The notes under the pieces were generated by a model, which worked only from the letters and a program-made list of their open reading frames with translations, was not told the origin of the DNA and did no database searches. The translations under genes were made by a program, and so were the position numbers. A stretch of 64,000 nt of DNA, taken from NCBI GenBank assembly GCA_003640385.1, contig RCAB01000032.1:186001-250000 (forward strand). Reading direction: 5' to 3'. Shown here one piece after another: positions 1 to 64,000 of this stretch. Source of the stretch: Setaria digitata (lineage: Eukaryota; Nematoda; Chromadorea; Rhabditida; Setariidae). Within the stretch, counting starts at the first letter, position 1. Every line of letters starts with the position of its first letter.

Positions 1-78
1 AACAATAAAACTTCCTTTTGTAAGCGCCTCCATTTTTAAGCACATTGATAAAAGATACAGCAACGGAAAAAGCCTTAC

Positions 79-171
79 CTTAACAATTTCAGTAAGTTCT
101 CTAGCCTGTTTGATATGATAAGTTAAAGCAGAAAGATCGCGTGGCCTATATTTATCTACCCATAAAGCCAT
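79..171 (-). CDS. RFC3: Replication factor C subunit 3, first exon (partial)
   Basis: This is the first coding exon of the clamp-loader subunit RFC3, which helps load PCNA at primer-template junctions in DNA replication. On the minus strand the ATG is at 171 and 31 codons follow. The start MALWVDKYRP carries the WVDKYRP (RFC box I) signature, and the spacing to the later ARELTEIVK matches the family N-terminus. The exon ends at 79 with a GTAAGG donor; the next exon, which should hold the Walker A region, lies beyond the left edge. The sequence ATTTTCAG ends at 177, five bases upstream of the ATG, and looks like a spliced-leader acceptor. The gene is divergent from RPB8 across about 950 bases. 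RFC5 is the main alternative, but its N-terminus does not usually start this way. Confidence 0.9.
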
Positions 172-1119
172 TATTTCTGAAAATATTTTACTTCGCTCTA
201 TTTATAGGCTGAAACAGAATACAACATCTGGTTTGGAAGCAACTGATAAGAACAGTAGCATTTCAACAAATTGACTGAATTGAAATTAGGCGCAATGACA
301 CTAAATTTAGTTCAAAATTACGAAGGCAAGAAATGAAACCTCAAAAACCACATGCTGGAACAGTAAAGGATAAGACCCAGACATTCTTGTAGTGCTAGTC
401 ATAACGAGGAGAGATGCACTCAGCAGAGGAACCAAAGAGTCCAGATAACTGATAGCAGGAGAGTGACATGTGACACAGAGCTCCACCTGACTGACTACTT
501 GGGGTTGCACCTGAAGTAACTCACGCGACCTCTAACCCCACCACCAGTCCTGCTGACCACTCCCCCAGTCAACAATTCCCCTTTTCGTCCATTAACTTCG
601 CTAAATTCACCAATCTCTGTCACTCACGACATTCTACGTTGTTTTATTTCTCTCCAATTTCTTTTGCACATTCTCTTCATCTCCTATATATCAAACACAG
701 GAACAATCACTTTTTTTTTTGCAAATCGGTTTTCGGCCGGCTGGTTGGGAAGACTTCGAGATCGTGTTGCGATGGAATGTAGAGATTGAAATGTAGTGCT
801 ACTGTGTGGGAATGTTACTGAGTTATGTTAATGTCGAGATTAGCTTGTGTCTTCAGCTTCTCAGAAATTTTATTTTTAACTCCTTCAGTTCTCTTAATTA
901 TAATTAGTTGCTTTGTACTGATCATCTTTCAGTAATTGTTCTTTATTTGGATTGAAAATCAACAAAAATCATACATTATTCTTTGAAGGCTTGCTCTGAG
1001 GTCTTTCGATAGCATGTTCTTTGACTTTCGATGAATCGGCGTAAATGTCTTTACTACTTTCAGAACGGTTTATAATGTTGTTCGTGTGTTGAGCTCCTAA
1101 TAGTTCATCATTGCAGAAT
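172..1119. other. Divergent intergenic region between RFC3 and RPB8
   Basis: This 948-base spacer separates two genes that read outward, so it probably holds both promoters. I see an AT-rich stretch, a poly-T run near 711-720, and no exon that I can support. A minus-strand open frame at 307-510 has no family features and no convincing splice context. No TATA box or other defined site can be named. Confidence 0.5.
1111..1116 (+). promoter_or_regulatory. Probable trans-splice acceptor of RPB8
   Basis: TTGCAG lies three bases before the RPB8 start codon. There is no matching upstream exon, so it is best read as a spliced-leader acceptor. This is inference from position; a cDNA carrying the nematode leader would prove it. 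Confidence 0.5.
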
Positions 1120-1990
1120 ATGGCGACAGGTATACTATTCGATGATATGTTCCTTGTGAAGGACGTTGATCCAGAAGGAAAAAAATTCGATCGAGTTTCG
1201 CGTTTATTCTGTGACAGTGAATCTTTTAAAATGGAGCTCATTCTAGATGTGAATACTCAACTGTAAGGATCTTTCTTCCTTATGATTGTAGGATTTAGAC
1301 TGTCTGGATATAAATGTCGAATAAAGCAACGACAAATATAAGAGAGGAATAGAAGATGCCTTATGGCTGAATTTTTTTTGCAGATATCCGATGAATCTAA
1401 ACGATAAATTCCGTTTGTTGCTAGCGACAACATTGCGTGATGATGGTTTACCAGATGAACGAGAATATGACAGTCAGGTAACAAATTTTTACTTGATGAA
1501 ATCATTTATGTGTTGTGGTTTCATAGACCTTTTCCTTTTGGAAATTAATATTGGTTATGTCAGGTGTGACCCGTATGGTCTTAAACAACAAACTACTAAG
1601 ATTAAATGACTTCAGTGGTTCGTTGCAACCCTTTTTGGCAATTTGTAGCCTATCCATTATTTTATGATCTATTTCAATATAAAGCAAAACACGCTATTCA
1701 TCTAGTCTATTTTTCTGTTGAGGCTAGAAAATTGCTTCAGTGACTATGCATTCGTGGGTTACCAGTTTAAGTTCCAGACTCATTATCCTCGACTGGATCC
1801 ATTTGAATATGTAATGTTTGGAAAAGTATATCGAATCGAAGGAGAAGAATCGAATTCTGAGACAAACACATTAGCAGCTTATGCGTCATTTGGTGGCCTT
1901 CTGATGCGGTTGAAAGGTGATGCAAATAATTTGCATGGCTTCGAACTTGATTCTAGCATTTATTTGTTAATGAAGAAAGTTGTATTTTAG
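1120..1990 (+). CDS. RPB8: RNA polymerase I, II and III shared subunit RPABC3 (RPB8)
   Basis: RPB8 is a small OB-fold subunit shared by the three nuclear RNA polymerases. Three exons are supported, 1120-1262, 1384-1477 and 1778-1990, giving 149 residues; the human protein has 150. Conserved signatures are visible throughout: [12 protein letters not shown] near residue 17, [12 protein letters not shown] near 35, [15 protein letters not shown] near 87, then [18 protein letters not shown] and YLLMKK at the end. The exon 2 to 3 junction (CAG then ACT at 1778) was chosen because it is in phase and restores the family spacing; an earlier AG at 1740 is less likely. The acceptor-like TTGCAG ends at 1116, four bases before the ATG. 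ArgRS starts about 800 bases downstream on the same strand. Confidence 0.97.
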
Positions 1991-2763
1991 TTTATTTCTC
2001 TCTTCATAGTGCGAATTGAACTCCTTTGTAAAAGTCTTGTGAACTAGACTTCAGTTTGAGTTTTACGTTTCATTTTATTCTTCTTACTATTAATAATATA
2101 AGAGAGAGCGCAGTGTGACGAAATTTGTTAGCTTTAAATTATTACTGTTTGTTTTCGAGGTTTTTAAATATGGAAGAGAGAGAAATGTGAAAGAATAATG
2201 GGATTTAAGATTTCTATTTCGAAGTCTGATTTTACAAACTAATATTTATTTTTCAAATTTTGCATTCATTTTTCGATTCGTGTACCATATTTATATTGTG
2301 CATTGTTACTTCTTATTATTGTTTTTGTTGTTTGATATTTTGTGTTTTGGGCAGTGCTGTTGAGAGAAAATTATTTGCTAAAATTTGCATGGTTTTGTTT
2401 TCTTCGGCAGCGCACTCCATAAAGATAGGCTGTATTTATCATACTCCTTTTTGGTATTATTTGATTAGAACGGGGTCCGCTCATAAAGAAACTAAAATTC
2501 TTTCAGATCTATGCTGTAATATTAGTTTGTATATGCTGTACAGACAATAAGCTAATGAAAATTTGTTGAAAAAAAAAAAAAAAGAATTCAGTTACATCCA
2601 GTGCTAGCACTTCATGAGAATATATGCGAACAGTGGAAAAGAGATAGATTTGAAAATCCAAGGATCTCGGATTTCCCTTGAATTGATTTGCTTTATCATT
2701 TGATACATTTGCTCATTTTACAAAGAGGGAATAATTTAAGATTTTCAGTTTGCAGGAGTAGTT
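1991..2763. other. RPB8 3' UTR and spacer before ArgRS
   Basis: About 770 bases separate the RPB8 stop from the acceptor in front of ArgRS. The stretch is AT-rich and contains a run of A near 2570-2583. An open frame at 2260-2550 is rich in C, F, Y and I and shows no domain. I see no gene here; it is likely 3' UTR and intercistronic DNA. Confidence 0.5.
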
Positions 2764-2769
2764 TTGCAG
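2764..2769 (+). promoter_or_regulatory. Probable trans-splice acceptor of ArgRS
   Basis: The acceptor-like TTTGCAG lies 17 bases before the first of two adjacent ATGs (2787 and 2790). With no upstream exon visible, a spliced-leader acceptor is the simplest reading. It also supports a polycistronic arrangement with RPB8. Confidence 0.45.
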
Positions 2770-2786
2770 AATACTTAAGATTGTGT

Positions 2787-8237
<5,451 letters not shown>

Positions 8238-8850
8238 AATTTGTAGAAAATTCCAACTTAGTTTTTGTAAAACAATGCTTGTTTAATAAAATTGTGGAGA
8301 ATTTCCCTCTGGCCATGTTTTCCTCTTCCTTATCAGCAATAATGGATAAACGGTCTTTCACAAGCTGTATAAATCCCAAAGTTGATTTTCACGTGAGATG
8401 AAAATGGAACTGTAAGGAACGAGACATTCTTCTACTCGTAGCTAACCCGAAACTAAAAGGGAAGAAACATCATCATAATCTGAAAACTCAAAAGGTGAAG
8501 TATGTATCCCATAGAAGAGAAATGATGGCTTACTTTCTTAAAGGCGATCTTATTCTGGTCAGTGGAATCCCACTAACAGCAGAATAGAGCAAGCGTCTTC
8601 AAGAATGCAAGGTGGGGATATTGTTACAGTAGCCTTGGTCTCTTATTTGACCCTATACTTAAATATATGTTCTTTACACTCAAAAAAGTGAACGACTAAT
8701 TCGAAGCATCCGTTCCCTTACCATCCCAGTCCGACCTAAAATACTTTTCTCACCTTCCGTCCAACCGGTTCGGCTCTCGTCTCCTGTGCATGCTTGAAGT
8801 TTGTAGAAATAGCGCGAAATAATTTTTTTAAAAGTAGTTTTTAGAATTTG
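8238..8850. other. Spacer between ArgRS and the 8.9 kb gene
   Basis: About 610 bases of 3' UTR and intercistronic DNA. Two small open frames are present, neither with family features. No RNA gene or repeat is seen. Confidence 0.45.
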
Positions 8851-8854
8851 CAGA

Positions 8855-10756
8855 ATGCCTCTCCGATGTCGTGGAGTATTATGTCTGTATGGTGTAGCGG
8901 AGATGTTATATAGATGTCTTCTGTACTTGCCCAAATTCTACCCAGACGATTTACCCAGAAGAAGAGCTACCAGTAGATTGTTACTTTCCTTTTTGAGGAC
9001 GAAGGAATATTTGCCTCTGTGTTTTTCAGGAGATATAATTCTCTTCCTGTCATTTCTCAAGATTTTCTAAAGAAAACGAAAATGATCCCAGCCTTATTCT
9101 ACAGTCTCTACGAACTCATCCGTTTCGTTTTTAGTTTCGGTGCTCCAACAAAGGAAAGAACAAGTGCTGACGGTAAATTTACGACAACTATCGTTCATAT
9201 GAGAAAGCTTTAAATAGTTTTTTTTTTTTTTTTCACGAAATATTCCTCTCTGTCTAAAACAACCTTATTCTCTCGCACATTTATTTATTCTTTTTGATCT
9301 CACCCACTTACAACGGATGAGATATACTGCTAGAAGTTTAAAGTATAGTAATTGAAGTACACTGAGTTGCTCAAGTTTATATTATGATGTCATAATCTTG
9401 CATAACAAAAAAGAGCCTAATTGCTATCTGATTTTTCAGCAGTGAAATAACCTCTAAATAGAAAATAGCAAGGGAATAAGAATTTTTCGTTTTATTTTTT
9501 TACTCTGATTTCTTCCTTTTGCTTCAGAAATCTCTCTTCACTTGGATGTATTGCAACTTGATATTTCGAGTGTAGAAGCAGTATCGAATGCTTGTGTTTA
9601 TTTAGCTGATCCACACAAACTACCACGACCGGTGAGGGATGCTGATACTTTTATCAGCAGAGAAGAATCTTATCAAGATTTTGGAAAAATATCGCAACAT
9701 AATTTATATTATGAAAGAACTAGTGAGCAGCAACAGCAGATAAACGAGCAGTGTGAAATGGAAGATATGAGCATTTCGTCTGATTCTGATTTTGAGGAAA
9801 CACTTCGAAATCACTTCGAAAATACGCCAAAGCCTAAATTTGATGAAGAAGTTCAGAAGAATGGTGGCAGTGATTTTGTTTACTTATTAGAACAGCAGCG
9901 CTTGAACAATATAAATTCGCTGTCAGTTGCTTCTACTGAGAGTTGCAGATCCAGCGCGAATTTCTCTCGGAAGAGAAATTTAGATTTGCGAAATTCTACC
10001 GGGAGTCTCGGAGCTAACAGTAGCGGGGGTCGGAACAGTGAACAAAGGAAACGGCGAATAAGTAGCGGTCATTTTGATGAAAATACTCCTGTTCAACAGT
10101 TCTGCCGTAATTCTGTAGTAGCTAGCACTCCGTTGTCCACGAAACCCAATAATAGTAGGTTCCTTTTTACTCTGTCTTAATATTTATTTTTCTCGATGCT
10201 TACTTTTGGTGGGAAGTTTTGATTTTCTTTCAGAAGGTTTCTTATGTCATTCCATTTTCTTATTTATTCTTAAAGGACCAACTTTACATTTGCTAGTTAA
10301 GGTTATAAGTTTCTTTCGAAATAGATTAGACTCGTAATTCTGATACCTTTCATCAATAAAAAATAGAGGGAGGGAGGTTATGTTTTTAAAATGATTTATA
10401 CTTGGGTAAAACATGTTATTCTTGTAGAACATTCGCGTCGACTTCCAGTGATGAATAGTGCCATAAGGAACAAACTACGTCAATCGAGACAACGAACCTT
10501 ACTGGATTTGTCTGTTAATAGTGTTGACTCAGCGGCGGACTCAATAAATTCTAGCACTTCCAAGGATGAAGCATCAAGGCGTGAGCAAGGTGCCATTGTT
10601 AAGCATATTGCCCGTATTCGAAGGTCTACTTCAAAGCTGAGCTACGATAAAGAAGCTCAGTTAACTTGCGACAGTTCCCGTTACTATAGTATGCGCACGT
10701 CATTCGACAGCAGTGATAACATAAGCTTCAATTCACCAGCGACGTTATCACCTTGA
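8855..10756 (+). CDS. Unrecognised serine-rich protein
   Basis: I do not recognise this gene. The last three exons are well supported by splice signals and phase: 9030-9172, 9528-10154 and 10428-10756, ending in TGA. A first exon 8855-8922 is the best guess: its ATG follows TTTGCAG at 8848-8853 and its GTACTT donor gives the right phase. The whole model has 388 residues. The N-terminal part is hydrophobic and helical (around ALFYSLYELIRFVF). From about residue 110 the protein is acidic, then rich in Ser, Asn and Arg, with basic patches such as RKRNLDLR and EQRKRRISS and SP/TP sites, as in a disordered, phosphorylated nuclear or cytoskeletal protein. It is the third gene of the same-direction run after RPB8 and ArgRS. 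Confidence 0.6.
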
Positions 10757-11437
10757 TGTTAAGAAGTGTAAAGTGAGCTTTAATCGTAGATTCTGTTAGA
10801 TCGAGCAGACGGAAATATTCTAAAGCATACTGAAAACAGCTAAACTTTGTCAGTTTCCTTTGTTTTGGTGTATATTTCACTGAAAATTAAATCTTATTGT
10901 TTAATGATATGTAGATAACTACTTAAAGTTTTGCTTTAGCTTCCTAACTTGGGAGCTCCTCATATTGTTGAAATTTTTTCCTGTTTTGTTTTTTCTTGTG
11001 TCTCTGATGTTTTTTGAAATTTATGTAACTGATTATATTAGCTAATATCCTTTTTGAAAGTTTTGCGAATTATGCAGTTTAAAATATACACTATTTAGTT
11101 GATCACGAAAACGTGGACATTTATGTGCCGGTAACATAATGCTTCATTCCCCTAATAGCTCTTTTTTTTTTTTTTTTTTTCATATCCCTTCAATACTCTT
11201 AGTCTCTTCTAATAGTACATTAACATAGAAAATCTAGCTCACCCAAGAATAAACTTTTTACTCACTGAAACAATGTTTTACAGCATTTGTACCACGTTAA
11301 ACAATTGATTGCTTTGCATCGAAATGCTGTATCAATTTTTGTGAAATATTTGGTCTGGTTCCTAACATACAGAAAAGTTAGTGCTGTGAAACTTTTTGAG
11401 GGAGACCAGTTGTAAAATGATTAGAAGTGCTTAATTA

Positions 11438-11632
11438 CTAAAGTGGAATGAAAGAAATTATGGTGTATTTCAGAAATATTTTAGATTTTTTGGTGAATAA
11501 TGCTGTTGATATGAACCAAATAATTACTGATGCGCCAATAATTTCCTTGAATCTCTGCTGTGCGATGCAGCTACATATGGCTACTATGAAAATAGTAGTG
11601 TAGATTAAAAAACTGGCAATTATTATTCGCAT
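11438..11632 (-). CDS. Candidate small secreted peptide (weak)
   Basis: On the minus strand an ATG directly follows TCATCAG, an acceptor-like site. The frame starts MRIIIASFLIYTTIFIVA and continues to a likely cleavage site at ICSCIA before QQRFKEIIGAS, so it looks like a signal peptide with a short mature part. The frame stays open to a TAG at 11438. A GTAATT donor after GAS could send it to another exon that I cannot place. The base composition is ordinary for the region and the hydrophobic bias may be chance. Confidence is low. Confidence 0.25.
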   Translation of the reverse strand: MRIIIASFLIYTTIFIVAICSCIAQQRFKEIIGASVIIWFISTALFTKKSKIFLKYTIISFIPL

Positions 11633-12062
11633 CTGATGATTGACTTGGCTGTTTCGCACGCAAAAACCGGTTAAATTTGTGAAATTATACTGAAATACAC
11701 CTGTTATATTTTAGAAACATAAAAAAAAAGTTATCAAATGAATATCTGAATTGATAGGAACATGGAAATACTACAAGTTGACGATAGTTGTAGGGTGCTT
11801 TTAGCTTACTTATTACACGATCTGTTTACATCACTAATTTGATACTCTTAGCATGATTTGGTGGACAGATGAGTGATGTTGATTAGTTAATGAGGAAATT
11901 TTGAGTCTTTACTTGGCTTCATAAATAACGATAAATCAATATAGCATCGGATAGATGCTAAAGCTATAAGTCAGGATGGTTAAGTTAATTAGAGAATAAG
12001 TTAATGCTACCACGACGAAGGAGTAATTTGCGAGACGGTTTAGGGCTTTGTGTAAAGAAGCA

Positions 12063-12200
12063 ATGTTCGCTTCAAATCAACGTTCTAGTACCAATCAACG
12101 TGCCCCACATTTGATGGCTGGTCAGCTGTCAATTGGCTTTTATATTCTTCCACACCTCTTAACCACCGTTAAAGCGTCATCGGATTGGATGGATGGTTAG
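12063..12200 (+). CDS. Candidate short ORF or exon (weak)
   Basis: A 45-codon frame begins at ATG 12063 and ends at TAG 12200. Its codons look more protein-like than the flanks (motifs NQRAPHLMAGQLS and SSDWMDG), and a GTTAGT donor overlaps the stop, so it could be an exon of a longer gene. I found no partner exon and no known family. Confidence 0.2.
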   Translation: MFASNQRSSTNQRAPHLMAGQLSIGFYILPHLLTTVKASSDWMDG

Positions 12201-13306
12201 TACTTGTTTTGCTTTACTAGCATGCTGCTAGCAAAATCCTAAGCAGTATCCAAAATAATTCGCTACTTTTAACAAAGTTTGTTGGAATTTCCAGATTAAA
12301 ATTTGATGGTTTTAAATTTTACAGTATTTAAGCCAAATATTCTGCAATGCTTTTTTTGTTATAGAAAACATTTTTTTTTTCACTTGCTCAAAACATAACA
12401 ATTTAATTAATTCTTTTACTCTTTCCATTTTGCTTCTGATCAGTCATTTTGAAAAATAACACTAAAAGTCCCTATTTTTTTATGGACATGCTCTGATCCT
12501 TATTTAAATTACATTATGAGATAACTATTATCTTGGAGAAATGTTGATTTATCTTAAATGAAAAAATGCCAGTACATATCCTAAATCATCTTGAGGAACC
12601 ATTCCGACCACTTATATAGCAAGAATTCTGTTGTCATATATCACTGCATATGAAAAGTAGGAATTTTGGAAGAAAGTAAAATTACCGAAATTGACAAGAT
12701 ATTTCTTAGATGTATTTGCACTCTTCTCGCGATTGAATCTCTAACACCAGCGAACCGGAAGTCTTGAATATTTATTTGGATCTATCAACGATTAGAGGAC
12801 TTCAGTTTCTCGAGCTTCTCAATTTAAGTAGTCAATCAATATGCTATTTCTTCCTTCTGTGACATAGGTAACTGATTAGTGCAATATATGATGCACAGCT
12901 GATCATAGTATTCTTGCAACAACAAAGTGACAAAATGCGCTTTTGCGAAAGTGAAATTACAACAAAAGCAACGAAAATTAATTTTCGAACGTTGAGAAAT
13001 GCACACATTTTTAAAATTCCATTATCGATGGAACTTTGAAACGACAAAGAATACGGAGGTGAATGTAAAAAGCTCTTTCATCTGGTCGATAAATTATTAC
13101 CTTTCAAATAAACAGTTTCTGAAAGTTTGTATCTTCTTGCTATTCATGCTATGTTATAGACTTTTTCATGTCTTCAAAAAGCTGAAATCTTCATTTTCTC
13201 TTTTATTCACAAACCGAGCACTATCAATAAAACAGTGAAAGGATGTTCCTTGTCGATAGTATGATAGATAGGACTTGAACTGAAATGTTCCCGTCAAACT
13301 ATTATA

Positions 13307-13543
13307 ATGGTTCGTTTAATTCAAACAAGCATGTTTCTGCTCGGAACACACTTGTGTTTTGCTTTTTTTGACTGTAACAATGTTCAGCGAAGACTTTTTA
13401 AATATTTTCTAGATCGAACTACCGACGCACTTCTATTCCAGGATGAATCAATCATTGTTGAAAGGCTTATAAATCGTTCCGATTCTAAGCAACAAGCCCT
13501 CAACCATCGCAAGTATATTCTTTTCATTGTCACAATTAATTAA
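13307..13543 (+). CDS. Candidate small secreted protein (weak)
   Basis: The frame starts MVRLIQTSMFLLGTHLCFAF, a plausible signal peptide, followed by a charged segment (FLDRTTDALLFQDE, VERLINRSDSK). A GTATAT donor follows an NHR codon run at about 13513; a candidate acceptor TATTTTAG ending near 13904 would add only a few residues before a stop. I recognise no family. It could be a peptide precursor or a chance frame. Confidence 0.3.
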   Translation: MVRLIQTSMFLLGTHLCFAFFDCNNVQRRLFKYFLDRTTDALLFQDESIIVERLINRSDSKQQALNHRKYILFIVTIN

Positions 13544-14355
13544 TTTATTTTTTTCCTTTTTCTTTTTGGAGAAACATTAAAGTTTTGCAAATTCTTTTTG
13601 TTTCTTCAAAAAGAAAAAATCTAAGCATTTGAATTTTCATTTTTTTTTTTTTCAAATTGAGTATTTGAAAGTCTCATTTTAAAATTAGATGAAAATATCA
13701 ATTAAAAGTGTCGACACCTTTATACAACACTTGTTTGAAATTTTCGAAAATGAAGTAAACAACATGCCACAAAACTCTTCGGGTAGCACGATTAAGTGAA
13801 TGTTATTACTCTTATGCAGTGAATATTTCCTATCATATTTATCATAAATAATATAAAAGAATATAAGTGATAGAATCTGAAGTATTTCTCGAAATGTATT
13901 TTAGTTCCATGTCGGAATCTTGAAATTTAATAAGTACTAAAATATTATTTACTAGATATTACTGTCATCCATAAAATCTTCGTTAATTGGTAGAGCACTC
14001 ATACCTCTTATCTACTTAAATAACAGGTGGTTCATCTGTACTTTCGGTGGCATTCAATGCTTCCTTTCATACTCTCTTAGCGATAATAAAGTTAAATTTT
14101 CTTCAATAGTGGAAATTTGAAAAATTGTTCACAGGCAGCTCAGTCGAAATTTTAAACCATTTTGATTCTTTTCAAAAATCTATTTTATTCTGCCGTGATT
14201 AACACACTTTTTTTCAAGGGAAGTTTTCGATCTGTTTTGGACCTATACCTGTGGCACTGAAATGACAAAACTGTAGTTAGTTCATTATACAGTTTAATAG
14301 TTCTATTAAAAGGAATTTCGAAAACTTGCCATAAAAATATACTAAATAAAATAGA

Positions 14356-14362
14356 TATTCAG
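14356..14362 (+). promoter_or_regulatory. Possible trans-splice acceptor of the K2P gene
   Basis: ATATTCAG ends at 14362, 16 bases upstream of the start codon. No upstream coding exon is seen, so it may be the site for a spliced leader or the end of a 5' UTR intron. Confidence 0.35.
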
Positions 14363-14378
14363 GTGTTATTAATTGGCA

Positions 14379-17300
14379 ATGGCGGTTTTTGTGCGAAATG
14401 AATCGCGTCGTCAAACATTCCGCCATTCAATGCTAATAGATAATAGCGATGAAGCAGTAATTAGCCGGTACGATAATAACTGGTAAGAAAGAAGCTTCAG
14501 TAATCTTTTGTAGTTAAAACCGTCGATTCTAATTAATTCCATATATTATGATGATATCAGGGGCAAGGAAATGTATTGTCTCATTTAGTTCAGTAGTGCT
14601 CTGCACCATGACCTCTGATATCTCAATTACATGAGGTCTTCATTCTTGAGAATGATGACTGGTTTCAATTTTTCAAAATTAACAATGTTTCATGTTCAAT
14701 ACTGTCAATTTCTCCATTTCGATCATCATTACCCATTGCTAAAATGATTATGTTGAAAGGATATGTATCTTTTGTTGGCACAACACATAAAATCATTATT
14801 TCATAGTTTTAATCACTTTGTTTGTTGAACATATTTTGGTACATTTGTTATTTTAAAGTACACCAATTATTCCTCGAAACAGTGCACTTTTCATGATTCT
14901 TTTCTAATAAAAAGAAAACTGATTTTAATTATAATAAAAAGATAGGAGGATGGGAAATGTATAGAAGGAATGCAAACAAGATATGATTCCCTGAAAGTCA
15001 GCAAGTTATTGAGATATTTCAATTTGATAGCCAAAATTCTGAGCTCCTTCGATGGAATTCTCATTTGCTAGAAATAATTAGTCATTTCTCTCAGAAATTA
15101 TGATAGAAAAGAACAAATCTATTTGCTTGAAATCATGACCTTTAAACAAAAGAAGTTTTTTTTTTTTTTTTTTTTTTTGTTTATATCAGCTTTTTAGATT
15201 ACACTTACACAAATGCTCATAAATACATACCGTCATTTCTTTTCATTGGAATTTTTTTTTCATCTCCTCATTTTATTTTTAAATTTTAAAGCCAACGTGT
15301 TAATTTTCCGCAAAATAATTTTGTTCTATCTATCCAATGTGTAACAAATACTTTCGCCTCCATTATACTACTACCTTCACGACAGTGATTCTTCAGAGAG
15401 AAATTACGAATGAAAATGTTCAAATTCGTATTCAATAGGTGTAGCATGAATTGATATCAAATTGTTATCAAAATTTTTGCGAGTAAAATTAATTTTTCGT
15501 ATTAAAATTAAATTCATCAAACATGACATAAATATCTGTCAATTATACACACAATTGCATTCTTATTGTTATGAATAAGTAACTTAATTTTAATACATGG
15601 ATGAAAAGCTATTTTTAAGAACAGAACTAATATATGTTTCGTCAGATACTTTTTTCTGGTTCAAAGCTGATGATCACTTCTACATTTATTTAGCCATTGG
15701 ACTTATTGTGTATAAATTATCATTATTATCAGTACTATATTTATCGATGCACATCTTTTAATTCAATCAATTAATAATTCTCATCTGATTTACTTTTATG
15801 GTACTATGAGATTTTTAGTTCTTTTCTTGTATCGGAATTCCTGCCAAGTTTTTGAAATATTTAAAAATCAACAATTTCAGTTTTTTTTTTTTTTTGTAAG
15901 TCATATTGTAAAAAGTCTCGCGGTGAATTAATACTTCCACCAATTTAGTGGTTGAACTATTAAAGCTTCAATCAAATTGAATCATTTTTGATCCAATATG
16001 TCGAAGTGATTGCCATTCCAGGCGTCTGTCACACTTTTCACATTCATCATCAACTACTTCACGACATTCTCAGTCACCTGGTTTGGATGAAGTCGGAAGC
16101 GGTTCTACCGAGACCGATGATCAGGTAACTTCCCGAGAATAAAATTTCTCTGGGGATTGTGGGCATGCTAATTTAGTCAGAAATAATGCCTGCTTTGAAA
16201 ACATGATTAGTAAATATTCAGAAAGAATATGTAGCAGAGACAGAACTTTTTGGTGTAAGAAGTCGAGAAATGTTATCACTTATCACCGATTGATGACCAA
16301 AGCTCCTTTTGATATTGCCAACATGATACGTGTACTGAAATATACAGCACAGAAGTGGAAAGTTCTAAGTCTGTTTTTCGGACTGTGCCTAGCCTAAAAA
16401 ATTGCAACTAGAGGCTACGACTACTTTTCCTTTTTTTTTAATTATGAAGTAAATTGTATGGGACGAAAAATAATAAGAGCCATAAAGACACATGTTAGAG
16501 GGGCGACAAAACACTGCTTGATTACAGGTTCTGAAAAGTATTCTTCAATGGGATTCCAATGAAGTATTTAAGATAGGAAGAAAAGTTTTCACTGGAAAAA
16601 GCGCTCATAAGTTTCCCAGGAAATTTTTTAATTTTCAGATGTTGTGATGATATAAGCCTTATGATGCATTGCTAGAATGACGATATCCACGAAAATTTCT
16701 TGTTTACAAATAAGCTAAAAAACTAACAATCTTTCGCCAGTTAGTTAATTGCTTAATTAATCTGGACAATTAGCTGATGCACATGTAGTAATAAAAATAA
16801 TGAAATTAAAACGATAGAAGAATGATGCGATAATAATACGGGACAAATTTCACGAAGATTTAATTAGTTGATTTCTAATTTCAAAGCATTCTTTTAAAAG
16901 CAAACATTAAAAAAAAGAAAAAAACAATGAGTTTATTTGATTTCGTTTTCTTGAAAATGAAATTTAGGCGTTCTTTTTTTTTGCTTGATAATTTCATTAT
17001 TGAGTTAAACTGTTGTTTAAAATTCAAATTTCTTGACTTGGTCTTAGCGTTTAAACATAGCCTGCAAGTGCTGCTTTTATTCCAAACACATGATTTGAGA
17101 ATCAATAGTAAGAATCGGTTCGAAAATTAGATTATCATGTGATTTTTATTGATCAGTCTAACTAGTGTTGTCCTGCTTGAAGAAATGCATCCAGGTAAAT
17201 CTAGCTAGATTTTTCGTAGAAAAAGTTTTCCTTCGCACTGAGCTTCTTCGCCAAACTTTTGTTTATTAACATTTCACTATTTCTTAGCCCCATTATACCT

Positions 17301-20300
17301 GACATCGCTACGGAGTTTCTAGTGTTTAAGAAAGTCAGCCTTGGAAATAGCACTGTTGATTGCTTCATCTTGATTCGCTGTCGTTCAACTCAATTACTGA
17401 CTGATAAATTTTTCTCTTTGGTTTCAAAAGTCTCAATTCCTGAACGATTTCCGCAATAATGGCGATTTTTGCAGAAACTATTACAAAAAAGAAATTCCAT
17501 AATTACCATAATTATTAAAGTTTTATTCCACTACAGTATTATGCCTCTTGCTTTATGTATTATATATATAGCTTGTACAGAGAAAGAAAATTGAGATAAT
17601 GAAGTAGCAAAAGTAATGTGTAATTAAAATTAAACCTTTTTGACTTGGCAAATTATTTTCGTGTATTTTAGAAGCAGGCACACAAAAATTTCGGTTTTTA
17701 CATAGTTTATAAGAAATCATTAATAGAAGTTTAAGGAGCTTTCAATCGACTTGACCATTTTTCACGGGGCTTTTAAGTGGTCAGTAACTACTTCAAGCTC
17801 TAGTTTCTCACTAGCTGACATTTAAGTAAATAGACGTTAAACTGAATGTTTAGGATGGAGTCATCTAATATTCAAGATGGTCGTACCATAAATTGAAATA
17901 TAGCAAATGACAATGCATTTCAGATGTTCACTCAAAGTAGCGGAAATTATATCCGTGAGGAGAGGATACATTTACCAAAACAGAAGCCAAAAGATTTTCT
18001 TGGACAGGTTATTATTTAAATTTTTAGGGGTATGGAGAAAATTAAGTTCTCGGTAGCCTTAGGACTCTTCTAAAGTAAACAAAAACTGTTGAATTTTCGA
18101 AAAATTGAAACAGCAAAGTAGTCAATGTTTCAGTTCAGTAAGCATCATCTTATCTTTGCTATTTTTTTCTTTCAAATTATTAGTCGATCTTCAACTATAA
18201 CCTTCATACTGAAAAGATCTAAATTGGAATTTCAGAATTTTCGATGATTTGGAATCAATGACAATGTTAAAAATTGATTTTATTAGATTTTGTCATCCAT
18301 TTATCTATTTTTTTTTTTTTTTTTAAGTTTTATGTCATATGTACCTAAGGTCACAACCCGAAAAAAGTCCACAAGTCACTTTTTTGTATTTCCAGGCCAA
18401 ATTTTATTACGATAAATATAATTTACGGCATGTAGCACCATTTGTCTTATTGATAATTTATTCGCTACTGGGCGCTTCGTTGTTCTGTTGGGTGGAACAG
18501 GCGCATGAACAAGAACTTATCAAGTCCGTCTTTGGATGATAATCTTTCCATAATGCGCAATTAGACTTTTCATACCGTAATAATTGCAAACTCATCTGTA
18601 AATAGAGAAATCTTGTTTAGTTGGATAGTAATTTGCAACTTATTTTTGAAATCTATGCAGTAACAAAAGCAAATCTTCCAGAGGAACCATCAGTTAAATG
18701 CAGAATACTGTGACTATATATGAATGTATTCAGAGTGAAGGTGAATTGATTGACTTGACAATTGTCGAACATTTTAATTATTATAGCACAAATTTCTACC
18801 ACACAAAAATTTAAAATATTTGAATTTCGAGGTTTTTCAGGAAAGAAAGAATTATATTAGATGATTTGAGGAATGACACATTTCAACAGTTAAGGCGAGT
18901 TTTTCGGAGCAGAAATTCAGATATGAATAAAAATTTAGCTAATTCAAAGTAAGTAAATTTCATTTCATAAATTACTAACTTGATTCCTTCCAAAACTGTC
19001 AGCTGTTCTATGTCACTGATGAATTCTCGACGAAATTTACTATCTTCGTAGAACTATTGAAGCTTTTGTAAGAGAATATCTTATTCTTATAGAGAGCTTT
19101 ATTCTGACCTGTCAAATGAAATGACATCTGAAGTTGATAATATTTTATTATTTCGTACTATTTCGTGCGAGATATACTATATATTTCGTTTCAGAAAAAT
19201 ATTGTTATGGTATGAGGATCAATTAACAAAATTAAAAATGCCTGAAGGCTTAGAATGGGATATGTGGGGTGCTCTCTTTTATGTTGGCACTATTTTTACT
19301 ACTATCGGTAAGTCTGGTCTTACTGTCGCAATAGTCCTTAGAAAGCTCATATTCAATTTCATTCCCAATCCTCTTCAATTTCACTTTCCAGGTTACGGTA
19401 ATATAGCACCCCGAACACCGGGAGGAAAGGCATTAAGTATCGTGTACGCAATTTTCGGCATACCACTTGTGCTGGCTATACTAAGTCAGTTTGGCAAGAC
19501 ACTTACTACTTTTGTAAGCGATATTTGGATGAGGTAATTAATATTTTCTTCGTTGAACTGAATTGCTTTGTTACCGCACTGATAGTTTGTCCTAGGCTCA
19601 GTTATCAGTGCTTTATGTTTCAAGTCTTGTTTTCTATTACTTCATTTTATTCGATTGAATCATAGATGAGAATCATAAATCTTTTTTTTTTTTAATCTAT
19701 TTGTTAGCTGCTAAAAAACAAACCCAATAAATGATATCGAATTTTTTATCAAGTTAGTTAATAAGAAAGTTTTTTAAAATGGAACAGTTTTCCGATATTT
19801 TTCTGATATTAATATCATATTTTAAAATAATATTATGGGTTTGCGACTTGATCATAATGTTCTGTTTTTATATTAACAAATTAATTTGAATTTGCTTTAC
19901 AAATTTGAAGTTTACTAAAAATTTATTTATTGAAAACACTTATTTATTTATGACCGATGAATGGAGTATCAGATCAGTAAGCATTAATATTGTTTTTATC
20001 ATCAAAATTGCTACACCTATATCTTATATTACCAAATTTTATGAAATGTGAAAACACAAAGTTTTATGAAAAACTCTTATCAAGCTTTAAAAACAAAGAG
20101 TGATTTTTGAATTCAAATGATGAATATCTCGGGAAAGTGATGCAATCTTTAGATACTAATTGAGGTTTCTTCAAAAATTTTTAACGGAGCAAAGAACCTG
20201 AAAAGTTTATAACACTTAAAGAATGATGTTGTTATACTACCTTATTATTCAGACTTGTCATCCTTGCTATGTTTGAATAATAAATTGCATTGTTAAAACA

Positions 20301-23300
20301 GCACTTTTTTTAGTTCTGAAAAATTTCTTAGAAGTGAATTATAAAATGTAAATATCGCTTTTCGGATTTTTCCACTGGTGCAAATTTTGATGATAGCAGT
20401 AAATATTCAAATGAGATCTTCAAAGTTGAACTGGAGAAGGGTTCCGTGAACAGAAATTGAACCTCTTATTTGAAATGTGTAGTTCACATAACAATCATAT
20501 TTAATCAAATTTTTACTATTACCTCTTTTATTAGGTTTACAGTGCAAAATGACTTGCGTACTGCTAGACTGCTTGGTTAGTGTTGGATAAGAAATGTTTG
20601 CAATTGTGGTGTAACTTTGTAACGCATACAATATTACACAAAATTCTGCTAATTTTTATCCATTTATTGAAAATTTGAAGACTGAAGATACTTATTTATC
20701 TAGAAGTCTCATTACAGGTACCGTAGCTGTATCAAAGGATATACAAAAAAACAGCGCATTGCGGTAACAAAACAGCGACAAAAATTATGGGATAACAGAC
20801 AAAAGTATATGAAGTAAGTAGAATTTAGTTTTGTAGAAAACTGCCCAATACTTTGTCTGCAGGCTAATTATTCATGGTGTGATATTGCTCATTTGATTTA
20901 ATTAATTAAATAAGGAACAGAGCAGAGAATTTTTTACATGAATATAGGAGTATTCTGGATGTTGAAGAAGGCAATACGGAGCCGAACCAACGGTTGCTAA
21001 ATGGTGCATCCTCAGAAATAACCGAAACAGTGGATGATGAGGAAGTTGAGAGCAGGTTTGAGTAATTCTTGAAATCACTCACAGATACTTTGCACTAATT
21101 TAGGGAGGATTACAGTAGGATGATTGGGGTTGTTGTCTTTTTAAGGCCTTTGTTTCTCCTACACTCAATAACTTGGAACTTCTTGTTAAAGGGTAAACTG
21201 ATTAGTCCATTGCAGGACAATTCCAGTTTGGCTTGCATTATTCATTTGCATCGGTTGGATTTGTATTTGTGCGGGTCTATTTTGTCTCTGGGAAACACGC
21301 TGGTCCTATTTCACTTCGCTTTATTTCTTCTTCATTTCATTGTCTACTATTGGCCTCGGTTAGATCACTTTACAATTCACTGATTGATTTCCTTGTCTTA
21401 CTTTCTAATAATTTAATAAGTCTAGCTCTCAACGTCTTCAATCCATTCAGTTCTCAATTTTATTTGAGTTTAAAATGATTCATAAAGACGAGTTGCGTCA
21501 GGTGATGTCGTACCAGATCATCCACACATGTTGATCTTGATGTTTTGGTTGGTAATCATTGGTCTTTCGATTGTTTCAATGCTGCTTGGTGTAATACAAA
21601 TCAAATTTGAAGAATGGCTTTATCATTTGATGATTCGAATGCAGGCAATCATAAATTTTGCCTTAATTTTGAAAAATCTGTTAGGAAATGTCGATATAAT
21701 GGTACCAGTTGATATCATGGAACACTTTACTATAAAGAGATTCCTCTTAAAATGGTTTGATATTCAATTACCATTCGGAGCTCTTCATTTCAATTAAAAG
21801 ATGAAACTAACGCTTACAACCTGTATCTTCACTGTTCCGTTCGCACTTTTTAGAAGGAGTATCAACGTGCTTTGGCTTGCGGAGATCTCGTAAAACGTGA
21901 TGAAATTCTACAGCGTATGATGGCGCATGAGCCGTGGTACATCCGAAATATGGCACCACATTTGCTCAGTGAGAAACAAACTGCCCAGCTTGATGAACAG
22001 GTTGATTTCGTTAAAAGTCCGTTCAGTGGAGTTAACTTTTACTACATGGATACTGAATTTTTTTTTTCAAAGTTAAAGATCAGATTTAATAAATAGAAAT
22101 ACAGAAGTGAACTAGTACCTAAATACCTCTTGGGTATTTGCGGTGAAGTTGAAATTAGGACTTTTCCAGAAACCTCAATGACAAAGGATCCATCTTTCAA
22201 ACGAGTGAGGGCAAGTTTTAAGATGAACTCTTGAGTGTCCGACGAGGTTGTTTCTTGATAAGAGGTTATGATTACAGGCCGAAACTTACGAGCGATCTGT
22301 GAGAATGTTAAATAACAAAAACGTTCAAACTGAAGAAAAATTCTTCAACAAATCATTGCTCTCTGAGAAGTTACAAGTTGGTTTTGTCACATTTTGAAAT
22401 ATCACTTATTCCCTGTTGAGCTGTTGCTTCAAGAGAGTGTGGAAGTTAAATGCTGTTGCTTCAGGATATGGGGACAACTACGAGCTTGGTAGATGACCAA
22501 AAGCAGAAGGAAGAATTCTCTCCGTGGATGAAAAGTACTGAAGCAGCTAGGTATTCTCAAACGGCACCTTCAGTTGAAAATTTGAATTCTGTCGAAGAAA
22601 TTTAGATTTGACTCAGTTTAATTCGATTTTAATAATTTTCTCCAAGATATCAAATACGCTCACTTGACTAATTCTTGGGAAATTGTGTTTTCCCTAGGCT
22701 CTAGGCAATATCTTATAATTATTTCCAAAGTCAACCTAGAAACAACCAATGGAATAATGTGAATTCCGAGAAATATCATGACTTACAGCACGAAAGATTT
22801 CTCGGTAATGCCTCCAGAATCGAACTCGAACGTGTCAACGTCGGTACTGAATGCTGAAGGTAGTGCAAATTCGGTTTCTGACGTCACATCCCTTCCAATG
22901 GATCTCGCAGAGTGAGTTTCATTTGAATTTAATAATATGAAAACATTTAACGACCACTGTTTAATCTTTTCAAGTTGCATATCTATTTTGCTGCAGTTAT
23001 TAACTGCTCAAAATTTTTCCGCAATAAAATCCGACAAAATTGAATATTTCGAAAAAAAAAAAAAGCATTTGAGTTCGGAAAGAAGCATCGATCGGAGTGT
23101 ACAGGCGCGTGTGTCATTAGCTGATTATGGACAACAGGTAGAACATTTTCCTCTAAGCGGATGTGGTGTTCAAACAGATATTGCGCAATTTCAAGTAGAT
23201 GAAATTATGCTCAGATTGCATGACTTGCGGGTAATTCATTTCTCTTTCTAAATATCAGAGCAAAGTTGAAACATTATGAAAGTTGAGCCATGACATTTTA

Positions 23301-26300
23301 TAAATTTTTGCTTCAATTTACCTTGTGTTATTTTTAGGCTAAAACTCGTCCAGCATTAATGGATCGGAGCATGGAAACCTCATTGGCGGAAGGGACTGAT
23401 ATGCCAAAGAATGGAGGAGAAGATGTTGTTGATAAAAATTTGAAGCGGCTGAATAAATACACCCAGTATGATGTGACCCCCATATGCTTTGTAAGCTGCT
23501 TGAAAATTTTTGAAAATGTAAAGAATTTGGAAAACTGTGGGAGATTTGGTTGCACTGAAAAGTTTTACACCACAATTTCCATCTAACTGCAGGATATTTC
23601 AACGGAAACTGAAGCAGTGGTTCCTGAAATGGTGGAGCGAGGTGCAGTGACGGAGGAAGAACCAAGTCTTGTATTTCATCGTTCCATAGAGACAGATGCT
23701 TGGATGTCACAGATACAGACCCCAGAATGCAGTCGAGCTGTGCAGACAACCTTTGATGATGACGATGATGAGGTAAACTCAAATAAGATAAATATTGCAT
23801 CTATTGAAAATTATTGTTTTTTTTTTTTTTTAAATTCAGAATGATCGAGTGACAGAGTCATCAATGAAACGCAGAAGGACGATGAAGAAGATCGGTTCCG
23901 CAGATTCATTTATGACAGAAAACAGGTCTCTTCAAATATCTAGAATGATTACTACTGAGATTTTTCATCTGTTGCTTATTGATGCTTAGATTGTGACGAA
24001 TAATTAGGATAACACAGTGATTATCCAGCTGATCTGCTGATGATTATGAAATATAGATCAGTCGATTGATTTGAGTTATCAATGATTGTCATGATAAGAA
24101 TAGATGATTTCCGCGTTTTACTTTTATTCATTTGCATTTATGCTTGTAGTACGCAATGTTCATTTGATACAAAAGATGTGTGCGATACGATTGTGCAAAC
24201 GATGCTTGAAATGAACGATTTCAATCCCGGTGATGATACGATAGAGAAAGAAGCCAGCTTATCAACAACATCTCTTAATGGAAGTGCAGTTAATATAGAT
24301 GATGAATCAAAGTTTGCAGGACCCATGCGACAGGTAAAGATGACGACTGTTATTGCAGCACTGTTGGAATTGAATCTTATTATCTTTATGACCTCTTGTC
24401 TCTTGTCGTAGATTACAATTCAAAGCTTACTAAACAGTAAGTAATAGTCATAGATGTTGTATAAACTATTCACAAAATTACAGGACCTCATAATTCAAAC
24501 CGATGATTCTTACCTCAAAATAGCTCGACGACTAGATCAAATTCGAACGAACCGAACCGAGAGTTTGCATATTTGCATGGCAAAGCCATTGAAGAAATTG
24601 GAACTTAATGAAGCCAGTGGGTATGCAATAAATCACTATTTAACTTAGAAAGTATTGTGATATTCTGTTCTGTTGGGTTCATTTTAATTTTCTGTTTCGA
24701 CTGAAAATATGAATGAACAAACAACTATGAGAAAATCCAGTCAACCGAGCGAATAATAAGAAGGAAGTAGGTTGTTACCTCTAGGTCAAAGATTCGAGCT
24801 GAAAATCCAAGTGAAAGGCATAACTACCAATGGGACCCACCAATCAACAGCAAGAGAATATCGAGTCGAGAAGAACAAAAACTGTCACCTAAGAAGTTTT
24901 TGTTTCATATCGTTGTTTTACTCTTAAAATTTGAAGGGAAAAATTTCTGACAAACTTCAACTTTTCCGGATTCTCAATCATATAACTCAGTTTTCATCAG
25001 AAGTTTTTTTCATCAACTGACGAGAACTTGTATTGCTCGATGTGCAACTTATTTTGTAAACTACACTGTAACGTAACATTTGAGATAGTCCTGAATATGT
25101 GAATCCCATAATTTCATGAGCAGTTGAATTCAAAGTATGAATCATATTTTCATTGTTTTGTTGAAGGAATTTAAAACTTCAGATTTCCGGAAACGCGGAT
25201 GGTAACATCATCGCAAGGTACAGTGCAAGGTAATCGATCGGAGGAATCAGATTTCTTAGCAGTTAAGCATGATGTCAGTTGAATTCACCGTTTAAGAATT
25301 TACTTACCATTATTTTACTGTTTTTATTTTGTTGAACAAAAAATAAAAATTCATGTTATTTTGTTGTCACTGGAACATTTTAACAGATTTTGCGAATTAT
25401 TCGGCATGGCACAACGAATCTGAAATGGAAATTTCTGCATTTGCTATTAACTTCTTTTGCCTTTGTCTCCTTGTTTCCTCCAATATCTATGCACATGAAC
25501 TAATTAATTAGTCAGCTTTTTGCAGCTTTCACAATTAACACAAGCTATTTTTGCAGCAGTTCCATTCACAGAAATTCAGCACTTTCAGCCATAACTCATT
25601 ATTATTATTATCATTATTATTCTAGTTACTGATTGTTTCGAAGTAATTAGCAATTAAAAGGACTTGTCCACTATTAAGTAGCACTATATTTTGTGTACAA
25701 ATCTTTTCAATGGTTAACCATTTGGCACCAGCTAATATCTTATGTCATGATGTTTGGAACTTTCGAGTAATAACAGTTGATCTCGATTGGCACCATATCA
25801 TTTTTGAAATTTATGGAATTATCCAGTTAGGATGATTTAATTAAACTTACAGATGGTAAATAATTTATGATACTTATCCTTAAATGTTTGAGTTATCTGA
25901 AATATCGATGCATTTTAGAGAGCTCTCTGAAAAATTTCACTACATTCATTACTGACAAGAATCTTTAGTACTCAAAAAACAATTCATGGTCTAAATTTTT
26001 GTTTCCAAATCACCTGCAATATTATTTTTAAATCAAATTGTGCATATTTTAGTTCCGATTATTTAAGTCACGCTCTATTTCCCCGCAAGTTCAATACCAC
26101 AAGCCACCAGAGAAAACGTCTTTCATCCGGGAACAATCGTTGCCGTTTACTATACGACCCAGTAAAGTGAGCGATTTTATTTGGTACCATGAAAAGGGTA
26201 TTCATAATCCGGGAACGCTGCAAGGTCTTAAAGCAAGCCAAACTACAATTATCGATATGCGGGGAAGAAGTGCTACCAGTAGTACCGTTGATATGACAGC

Positions 26301-26355
26301 AGAAAGAAAAGGATATGCAAGAAATCTTAATCGCAGCAAATCTGGAAAGATTTAA
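14379..26355 (+). CDS. TWK-type two-pore-domain potassium channel, very long C-tail
   Basis: This is a K2P leak channel of the nematode TWK group. Twenty-three exons join in phase: 14379-14482, 16022-16124, 17924-18007, 18396-18523, 18841-18948, 19093-19307, 19392-19533, 20718-20813, 20948-21055, 21216-21358, 21502-21644, 21854-22000, 22278-22376, 22465-22550, 22789-22911, 23074-23230, 23338-23490, 23593-23772, 23840-23925, 24150-24333, 24484-24620, 25183-25273, 26053-26355; 1039 residues. TM1 is near 109-131; pore 1 carries TIGYGN near 245; TM2 262-285; TM3 364-386; pore 2 carries TIGLGD near 407; TM4 418-442. The tail after TM4 has about 580 residues, rich in Ser, Thr, Asp and Glu. Exon 11 seems to end at a GC donor (CAG then GCAATC), and the exon 16 acceptor is weak. 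Introns 1 and 2 exceed 1.5 kb. Which TWK member it is cannot be told. Confidence 0.94.
15156..15179 (+). repeat. Poly-T run, 24 bases
   Basis: This is an uninterrupted T run inside intron 1 of the K2P gene. It is one of many homopolymer runs of 12 to 28 bases in the window, nearly all in introns or spacers. Its exact length may be a sequencing artefact. Confidence 0.8.
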
Positions 26356-26863
26356 GGATAAGTGATTGTGAGATGAATTTTCATTTGTAAACCTTTGAAG
26401 TGATAGTATGTACTATATGGCTGGAAATTCACAGTGATTGCTTATCATCTTCCCTTCCCGTCAGTTCTGCAATTAGTGTAATTTGCATATTCTCAGTATT
26501 TGATAAGGTTCAGTTGTTTTTTGACAACGGAATATTGTATAGAAATTAAGGTGTGCTGTACGGTCATAGCGACGGCTCTATGGCAATGAAAGTGAATTCC
26601 TTTGAAAGTATTCCAATGAAATTATGCACTTAAATTCTGATCAAAATTTCTCCACAGCTTGAAACACATTTAATTAAAAATATCTCAAATTCATTTTCTA
26701 CTTTTAAGAAATTGGAATGAACCCTTTTATCGGCGATTGATAGAGTTTCAGCATATAATTTACAATAAATTTTTCGTATCGGTAATTTCCAAAAGAAAAC
26801 AAAAAGTTGAATAATTATAAGATACAAAATTTCATTGCACAAAATCATTTCAATCAATCTCAG

Positions 26864-28335
26864 GAAGCTTTCAGTCTGAAACTGATATAACGCAATCAGA
26901 TAAACGATACATCAATTTATTATCGCAGGATGGTGAAACGATAACTGTTGATATGGATGTCATATCACAGTCTAAAACCATCAAAAATATGTTGACAGGT
27001 TGAATTAATCACTTTCCCCCTTCATATTTTTCTAACTTTAATTCAAGGTGTTTAATTACCTTTCGAAAGAACGTTATATAAAAAAAAAAAAAAAAAAGAA
27101 CACCGACTAATAAGTTTGCAATTGACCGCAATTTAGACTTACTGATAGATCAAGCGGATGAATCACAGCCAGCTTTTGATTTGCCTATACAGTTACCAGC
27201 TAAAACAATCAAAAAGGTTTCACTTTTGAAACCATTTTGAAACATATCACAGATTTCATAGAAATTAAAGAAATAACCTTTTTACAAGCACAAGAAAAAC
27301 TCTGAAATATAACATGATTTTTCATCCACCTTCTTAGCTCATGCTTAGATTAAATTAATTATTTTAAACTAATTCTTTCTTCTAACTTACCACCAATATC
27401 AGTTAGTGATAAAGTTAGCTTTTCTATTATTAATCTATAAGATTCCCAATACGATGACAATAATTTTACTATTATTTCCTTTAGCAAACATACTGACTGT
27501 ACTTTTTCGGAAAATCCTTCATTTTCGCTATTTATTAGTTTTTGAAATTTTGCAATTCATAGTTAAAAATTAGATCTATCTTCTTTTTCTAAATTTCCTA
27601 ACAGACTTAAATTGATCACAAAATTCTGGCAAAATTGTGTAGAGAAGAAGTAAATGACAACAAAATTGGGCAGAAAATCATTTATTGATATCGGGATAGA
27701 GATAAATTAAATTCTTCCTCCTTGTTAATTAGGACTATAGAATTATTTGATCATTAAAAACTGAAGGTTCTGGAATGGTGCACACATCAATCTCATCTTA
27801 CTACTGGTGCAGAAAAATCGGAAGAAGAAAAAGTTTGGCGACAAAATTTTCTTGCATTACCAGACAATAACGAACTTTTCGAACTTGTTCAGGTCAGTAC
27901 ATACGGGTTCTTCCTCGCCGGTTGTATATTTCTATTTCTCGTTTTCCTGTTTGCTGTTTGTTGATTTGTTGATACTACTGGCCAATGTTAGAGTGTAAGT
28001 CCGAAGGTCTGACACTCACCCCAAAAAATCGAGCAATAATTAGCTTGAAAGTAGACGAATGGATGGATTGAAGGCGGCTAATTATCTGGATGTTGGTGAC
28101 CTGCTCTCTTCTGGATGCAAAACTATCGCGAATCATATCAAAGGAAAGACAGTTGAAGAATTACGAGCTTTTTTCAACATTGAAAACGACTTCACACCTG
28201 AAGAGGAGGCTCGTGTAGGTTAAAATATTACTTCTCCCAAAGCATCCAAACTACTCTGTTGGCTACTGTCATCTCAGACATTATTAAAGCAGGATTTTTC
28301 AGATCCGAGCAGAAAATGCGTGGTGTGAAATGTAA
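26864..28335 (+). CDS. SKP1-related protein (SKR family)
   Basis: SKP1 proteins bridge cullin-1 and F-box proteins in SCF ubiquitin ligases. Exons: about 26864-26998, 27137-27216, 27767-27892, 28074-28214 and 28303-28335. Visible signatures are [12 protein letters not shown] at the start of the BTB-like fold, [13 protein letters not shown] in the middle, then [30 protein letters not shown] and the closing [10 protein letters not shown] plus RAENAWCEM, the F-box binding end. The start codon is not certain: a 12-base exon at 26580-26591 (MAMK) would fit in phase with an acceptor at 26874, but this is only a suggestion. The loop before EKVWRQNF is acidic as in other SKRs. It lies about 500 bases after the K2P stop on the same strand. 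Confidence 0.92.
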
Positions 28336-28399
28336 AATAGAACAATTCAGCTTTTAATAGAAAGTATAATGTATCAGAATGTCTTTCTATCTCTTAATG

Positions 28400-28405
28400 A
28401 ATAAA
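28400..28405 (+). terminator. Poly(A) signal of the SKR gene
   Basis: A canonical AATAAA lies 65 bases after the SKR stop codon. This is a good distance for nematode cleavage and polyadenylation. Confidence 0.55.
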
Positions 28406-28809
28406 GCTTAATTAATTTTGTCTCGGAAGATCATTGTCCTATACTGCTGCGAAGAGTTTAAGTGCCTAATTTCCGGGATTGAAAATGATCAAAAGAAGTA
28501 ATCGAGTAGTTCAAACTCAAGCGTCTGTCAAATTAAAACAGTTTTGCTGAAGAGAAAGTGAGTGATTAATTTCTATGTAATTTAAATACTAAAATTTTGA
28601 TTTTTTGTTTTCGAAGTTCCGAGATTTGCACTATTTTACTAAAGTAATTGTTTATTGTTTTCTTTAACTGTTTATTTCGCATGGATGAAATTTTTCTTGT
28701 AGTCTTGTAGCCAAGATGTTTTTTTTTTTTTATTATATATAAGCAAATGAATGACAATGAGTTTTTGAAATTGGATTTATGGAATTTATTTGGAAGTACT
28801 AGGTGCATT

Positions 28810-30993
28810 TCAGTGCTTCTGATCCTTGGTTTCCTGAAAGATGTTGTTGAAAAGATGAGTAAATTAAGAGTCAAAAAGGTGCAAGAAACTTCTGACAATG
28901 ATACTTCCTGTCTAAGTTGACAAAAAAAAAAAAACTCACGCGACAGTAGGAAGCATCAAGTTTCTCAATTTGTGGCAGCATACGGATCACCTTGCCTCGA
29001 TAGGCACTGCACTCCGAGAAGGGATTCATTTCCAAATAAACCAATTTCAAACTTGGCAAATGAGCCAACTCATTCACTTCCGTCACTCTTTCCAACTGAA
29101 TGTTCAGATGTAAATAGTAAAGAGCCGGAAACCACAGGAACAATTCATTGTTAAAATTGATCTTTTAGTTGTAAAAATTTTGCATGAAGCAGCATAATTG
29201 AGCATATTCTAATCTGTGAATTAAGATCCTATCTCCAAGTAGAATTTAAATATTCGTTCATGAAAAGCCTAATTTCTTAGAAACCGACAAACTTGATTCT
29301 TCTTGGCCCAAAAATCAGTTAGTTTATGTAGATGCTTAATGTTGGAAACAGAACGGAGACGATTGTAGTTTAGGTCGAGAATTTCCAAATTCAGGTTATT
29401 TTCCAGACCGGTAATATATTCTATTCCATTTTGTGACAGATATAATTCTCGGAGTGTTGTTAACTTGTCCAAACCCTACAATATTATGTTTTTTAATTTC
29501 AAAATTCAATTCAGTTTTTCAAGACACAATCATAAGAAACATTGAAAGTCGGTTTTTGTTCACTGACGTATTCCGTACGGACCAAGTAAGTATACTTCTT
29601 ACTCCAAGCTCGGAAAACGTCATTTTCAAAGATACTGTGGAAAACTTCAATAATGGTATAATCAATTCAGCCAACTCTAACCAATATATTTTATCATTTT
29701 AATCTAACTTGTTTTTACCACTTCTAGCTTCTAGCTTCATTTCATTTTTTTTTTTTCAACCTTTCAACAGCTCAGAACATAACTATGATATTTACAAATT
29801 TAAAATTCGAAATGCTTTAACAGCTTAAAACTGTGTAATTTTTTTTCCACGAAATGACAATCATCTCAATGATGTCGTCTAACAATACAACAAAAGAACC
29901 TTAATTTCTTCTATAGCATTAGCGGGAAGACTAAGCACTTCAATTTGCTTCAAATGATCCAAATTTTCAATCGCATGAATTTGATTTGCGCCCAAAAATA
30001 ATCGTTTAATTTTTGAATTTTTCGAAAGATTTTCTATTTTTTTGATTCGATTATCGCCCAACTCCAAATATTCCAATTCAGTGAGCTACAATAGTAATGA
30101 TTAATAGTTTTTTGGAAATTATTTTGTTAAATTTTATTAGAATAATCTATTTCCTGGAAATAAAAAAATAAGAGTTAAGAGGAGATTTAAAAGATTACCT
30201 CCTCAAGTCCTTCAATTTTTTTAATTTTGTTGTGGACGAAATAGGCATTTTTAAGTTTTTTTAAGGATGATAGATTTTCAAGCAGAGTGATACGATTGAA
30301 TGATAAGTCTAGCGATTCTAAGTTGATCAATTCATCCAGATTCTCGATTTTAGTGATCTAAAATTTGTACAAATTTTCACCAAACAAATTTAACCGTTCA
30401 TTTTTCAATCTGATAAAATTTTGAAATTTTAAGGATGAAATTTCAAAAAAAAAAGGGATAATTTGAAACCTGGTTATCGTAAAGATCTAGTTCAGTGAGT
30501 GTTGTAAGCATATGCAAGTTCTCAATTTTTTTGATTAAATTCCAACGCAAGCATAAGTATTCGATGCTGCGCAAAAAGTCAAATCCTTCAATTTTCTTAA
30601 TTCGATGTCGTGTCAAATCGAGTTCCTTGGTATCTACATCAAGCTGCAGCACACGAACATCTTTCAAAATTTTAAATCAAAATAAAATATCAAAGAAAAT
30701 GCATAATTATCTAATCAAAGTAATAATCGGCATAAAATATTAAATTTTACTGATCACTAAAATGCCAATTGTTACTAGTTGATATTTTCCACCATCAATA
30801 TTTCCACTTGACAGCGATAAATTAAAGAACTTGTCAACTGTAAACGGATAATATTCACGTATCTGAAAAGATCAGAAATGAATACTTCCAGATATTGAAC
30901 ATTCTCGACCTCCACACATTCGGCATTCTCCTCTTCACCTTGATCACCTCTTCCAGCTTCCGGAACCACTTCGGACAATATATCAGCACACAT
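28810..30993 (-). CDS. PPP1R7: Protein phosphatase 1 regulatory subunit 7 (SDS22)
   Basis: SDS22 is a leucine-rich-repeat protein that binds the PP1 catalytic subunit and controls its assembly and mitotic function. Minus-strand exons, 5' to 3': 30993-30939, 30660-30470, 30357-30199, 30085-29900, 29475-29293, 29095-28940 and probably 28833-28810; about 317 residues. Eleven or so 22-residue LRRs of the SDS22 type are visible, for example IKKIEGFDFLRSIEYLCLRWN, LDLSFNRITLLENL, FLGANQIHAIENLDHL and LRELYLSQNGIEYITGLE. The LRR cap near the end is VYLEMNPFSECSAYRGKV plus IRMLPQIEKLDA. Exon 1 (MCADILSEVVPEAG) is uncertain: the in-phase donor at 30938 drops an acidic stretch that looks coding. The last exon (ETKDQKH) is also tentative. 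Confidence 0.92.
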
Positions 30994-31539
30994 TCGTATA
31001 GTGTGAAAATGCGCAAGCAACTGCAAATCTGCTGTTCTTCTATTGCTGATTATGCAAAACTTTTACTTCCCACGCACATATGCAAAATGAATAACATTTC
31101 TTAAGCTTTTTGCAAATTTTCTTAGAGAGTTTAGAATGAAAAAAAAAAAATGACTCGACAACAAAAATGAGTTATTTTTGTGCTAAAGTGAAGCCAATCA
31201 GTTACTTGAAATATATCATTTCTTCCGAGAAAGTTCCGGAATCACGGAAAATTGTGATAGGAAAGAAAGCTTGAAATCTACTCTTTCTGAAATCCGTTCC
31301 TCTCCTAAATACAATTTGAGAAAAGTTGTTCAAATTTAAGAAGTCCTTCTCACACACTAGAAGTATATTGGAAATCTTTCTTGCTTCATTATTTCATGAT
31401 CACAAATATTATTATTGATGCAATCATTATCATTGATGGAGAAAATATCACTATCAACATAAGTGAAAAAAAAAATATATCGCAATGATCATTTTGATAG
31501 CATTTATTAGTTGTTGAACAAAGAAATGTAACAATGTTG

Positions 31540-33849
31540 TTACACGTGATAGGCACAAATGAATCCTTGGTTTTGTACATGATTCTTGTTATGCATGAAG
31601 TTCGTCTGTGAATTATTAAAGTCACGCCATAAGCCACCTGTAATTTGTTTTTAATTTTAAGTCTCATAAAGGTATAAAATAATTGGATGAGTTTAAGCTT
31701 TGTGAATATTACAGTAATATCAGAAGTGTTTTATTGATACAGTAAGGAATGACAATATGCTGTCATTTACTATTGCTCGGTGCTAACCAGGCTGATATTA
31801 ACTGAGATGTTGTAGAAAATGACAGGAAAAGGCAAATTGGCCAAATTCAGATGTTGCTTCAAGATCTGACCTGCATTGTGCAAAACTAACAATTAGAAAT
31901 GACAACGTTCGAACTGATGCGTCGGGGATTGTCCCAGTCTTTTGCAAAAATCTTTGTCCCATCTGACCAGGTATGATTTTCATGTGGCTCATTTAAATAA
32001 GCCAAAAGTCGCTGTCCTTGTTCTTCCAGGTGCGTGTATGCTTTTTCATCATATGGATGCCATCGCCAGTCAAAATCCTTTCTGAAGAATTCAAAATTTT
32101 TTATAACTGTTTAGCCACTTGGATTCCTATCTGATATTATACTTATGCTTTCGGAAGTACAAAACTAGTTTCCTTTCATGAGCTGAAACTAGAACTTTTG
32201 TTACTATTCAGTTAATGTGCATTGTAACATGATGATTTGCTCAAACATTGATTCTTAAGTAGGAGCAATTCAAGCTATCAATTTCAGTTCAACAACTTGT
32301 CAGTTTTATTGTTATTAGTTATTAAAAAGCTAACTTGAGAGCAAATTAGAAATTTTATGTGATATAAAATCATATTAAAAGTTAATTTGTCCATATCTCG
32401 CTAAAAACAGGAACAGTATTACTTGACGGTAAAAACAATAAAGCAGTGCTAAAATGTAATCAGTAGTGACAAACCTTTGCAGGCCGATATAATAGTAATA
32501 AGTGTTTTCGTCTGTCGAATGACAACCTAGATTTTGCTGACCTTTCAGTACTTTGACTGAAAAAGCACCAATACATGAAGCCATTAATCACTTCGTATAA
32601 AATTATATAAAATTAGTTTCATCACCGGGATTTGTTTCATATCATCAGAAACAGTAACAGCTTAAAAGTGGTTTACATAACTGCACTGAAACCAAAAATA
32701 GGTACCATAAAGGAACATGTTGATGCTTTGGTTAGGCACCCGAACGAGACTTGCTGTATTCCTTTCTTTTCGACATGGATCACCAGTTGTTTTATCGGCA
32801 ATGTCAATTGAATTTTGGGGCGAATTGATTGTGAACTGAAATTGTGTCAATGGGCCTTAAATCATTCGGCGATTTGTCAGGTGCAACAGGTAGATTGCTT
32901 TTACCTTTTGCTACGTTTCAGTTAGATCAATCAATTACCAAGCATCACTTTTTATTCATTTAATATTAGCTCAGTTAGCCCCATTTGTTTCTTGGCACTC
33001 TATTTTTTTTTGCGTATTCAGTTCCTATTCTTCAACAGATCATAGAAAATGATTTTATTTCTACAATAATTCCTTTCAGAAGTTATATTAATTATTTAGT
33101 ATCATGTTGCCACAATTAAAAAAAAAAAGAATAAGAAATAAACATATTCAAAAACCAACTGCTTTATAACAAAACTGATTAAATCCCTCGAAAAATGGCG
33201 TCCATCCATCATCGCAATTTGCTGATTCTAAATCCAAAAAAAAAAAAAGATTTGCTTGATTTTATTTTACTCCAAAAAAAAAAAAAAAAAAACAGGGAAC
33301 AAGAATCATTTCCAACTTGGAAAGATGTTCAGTAACACTGCTTTAAAAAATTGATTGTGGAATCAAATATTTAATTTTCAACATAATTAAAAAAAAAAAA
33401 AAGCAAAATTGTTCACAAATTTCTTGCAAGATTTTTTTTTTTTTTTAGACTATTGAAATATTTATACCTGAAAAAATTGCAAGCTTCATGAATAGTACTT
33501 TAATATACTATTTTAAATCTGTCACTACCGCTGACTAACAAAAATTTAAGAATCGGAAGAACTCCACATTTCTTATAAGCCTGTATTAGGATTCTTAAAC
33601 AGTATTATTGATTTTCATTTATTTTGATATCTCTTATCAGCTGATATTAAGATATACTAAATCAATTATGGCAATCAATTTGATTCGCGTAATTGATCAG
33701 ATCTAAGCCAAAAGGTTAATTCCAAATAATATACGTCTTTTCTGGGAGATACTTAATCGACAGAATCGGCCATCAGGACCATCGGCCATAACACCAAAAT
33801 AAACTGCAGTGCAAAATTCCTCATAAACAGTATTGTGTGGAAATATTTC
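31540..33849 (-). CDS. C-type lectin-domain protein (5' end missing)
   Basis: The gene is built only of short exons that join in phase, 5' to 3': 33849-33753, 33221-33160, 32835-32706, 32556-32475, 32081-31891, 31637-31540. The 219 residues recovered form one C-type lectin domain: NCDDGWTPF with QFCYKA opens it; GDPCRKERNTASLVRVPNQ matches the conserved ASL segment; YYYYIGLQR, then TWSDGTKIFAKDWDNPRR is the WSDGT/W core; VVISNC plus GLWRDFN and GFICAYHV close it. Between IGLQR and WSDGT lies an insert of roughly 35 residues beginning KDFDWRWHPYDEKAY, longer than usual. The upstream part (TVYEEFCTAVYFGVMADGP) precedes the domain. No QPD or EPN motif is obvious, so sugar binding is unclear. The first exon and any signal peptide were not found above 33850. 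Confidence 0.85.
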
Positions 33850-35238
33850 CTACAATATATTTATTCAAAAATAAGTATCAAAAACTTCAAGAAGGAAATT
33901 TTTAATTATTTTTTTTTAAGAACTTTTTAAGTGGGAAGAATGCAGATTCCGTTGCATGCATGCATCACAGAAGCAGAGTAGGAAGATTCTAAACTCTGTA
34001 CTGCTTTCATATAAAGATATTAATTAATAGGTTTTTTATAGATGGAGGGAGTTTTCAGTAAGATAAAGGATTTTTCGAGATTTTCATTTCTTCATTAAAA
34101 GATTCATTGCGAGACATTGTTTTATTACAAGAATAATCTATTGATGATCCAGAAGCAGTTAAAGAAATACCGGAGGCAATTTGCAGCAATCGGTACCTTT
34201 GCTATCTTTTGCTGGTATTGATGGTGGGATGCAAAAGAAATTTTCTTAAAATGCACTTAATTAAGTCCCCCTTTCATACACTTCGAAGTCTTCATCAATA
34301 TTTATTTGATTAAAATTTAATTTTATTCTTACCACTTATTGAAGGAAATACTAAAGCTTATCTGTACATCAATCATTATGGTATTCTTCTTAAATTTTAA
34401 AAAAATCTTTCAATTTTTCAGCATCTTATTTTCACTTATTGCTTATTGAACAGAAAACCTGCGAAATGAAAATTTGCCAGCAAATAAAGTATGAAAAAAA
34501 GGAACAGTTGCATGCTACGCTTCAAAAATCTGAAATGACCGAACTGTTCAATTTTATAGAAGTTCGAAAAATTTGTTTAGGTATGCTAAAATCTGATATT
34601 ATGCAGAAATGAGACATCGAAATCGCACATTAAAATGAGAACTGATATTTTTTTTTCACCTTTTAAGTTGCGTACAATACTGCACTTTTTTTACTATGAT
34701 TGTTTAGTTTCTTGAAAGTTCTATGACTTTATGGAATTCTGGACTCCACTAAATCTGTAATCTAGAAATTCTCGCACTCGAAACTACTTTTTCAATAGCG
34801 AGTAGACTATACTTAAAGTTCTTTTATCATAGCATAATCTAATCTAAATTGCGAGTTTCTCATATATTGCATTGGAAATAGAAAATTGGAGTCCAATAAA
34901 ACAGCAAATAAATTAGTTAAAACACATTTCTTGAATGCTTAATTATGATTGTAAATTGTTTTTTGGCAACTGTTCTTGATCATTCGAGAGCTTTGCATTA
35001 TTAAATTATTAGATACATGAAGTGCTGCTCTATTGCAATGGGTAAAAATTATGCAAATCGTACTGTAACTTCTCAATTTTCCTAATGAGAAATCGCTGAA
35101 TAAATGTGAATTTTTACACATTTAATGTTGCAGTTTAATTTTTACTGAATTAAAACCAAAAAATGTTTCCTGATAAAAGCCATTCATTCTTCTTTTTATG
35201 CTCTTAATCATGAAATTCGTCACTCAATGGTACTGATC
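33850..35238. other. Spacer, possibly with 5' exons of the lectin gene
   Basis: This stretch should contain the missing first exon or exons of the minus-strand lectin gene. A minus-strand ATG near 34373 with a strong GTAAGA donor, and one near 34016, were considered but neither joins in phase. A weak plus-strand two-exon frame is listed separately. Otherwise it is AT-rich with poly-T runs. Confidence 0.35.
34144..34612 (+). CDS. Candidate two-exon small protein (weak)
   Basis: Exon 34144-34192 starts MIQKQLKKYRRQFAAI and has a GTACCT donor; exon 34422-34612 follows TTTTCAG in the right phase and is open to TGA. The second exon is lysine- and glutamate-rich with four Cys (motifs KTCEMKICQQIKYEKKEQ and TELFNFIEVRKICLG). 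No family is recognised. It overlaps the region where the 5' end of the opposite-strand lectin gene should lie, so it may be a chance frame. Confidence 0.25.
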
Positions 35239-36431
35239 TTAACTGATATGACGCAAAGTGTTGGGTAATGTTTGAAGAGAGTTCGAATCATCTTTGTAAA
35301 AATCATTATTATCTTCTTCCAACTGATGCTGTTGCCATTTTTCGTACGGAAATGGTCCAACTTTACCAATGCCAACATAATGTGCTGATGGAGGATTAAA
35401 TTCGGCAAAGTTTGGACCTACAATAATGTATAGGAGGAATATATCGACGAAGTGTTAATTACTTACTAAACTATTTCACCATGTTGAAAAATATACACTA
35501 TCGATTGACTGCTCCATCAAAGGTTCCGATCTAATTGTAGCATTTTTTCCAACAAAAAAAAATATATATATATATATATGTATAAAAATGCTATTAGGTA
35601 ACCTTTATTTTGTATGCCCTCTGGTAGAAATGATCTTTTATTGTAATATCCACCGATTCGACGTTTAATGTAAATTCCGCCGGGAAAAGGTATAAAACTT
35701 CTTTTCCCATACATTCCACCCATTAGAGGCATCAGCGCTAGAAAAAAGTTTGATGCATGAGTCAAAAAAAAAGAAAAAAAGTATCATCATGTTTAGATTT
35801 TTATGAATATATGAGGTTAAAAGAAGTGAATTACTTAGATCAATTTCTTTGATAATTTAAATAATTGAATCAATAAGTCGATGATTTCAACTTCATATTA
35901 TTTTATTTAATTAGTCTATCTTGCATATTTTGAAAAGTACAGAAATAATGAACGCATTATCTAACATAGCAATTTGTAAGACAGTAGGCTCATTTTTAAT
36001 TCAACGTAAAGCATTTGACACGTACCGTAATTTACCCGCTTGCCGTATAAATTGTTGGAAAGTAGTAATGAAGGTTCAGTTTTCTCAGTTTCGTCGAATT
36101 CATTTTGATTTTCCTTTTCAAGAACTGTCAAAAATAACTTTTGTCGTAAAAAGGTTATTGCATAAACTTGTTACCTAATATTACTCAATTTGCTATAAAA
36201 CGGCCAAGAAGCTATGTAATTGCAGATTTGGCTTTAGCACTTAAAAAAAAAAAATTTACTATGTATAAAATTCTTTGCCACTTGAAAAATCCCTGGTGAT
36301 GTAAAAAAGTTTGTCATAATTTAAGATTCAGATTAAATGCTGAAATGTATTATTGACTAACCTTCGTTTGCAGAAGCAATTTTGCTAATTACAATGATAT
36401 AAACTATAAATTCCGTCAAAATTGCAACCAT
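35239..36431 (-). CDS. Neuropeptide-like secreted precursor
   Basis: Three minus-strand exons join in phase, 36431-36362, 35737-35603 and 35417-35239, giving 127 residues. The N-terminus MVAILTEFIVYIIVISKIASA is a clear signal peptide. The second exon holds three dibasic KR sites: the first follows LMPLMGGMYG, where the Gly before KR predicts an amidated tyrosine; the second follows SFIPFPGGIYI; the third follows RIGGYYN. After the last KR comes SFLPEGIQNKGPNFAEFN and a longer spacer with VGIGKVGPFPYEKW and an acidic stretch. Two peptides share a GG(M/I)Y core and two begin with SF. This layout is that of a neuropeptide-like (NLP) precursor cleaved by proprotein convertase. I do not recognise the peptide family. 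The acceptor-like CATACAG lies just upstream of the ATG. Confidence 0.75.
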
Positions 36432-39400
36432 TACAATACTGTATGACACGGTGAGCTTTCGGTGATAAATAAAAGAAGAAAGCTGCAATAAAAATTAGCA
36501 TTTTTCCTGCACTTCCAATGTAGAAAATTGGAAATCAAAATAAATAAATAAATAAATAATTTAGTTAACAATTAAGCGTGCACATATCTGATCAGAATCT
36601 ACCAAAGAATATTTTTGTAATTTTTTTTTTTTAATCTGAATGGATTTGTGGTGCATTTTTGTATTCTTCAGATTGCAAAATCTTACAAAACCCGTTTCTT
36701 ATTTTTTAAATTTTAATATGGAATATAAAAAAGAAAAATTAGTTTACACTCTTTTGTAAGCCAATGAATCCAACCAAGCAAATATAATATGTATGACTGA
36801 AGTTTCAACAATTTTTTTTTTTTTTTTTGGGAGGAGAGGGGAGGAAGTTTAAGAAGAGTTGATGTAGTGAGAAAAGGCAACAAGAAATCAGATTTGCTTG
36901 ATGACGAAAAATGATGAAAATCGTTTTCAGAAAAATGCTTTTAAAATTTTTTAAATTTAGCTATTTAGCGAGCGCGAAAAAAGTTTTCATATCTCCTTAC
37001 AAACTCATTCATATTAAAAAAAAAAAATATTACTGACTAAAAATTTGGCTTGAGATAATATGTGGTAGACTAGCTAGTTATTCAGAATAAAACACCAATT
37101 ATTTCAAGCATCAATTGTGAATCTTGTAAAAAAAAAAAAAAAAAAAAACTATTTAGATCATTACGAGAAAAGTATTTGATGATGATGATAAAGGCTAACA
37201 GTTTGATTCTCTATAATGAGCAGTGTGTTTCAAATTCAAATTTCTGATAATTTTATCAAGAATTTGAAACACACACCAAATGAAAACGAATTTACTTCTT
37301 GACTGTTTCAGTCTCACTTTAGACAAATTTCATATTAAAGCGTTTTTTTTTTTCGCTATTATAAGTAATAATAGGTTTAAAATTTTTAGAAAAAAAAAAG
37401 AAGGTAGAAGTGAAGAAATAAGGAGAAATATAATAAACAAAAGATGGAAATAAAGATCTGAAGCAGCAAATTATTCACTTATCGTCAGGATTAATTAGAA
37501 AAAAATATTTCTTTTTTTTTTTTTTTTGAATGAATTCTAAGATTTAAGTGTTTGAAATAAATAGTAAGAAAGAAGCGAAATGGATAGAATGAAAAGCCTT
37601 TATTAGGAAAGGAAAGGAAAGAAATTAAAAGCGTTTGCTAGGAAAGATAAATGATGTAATATCTTGATACTCAAGGTTATCCGTTAGAAATCATGATAAA
37701 CAAAATTTGTCCATGAGGAATAAGTCTTTATCAGGGAGAAATCGTATGCCAAATATGATCGGTTTTTCATCTAGTTTCAGCTTTTCTTGCATTCATATTC
37801 ATCATTTTTCATTTCGTTTTAAACAGGCAATAAATAATTAGTGTATGTCTTTTAGTCTGCTAAATTTTTGAGCATTAGTAAAAGTAATTTAAAAAAAATG
37901 AATTTGTCATGAAAAGCATTTTTAGTTCTGTTTTTTTTTTAGCGTGAATAGGCGATTTCGATAAGACTTGAAAAAATGATAAATTGAATAGTTTAGGTCA
38001 GTTTAGCAGTTACTCTGTTTTACTTTCAATTCAAATTTTTTCTCAGTTAGTAAAAGCAATTTAAAAAGTAATTTTTGAGGAATACTATGTCATTAAATTA
38101 TAAATCATACCTTTGCTTAATGCAGTCTTGGCAACTTTCTTTAGCTTTCATTATTTTACTTTTGTTGTTTTGAATCGAAAGATCTCTTTCAGATTTTCAT
38201 TCAATATTTTTTAATTCCAAAATTCACTTTTTAGTAATTCGAATTGTTATTACAGAAGGGTTGTTGCAGTATTCAATTTCTAGACTACAATTGCACACCG
38301 AAGCGATCCTGATGGCAGAGCTAACGATGCTATCAGCTCAACAAATCTCTTTCATCACTTAGATTAAAGTTGGATTAAAGGAGTGAGCTCCCAAATCACT
38401 GTTAGAAAAAACATTCATTAGATCGAAAATATATAGGTTGTATTGCGTTATAATGCTAGACATTATTAATTACGAAAGTTTTTTGAATTAAACTACTGAT
38501 AGCACTGGAAGCTAAAAATTCATTATTAAAAAAGTTGCGGTTTTTCCCAACAAACCGATAGTTAAAAAAAAAAAAAAAAAAATTAAAAGAAGGTAAATTG
38601 GTGAGATAGCTGACTGAAAAGAATGATCAAATATATTTCATGACTAGTGAATGAGTGTGCTTTGTGTAAAGTTTAGAAGTTTTAATAAGCAAGCTTGATA
38701 AGAAACAATATTTTAAAAGAATTGCTATGGATTAATTTAAAAGACTAATAAGATTACAAACTCTATCTAAGAAATAGAATACACTTTAGCTACAAGTATC
38801 TCCTTACCGACAGACTTGCAAAAATGAACTTTTATCGGTGAGACTGAAATACAAGAAGCTTGACAAGAGATGATTGCTTTTGAAGCTCCTAGTGGAATCT
38901 GATCAGTGTTATCACTGTGACAGTGTGGATTTTACATATAGTAAATAATACTATAATTTATTATTCATTATCATTAAACTCTTCAAATCTATTTTTCTAA
39001 TTAGAAATGACGAGAGTTCTCTTGTTTCCGGGTAATAGTAACAATAACATGAGTTATGACTAATTGGTAATGTGTATAGTTAATTTAAAGTTGTCATTTC
39101 AGCTAACATGATATCAACCCATTCACTTTAATAAAACAATATTTTGATCTAAAGGACAGTCAGTATTCAAATATTAGTTAGCAGATCTTAATAATAAGCG
39201 CAGAGATGGCTAAGTGAAGTTCCTTTTTTTCTTTTTTTACTACAAAAGTCAAGTTTCACAAATAAATTAATGATATTCAAGGTGATAGAATTGCATTATG
39301 GTAGAAACTTATACTTAAAGAAATTTTAGAATATTGCCAATCCTGAATCAATATTATTTTATGAATTGAAATTGCTTAGTAAATTATTCGCCTAATGATA

Positions 39401-39954
39401 ACACTAATAAAAGTGATAACAGCTAAATGTTAAAAGTATTATCATAGTTTCGAAAAAAAAAAAAACAAAATATTTAAAACAAGTCATTCTCGGGATCAAC
39501 GTTTTATGGTTTTAAAACATACTACATAAGATGCGCTAAATCAGAAAATCTTTGGTCTCGTTAATGGCCCAATCATCATTTTTGATAATACTGATAATGA
39601 TAATATCACTGAGAGAATGCGAGGATTTTACGCAAGATATTGCATTTCTGAAGTAAAAGAAATGCTCTATAAAATATTTCAAATCAGAGTGCATTTTATT
39701 CTATTCAGCAATGAAAAATAAGTAGTTAAAAGAATTCTGAGCCTGTATCAAATGGTGTGATCATAAGATAGGGGAAGTGAAAAGAAGGGTATGGAATCAA
39801 GGGATTTTATTTAGCTAATTTAAATTAGGAAGTTTGCTTCGTTTTCGAAATTAACTCCAGCAAATCTAAGATAAAATTTCCTCCGCCTTTAAAAAAAAAA
39901 AAAAAAAAAAGAAAAAAAAAACTCATTTAGGAAAACCTACGCAAAAGCTCACAC

Positions 39955-39977
39955 ATATATATATATATATATATATA
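39955..39977. repeat. (TA)n microsatellite
   Basis: About eleven consecutive TA units are visible in the gene-poor stretch, directly after an A-rich region. Length is likely variable. Confidence 0.85.
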
Positions 39978-41569
39978 TTTTTACATAACCCCCAAGGAAA
40001 TCTTTTTCTTTAAAAGCTATCTGCTAGTGAAGTAAATAATTGTCTTTTCCAGTTTTCAGTTAATAAATAATTTCAAAGAATATTTGGTTGCTGAATGGAA
40101 ATTTATTTGCTTCAGGTGCCCTTTGCAATTAATCCAATTATGAGATTGATGAAGAAGTGTAGATGGAATGAGGTAAAAAAAAGCTTGTCTAAATCATCCA
40201 GTGATCTTATGAAACTTACATTAAATTATTCTACGTACACGAGACACTGGCTTAAGTGAGTCTTGCGAAAGGATCAAAACTTGAATACTAATCAGTATTT
40301 CAGCACTCGTTAAACCAGATAGTGAATGTTTCTGTCTGAAAATGCGCTTGGAAGCAGTCCTTTGGGATGGCAGGAAAGTATTGTTATCCTAATAAGAACA
40401 TCTGAGAGAAATTTGATCTCGTCTTCGATTTAATGAAAATGAAGTGAAACAAGTTGGACGTGATTGCCACTTGTCGATTTTCAGTCGTCAGAGCACGACG
40501 GATCAACTAATTTATCTTTAAAAAAAAAAAAAAAAAGAAAAAAAACAAAGTGATTTAAAAGGAACAGTTCTTGAAAATCCTTTAGAACACTGTAGCAATA
40601 TGATAATGTTATGTTCAATTATAAGCAATTCAGGCTAAACAGATAGATTTGATTAGTTCAGTTTTCATTTATGGAACTTATTAATTTTGCTACTAAGCAG
40701 ATGATTGACTCGAAGTGTCTGCTGTGATTGCTTCAGTTAATGGCATTTACCTTTCAGGATGCATTTTTCAAAATTTTGTTTAGCCGTAAACTTGAAAAAT
40801 AAATACATCATAATATTCGCACCATTTTGAAATGTTAATCGCTCTAAAAACATTTATACCTTCACTTTTAGCTTTTAGTTTCATTAACTTTGATTTTCTA
40901 GCTCTTTTTTTTTTTTTTTTTTGCTAGTTTATACAGTATACTCGATATATTGAAATAGTATTGTGAATTCTGAAGCAAGAGCAATCAAGGTACGACATAT
41001 TTCTTATGCTTAATTCATTCAATTAACAAAAATTTAACTCCCTACTTCTCACTAGACTTTCTACCATCACCAACTGTAAACTAATATTTACAATCTTAAT
41101 CAAACTAAAATTTCATCTTTGTCTGCTTGCGCATGCAATCTTCTTTATGCTTGCTCAAATTATCACTTTATCAATTCCTCCAGATTTATGAGAGATTTTG
41201 TGGTATATGACTGGATGGATTTCTAATGAATTTGTAACAATTATGAAGAAAATCAGTTCACGAAAAAAGAACAGCCTTTCTATTTACTTGCATAGTTTGG
41301 AAGTATTTATTAAATCAATTTAGTTGCAGCTTTTTTAATTATATCTATATTAATGATGCTAATGACACTCACGCCCAATTGCTAATGTTTTTTAGGTAGA
41401 GATGGAAGAAAGAATCTTGAATATTTTCATCATTACTGATATAATTTGGTACTAAAAAAACAAAAGAAAAAAAAATCATTATTACATTAATAGCTCTCAT
41501 TTTCATTATTTTTTATTTTCTTGACGATAGTATTATTTATTTATTGTAATGTTTAGAGTATCAGAAGCA

Positions 41570-41571
<2 letters not shown>

Positions 41572-41600
<29 letters not shown>
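41572..41600 (+). repeat. (CT)n microsatellite
   Basis: About fourteen uninterrupted CT units. It is the only long dinucleotide repeat of this type in the window. Confidence 0.9.
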
Positions 41601-41604
<4 letters not shown>

Positions 41605-42048
41605 TCGTCCATTTCAACTGGTATTTTCTAATATATTAATTTCTGTATAATGCACAAATCCGTCTAATTTATGGCTTCAGATTTTCTCACTTACTATTCA
41701 ATCGAGGACAATTGAAACTTAAACTTTCAATAGTGAATTTGATGTGTTTTTTTTTTCCTTTTCTTTTCTTACGACACTAGTTGAAGTAGTGGTTACAAGT
41801 TGATAATGTCTTTTATTGCACCTTTCATTTTTCCATGAGTTTTGGTCAAAAAGAAAGTAAAATAGTCTAGAGAACTTTTTCTTCAATGTTTGTGAAAATT
41901 CGAAGATTTGCTGGAAGAAGAATTCTAGGCGTACAAAAGTTGATTATTTACAAGCACAATTATTACCCTTATAGAAGAACATTATAGTTTATAGTGACCG
42001 AGAGGACTAAACAATCCAATTAATTCTTTAGTGACCGTTTTCTTTCTT

Positions 42049-42214
42049 CAAAATACCATTCCTTCTAAACATAGAATTTTTTTTTTTTTTGTTTCTTTGA
42101 TGAGTTTAATGGTTTTTTCAGTCAGTCTAGAANAAAATACCATTCCTTCTAAACATAGAATTTTTTTTTTTTGTTTCTTTGATGAGTTTAATGGTTTTTT
42201 CAGTCAGTCTAGAA
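42049..42214 (+). repeat. Tandem direct repeat of about 83 bases split by an N
   Basis: The block starting AAATACCATTCCTTCTAAAC and ending CAGTCTAGAA occurs twice in a row, with a single N at 42133 between the copies. The copies are the same except for the length of a T run. The N exactly at the joint suggests that two contig ends with the same sequence were placed side by side, so the duplication is probably an assembly artefact. Confidence 0.85.
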
Positions 42215-42304
42215 AAATCGAATCAGCAATAACAAATCATAAATACTTTCTCTTACTAAGTTTTCTGCTCATTAAATTGGCCATAAAGAGAGTTTCAATC
42301 ATGT

Positions 42305-42377
42305 GGTCCAGTGGTGTAGTGGTTATCACATCTGCTTTACACGCAGAAGGTCGGCGGTTCGATCCCGCCCTGGATCA
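42305..42377 (+). tRNA. trnV-UAC: tRNA-Val (anticodon UAC)
   Basis: A complete cloverleaf can be folded. The acceptor stem pairs GGTCCAG with CTGGATC, followed by discriminator A. The D arm contains the A box (GTGTAGTGGTTATCAC). The anticodon stem TCTGC/GCAGA encloses the loop TTTACAC, with anticodon TAC at 42338-42340. The T arm GGCGG-TTCGATC-CCGCC forms the B box. There is no intron. The T runs needed for RNA polymerase III termination are not immediate; A-rich DNA follows from 42460. It stands alone in a gene-poor area. Confidence 0.95.
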
Positions 42378-43969
42378 CCTAGTGTATGGTGGAGATGCAA
42401 GGCTTTTGTATTTGGTCGTCCTCTCTCTCTGTGTCTGGTTTGCAGACTGAAAATGCGGGGAAAAAAAAAGGAAGGCAGAGAAAAAAACCTTCTGCCAACA
42501 ACGACGGTTTGTTTACTTATGATGCCGTCTGGCCTGTTAGAATCAGGTAGAGAGTTAGTACTTACTACTCTAATTATTGTGCATTATCTTTAATTTAATT
42601 AATTATTACCTTCGTACCTTTAATTACAACAATACTATTTTAATTGTAAAACAGAACTGTCATAGAATATACACCGGGCGGCTATTTCATCCCTCCAGGA
42701 AAATGGGAAAAAAAATGCCTGCACTTCAATCCTCATGTATGAAAACATCTAAAACACTTAAATTAACTCAATTTAATTTACCAAGTTTGCATGCAATCAG
42801 TGTAAAACGCTGCGAAGATGTTGCAAGGAAGTTTGTTAAATACTATTTGGAAGGAAATATTGTGCAGTAGCTGAATGTATTAACAGCAAATAATATTATG
42901 AAAAATGAGAGTGAGAGAGTTATCTCGAAGGACAAAATGCTGAAAAAATGCAACGGGAGAAATGAACAGTTCCAAAGTGTCAAAAAAGAAATGCGCTAGC
43001 AAGCTTATTTAATAGCCGGGTGAAAAGTTCGATTTGGAAAAGTGTTAGGCATACGGAATGATTTACGAAGAACACGGCATATCGGATTGCTTATTAAGAT
43101 GCCTGCAAAAATTTCAGAGATGCTGACAGATGTGAAATTTAGCAACGTTTAATGGTCTCATGTTATTAAATATACTGTATATAGACTCGGGAATGCTTTC
43201 TACGGAATTTACCTTTTTGGCAGAAAATTTTTATTTAATGTATAAATCCTCGTGATAACAGTTAGTTTTTTTTTCTTTTTTTGAATAGCTAAATATATTT
43301 TTTAATATGGATGAGACAGTCACCAAAATACAATCAATTTAATCTTCAGCAACACAAGAAGAAAGTGTAAACGTACAAGATTAACAGAAAGCAAGTGCTT
43401 ATGAATGAGAAAGACTCATAAAGAGTCAGATAAAGAGAGCTGGTAGCATAATAGATGAGGCCTGTTTTTCATTTGATAATTCATTAACAATAAAAAAAAA
43501 AAAGTTTTTTAGAAACAAAAATGTTTTATTTTCTTTACTGTTTTGATTAATTCTTTACCGTTCTGATTAAGAAGACCCAGAGAGAAAAACACGACTAAAT
43601 GATTTTTGAAAGTTACAACGAAATTATAAAGTTCGGCGTATTCAGCCAAGTAAATAACTTGATAATTTTATGAGAATATGAAATGAACAAAGAATGGAAA
43701 CCATAAACTTCTGTGGTCAAATCTATACAACTGATATATGATTATCCACAAAGTGCTTATAAAAAAAAATATATATATATACATATATATGCTTCGCTCA
43801 GTAGAATTTCCCACTAAATTTCGTTTTTAACTTAAAAAAAAAAAAAAAATCAAATTGGCAAATCATTTTGGACCGAATGTCAAAACACGTTCATCAAGCA
43901 TTAAGCTAAAAGGAAAAAATGGAAATTCTTTGTGAGTTAAAAGCACCTGCAAATTGCAGTGAGTAGATA
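42378..43969. other. Spacer downstream of tRNA-Val
   Basis: About 1.6 kb without a supported gene. An open frame at about 42577-42870 shows lysine-rich sequence without a domain. An (AT)-rich tract lies at 43769-43790. This stretch includes the 3' flank of the BED-finger gene. Confidence 0.4.
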
Positions 43970-46900
43970 TTAAACATCAGAAATTTGAACCAATTCTTCA
44001 TCAGTTACTTCAGAAACTCCTGTTTCTTCTGTTGCAGTTGATTCAGCCGTTCTTAGTTCATCTATACACTGCATGATAGCGCAACGAACAAGTTCCCGTT
44101 GCTCTGGTGGAAATGTAAGAATAGATGAAGTGATGGTACGACTGAAGTGCTCATCATCAATATCTTGTCGACTTTTTTCCTCTGCAGTCAATAAATTCAG
44201 ATTCCTCATCGATCTATCAGCAGTTTCCTGGAATACTTCAAAATATCATCTTAAAAAATTCACTTTGAAATAACCGGAGAAGTAAACGGAATGAAGAATA
44301 ATAAGGAACTATTACGCTATGTAACTATTTTATTCTGAGAAGCACAACATTATTCTAATTATTTAATTCACGAACCATCCAATTAATTACTTTAAACCAA
44401 TTCAAATTTACGAAGCTTTTCAATTTCATCACATCCCAAGGTAGTAAAATATCAATATATACCAAATTTGCGTCATCATAATTATCGAGATCGTTGGTAC
44501 CGTTTCTGGATGATTGCTGTGTCAATTCGGAATCGGAAATACTGCGTTTCAAACGTGACGGAGCAGAAGCTTCTTCGCTCCTATTTTCAATAGGAGATAA
44601 TTCGCTATAAAAGTACTCCAACTGAAGACAAACTAAGCAGATCAATTCTTGTTCAAATACTCAGCAAGAACGAAATAAGTTGTAAAATAAGTTGTAGAAA
44701 CTAATCACTTATTGACAAATGAGCTTCCATTATTAGACTTTGAAATGATTTCTTCGAATGAATTTCCGTCTTGTACATATACCACATCGACATATTCGTC
44801 ACCATCCGCGTAGCTGAAATTTGGGATCAAGTTTTCGAAATGAAGAATGAAACGAGTTTAAAATATTCCTCAGTTATTACAGCGCAACACTGTAAAATCA
44901 TTTTATAAACAACAAAGAGCTAGCTTATGAAATTATAAACTAATCACTTACGAGCCATCTTCCCGAATGAATACTTCATCAGCATATGACGGACCACCTT
45001 CATCTGCATAACTGTTGTAAGTTATGACCTTTCCTTTATCAACACAATGCTGCGCTACCGCATATTGTTGATCTGAAAAAGCTTGGCAGAATATACAATA
45101 AAACCATAACTCACTATAAAAATTTCGATATTCTACAGCAGCGGCAATCTTCTTACAAGCCGCTTTCCTTAGGAAACTTTCAAGTAATGACAAACGTTAA
45201 AAATAATTAACCTCCATATCCTCCACTTATATTCTTGTTATAACCAGATCTACAGTAACTCGTAACACTTAAGGAAAGGTTATATTAAGAGAAGAATCTT
45301 ATGTCCAAAAAACGATGAGAAAAAAAAAGGAAGAATTCTGTTTGTAACTCGAACTTTGATACTTTACAGAAACTTAAATTGTCAACACACCATCATAATC
45401 ATCGAAATCTTCTTCATCAACTTCTTCTACCCACGCGCTGTCATCATCAATATCAAAGCCATCATCACCTCTCGGTTTTCCAGCAATCGCTGTAACGCGT
45501 TTTGTTACCGGTCTAATAATTCCTTCAATCAAGTTATTGTGCATTTTTCGTAAATGTCGCAACATCGCCCTCGTTGAACCCAGCTTCCTTACCATAACCT
45601 GAAAGTAAAAAGGAAAGAAAATAAAAACAAGAAAAAAACGAGGAATACGTGTAGAACAAGCTTAATAACTTCCAAACTCACTAAACAACTTTTTGAGGCT
45701 TTTACAATAATACAATCCGTCACAACTACTGAAAATGAAATCTACCATTCCACAAATTCTGCATTTTGCTTTTGATTCACCATCTTCGTCAAATTTCTCG
45801 CAAAACAGCCACACTTTTGATTTTGCTTTAGCCAACGGGTCATCTGCAGCCTCTTCCTCGTGCCTAAAAATAAATGAAATATACATGAGTCCTAAATGTT
45901 CCATGCAGCCTTTTTTTTTTTTAAAAAAAAAGAAAAGTGGTAAAAAGTACCACAAGTATCAAACGAGTGAGTAACTGATTAAAAGAAAAAGGATGAACTT
46001 TAAAAAACCTCAAAGCTTCTTGTCTAATTGACTCCTCTACATCCTTATCCCAGTTCTTTGGCTCATCAATCCTTTTCCGTCTGACAATTTTTTCCTTTTT
46101 TGGCATGCCCAAACATCTCAAGGAATGAGAAACCAAAGTTATGTTGCTGCTCGATACTGGCGTTGTGCTGTATAAAATGATAATATTGCAGTATTATTCA
46201 TAATAATGCAGACAAAAATATTCCGTCTCCTCTCCTTATTCGATTTCATTAAATCACACAAATAAATTTTTCTTTATTTTCGACACTTCCAACTGAGAAT
46301 GGCTTTTTAGCTTCACTATTTGAATCAACTACTCGAAAAACTGGCCATAAAGAACGGATAATGAATAAATTATTACCCAACACGCGATTTCTTTAAATCA
46401 AGTCCGGCTGACAGAGGCGTTGGTGAATAGCTCTTCCGCTTCGGAGCGCGAGTCGATCGACGTAATGATGCACCGGCAGCTAAAAACTAGATAAAAAAAT
46501 TCATAAATTCTATAATCCTGCGTAAAAGCAGGTTATCTCCACTTGATATCCAATTTCTTAGAATACTACTGGATAGAGCGAGAACCAACCCTCTGAGAGT
46601 TCAATTCCGATCGACGACCCATGAGTTCCAATTCCATCATCCTCGTCTTGAATACTAACATCCGAGTTATCAATTCGTGAGACACGAGTACTCATTCGAA
46701 CATAACCAGGTCTATTTTCAACTGTCTCGCCCTGAAAACTTATAGTAAAATCCATACCAATGCTTCACCATACCGTCGGAAAAGTGACGTCATCTCAAAC
46801 TCCAGTGAAATATATTCCATTGTCGAAATGAGACCATGCTGTTCGATTAAACTTAAGTAATTATTACAGAAAAAACAACATAAATGGACTGTGACTAAAC

Positions 46901-47107
46901 AGAAAGGGATGAATACCACCCTGAAGTAAGACAAACCCTCATTTTATGGATTTGTTGCCAAAGTGTAGTAAGTGCAATTTGTTCACCCGTCTCCTCTGCT
47001 ATTCTGTCCTTCAGTTCACGCAAACTTTTGATGGAACCATCCAGTCGTTGTTGCATCAAATCCATCACTTCTTTCCTATCAAACACGTTGCCTTGCCGTC
47101 GACCCAT
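43970..47107 (-). CDS. BED-type zinc finger protein with BESS-like C-terminus
   Basis: Eleven minus-strand exons join in phase, 5' to 3': 47107-46937, 46838-46758, 46731-46590, 46479-46377, 46167-46009, 45863-45746, 45598-45391, 45072-44952, 44813-44709, 44580-44463, 44227-43970; 527 residues. The BED finger is split across two exons: SKVWLFCEKFDED, then AKCRICG, then KLGSTRAMLRHLRKMH, giving the C-x2-C and H-x4-H zinc ligands and the usual VW and L-x2-HL residues. BED fingers bind DNA in chromatin proteins and transposase-derived genes. The last exon, around HFSRTITSSILTFPPEQRE and the following VRCAIMQCIDEL, resembles a BESS protein-interaction motif. The middle has a basic patch (KKEKIVRRKRIDEPKNW) and long acidic stretches. 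The start of the 44580 exon is uncertain (44621 is the alternative, with another donor upstream). No target is known. Confidence 0.85.
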
Positions 47108-47445
47108 TTTCCTTGAAAAGGAAAATAATTTACTGATATCTTTAATAATCCGGAAATTAGCAATGAAGAATGAAGACAGGAAAAAAGCGAATGATATAAA
47201 ATAAACCAGCATGTCCTGTTCATACACATGATGTGAGATGACAAGTACTGAAAAAGTGATTATCGAGGGCTAATGTGATTCAACTCCAATAAAAATTGCT
47301 TTTTTGACTTTTATTTTCGAATTTTCAATCTCTCCTCCACGATGATCCACACATTTCACACATAATTATCTCGTCTACAGTTAACAAAATCCCTCACATA
47401 CAGTAAAAAAAAAGTTAGTTTCATTAGTTTATAAAATTAGTTTCA

Positions 47446-47629
47446 GATCCTTGCGTAAAATCCAGGTGATCCGAGAGTTTCGCGAGATACAACGTCAGCA
47501 AAACCAAAAACGGTCCCGGACATCACCACCGCCAAATCCAAACGCAAAGGATCTTCCACGGCCGTACCTTTCACAATGCGTTCAGTTACCACTACGCGCT
47601 ACGAAAATTCTTGATCCCATGGCGTAATT
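47446..47629 (+). CDS. Possible terminal exon of an unknown gene
   Basis: After TAGTTTCAG the frame is open for 60 codons to TAA. The coded segment is unlike its AT-rich flanks: LRKIQVIREFREIQRQQNQK, then a basic/proline part RSRTSPPPNPNAKDLPRPY and an end ATKILDPMA. It starts with one carried base (phase 2), so an upstream exon is needed; none with an ATG and a matching donor was found in the 340 bases up to the divergent BED-finger gene. No family is recognised. It could also be the 5' half of a gene in a gap, or chance. Confidence 0.35.
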
Positions 47630-49374
47630 TGATGTAGGACTAAGGTGGGAGTATCTGCTAGATGACTACAGTCCTAGAGTATTATTTACTTCTAGTGCTT
47701 CCTACTGAAGAAACTATCATGATGTTCTCCGTTCTGGAATCCCCCATTAAATATTTTCATTAAGAGGAGAGGAGAGGAGTTTTACATATGAAACAGAAAG
47801 ATTCAAGGCTTTAAACATCGTACACAAGATTCATGACTCGTACAGGAGTTCCTTTAATGAGCGAAATTTTGAGAATATTTGCAAATCTTTTCGTCGAATA
47901 AATAAATTGGTTGAAATAATTAATAGGATCATTTCAAACTTTCCAGAAATGACACAGCTTTTGGTTGGATTTGTTTGAGATAGCAATTTGATGTAATGAA
48001 GAAGAAAAGAAGTAAAAACAGAATTTGGTAGTTCTCTCTAAAGTCCTTATGAAGTGTTCATTCTATCTTTCCTTGATCAGTCCTCAAAATTGAAAATATG
48101 TGACTACGAGATAGCTCACATGTTAGTCTTCGTCCATGATACAATTTCTATTTTTGTTTATTTCGTTTTTTAAACAATCAGAGTTTGACTGAATTCGCTT
48201 TATGCGACCTTGATCATATTCCTTATAGTACAGATTAGTGCGGATTTGGTGACACTTGGCACAATGGTTTATAGGAAGCACTGTAGTGTTGATATGTGTG
48301 CTTTCAATTTCGAACTTATCAAGTAATCCGAGTTCCCTACTATATTGAATGTGTCGTTGAACCCGGTACTTTACTTCATTCTAACTCTTACCCATACTGT
48401 TCCCCTCATAAAAGACTTGAATATTCAAGCGTAAAAGCTCTTGAAAGCTCCAATAATATTTCTAATATTTCAGTCCCTTATAAAATTCCGGAATCATTCA
48501 AAGTCTAACCAATGTCTCCTTTATTGCCTCAATACAATCCTAGTGATTTGTATTAGTTATTGCTAATCAGTTTCAGCTGTGGAGAAGGCTTCGTTCATTG
48601 TCACCTCACCGCTTGTGAGACAAATTTAGCCTGACAGCAACAGTTTCTTGGAGCACTAGTCACTCTTATTTGCATATAAGATTGATGTAAAATATATTCT
48701 GCACCTTCCTTCGTCTAAACATTAGCTGATCAGAGCGAGCCATAAGCCCTGGCACCAAGCAAAGGAGCCAAGGCGAGAGTGATGCAGCAGTCTCTTCCTG
48801 TTTTCATCGGCTAGCCTCGTCTTCCTTCTTTTCTAATCAAATTTGTTTCGTTGATTTGCTTCATGTCCTGTTGAGGACGCGGGTAAGAAGTGGAATAGAG
48901 GAAGGAAATCAGATTTTGATATTCGAATGAATAAGAGAGCAAAAAAAGGGTGAGGGGAGGAAGGAGAAAACAATGGACCATAATATAAGTTGAAACGACG
49001 ACATCTGCTGTACTGCAAAAATTCCCATAATTTTTGGAAATTAAATTCAGCAACAGCTACTGATTTAGAAGTATGTTTTTTATATTTGCAAAATTCTTCA
49101 AAACTTCTTGCTAACCACCCATAATTGTGCTTCACCGGATTTGAAAGGTTTCGTTCTCTGAAACTCTCCTAATTTCTGATAAATCAGAACTTGAAATGGT
49201 TACGGATTATATTTCTTTTAAAAATTGTCAAATTTTACAAATTTTAATGCTTCCAGACTAAGCTCCTGTGTTTTCGGGCTTTTCTTGAAAAGAACTAAAC
49301 TGTCCAAAAAGTGGAAAAACTTTGATAAAAAACCACAATTTTCTGAAGCTCTCTCTGTTCCTTTACTTTTCAAG
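47630..49374. other. Spacer before the first cysteine-rich gene
   Basis: About 1.7 kb. Open frames at 48296-48508 (plus) and 48811-49135 (minus) lack domain features and good splice contexts. I see no RNA gene or repeat. The right end probably holds the promoter of the gene at 49375. Confidence 0.4.
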
Positions 49375-51983
49375 ATGCTTACTAATGGGTGGAAGTGGCA
49401 TCAAATGTTTAGTGCGATACAGTACTACGCGATACTTGCTATAGTCGGTCATTTGAATTCAGTAGCAGCTAATGATAAAGGTATTGACTTGTATAAAGGT
49501 CAGTTGATGTCTGATTCCAAGAAGTGTACCGCATTTGCCGAGCAGTCAGTCAGTAAATGTCTTCAGGTGTGCTCCTTCTTTCCATATCTAAATTTCCTTT
49601 TTAAACTTTTGTGATCGTAATGCTTATGTTCTTTTATGTGCTGTTCAATATTTTTATTTCTTATTACCGATTTCATAAATTCGTACTTTTAATTAAAAAG
49701 GTAAATTAGCTGTCCAGAAAATTTCTTTCAGATTTAGACATAAGTTTGAAGATAAAAAAGGAACTTTATTTTCCCTTTCAAAATGCAAGTTTTCTCATAA
49801 TTTCTTTTTTCCAATGTTTCTTTTTTTAGAAAAAAAAAAAAAAATTCTGTTCTTTGAAAATTATATCACAAGAAAAAGAATGAATCTAAGAAAAATTTTT
49901 TTTTTTTTTCGTACTACTATGTCGAGATCGGTTTAACTTCATTTGCTATTAAAAAAGCTCAGCAATCATTTGAGAGAGTGGGATGATCCTTTTTAGCAGA
50001 AAATAAATTCCTTTAAAATTCTAATGACTGGTGGTTCAATGCAGCCAGAAGCAGTAGGAGAAGAATCTTGCAGTTTGCAGCTTATTTTGGAATTCGTTTT
50101 TTTTCAGCCAGTCCTGGATTATGCGGGGAAACTGCAGGAAAATGCAGGTGCGATGCAATTACCTATGCAAGGAACAAATATTTTTAGAGAACTTTGTGAT
50201 GTTTATGCTCATTTCAAGGTAAAACCTACTTATAGTTTAAATTCTCATTTGTTTCAATTTTTTTTTTTTCCGCGTTGTCTCTACCTAGCATTATTTTTTT
50301 TTATTTGTTTTTTTTTAGAATGTATAAACAATTTTATTTTTTGAATGATTGTTTGTTTGTTCACATTTCATTAGAGATCTTCTGCCCTGAAACAACGAAA
50401 ATCTCGCTCATACTTATATGGAAGAAAGAAAAAGATAAGAAGAATAGAAATGAATTTCTACAAGTCCACCTTTACATTTTCTGGAATTATACTTTTCCTT
50501 ACAAGTACCTTTTACTTGGTACTTTAGCTCATCTTTTCAATAATCATCCTTCATGCCATTTTAAATTTCCTGAAAAAACTTTGATAATTAAAAATAATTA
50601 GTGAATTGCTCAAAACGGTTTTCTACTTTTGAATCCTTTTAGAGACGGAATTTTTCAAAATTTTTTTTTTTTTTTCTATTTTTGTTTTCTCTTCTCTTTC
50701 AACCCAGTCTACTTTTTTTTTTTTTTTTTTTTTTTCGAAAGGCACCTTTATATTTCAGTATATGACAAAAAATTGTGGGTCACTTACCTGTGGCTATAAA
50801 GAACTTCACAAACACTTCAGGAATGCACTGAAGATATATCATGTTCAAGTATATCAGTAGAAGCAGTTGATGCGAGTTATGGCTATATGTGTGGTGCAGG
50901 CTACAAATTGTTTGAACATCATGCTACCTGTTTTGCTGAGGTTTTTCTTTTTAAGCAAAATGAATAGTGCTGCTTAGAATCAATCATTTTTGCTTTGCTT
51001 TGATTATTCCAATTTAACTTCATCTTTTTATCATATTTTTTTTTTTTTTTTTTTGCTTTTGGTCTCCTCAAATGGCTGTTAAAAGCTTTCTACAATTAAA
51101 ATGCTACCTAGCTGTAATGAAGTTTTAGAAGATTAATATCCATTTGATTTCTTCCAAATTATGCTTAAATTGCTATTTCATGCTTATTTTGGATATAGGT
51201 GGAAGTAGAAAATAATTACGTTAAGTGCAGAAATGAAGCAAGCGCAGCGATAACAAAAGCGCAGAAGTCAAAAATCCCGAACGATTACAATCATTATTTC
51301 GAGGTCCGATGATTGATTTTTTTTTTTTAAGAAAGATTTTTTTTATTTTTTAAGAATTTTTTTTTTTTTTTTTATTACACATGAAGAATATGAGAATTGA
51401 TTTAATTCAGTACTATTTTTAGCTTTTATGCAAAATTATGGACAGTTATTTGCGATGTTGTCATCCTGTGATCAACAGATATTGTGGATCAGACGCTTGG
51501 GAGTTAGTGCGGACGGTAAGCACTAATTGTTTCCGAAATTTCTAGGCTAAAAATATTGACAGCAGGCTTGTAGGACTCGGACTATTAGGTTACTCAATTC
51601 TTCTGATATCAGTGTGATGCTTACTCGAATGTTCCTCAGTTGCTCAGTCATGTTAATATACGCATGTAATGGTGAAAAATATCTGTTGGTGATAACTTCT
51701 CTCACTAACTGATGATTTTTTTTAAGATTCTAAAGTTGGTTTCCGCAGTCTAATTCGTCTTCTGTTATAGTTATCAACCAGTAATGTGCTCTAGATTGTT
51801 ACAAACATTTTAGCCACTGTAATTCTTGAACTTTTTTACATGACTTGATTGATTGTTGAGAGGATTTCTCTCATTTCTTAATTAACATTGGCTAACTGTA
51901 ATTACTGACATATTTTACAGGTTACTTTGGACAGTTTGCGCGTAACAATGCCAACATGTGATTTGCACAATGCATTATTGTAA
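49375..51983 (+). CDS. Secreted cysteine-rich protein, DUF19/CPG4-like
   Basis: Six exons, all split between codons: 49375-49566, 50108-50218, 50821-50940, 51199-51303, 51423-51515 and 51921-51983; 227 residues. The N-terminus has a hydrophobic segment (AIQYYAILAIVGHLNSVAA) that fits a signal peptide. The mature part has 13 cysteines with spacing such as FRELCDVYAHFKECTEDISC, YGYMCGAGYKLF, and LRCCHPVINRYCGSDAW. This arrangement resembles the nematode DUF19 (T20D4.11-like) or chondroitin proteoglycan 4 domain, whose function is poorly known; some members are eggshell components. The family call is from memory of the Cys pattern, so the exact family is uncertain. No serine-glycine glycosylation sites are obvious. 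The gene converges with another cysteine-rich gene at 52911. Confidence 0.75.
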
Positions 51984-52910
51984 CTTGTCTAAATTTATTT
52001 TTGGTAACAAAGATAATAAAAATATATTGGAAAGGATCTAGCAGTCCTATATAATTATAAATGCACTTCAATGCGAACAATTAATACATCTTCATGCACT
52101 TATTTGGGAAGTTTTCCTTTCGTTGCAAGAAGAAATGACCGGTCTGATTATTAATTAAAAAGCTTTTTGCTATGCTGTCTTTATGGGAAAATATTTTGTA
52201 GTTAGTATTGAAGATATTCGGCTTTTTAATATTAACTTCCAAAAATAGTGTCTTCCACCGTATTTACTTGTTTCAGGAAATCTGTATACGAGGACAAATA
52301 GTAGCAAGTTGTCTGAAATTATGACCTTATAAAAATCTGAGTAACAACAATTAATACAGTTAATGCCTTGGTATGGTTTTCTCATTTATACTATTTTTTG
52401 GGCTGAAACAATGTTTTTTTTTTTTTTGAATACCCTAATAACATGTAAAATGTCTGGAAAAATTTAATGTCAAGGCAATTTTTTTAGCTGCATAGCATCT
52501 TATCTTTTCTTCAAGCAACATTAATGCTTTATAAACGTCATTGATAATTCCGAACGAAAAAATGTCTTACGCAAGTTTGGTTTTAGTAATGATAGCAGCT
52601 TTACTTAAGCAATTCAATATTTCCATAGCATTTTTGAAATTTAAATGCATCCAAGAAAAATGTCAACTTTGTTATAAAATGGTTATGTTCCGTAAAGTAT
52701 GGGAAATGTGGTATTCAGTGTTATTTTTAGCTTTCGGAATTTTCGAGAATTGAAAAATTCTAAACTTTCAAGCTAAATAAAATCCTCCAAAAAATATGAA
52801 TTATATTAAAGGATTACTTTTGTTGGATGATGAAAAAAAAAAAAAAAGAATAAAGTCAGCTTGATAGAAGTCCGTGGCTTACCTATCTTACAGTAACTTG
52901 GATCTTCGAT
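51984..52910. other. Spacer between two convergent cysteine-rich genes
   Basis: About 900 bases containing both 3' UTRs. No further gene is seen; the frame at 52541-52753 is low complexity and hydrophobic. Confidence 0.45.
52015..52020 (+). terminator. Poly(A) signal of the 49.4 kb gene
   Basis: A canonical AATAAA lies 32 bases after the stop codon at 51983. This distance is short but acceptable for nematodes. Confidence 0.5.
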
Positions 52911-54769
52911 TCAAATAGATAAATGATCACCTTTCACTGTTATCAAATCTTCTACTAATTAAAAAAAAAAAAAAAAACCAACCGGACACCAGCATTTTCG
53001 ATACAGCGGCAAAGTTCCTGGAGAGGTTTTGTAGTAACACCACTACGGAGAGCACAACTTCTGATCGTTTGAACCACAACATTATCAGACGGTAAATCAA
53101 GGACACAGCTGGAAGTGAATGTTGTTAAATTTAGAAATTTAATTTAATTTAGAAGCTGGCGTTTTAATGGTGCGCTTATTGGATTTTTTAGGATTTCAGT
53201 AATCAAATATTATTGCTTGAAATTTGTGAGAATTTAGTACTAAGTTTGGCCGTACAAGAAAGAATTGTGAATTCTTTAGAAGCCAAAGAATGGAAAGAAA
53301 GTGAAAAGTAGTAAAAGATACAGCGGAGAACAATTTTGCAATTTTTTCCCCATACAAGATTGGAAACATCTGAAAAACCGTCGTCCTTGTGATAACAGAT
53401 TGGTCATTTGATCTGCGATTCCTGAAAAGTATTGCCTCACTGATTGCTCTATTTTAAATTAAATGAAATGTTTCGGATTTAAATTCCCATCACACTTTTC
53501 ATCCAATACTCTCCTCGCAAAACTTCCGCCTAACTTCAATTCCTCAGATGTTCAAGAATGTTTAGAAGACTTTTAACAAATTTTGTAAAAAAGAGCCATA
53601 GAAAAGTTGACGAGAAGGAATTGTTGCTGTTGAAGATGAAATGTTATTTATATTCGCATATTCAACGGATGCTGTTTGATGGTCTTTTCTGCAACGAATT
53701 TAAAAAAAAAAAAAAAAAAAAGAATGAAGTGAACGGGTTACCCATTCTTCGTAGTTCCTTATTCACTTCATTCATAGCAGCAATTTCAATTGTTTTCGTA
53801 TACCGCCGTGGTAGCGTTTTTGGTGGTCCTCTTGCGCATCTAAAAACACACTAATGCAAGTTTGAAAATGGACAAATGGTTAAAGAGATGATGTGCTGAT
53901 TACATTTCCAAACTAAACAGTCACATCTTTCCGTCTTCTAACATACTCCTAGCCTAGTCTTCAAGAGTTGTCAACAGTCGCTTCGCTTGTTCTAATTATC
54001 ATATTTGTTCGACTACCAATATTACAAACTGCAACAAATGGAAGACGAATCACTGTACCGAATTACGATTTAGGGATAGGAATGGAGAAACGTACGCGTT
54101 GCTGAAAGAATCCTGGACACACTTCAGAGTTCTATCTATTATTGGTTGTCTTTGTCGGAAGCAAGCACGAATTTGTTGAAAGCTACCACCAATAGCAGAA
54201 GCAAATTTCTAGAATTAACTTGCAAACAAGAAAGAACTTGAAGTTGGAGTAAGGTAAAAAAATGTTTTGAATACTCGATGCAATTCAACAGATAATTAGT
54301 AATATTAAAAGTTGTCGCTAATAGTATTGAATAAGTAAATTTGACTAAACGAATCATACCTATTATTTCTCTTCAGTTTATAATAAAATTTCAATTTATT
54401 ATTTATCTGATTTTACAAAGATTTTAGAAGTTAGAGAATGAATGATAAGTATTCTGCAGGTATCAAAATAATTTTACACTTGTTTCTCCAATAAGTTTAT
54501 TGGATATTACCAATCTAAGAGGGAATGTTTTGATAGAGTTCCCTTTTATATATGTATATATAAGAACTATTGCAGGGGCGATTTTCCATTATATAACAGA
54601 GGAGTTAATAATTAATTACCTCACACTGGTCAGCACACGGTGAGATTGCTTGAGCTCCTGCTCTTTGACAAGGGTCTATTTCTGAGCATGTGCACTGTCG
54701 CATTGTTTCTTGTTGGTGACTTATTCCTATCCACATTTCAATTATCAATAGTGTAATAAAACACTTCAT
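52911..54769 (-). CDS. Secreted cysteine-rich protein, CPG4-like, with a micro-exon
   Basis: Six minus-strand exons join in phase, 5' to 3': 54769-54620, 54208-54096, 53839-53742, 53688-53667, 53108-52990, 52954-52911; 181 residues. The N-terminus MKCFITLLIIEMWIGISH is a signal peptide. The mature part has 12 cysteines, seen in QCTCSEIDPC, AISPCADQCE, IRACFRQRQ, TLKCVQDSF, IRSCALRSG and LQELCRCIE. The spacing resembles nematode CPG4-type secreted domains. The fourth exon is only 22 bases, but without it the phases do not match and the frame closes. The last exon (EDLITVKGDHLSI) is tentative. The function is unknown; it may be an eggshell or cuticle-associated protein. It is convergent with the gene at 49375 but not clearly a duplicate of it. 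Confidence 0.75.
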
Positions 54770-56998
54770 TCTGTTCAGCGATTTGATTTTCACCACTCAA
54801 AAGTGTAGTATTTCTGTAAAATGTGAGCATTTCCAATTAGCGCCTGCACTCTTTCAAATGTATAATTTGGTCGACTTTATCACCCGCAATAAGTGATTAG
54901 GGATGAAATATGAATGTTAAGTTTAATCTTTTCATCGTACTTAAAAAAAAAAAAAGAATTAAAAGGCTTATGCTATCCGTGAAGCGTAGTCGTCCTTCCA
55001 AAACGGATTATACTGATTCTAGCGGAGCAGCAGGGTCAAAGTATGGCTCGGCATGAATTCAGAAGGGTGTTGTCGAGAAATATTTCGTCCTTTGAATTTA
55101 AAGTGACATTGGCATGATAATCAAGCCCTTTATAATAACTAGTTCTCCCGTACCATCGAAGAACCAAACAGCTAGTTTTTCAACCTGAAGAAATGACAGA
55201 CTGTATACACGACTCGATGGAAACGACATAAGTGACGGAGGTAAAGATGAGAAATGATCAGTCGTTCGTCCGAAGATTTTTCCAAGGAAATAGTTGACGG
55301 CAGATGATTGCTATTATTTAACAAATAAACTCATTCCACATTATCCTTTATTAAAAATTGGCTTCTCTATCACTCTTACATCAAATTAATCTAATATATT
55401 CTTAAGAGACTACAAATAGACTGCATATATGAAGACATAAGAGAAATCTTATAATTAGATACTGGAATGGAAAGAAATTTGACTGCAAATTAAATAGCTA
55501 GAAGAAAACTACTTCTGCTGCTTCGAAACTAATTTTGACGAGTTCTTGGTTGCCATTTCAAGGATGTGTTCGAAATCATAATATATGAGAAAGATGTGGA
55601 TGTTAAAGTTATTTTGAATTTTTAAAAACTGAAAAATTTGTCAGTTTCGTCATGAAATATTCAAATTTTTTACATTTGAAGATTTTCAACTTTCTTCTTC
55701 ATCAATAAAAATGTCATTTCAAAGCAAAAAAAGATCACATATCAACAATTCCGTCAACATTCAAGTGTGAAAATTCTGATATAACGAAAGTGATAAGTGC
55801 GAAGTTCAATCAGCAAATTGCTCAACTTAAGATGATGATTTGGATCAATTGTTTTGTCAATGATAATGTGAGCTTAATTTTTGGGTCATTTTCAGATAGT
55901 CCACCATGTTTGCAGCAGCTAAGTTCATTTATATTTGATACTTGTTTCTAAGGTGACAAATGAAAAATCGTCGTTGTTTTGTAAAATTTTCCTCTTTGAA
56001 TTAAATCTGAATAATGAATCAGTTCACTCTACCAAACATACATTATTTTTATTTTTTTTTTTAAGAATGACTTCAAAAAATAAGTTATAAAAACTGGGCG
56101 GAAAAAAATAACTGCCTAATATTAGTAGTCAATGCGCTAGTCATACAAAAGAAAAAAATGTTTCAGACGAGTTGTTCCAAAAATGTTTTTTTTTTTTTTT
56201 TTTAATGACTTGCCTTGAAAAAAAATTATTGACATTGTGAAGATTGATACCGAAAACCAGCGAGAAAAGGCAGTAAAGCAGAATTTCAATTTGATTAATC
56301 TCTCAGTTTGTATGTGTTCCCAAACATTTATGTTACAGTGGCATAGCTTCTTTGATATTTTACAAATTTCACAAAACACACTAGAATGATCCTTTGTGTT
56401 TCAGTGCATTTTATTAGCATTCTTTCTGGCTAAATTCGTTTCATCGTAGGAGTTATTATCAGTTGCTGAAATTTAAACTTTGAGAACAAACCCAACAGCA
56501 CAACAGAAATGACTGGTAATTTTGGCAAGAGACTATTTTGAGGTTTGCACAAATGCCAGATGAAAAATAAATTAGCAACATTTTACTAAATATCTTCTAG
56601 AACATGGGCAATATTCAGTCTGAAATAAAATAATTCGTTGGAATTGCAATAATTTTATTTGAAGACTGCCTTATTTACCACTTCTTTCAATTTCTAAAAA
56701 AATCTATGAAATCACTTTTTGATGAAGTTTATTATACAATGTCAATCTTAGCACATAATCAGACTACAATCGCCTTAGTGAACTTTCCTGTATACTTCAC
56801 TTCTAATTATCAATTTCATTTAAATCAAAAACCCGATGTTCATTTAAATTTTTCAGCATTTTTTTGTTAAATTTAGTTAGGAAAAAAAAATGATTATTTG
56901 AATGATTTGCAAGCAAAGACTACTAACATTTAGTATATTTTTAGCTAATCAAATTCAGACCCTAAATTTGCAATACGTTTGGAGAACAGGTCAAACAC
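54770..56998. other. Divergent spacer between the cysteine-rich and GNAT genes
   Basis: About 2.2 kb between two outward-reading genes. A 28-codon frame at 54970-55056 with a basic start (MLSVKRSRPSK) was seen, without splice support. The rest is AT-rich with poly-A/T runs. Both promoters should lie here. Confidence 0.4.
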
Positions 56999-57675
56999 AT
57001 GAAATCACCTGACCATATAAAATTAGAACCACTCAAGGAAGTCTTAAAGCGTCAGATACCTATAAATGTTGGTGAACCAATACCTATGATAGTATATGAT
57101 ATCGATCATCCTAAAAATTGTGGGGATCCTTGGATTGGTGCATATTCAAAGCACGGTTTCTGGTACAAATTCACTGATGGCACCAATGATGATTATGAGA
57201 AAGTAAGTGCTTTTGATATTTCTCCATTAATATACAGGTATCATTTTCTGGTACTGATCAGTCAGTATTCCGGTATGATCGATCAGTATATCTATGCCTT
57301 ATTATTAAATAATACATATTGTAATAAGGTAAAAAGCACATTCCATACATATCTCACTTCAAGCAAAGCATTTTATAGGGAAATTTTTTTAGGTAGTCGC
57401 TCGGGCATATGAAAGTGACTCGTATAAAATTGATTATGGGTCGATGAAGGTGTGGAAAAATGCAGCTTTCTTCAATTGCAAATTCATTGTCGCTAAAAAT
57501 CAAAGTAAAGTATTAATTGTTTCTTATTAAAGTCTTTTTTTTTCTACGTAGCTAAGGTAGGAACTACAAATTAATTATTATTGACAGTTGTTCAGTGAAA
57601 TTTATTTGGATCATCTTTTCCTTTTTGTCAAATTATAAAATTTACTTTCTCTTTTTGTTTTGTTTTCCATTTCTT

Positions 57676-57710
<35 letters not shown>

Positions 57711-60700
57711 TTAGTGAAGAATGATTTATAACTATTTCATTTGTTTGCAAGGCATCACAAAATGTACCATAGAAGTCAATAATTCATGAAAACGAAATCA
57801 TTAACCTCTAGCTGTTGTAGTGGGTGATGGCATATTTGAAATGATATTTTAGGTTAGAGCTAAATTTATGGGTCAAACAGTTAACACTACTTTGTTGATG
57901 AAAAAGCCAATTCGAGTTTTCTTCTAAACAAAAATAGTGGGATGTTATCAGATGTACTGATTATTTGAAAAACTGCCACAACTTTGTTGAAGAAATGTTT
58001 TCATACACTTGTTTGTTTTGCAGGTGATGAAGTTCTTGGCAGCATAGCGGTTGCCTGTTTCAACAATTTTGCGGTTATCGGCGTGTACTATGTAATCGAA
58101 GAGTATCGACATTCAGGTATCGGAAGCAAACTTTTCAAAGAAGCATTAAAAAATGTCAGTGGCAACCAAACAGTCATATTTCATTCAAGTAATTTTTACG
58201 TCGTTTTTTTTGTTTAAAAAAAAAAAAAAAAAAAAATAGTTAATGTGGATAGGGAAAATTTTGAAAGAAAATCAGTATAAAAAGACTGGTGGATATGTCA
58301 CGGATGTGAACTTGGTAACTTTGTGAATATAATAACGTCGAGTGAAAGTGTAACACACAGAGATTTGAGTTCAATTCATACTATTAAAAGTCCAGGACAA
58401 GATTCTATACTTATAATTTTATTACTCAAATGACATTGATCAAGTGACTAAATAATTTAGCATTTAAGTGATTAGATGAAACTTCTTTCTAATAACACCA
58501 CTTCAGATGTCTTTTATAATCTATATTTCATTTTTTTTTTATTTCTTTTCAATAATTTTCTAAAACAGTCGCCAGTATTGAGTATCGGTTAGTGATGTAC
58601 TTTGAATTTGTGCAGTATTTTTTCAAATTTTAAATGTTGAAATATGCTGCTCCGATGTTTTTTTACTCGCAACAATGATCGAATCGAGTTGTTTTAAAAA
58701 ACTGCTACTTGAAATATATGAGCTGAATAATCGAATCAATCAAAAATACTTTCTACCAAGTTTTGATAAGTTAAACAAGTTTTCAAGGCTTTAATTTCTG
58801 AAATTTTTTCCTCTTTTTCTTTTTTTTTTTTCTTTTAAATTAATAATTACTAAGCCTTTGTATTTCGTTATTCAGTGTCACATTTGGCTAGTAAATGCTG
58901 TCGTTTTGGTCTTGCAATTTCATTACAACAAAAGTGGAAATTTGTTACATATCAGATCAGCAACCCATCAGCTTTTCCCACTCTTCAGGTTTTGATAATT
59001 ATGTTTTATTGGTTTCTTCGACTATTACTACCAATTGATATCAAACAAATGTGATTATTATTCGACTCATGGAAAATGGAGATGAAATTTCCAGGAAAGA
59101 GAAGTTACAATTGTTAAATACAGTGATCTTTCGGAAGCCGAATTAGTGGCGTTGATGAGATATGATACTGACGTGGTACATCTGAATCGGAATCTCTGGT
59201 TGAGGGAATGGCTTCAACGAGAAAATCTCAATGTTTGTATTGCGTTTAAAGAGGTAAGTATTCTACGACTCATTTAGTTTCATTCAAATCTCGATTATTT
59301 ATACTCTGCTCCGTTTCTTCCTCATTTTCCTTTTCTTCTACTCAGCCACATGACCAGGCAAAGACAATTTTTCAGAATACAATCGTTGGGTACGGATGTT
59401 CGAGAGAGGTAGCTGGAGGCTATGTATTGCCTTTGTTGGTTGGACCGCTCTATGCCGATGATTTCAAGACCGCTAGTGCTCTACTTCACGCTTCCCTAGA
59501 GAAATACTACGTAACTGTTATTGTTATGCTTTGGAAGTCTATTAAATTCCAAGAAGAAATAAAGGACAAGAAAAATAACTGGTCGATAAAATTATCATTA
59601 TCGAAGCAGATACAGCTAAGGATTCCAGTATACTTTGGAACTCATTTTTTAGAAACCAGATGAAGATTACGATTGGGATCCAGATATTTTCGCAATATAT
59701 AGAAGGAATGTATATTTCATAGTACCGGAACAAAATACTCAAATGATAGCATTGATGGACAAATTTAGAGGAGAAGGAGGAATAGTTAGTAAAGATCGAT
59801 TATACTATATCGTAAGTGTTTCCTTTTTTCTTTATTAAATATATCATTGAAATTTCTGATCACTGTTAGCTAGGTTTTTAATGATGATTAGTGGGTAGAC
59901 TTGCTTTCTTTTCTCATCCTATATTTGATTGCTATAAACTATCAGTAAAAGAACTGTTATTAGAAACGATGATTTGAATAGAACTTACAAAGCTGCTTTG
60001 ATATTCAGCTAACTGAATGTTTTAATGAAAAGACATATTGCACTCTATCAAATAAATGAAATGTTGTTTTCTAGGGTCCTGTGTTTTTTCTAAATTATCA
60101 TTTAGTGCAATTCCGCTCATTAATTTTCTTAACTTCCCACCCTTGATAATTTTGCCTCTCTTAAATATTACAACTAACATGTTTTCAGTAACTTCCTTGA
60201 ATAAAAATTATTTTTGTTAGAAATGAAAGGGCACCTTCCTTTCTGAAAACATGAATTTTATACAGAAAGATGATTGATTTACCGAAGGAGTTACTGTTAC
60301 CGACAGCTCTCGACAAATGGCATTTTAGTACTGTAGACACACTTTTAAAGTGCTGGGTCAGAATGAAAGACAGAATGTTCTAAAGGCTACTCACCCACTA
60401 CTTATAGTTGGACTCCTTACTTTTTGATTTTTGGAAGTAGAGGGAGACAAAATAGGCAAAAGGTGACCTGTACTCTAACCTATACTCAACTGCTGTACTT
60501 TTATCAAACACAGCATTCTATTAATAAAAGTCCCAGGTGATATACGGAATATCCAAGATGCCACATCCAATTACACAGTTTATTAGTGAGTGACGTGAGA
60601 ATTATAAATGGTTAACACTTATTAAAAACCAATCTTCCAGAGAAGTTTGGAAAGTTATATATCAAGATAATTTTCAGACTCAGAGTACGCATAATTTGCC

Positions 60701-60758
60701 AGACGTTGAATTCGAAAGAGTTTTTGCCGTTTCCGACATACACCTATTTCCAATATGA
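56999..60758 (+). CDS. GNAT-type N-acetyltransferase, two-part
   Basis: Eight exons join in phase: 56999-57202, 57393-57504, 58024-58188, 58876-58988, 59095-59253, 59376-59510, 59653-59811, 60678-60758; 375 residues. The first half has the GNAT acetyl-CoA core: ARAYESDSYKIDYGSM, then GSIAVACFN and GVYYVIEEYRHSGIGSKLF, where RHSGIGSKL is the R/Q-x2-G-x-G/A loop. The second half has VGYGCSREVAGGYVLPLLVG followed by PLYADD, which fits the YitH/HolE-type Acetyltransf_18 domain common in nematode proteins. The substrate is unknown. The last exon (HNLPDVEFERVFAVSD, ending DIHLFPI) fits in phase; an alternative end at 60075-60146 was rejected. The ATG is preceded by an acceptor-like AATTCAG near 56959. 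Confidence 0.88.
57678..57705 (+). repeat. Poly-T run, 28 bases
   Basis: This is the longest homopolymer in the window and lies in intron 2 of the acetyltransferase gene. Length may be imprecise in the assembly. Confidence 0.8.
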
Positions 60759-61744
60759 AGTTTAGAAACATCATTCATCGTCTTTGAGTGATTCATTAAT
60801 TAACTCCATAATAATTTTGTTCATTTATATATTAATTTTTTGGACGAGTGTTATAACAGTTGATTAAGGATGTCAATTGGTAGTCACTACTAACAGCAGT
60901 TCAAATAAGTAATTTAACGCTATTATAAGTGGATGAAAATATAGGAAGCACTTAAAGGTGAGACTTATAGTTACTTAGCAGAGTTTCGCAGCTGTTGTAT
61001 TCCTTTTTCACAAATATGACATGTTGATTTTATGTTTTTATAAATTTTATTCCCGCGATATTCCCATATTACTTTTGTTTTAAAGGAACAACCAGACTAG
61101 AACATTTGAAACAAAAACAAAAGCAAACGGTGGGAAATAATGATTGAGAATTGCACCCATGGAAGACGCAGTAAACCGAAAAATAAATCAAGACGTCCAC
61201 AAAAATAAGCTTTAACTATATGTTTACCCATATATAAGTATATTCCAATCCTCAGCTACTTATAACAGATCATTTATTGGTAAATTTAAGGAGTCCTCAA
61301 ACTTGGGTAGTTAAACCAGTAAAAACTATAATCTAGTAGAAAATAAAAAGGTTTAATAAAAACTATAACCCCGAAAACTTCAAATTATCCCATTCTAAGT
61401 TAAGGGCCATCACGTTTTTTTCAATCATATTGAAATGATGCGCAAGTTTTACCAGACCGTTAGTTCTTGTCAAAAATGTGTCGCAACTTCATCTAGTTTC
61501 CAACAGCATACGACAAAAAACAAAGTGAAGAGAGTGACTGTTAGCCCACATGATGGAAAATATAATTAAAAGCCATGAAATGAGCTGAAATAACTAGCAA
61601 ACCTTAGCAAAAGTAAGATCATCGACCGATATTTAACTAATCTCAATCGATCATCTATTTTTAATCCAAGGTCTACAGATAAAATGGGAGAAATAACTGG
61701 AGGAATTCTATCACGAAAAAACACATCACATCAGCAAAAACCGT
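60759..61744. other. Spacer between convergent GNAT and ABCE1 genes
   Basis: About 1 kb containing both 3' ends. No gene or structured RNA is seen. Confidence 0.5.
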
Positions 61745-64000
61745 TTAATCCATATCAAGAAAGAAATAATTTCCACTTTTCTTTTGCTCCATATCTTTCA
61801 CAGAATCTTTTTTGTTGATGCGTGGCCGATAATTATCTTTATCACGTCGGAATGTTATATCCAAAAGACGTAAGAATCGGTTCATCCCTTCCAGTAGTGA
61901 TTGAGGTCTACAAAAAAACAAACTAAAAAAAATTAAAAAGAAGCTAATAACAGTAAAAATGAAAACTTCTGACCATATAAAGAAATCAAAAATAGGATAC
62001 GAATGAAAAACTAACGATTGTGCAGTAGCCGATTTTGACGGTATTCCTTCAAATACTATGACACGGTCAGCAAGATATGTTCCCATCAAGAAATCATGCT
62101 CAACAACGAATGCTGTTTTCTTCGCATGCAATATAAACCTGTTGAAACAAAGTCACACTGAGCCTAGAGCAAGCTTTAATAAACATAAATTTAATCTCAG
62201 AAAGATAAATCTAATCCTAATTTGGCCTTTCTTTTACCAGCTCGCTAATCACAGGGAGATTAAAAGAAGATTTCTATGACCTACTTCGTGTGCTGAAATA
62301 TGAAATGGAAGCCTTGAACTTCTACCTATGTACTTCAGTAGTGAACAATAATCCACACAATTAATGCACTTGAATTGTACTTGACCGTATTATTCTGAAC
62401 ACTTTTTCTAAATGTTCCAAGCATATAATTTTATTTTATGAATATCTTTTACTCAGTGAACAAAGAAAGAGTGATATTCAATATAAATCATAGTGGTCAT
62501 AATAAACTAACAATAAGTAAACACTTGAAAATGTATGCAAAAACTACCTCTTGATGACTTTCGCAGCATGTAACCGCTGCTCTGAATCAAGATATGCACT
62601 TGGCTCATCTATCAAATAAACATCAGCTGCTTTTCCAAGACACAAAGCTAGTGCAACCCGTTGCAATTCACCACCGGATAAATGTTGCACCTATAATATG
62701 GAACATAAATTTCCAGTTTTAATGCATCCATTCTTCTAGTTAGTTAAAATAAATGTAGGTTACACGATGACTCTAATATCATAGTGATGATCTCTCATTA
62801 GTATTGAGCATTAAAATACAGCACTAAAATAATGAAATGTATTTAATCTTAGGTAATGTCTTAATAAGAAAAATATAGAAAAACATTCCATGATAGGTTA
62901 ATTTAAAATCTGGTAAAAAATGAACTTGATAAAAATTTTAATTTGGACAGAAATTTAAACCTAAAATCTAGATTCGACAGTATAAAGAGACACCAAAGAT
63001 ACAAAAGATACAGCGCATTTTCGACCTCAAGATTAAGTAAATCATCGATCATTAACGGTGATAAAACATCCGTCTTAAACTGTGCATGGTTAACCATATC
63101 GGGTATTTTTTCATATAAAAGATGCCGCACAGAGCATTGCGACTTTGGACTGATTTTCTGTGGCTTATAAGATATGTTTAGTCGCGGAATTTCCATTGAA
63201 TCGTCATCCACTTGTAGATTACCAGCAAGTATCCTAAAACATCTTTTAAAAATCATCTCACATTTTCTCTTTTTAATATAGGATCCGGAATTTAAGAATG
63301 AGAATTTCAATAACTAATTTATCGATGAGGAGCAATAAACTAAGTAGATACTCTATTTTCAAGAAAAGATTCCTCAAAAATTTTGGCTTCTTGTGTTTCG
63401 GAAATCTTGTCATTCTCCTCGCATCATCTTAAAACGCTAGCGTTATCGTTCCAAATTTGAACGAGTGCTCTATATTCATAGCAAAAATTTTATGTCAAAG
63501 AAGAAATTTGATCCTTTCCACTTCAAAATGACGAATTTGTTTAAAAAAAAAAAAAAAACAAATTTCTAGAATTTCATTATTTTCAAAAAAAAAAAAAAAA
63601 TTACCTAATCATCGTTGTTTTCCCTGTGCCATTTTCTCCAAGCATAACAATAATTTCAGAATCAGTAAATTCACCACCCTCAACTTTTAATTCAAAATTT
63701 CCTATGCGTTTAGTAAATGATGGATAAGTGTAACGAGCTGTCCGCTTAACTACTTCCTTCTCTGCTTGATCGGTGACTTTGAAAGACAGTTCAGAATCTC
63801 TACAACATTTAAAAAAATATATGTAAATTTCAATGCATCTTACATACCTTTCTAAATTTCTGTTTAATCAAAAACTGATGCAGGTGAGAGTATCCTAAAC
63901 AAATTAAAAATTAAACCTGAAGCGCATATTTTCTGTAGGGATAAAACCATCCAAAAATATATTAATGCCTTCCCTTACACCCGACGGTAATGTTACAACT
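61745..64000 (-). CDS. ABCE1: ABCE1/RLI1 ribosome recycling ATPase, 3' part
   Basis: ABCE1 is the essential soluble ABC protein that splits ribosomes after termination. Six minus-strand exons of the C-terminal half are present, 5' to 3': 64000-63917 (continues past the edge), 63799-63605, 63233-63026, 62690-62548, 62138-62016 and 61907-61745. They cover the second nucleotide-binding domain: [12 protein letters not shown], Walker [10 protein letters not shown], the [10 protein letters not shown]-loop region, signature LSGGELQRV, Walker B with [16 protein letters not shown], the H-switch in FVVEHDF, and the end [16 protein letters not shown] with [11 protein letters not shown]. The iron-sulfur domain and first ATPase domain lie beyond 64000. 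All junctions keep phase and match the human order closely. It converges with the acetyltransferase gene. Confidence 0.97.

What the first reader, a model, noticed from the sequence alone, without database searches (positions are those of the whole stretch)
35239..36431. Neuropeptide-like precursor with GG(M/I)Y peptides of unknown family
A signal peptide, three KR cleavage sites, one amidation Gly (MGGMYG-KR) and a repeated GG(M/I)Y core are packed into 127 residues over three in-phase exons. The predicted peptides do not match any NLP, FLP or insulin family that I recall, so this could be an undescribed nematode peptide gene, possibly with a conserved receptor.
Basis: partly seen in the sequence, partly recalled or inferred. 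Interest (0 to 1): 0.75.

Follow-up and report, generated by a model that had tools for sequence, protein, structure and literature searches.

The report
Roundworm NLP-10 neuropeptide gene, filarial version
This is the precursor gene for NLP-10, a neuropeptide that helps the laboratory worm C. elegans move faster when disturbed, here found in a parasitic-roundworm genome in an eroded form; it belongs to a known family rather than a new one.

Summary
The finding is real but already has a family. A four-exon minus-strand gene (36431-35239, 160 aa) encodes a neuropeptide precursor. Brugia pahangi and Wuchereria bancrofti have unnamed relatives (50% and 49% identity); in all three, NLYGKRVNYxLMPLMGGMYGKR is identical except at x.

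A profile of these three, searched against 5.8 billion proteins (1327 word-matched candidates scored), returned at E<=10 the two filarial proteins and 19 others. All 19 carry P-x-x-GG-x-YG-K/R repeats: the nematode NLP-10 (GGMYamide) family, including C. elegans (E 2.3e-3) and hookworm (E 6.3e-13). C. elegans and hookworm NLP-10 as queries find only this locus in the 75.6-Mb assembly.

The less ordinary feature is repeat erosion: one unit keeps GGMY and the amidation Gly, SFIPFPGGIYI-KR has lost the Gly, and two units are more divergent. In C. elegans NLP-10 activates the Gq-coupled receptor NPR-35 and raises locomotion speed; that it does so here is inferred.

The parts
36362..36431 (-). Exon 1: start codon, hydrophobic signal-peptide-like N-terminus MVAILTEFIVYIIVISKIASANE (residues 1-23, codon 24 split)
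   Evidence: GT donor, in phase; start MVAIL shared with B. pahangi; most hydrophobic stretch
36026..36124 (-).
   Evidence: AG/GT borders, 99 nt, in phase; NLYGKRVNY identical in B. pahangi and W. bancrofti
35603..35737 (-). Exon 3: ALMPLMGGMYG-KR, SFIPFPGGIYI-KR, RIGGYYN-KR and SFLPEGIQNK (residues 57-101, codon 102 split)
   Evidence: AG/GT borders, in phase; genome searches with NLP-10 proteins hit here only
35239..35417 (-). Exon 4: C-terminal spacer GPNFAEFNPPS...TLRHIS and stop
   Evidence: AG border, stop at 35239; partial conservation (FNP, KV, PY, QH, QLE) in 3 of 3 filarial sequences
36036..36068 (-). Unit 0: LLLSNNLYG-KR, predicted amidated; divergent repeat with NN (SN in B. pahangi) in place of GG
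   Evidence: NLYGKR invariant in 3 of 3 filarial sequences; repeat score 4.2, random p 0.0002
35700..35737 (-). Unit 1, exon-3 part: (VNY)ALMPLMGGMYG-KR, the one GGMYamide peptide; its first residues VNY lie at 36035-36026
   Evidence: Repeat score 29.6, best of 1525; identical except one residue in 3 of 3 filarial sequences
35661..35699 (-). Unit 2: SFIPFPGGIYI-KR, repeat core retained, Ile at the position of the amidation Gly
   Evidence: Repeat score 18.5, second of 1525; B. pahangi and W. bancrofti have DIYD-K here
35634..35660 (-). Unit 3: RIGGYYN-KR, degenerate repeat remnant
   Evidence: Repeat score -0.5, random p 0.0013; weak

Best explanation
A filarial-type nlp-10 gene. The precursor enters the secretory pathway, is cut at KR sites by a proprotein convertase, trimmed, and the Gly of GGMYG is converted to a C-terminal amide, giving VNYALMPLMGGMY-amide as the main product and possibly a peptide ending SNNLY-amide. 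By analogy with C. elegans, the GGMY-amide peptide is released from interneurons and activates an NPR-35-type Gq-coupled receptor to raise locomotor activity and sustain responses to noxious stimuli. Shown here: the exons, the family and a single locus in the assembly. Inferred from general knowledge of precursor processing: cleavage and amidation. Inferred by homology: receptor and behaviour (perhaps even odds as stated). SFIPFPGGIYI and RIGGYYN look like decaying repeat copies that can no longer be amidated.
For: The filarial profile retrieves, besides B. pahangi and W. bancrofti, 19 proteins at E<=10, and 19 of 19 carry P-x-x-GG-x-YG-K/R repeats: Parelaphostrongylus 3.1e-13, Ancylostoma 6.3e-13, C. 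elegans Neuropeptide-Like Protein 2.3e-3. In the reverse direction a query of four C. elegans peptides finds 34 proteins at E<=10, including one named CBR-NLP-10 (2.9e-9) and, weakly, W. bancrofti (E 0.28). Profile-profile comparison: probability 98%, pairwise E 1.6e-13 over 54 columns. One locus: hookworm and C. elegans proteins and a GGMYGK/R codon pattern each hit one place, here. Exon 2 and the GGMY peptide are conserved in B. pahangi and W. bancrofti. C. elegans NLP-10/NPR-35/Gq physiology: PMC11532408, passages read.
Against: Similarity to C. elegans is confined to the short repeats, so strict orthology rests on peptide family and uniqueness, not on synteny or a tree. The filarial profile used only three sequences, one of them the window's own; the window protein alone matched only the two filarial proteins at E<=0.001. 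The main unit has Met where 32 of 32 distinct intact family repeats have Ser or Asn. B. pahangi and W. bancrofti lack recognisable GG in units 2 and 3. No transcript, peptide or receptor data were seen. For the receptor there is only one exon that resembles neuropeptide FF receptors best, which does not identify npr-35.
Confidence: 0.93

Rival explanations
1. A separate filarial-specific neuropeptide gene whose GGMY motif arose by convergence with NLP-10.
For: Only short repeats are shared with C. elegans. Met replaces the Ser/Asn of the 32 distinct intact family repeats.
Against: Several family features coincide: Pro three residues before GG, GGMYG-KR, an IPFxGGxY second unit, tandem KR-bounded arrangement; 0 of 1,000,000 random 9-mers score as high as either of the two best units. 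No other NLP-10 candidate was found in the assembly. The profile's non-filarial hits are NLP-10 in 19 of 19 cases.
Confidence: 0.05
2. A glycine-rich secreted peptide with antimicrobial rather than signalling use.
For: One survey notes that NLP-10 and some other NLPs have been classed with glycine-rich secreted peptides (PMC10506718, one passage read).
Against: The most conserved stretch is the KR-bounded amidation site; the C. elegans relative is a receptor ligand (PMC11532408, passages read).
Confidence: 0.02

Closest known systems
NLP-10 (C. elegans nlp-10; GGMYamide family; P0018 here)
   Same: Hydrophobic N-terminus, dibasic-bounded short peptides, P-x-x-GG-M-Y-G before the dibasic site, tandem units
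   Different: C. elegans has four uniform PF(N/S)GGMYG units; here one intact GGMYG unit with an N-terminal extension (VNYALMPL), one unit without the amidation Gly and two divergent units
Unnamed B. pahangi (P0001) and W. bancrofti (P0002) proteins
   Same: Same architecture; NLYGKRVNYxLMPLMGGMYGKR identical except x
   Different: Unit 2 reads DIYD-K instead of GGIYI-KR; unit 3 not recognisable; the W. bancrofti model starts downstream and lacks the signal-peptide region
Strongylid NLP-10 (Ancylostoma P0007, Angiostrongylus P0008, Cooperia P0005)
   Same: Same repeat family; units without the amidation Gly also occur among intact ones (GSYDKR, GWHEKR in P0008)
   Different: Six, three and four intact GGxYG-K units respectively

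Membership tests
NLP-10 / GGMYamide neuropeptide precursors | At least one P-x-x-GG-x-Y-G followed by a dibasic site (motif taken from the sequences) | tested here: met
   MPLMGGMYG-KR; best of 1525 dibasic-preceded 9-mers in the window
NLP-10 / GGMYamide neuropeptide precursors | Several tandem dibasic-bounded copies of the unit | tested here: inconclusive
   Second copy IPFPGGIYI scores 18.5 but lacks the amidation Gly; two others weak. Tandem arrangement present, uniform copies absent
NLP-10 / GGMYamide neuropeptide precursors | Significant profile match to family members and to nothing else outside the filarial proteins | tested here: met
   19 of 19 non-filarial hits at E<=10 carry the repeat; 15 of the 19 are at E below 1e-3; hhalign probability 98%
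NLP-10 / GGMYamide neuropeptide precursors | Only NLP-10 locus in the genome | tested here: met
   one place each, all at this locus (assembly of 976 contigs, completeness unknown)
NLP-10 / GGMYamide neuropeptide precursors | Signal peptide | tested here: inconclusive
   Hydrophobic N-terminus ending KIASA-NE; no predictor available
NLP-10 / GGMYamide neuropeptide precursors | Activates NPR-35 | not testable with these tools
   Needs a receptor assay; npr-35 itself was not identified in this genome
NLP-10 / GGMYamide neuropeptide precursors | Gene neighbourhood or intron positions shared with C. elegans nlp-10 | not tested
   Only the window's own nematode genome was searched

The most novel reading that the evidence does not exclude
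In filarial worms the NLP-10 precursor is being cut down from a uniform array to a single GGMY-amide peptide with a conserved VNY-LMPL extension, while a neighbouring unit has turned into a separate, conserved NLY-amide peptide with a receptor preference of its own.
Probability: 0.2. Interest if true: 0.4.

Novelty: new member of a known kind. Interest (0 to 1): 0.2.

Why it matters
It gives a corrected gene model and a family name to an unnamed filarial neuropeptide gene, and predicts a specific ligand (VNYALMPLMGGMY-amide) for an NPR-35-type receptor in a group of parasites where neuropeptide receptors are studied as drug targets. It also shows repeat-by-repeat decay of a multi-copy neuropeptide precursor.

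Tried and rejected
Rejected: 'unknown family'. Pfam and NCBIfam have no matching family for the window protein (NCBIfam had none for P0001 and P0018 either), and the only PDB sequence match is chance-level (E 0.93).

Little or nothing gained: (a) Receptor search. 7tm_1 gives 88 matches in the genome, 30 of them as loci. My first script took 26 of the 30 loci but read the nine minus-strand ones on the wrong strand, so, in which 60 of 664 matches were shown and those 60 were aminergic receptors, is not a fair test. One search showed the error and read them correctly (35 segments from 26 of 30 loci; L008, L021, L023 and L036 left out). I then compared three exons, chosen by eye, with PDB chains: L011 matched neuromedin-B, melatonin and other receptors, L016 cholecystokinin receptors, and L012 neuropeptide FF receptor 2 best (E 2.1e-14), closely followed by cholecystokinin receptor A (8.8e-14). 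NPR-35 is reported to belong to the NPFF/SIFamide group, so L012 is a lead, not an identification. (b) Species: not identified. 'Filarial' rests on the two relatives found. (c) McKay et al. 2022 (PMC8764417; outline, sections 3.1, 3.3, 3.4 and passages seen): its Table 1 is held without its boxes, so I could not see whether nlp-10 was scored in B. malayi or D. immitis; nlp-10 is in neither its list of genes absent from all nine parasites nor its list of genes present in all nine. (d) Paper searches for GGMY spellings, GGMY in filarial papers and nlp-10 with Brugia: no description of a filarial nlp-10; in the three papers I read the nlp-10 passages. Of the 21 papers listed I opened five (PMC8764417, PMC8515059, PMC10506718, PMC4684371, PMC11943259). 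Subscription papers are not covered, supplements were not available, and older nematode NLP catalogues that I recall were not seen.

Rows dropped: the repeat matrix used 30 of 35 proteins (left out: P0001, P0002, P0033, P0034, P0035) and only units ending GG-x-YG (105 occurrences, 32 distinct). In one search, 17 of the 33 proteins new were aligned; one search printed 30 of those 33.

Full report
Observation. The minus strand at 36431-35239 carries a compact multi-exon gene. Inside the first intron there is a further exon, 36124-36026, with AG/GT borders and 99 nt in phase. With it the protein has 160 aa: MVAILTEFIVYIIVISKIASANE / VLEKENQNEFDETEKTEPSLLLSNNLYGKRVNY / ALMPLMGGMYGKRSFIPFPGGIYIKRRIGGYYNKRSFLPEGIQNK / GPNFAEFNPPS...TLRHIS (slashes mark exon borders to the nearest residue).

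Relatives. A search of 5.8 billion proteins (13 candidates scored) returned two matches at E<=0.001: an unnamed Brugia pahangi protein (2.7e-29, 50% identity over 95% of the query) and an unnamed Wuchereria bancrofti protein (5.4e-19, 49% over 68%). In the alignment of the three, NLYGKRVNYxLMPLMGGMYGKR is identical apart from x (A or V); exon 2 is therefore coding in relatives. The second and third reader-named units are not conserved: where the window has GGIYI-KR, the relatives have DIYD-K.

Family. A query made of four C. elegans NLP-10 peptides, recalled and afterwards confirmed in P0018, returned 34 proteins at E<=10 from 426 candidates. Among them are C. elegans 'Neuropeptide-Like Protein', C. 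briggsae 'CBR-NLP-10', several parasitic relatives such as Ancylostoma and Cooperia, Heterodera and, weakly (E 0.28), the W. bancrofti protein. In the other direction, the profile of the three filarial sequences returned 21 proteins at E<=10 from 1327 candidates: the two filarial ones and 19 others, all 19 with P-x-x-GG-x-YG-K/R repeats. The best non-filarial values are 3.1e-13 and 6.3e-13; C. elegans itself is at 2.3e-3. Candidates are pre-selected by shared five-residue words, so more distant families could be missed. Profile-profile comparison gives 98% probability and a pairwise E of 1.6e-13 over 54 columns. In the window's own 75.6-Mb assembly, hookworm NLP-10 (E 3.6e-5), C. elegans NLP-10 (E 0.002) and a GGMYGK/R codon pattern each hit one place, this gene.

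Repeat anatomy. Scored against 32 distinct intact NLP-10 repeats, the units read MPLMGGMYG (29.6), IPFPGGIYI (18.5), LLLSNNLYG (4.2) and KRRIGGYYN (-0.5). None of 1,000,000 random 9-mers reached either of the first two; random p for the others is 0.0002 and 0.0013. An unrelated 9-mer in the six-frame window scored 4.5, so the LLLSNNLYG value is not proof by itself; the matching units of the relatives score higher (LPLSSNLYG 12.1, FPLSNNLYG 9.1). I read the precursor as a four-unit array, as in C. elegans, in which one unit is intact, one has lost its amidation Gly and two have diverged. Units without the Gly also occur in Angiostrongylus (P0008).

How it works. Secretion, KR cleavage and Gly-directed amidation are inferred from the sequence and from general knowledge of neuropeptide processing. 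In C. elegans, NLP-10 acts through NPR-35, a receptor of the NPFF/SIFamide group. Each of three synthetic NLP-10 peptides activates it in oocytes, it couples to Gq, and the pair raises locomotion speed after interneuron activation, tapping or blue light (PMC11532408, passages read). NLP-10 also sustains responses to repeated noxious light (PMC12135013, passages read). npr-35 is reported as conserved in eight of ten key parasites (PMC8515059, one passage read); which eight was not seen. In this genome one GPCR exon (L012, G000:C552:17079-17330) resembles neuropeptide FF receptor 2 best among PDB chains (E 2.1e-14), with cholecystokinin receptor A close behind (8.8e-14). That is a lead only. An earlier, larger comparison was spoiled by my reading nine loci on the wrong strand, as one search showed.

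Verdict. A filarial-type nlp-10: a new member of a known kind, with an eroded repeat array. No description of a filarial nlp-10 was found in the searches, which cover only open-licence papers; the public protein entries are unnamed.

Noticed in passing
window 42305-42379 (+): A tRNA-Val gene (anticodon TAC by ARAGORN); Rfam also calls a tRNA at 42305-42377.
   Followed up: partly
window 42050-42217: An 82-base sequence occurs twice in tandem (96% matches) with a single N at 42133 at the junction, which looks like an assembly join that duplicated the contig ends.
   Followed up: partly
window 19061-19537 (+): Exon of an ion-channel gene, Pfam Ion_trans_2, possibly a two-pore potassium channel (the channel class is a guess).
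   Followed up: no
window 5599-6263 (+): Exons of an arginyl-tRNA-synthetase-type gene, Pfam tRNA-synt_1d.
   Followed up: no
window 57969-58217 and 59250-59663 (+): GNAT acetyltransferase-like exons.
   Followed up: no
P0002 (W. bancrofti): The public W. bancrofti protein starts with MQN inside the exon-2-encoded region and lacks the signal-peptide region, so its gene model is probably short at the 5' end.
   Followed up: no
L012 (G000:C552:17079-17330, minus strand): A GPCR exon of the same genome whose best PDB sequence match is neuropeptide FF receptor 2; a candidate for an NPFF/SIFamide-type receptor.
   Followed up: partly
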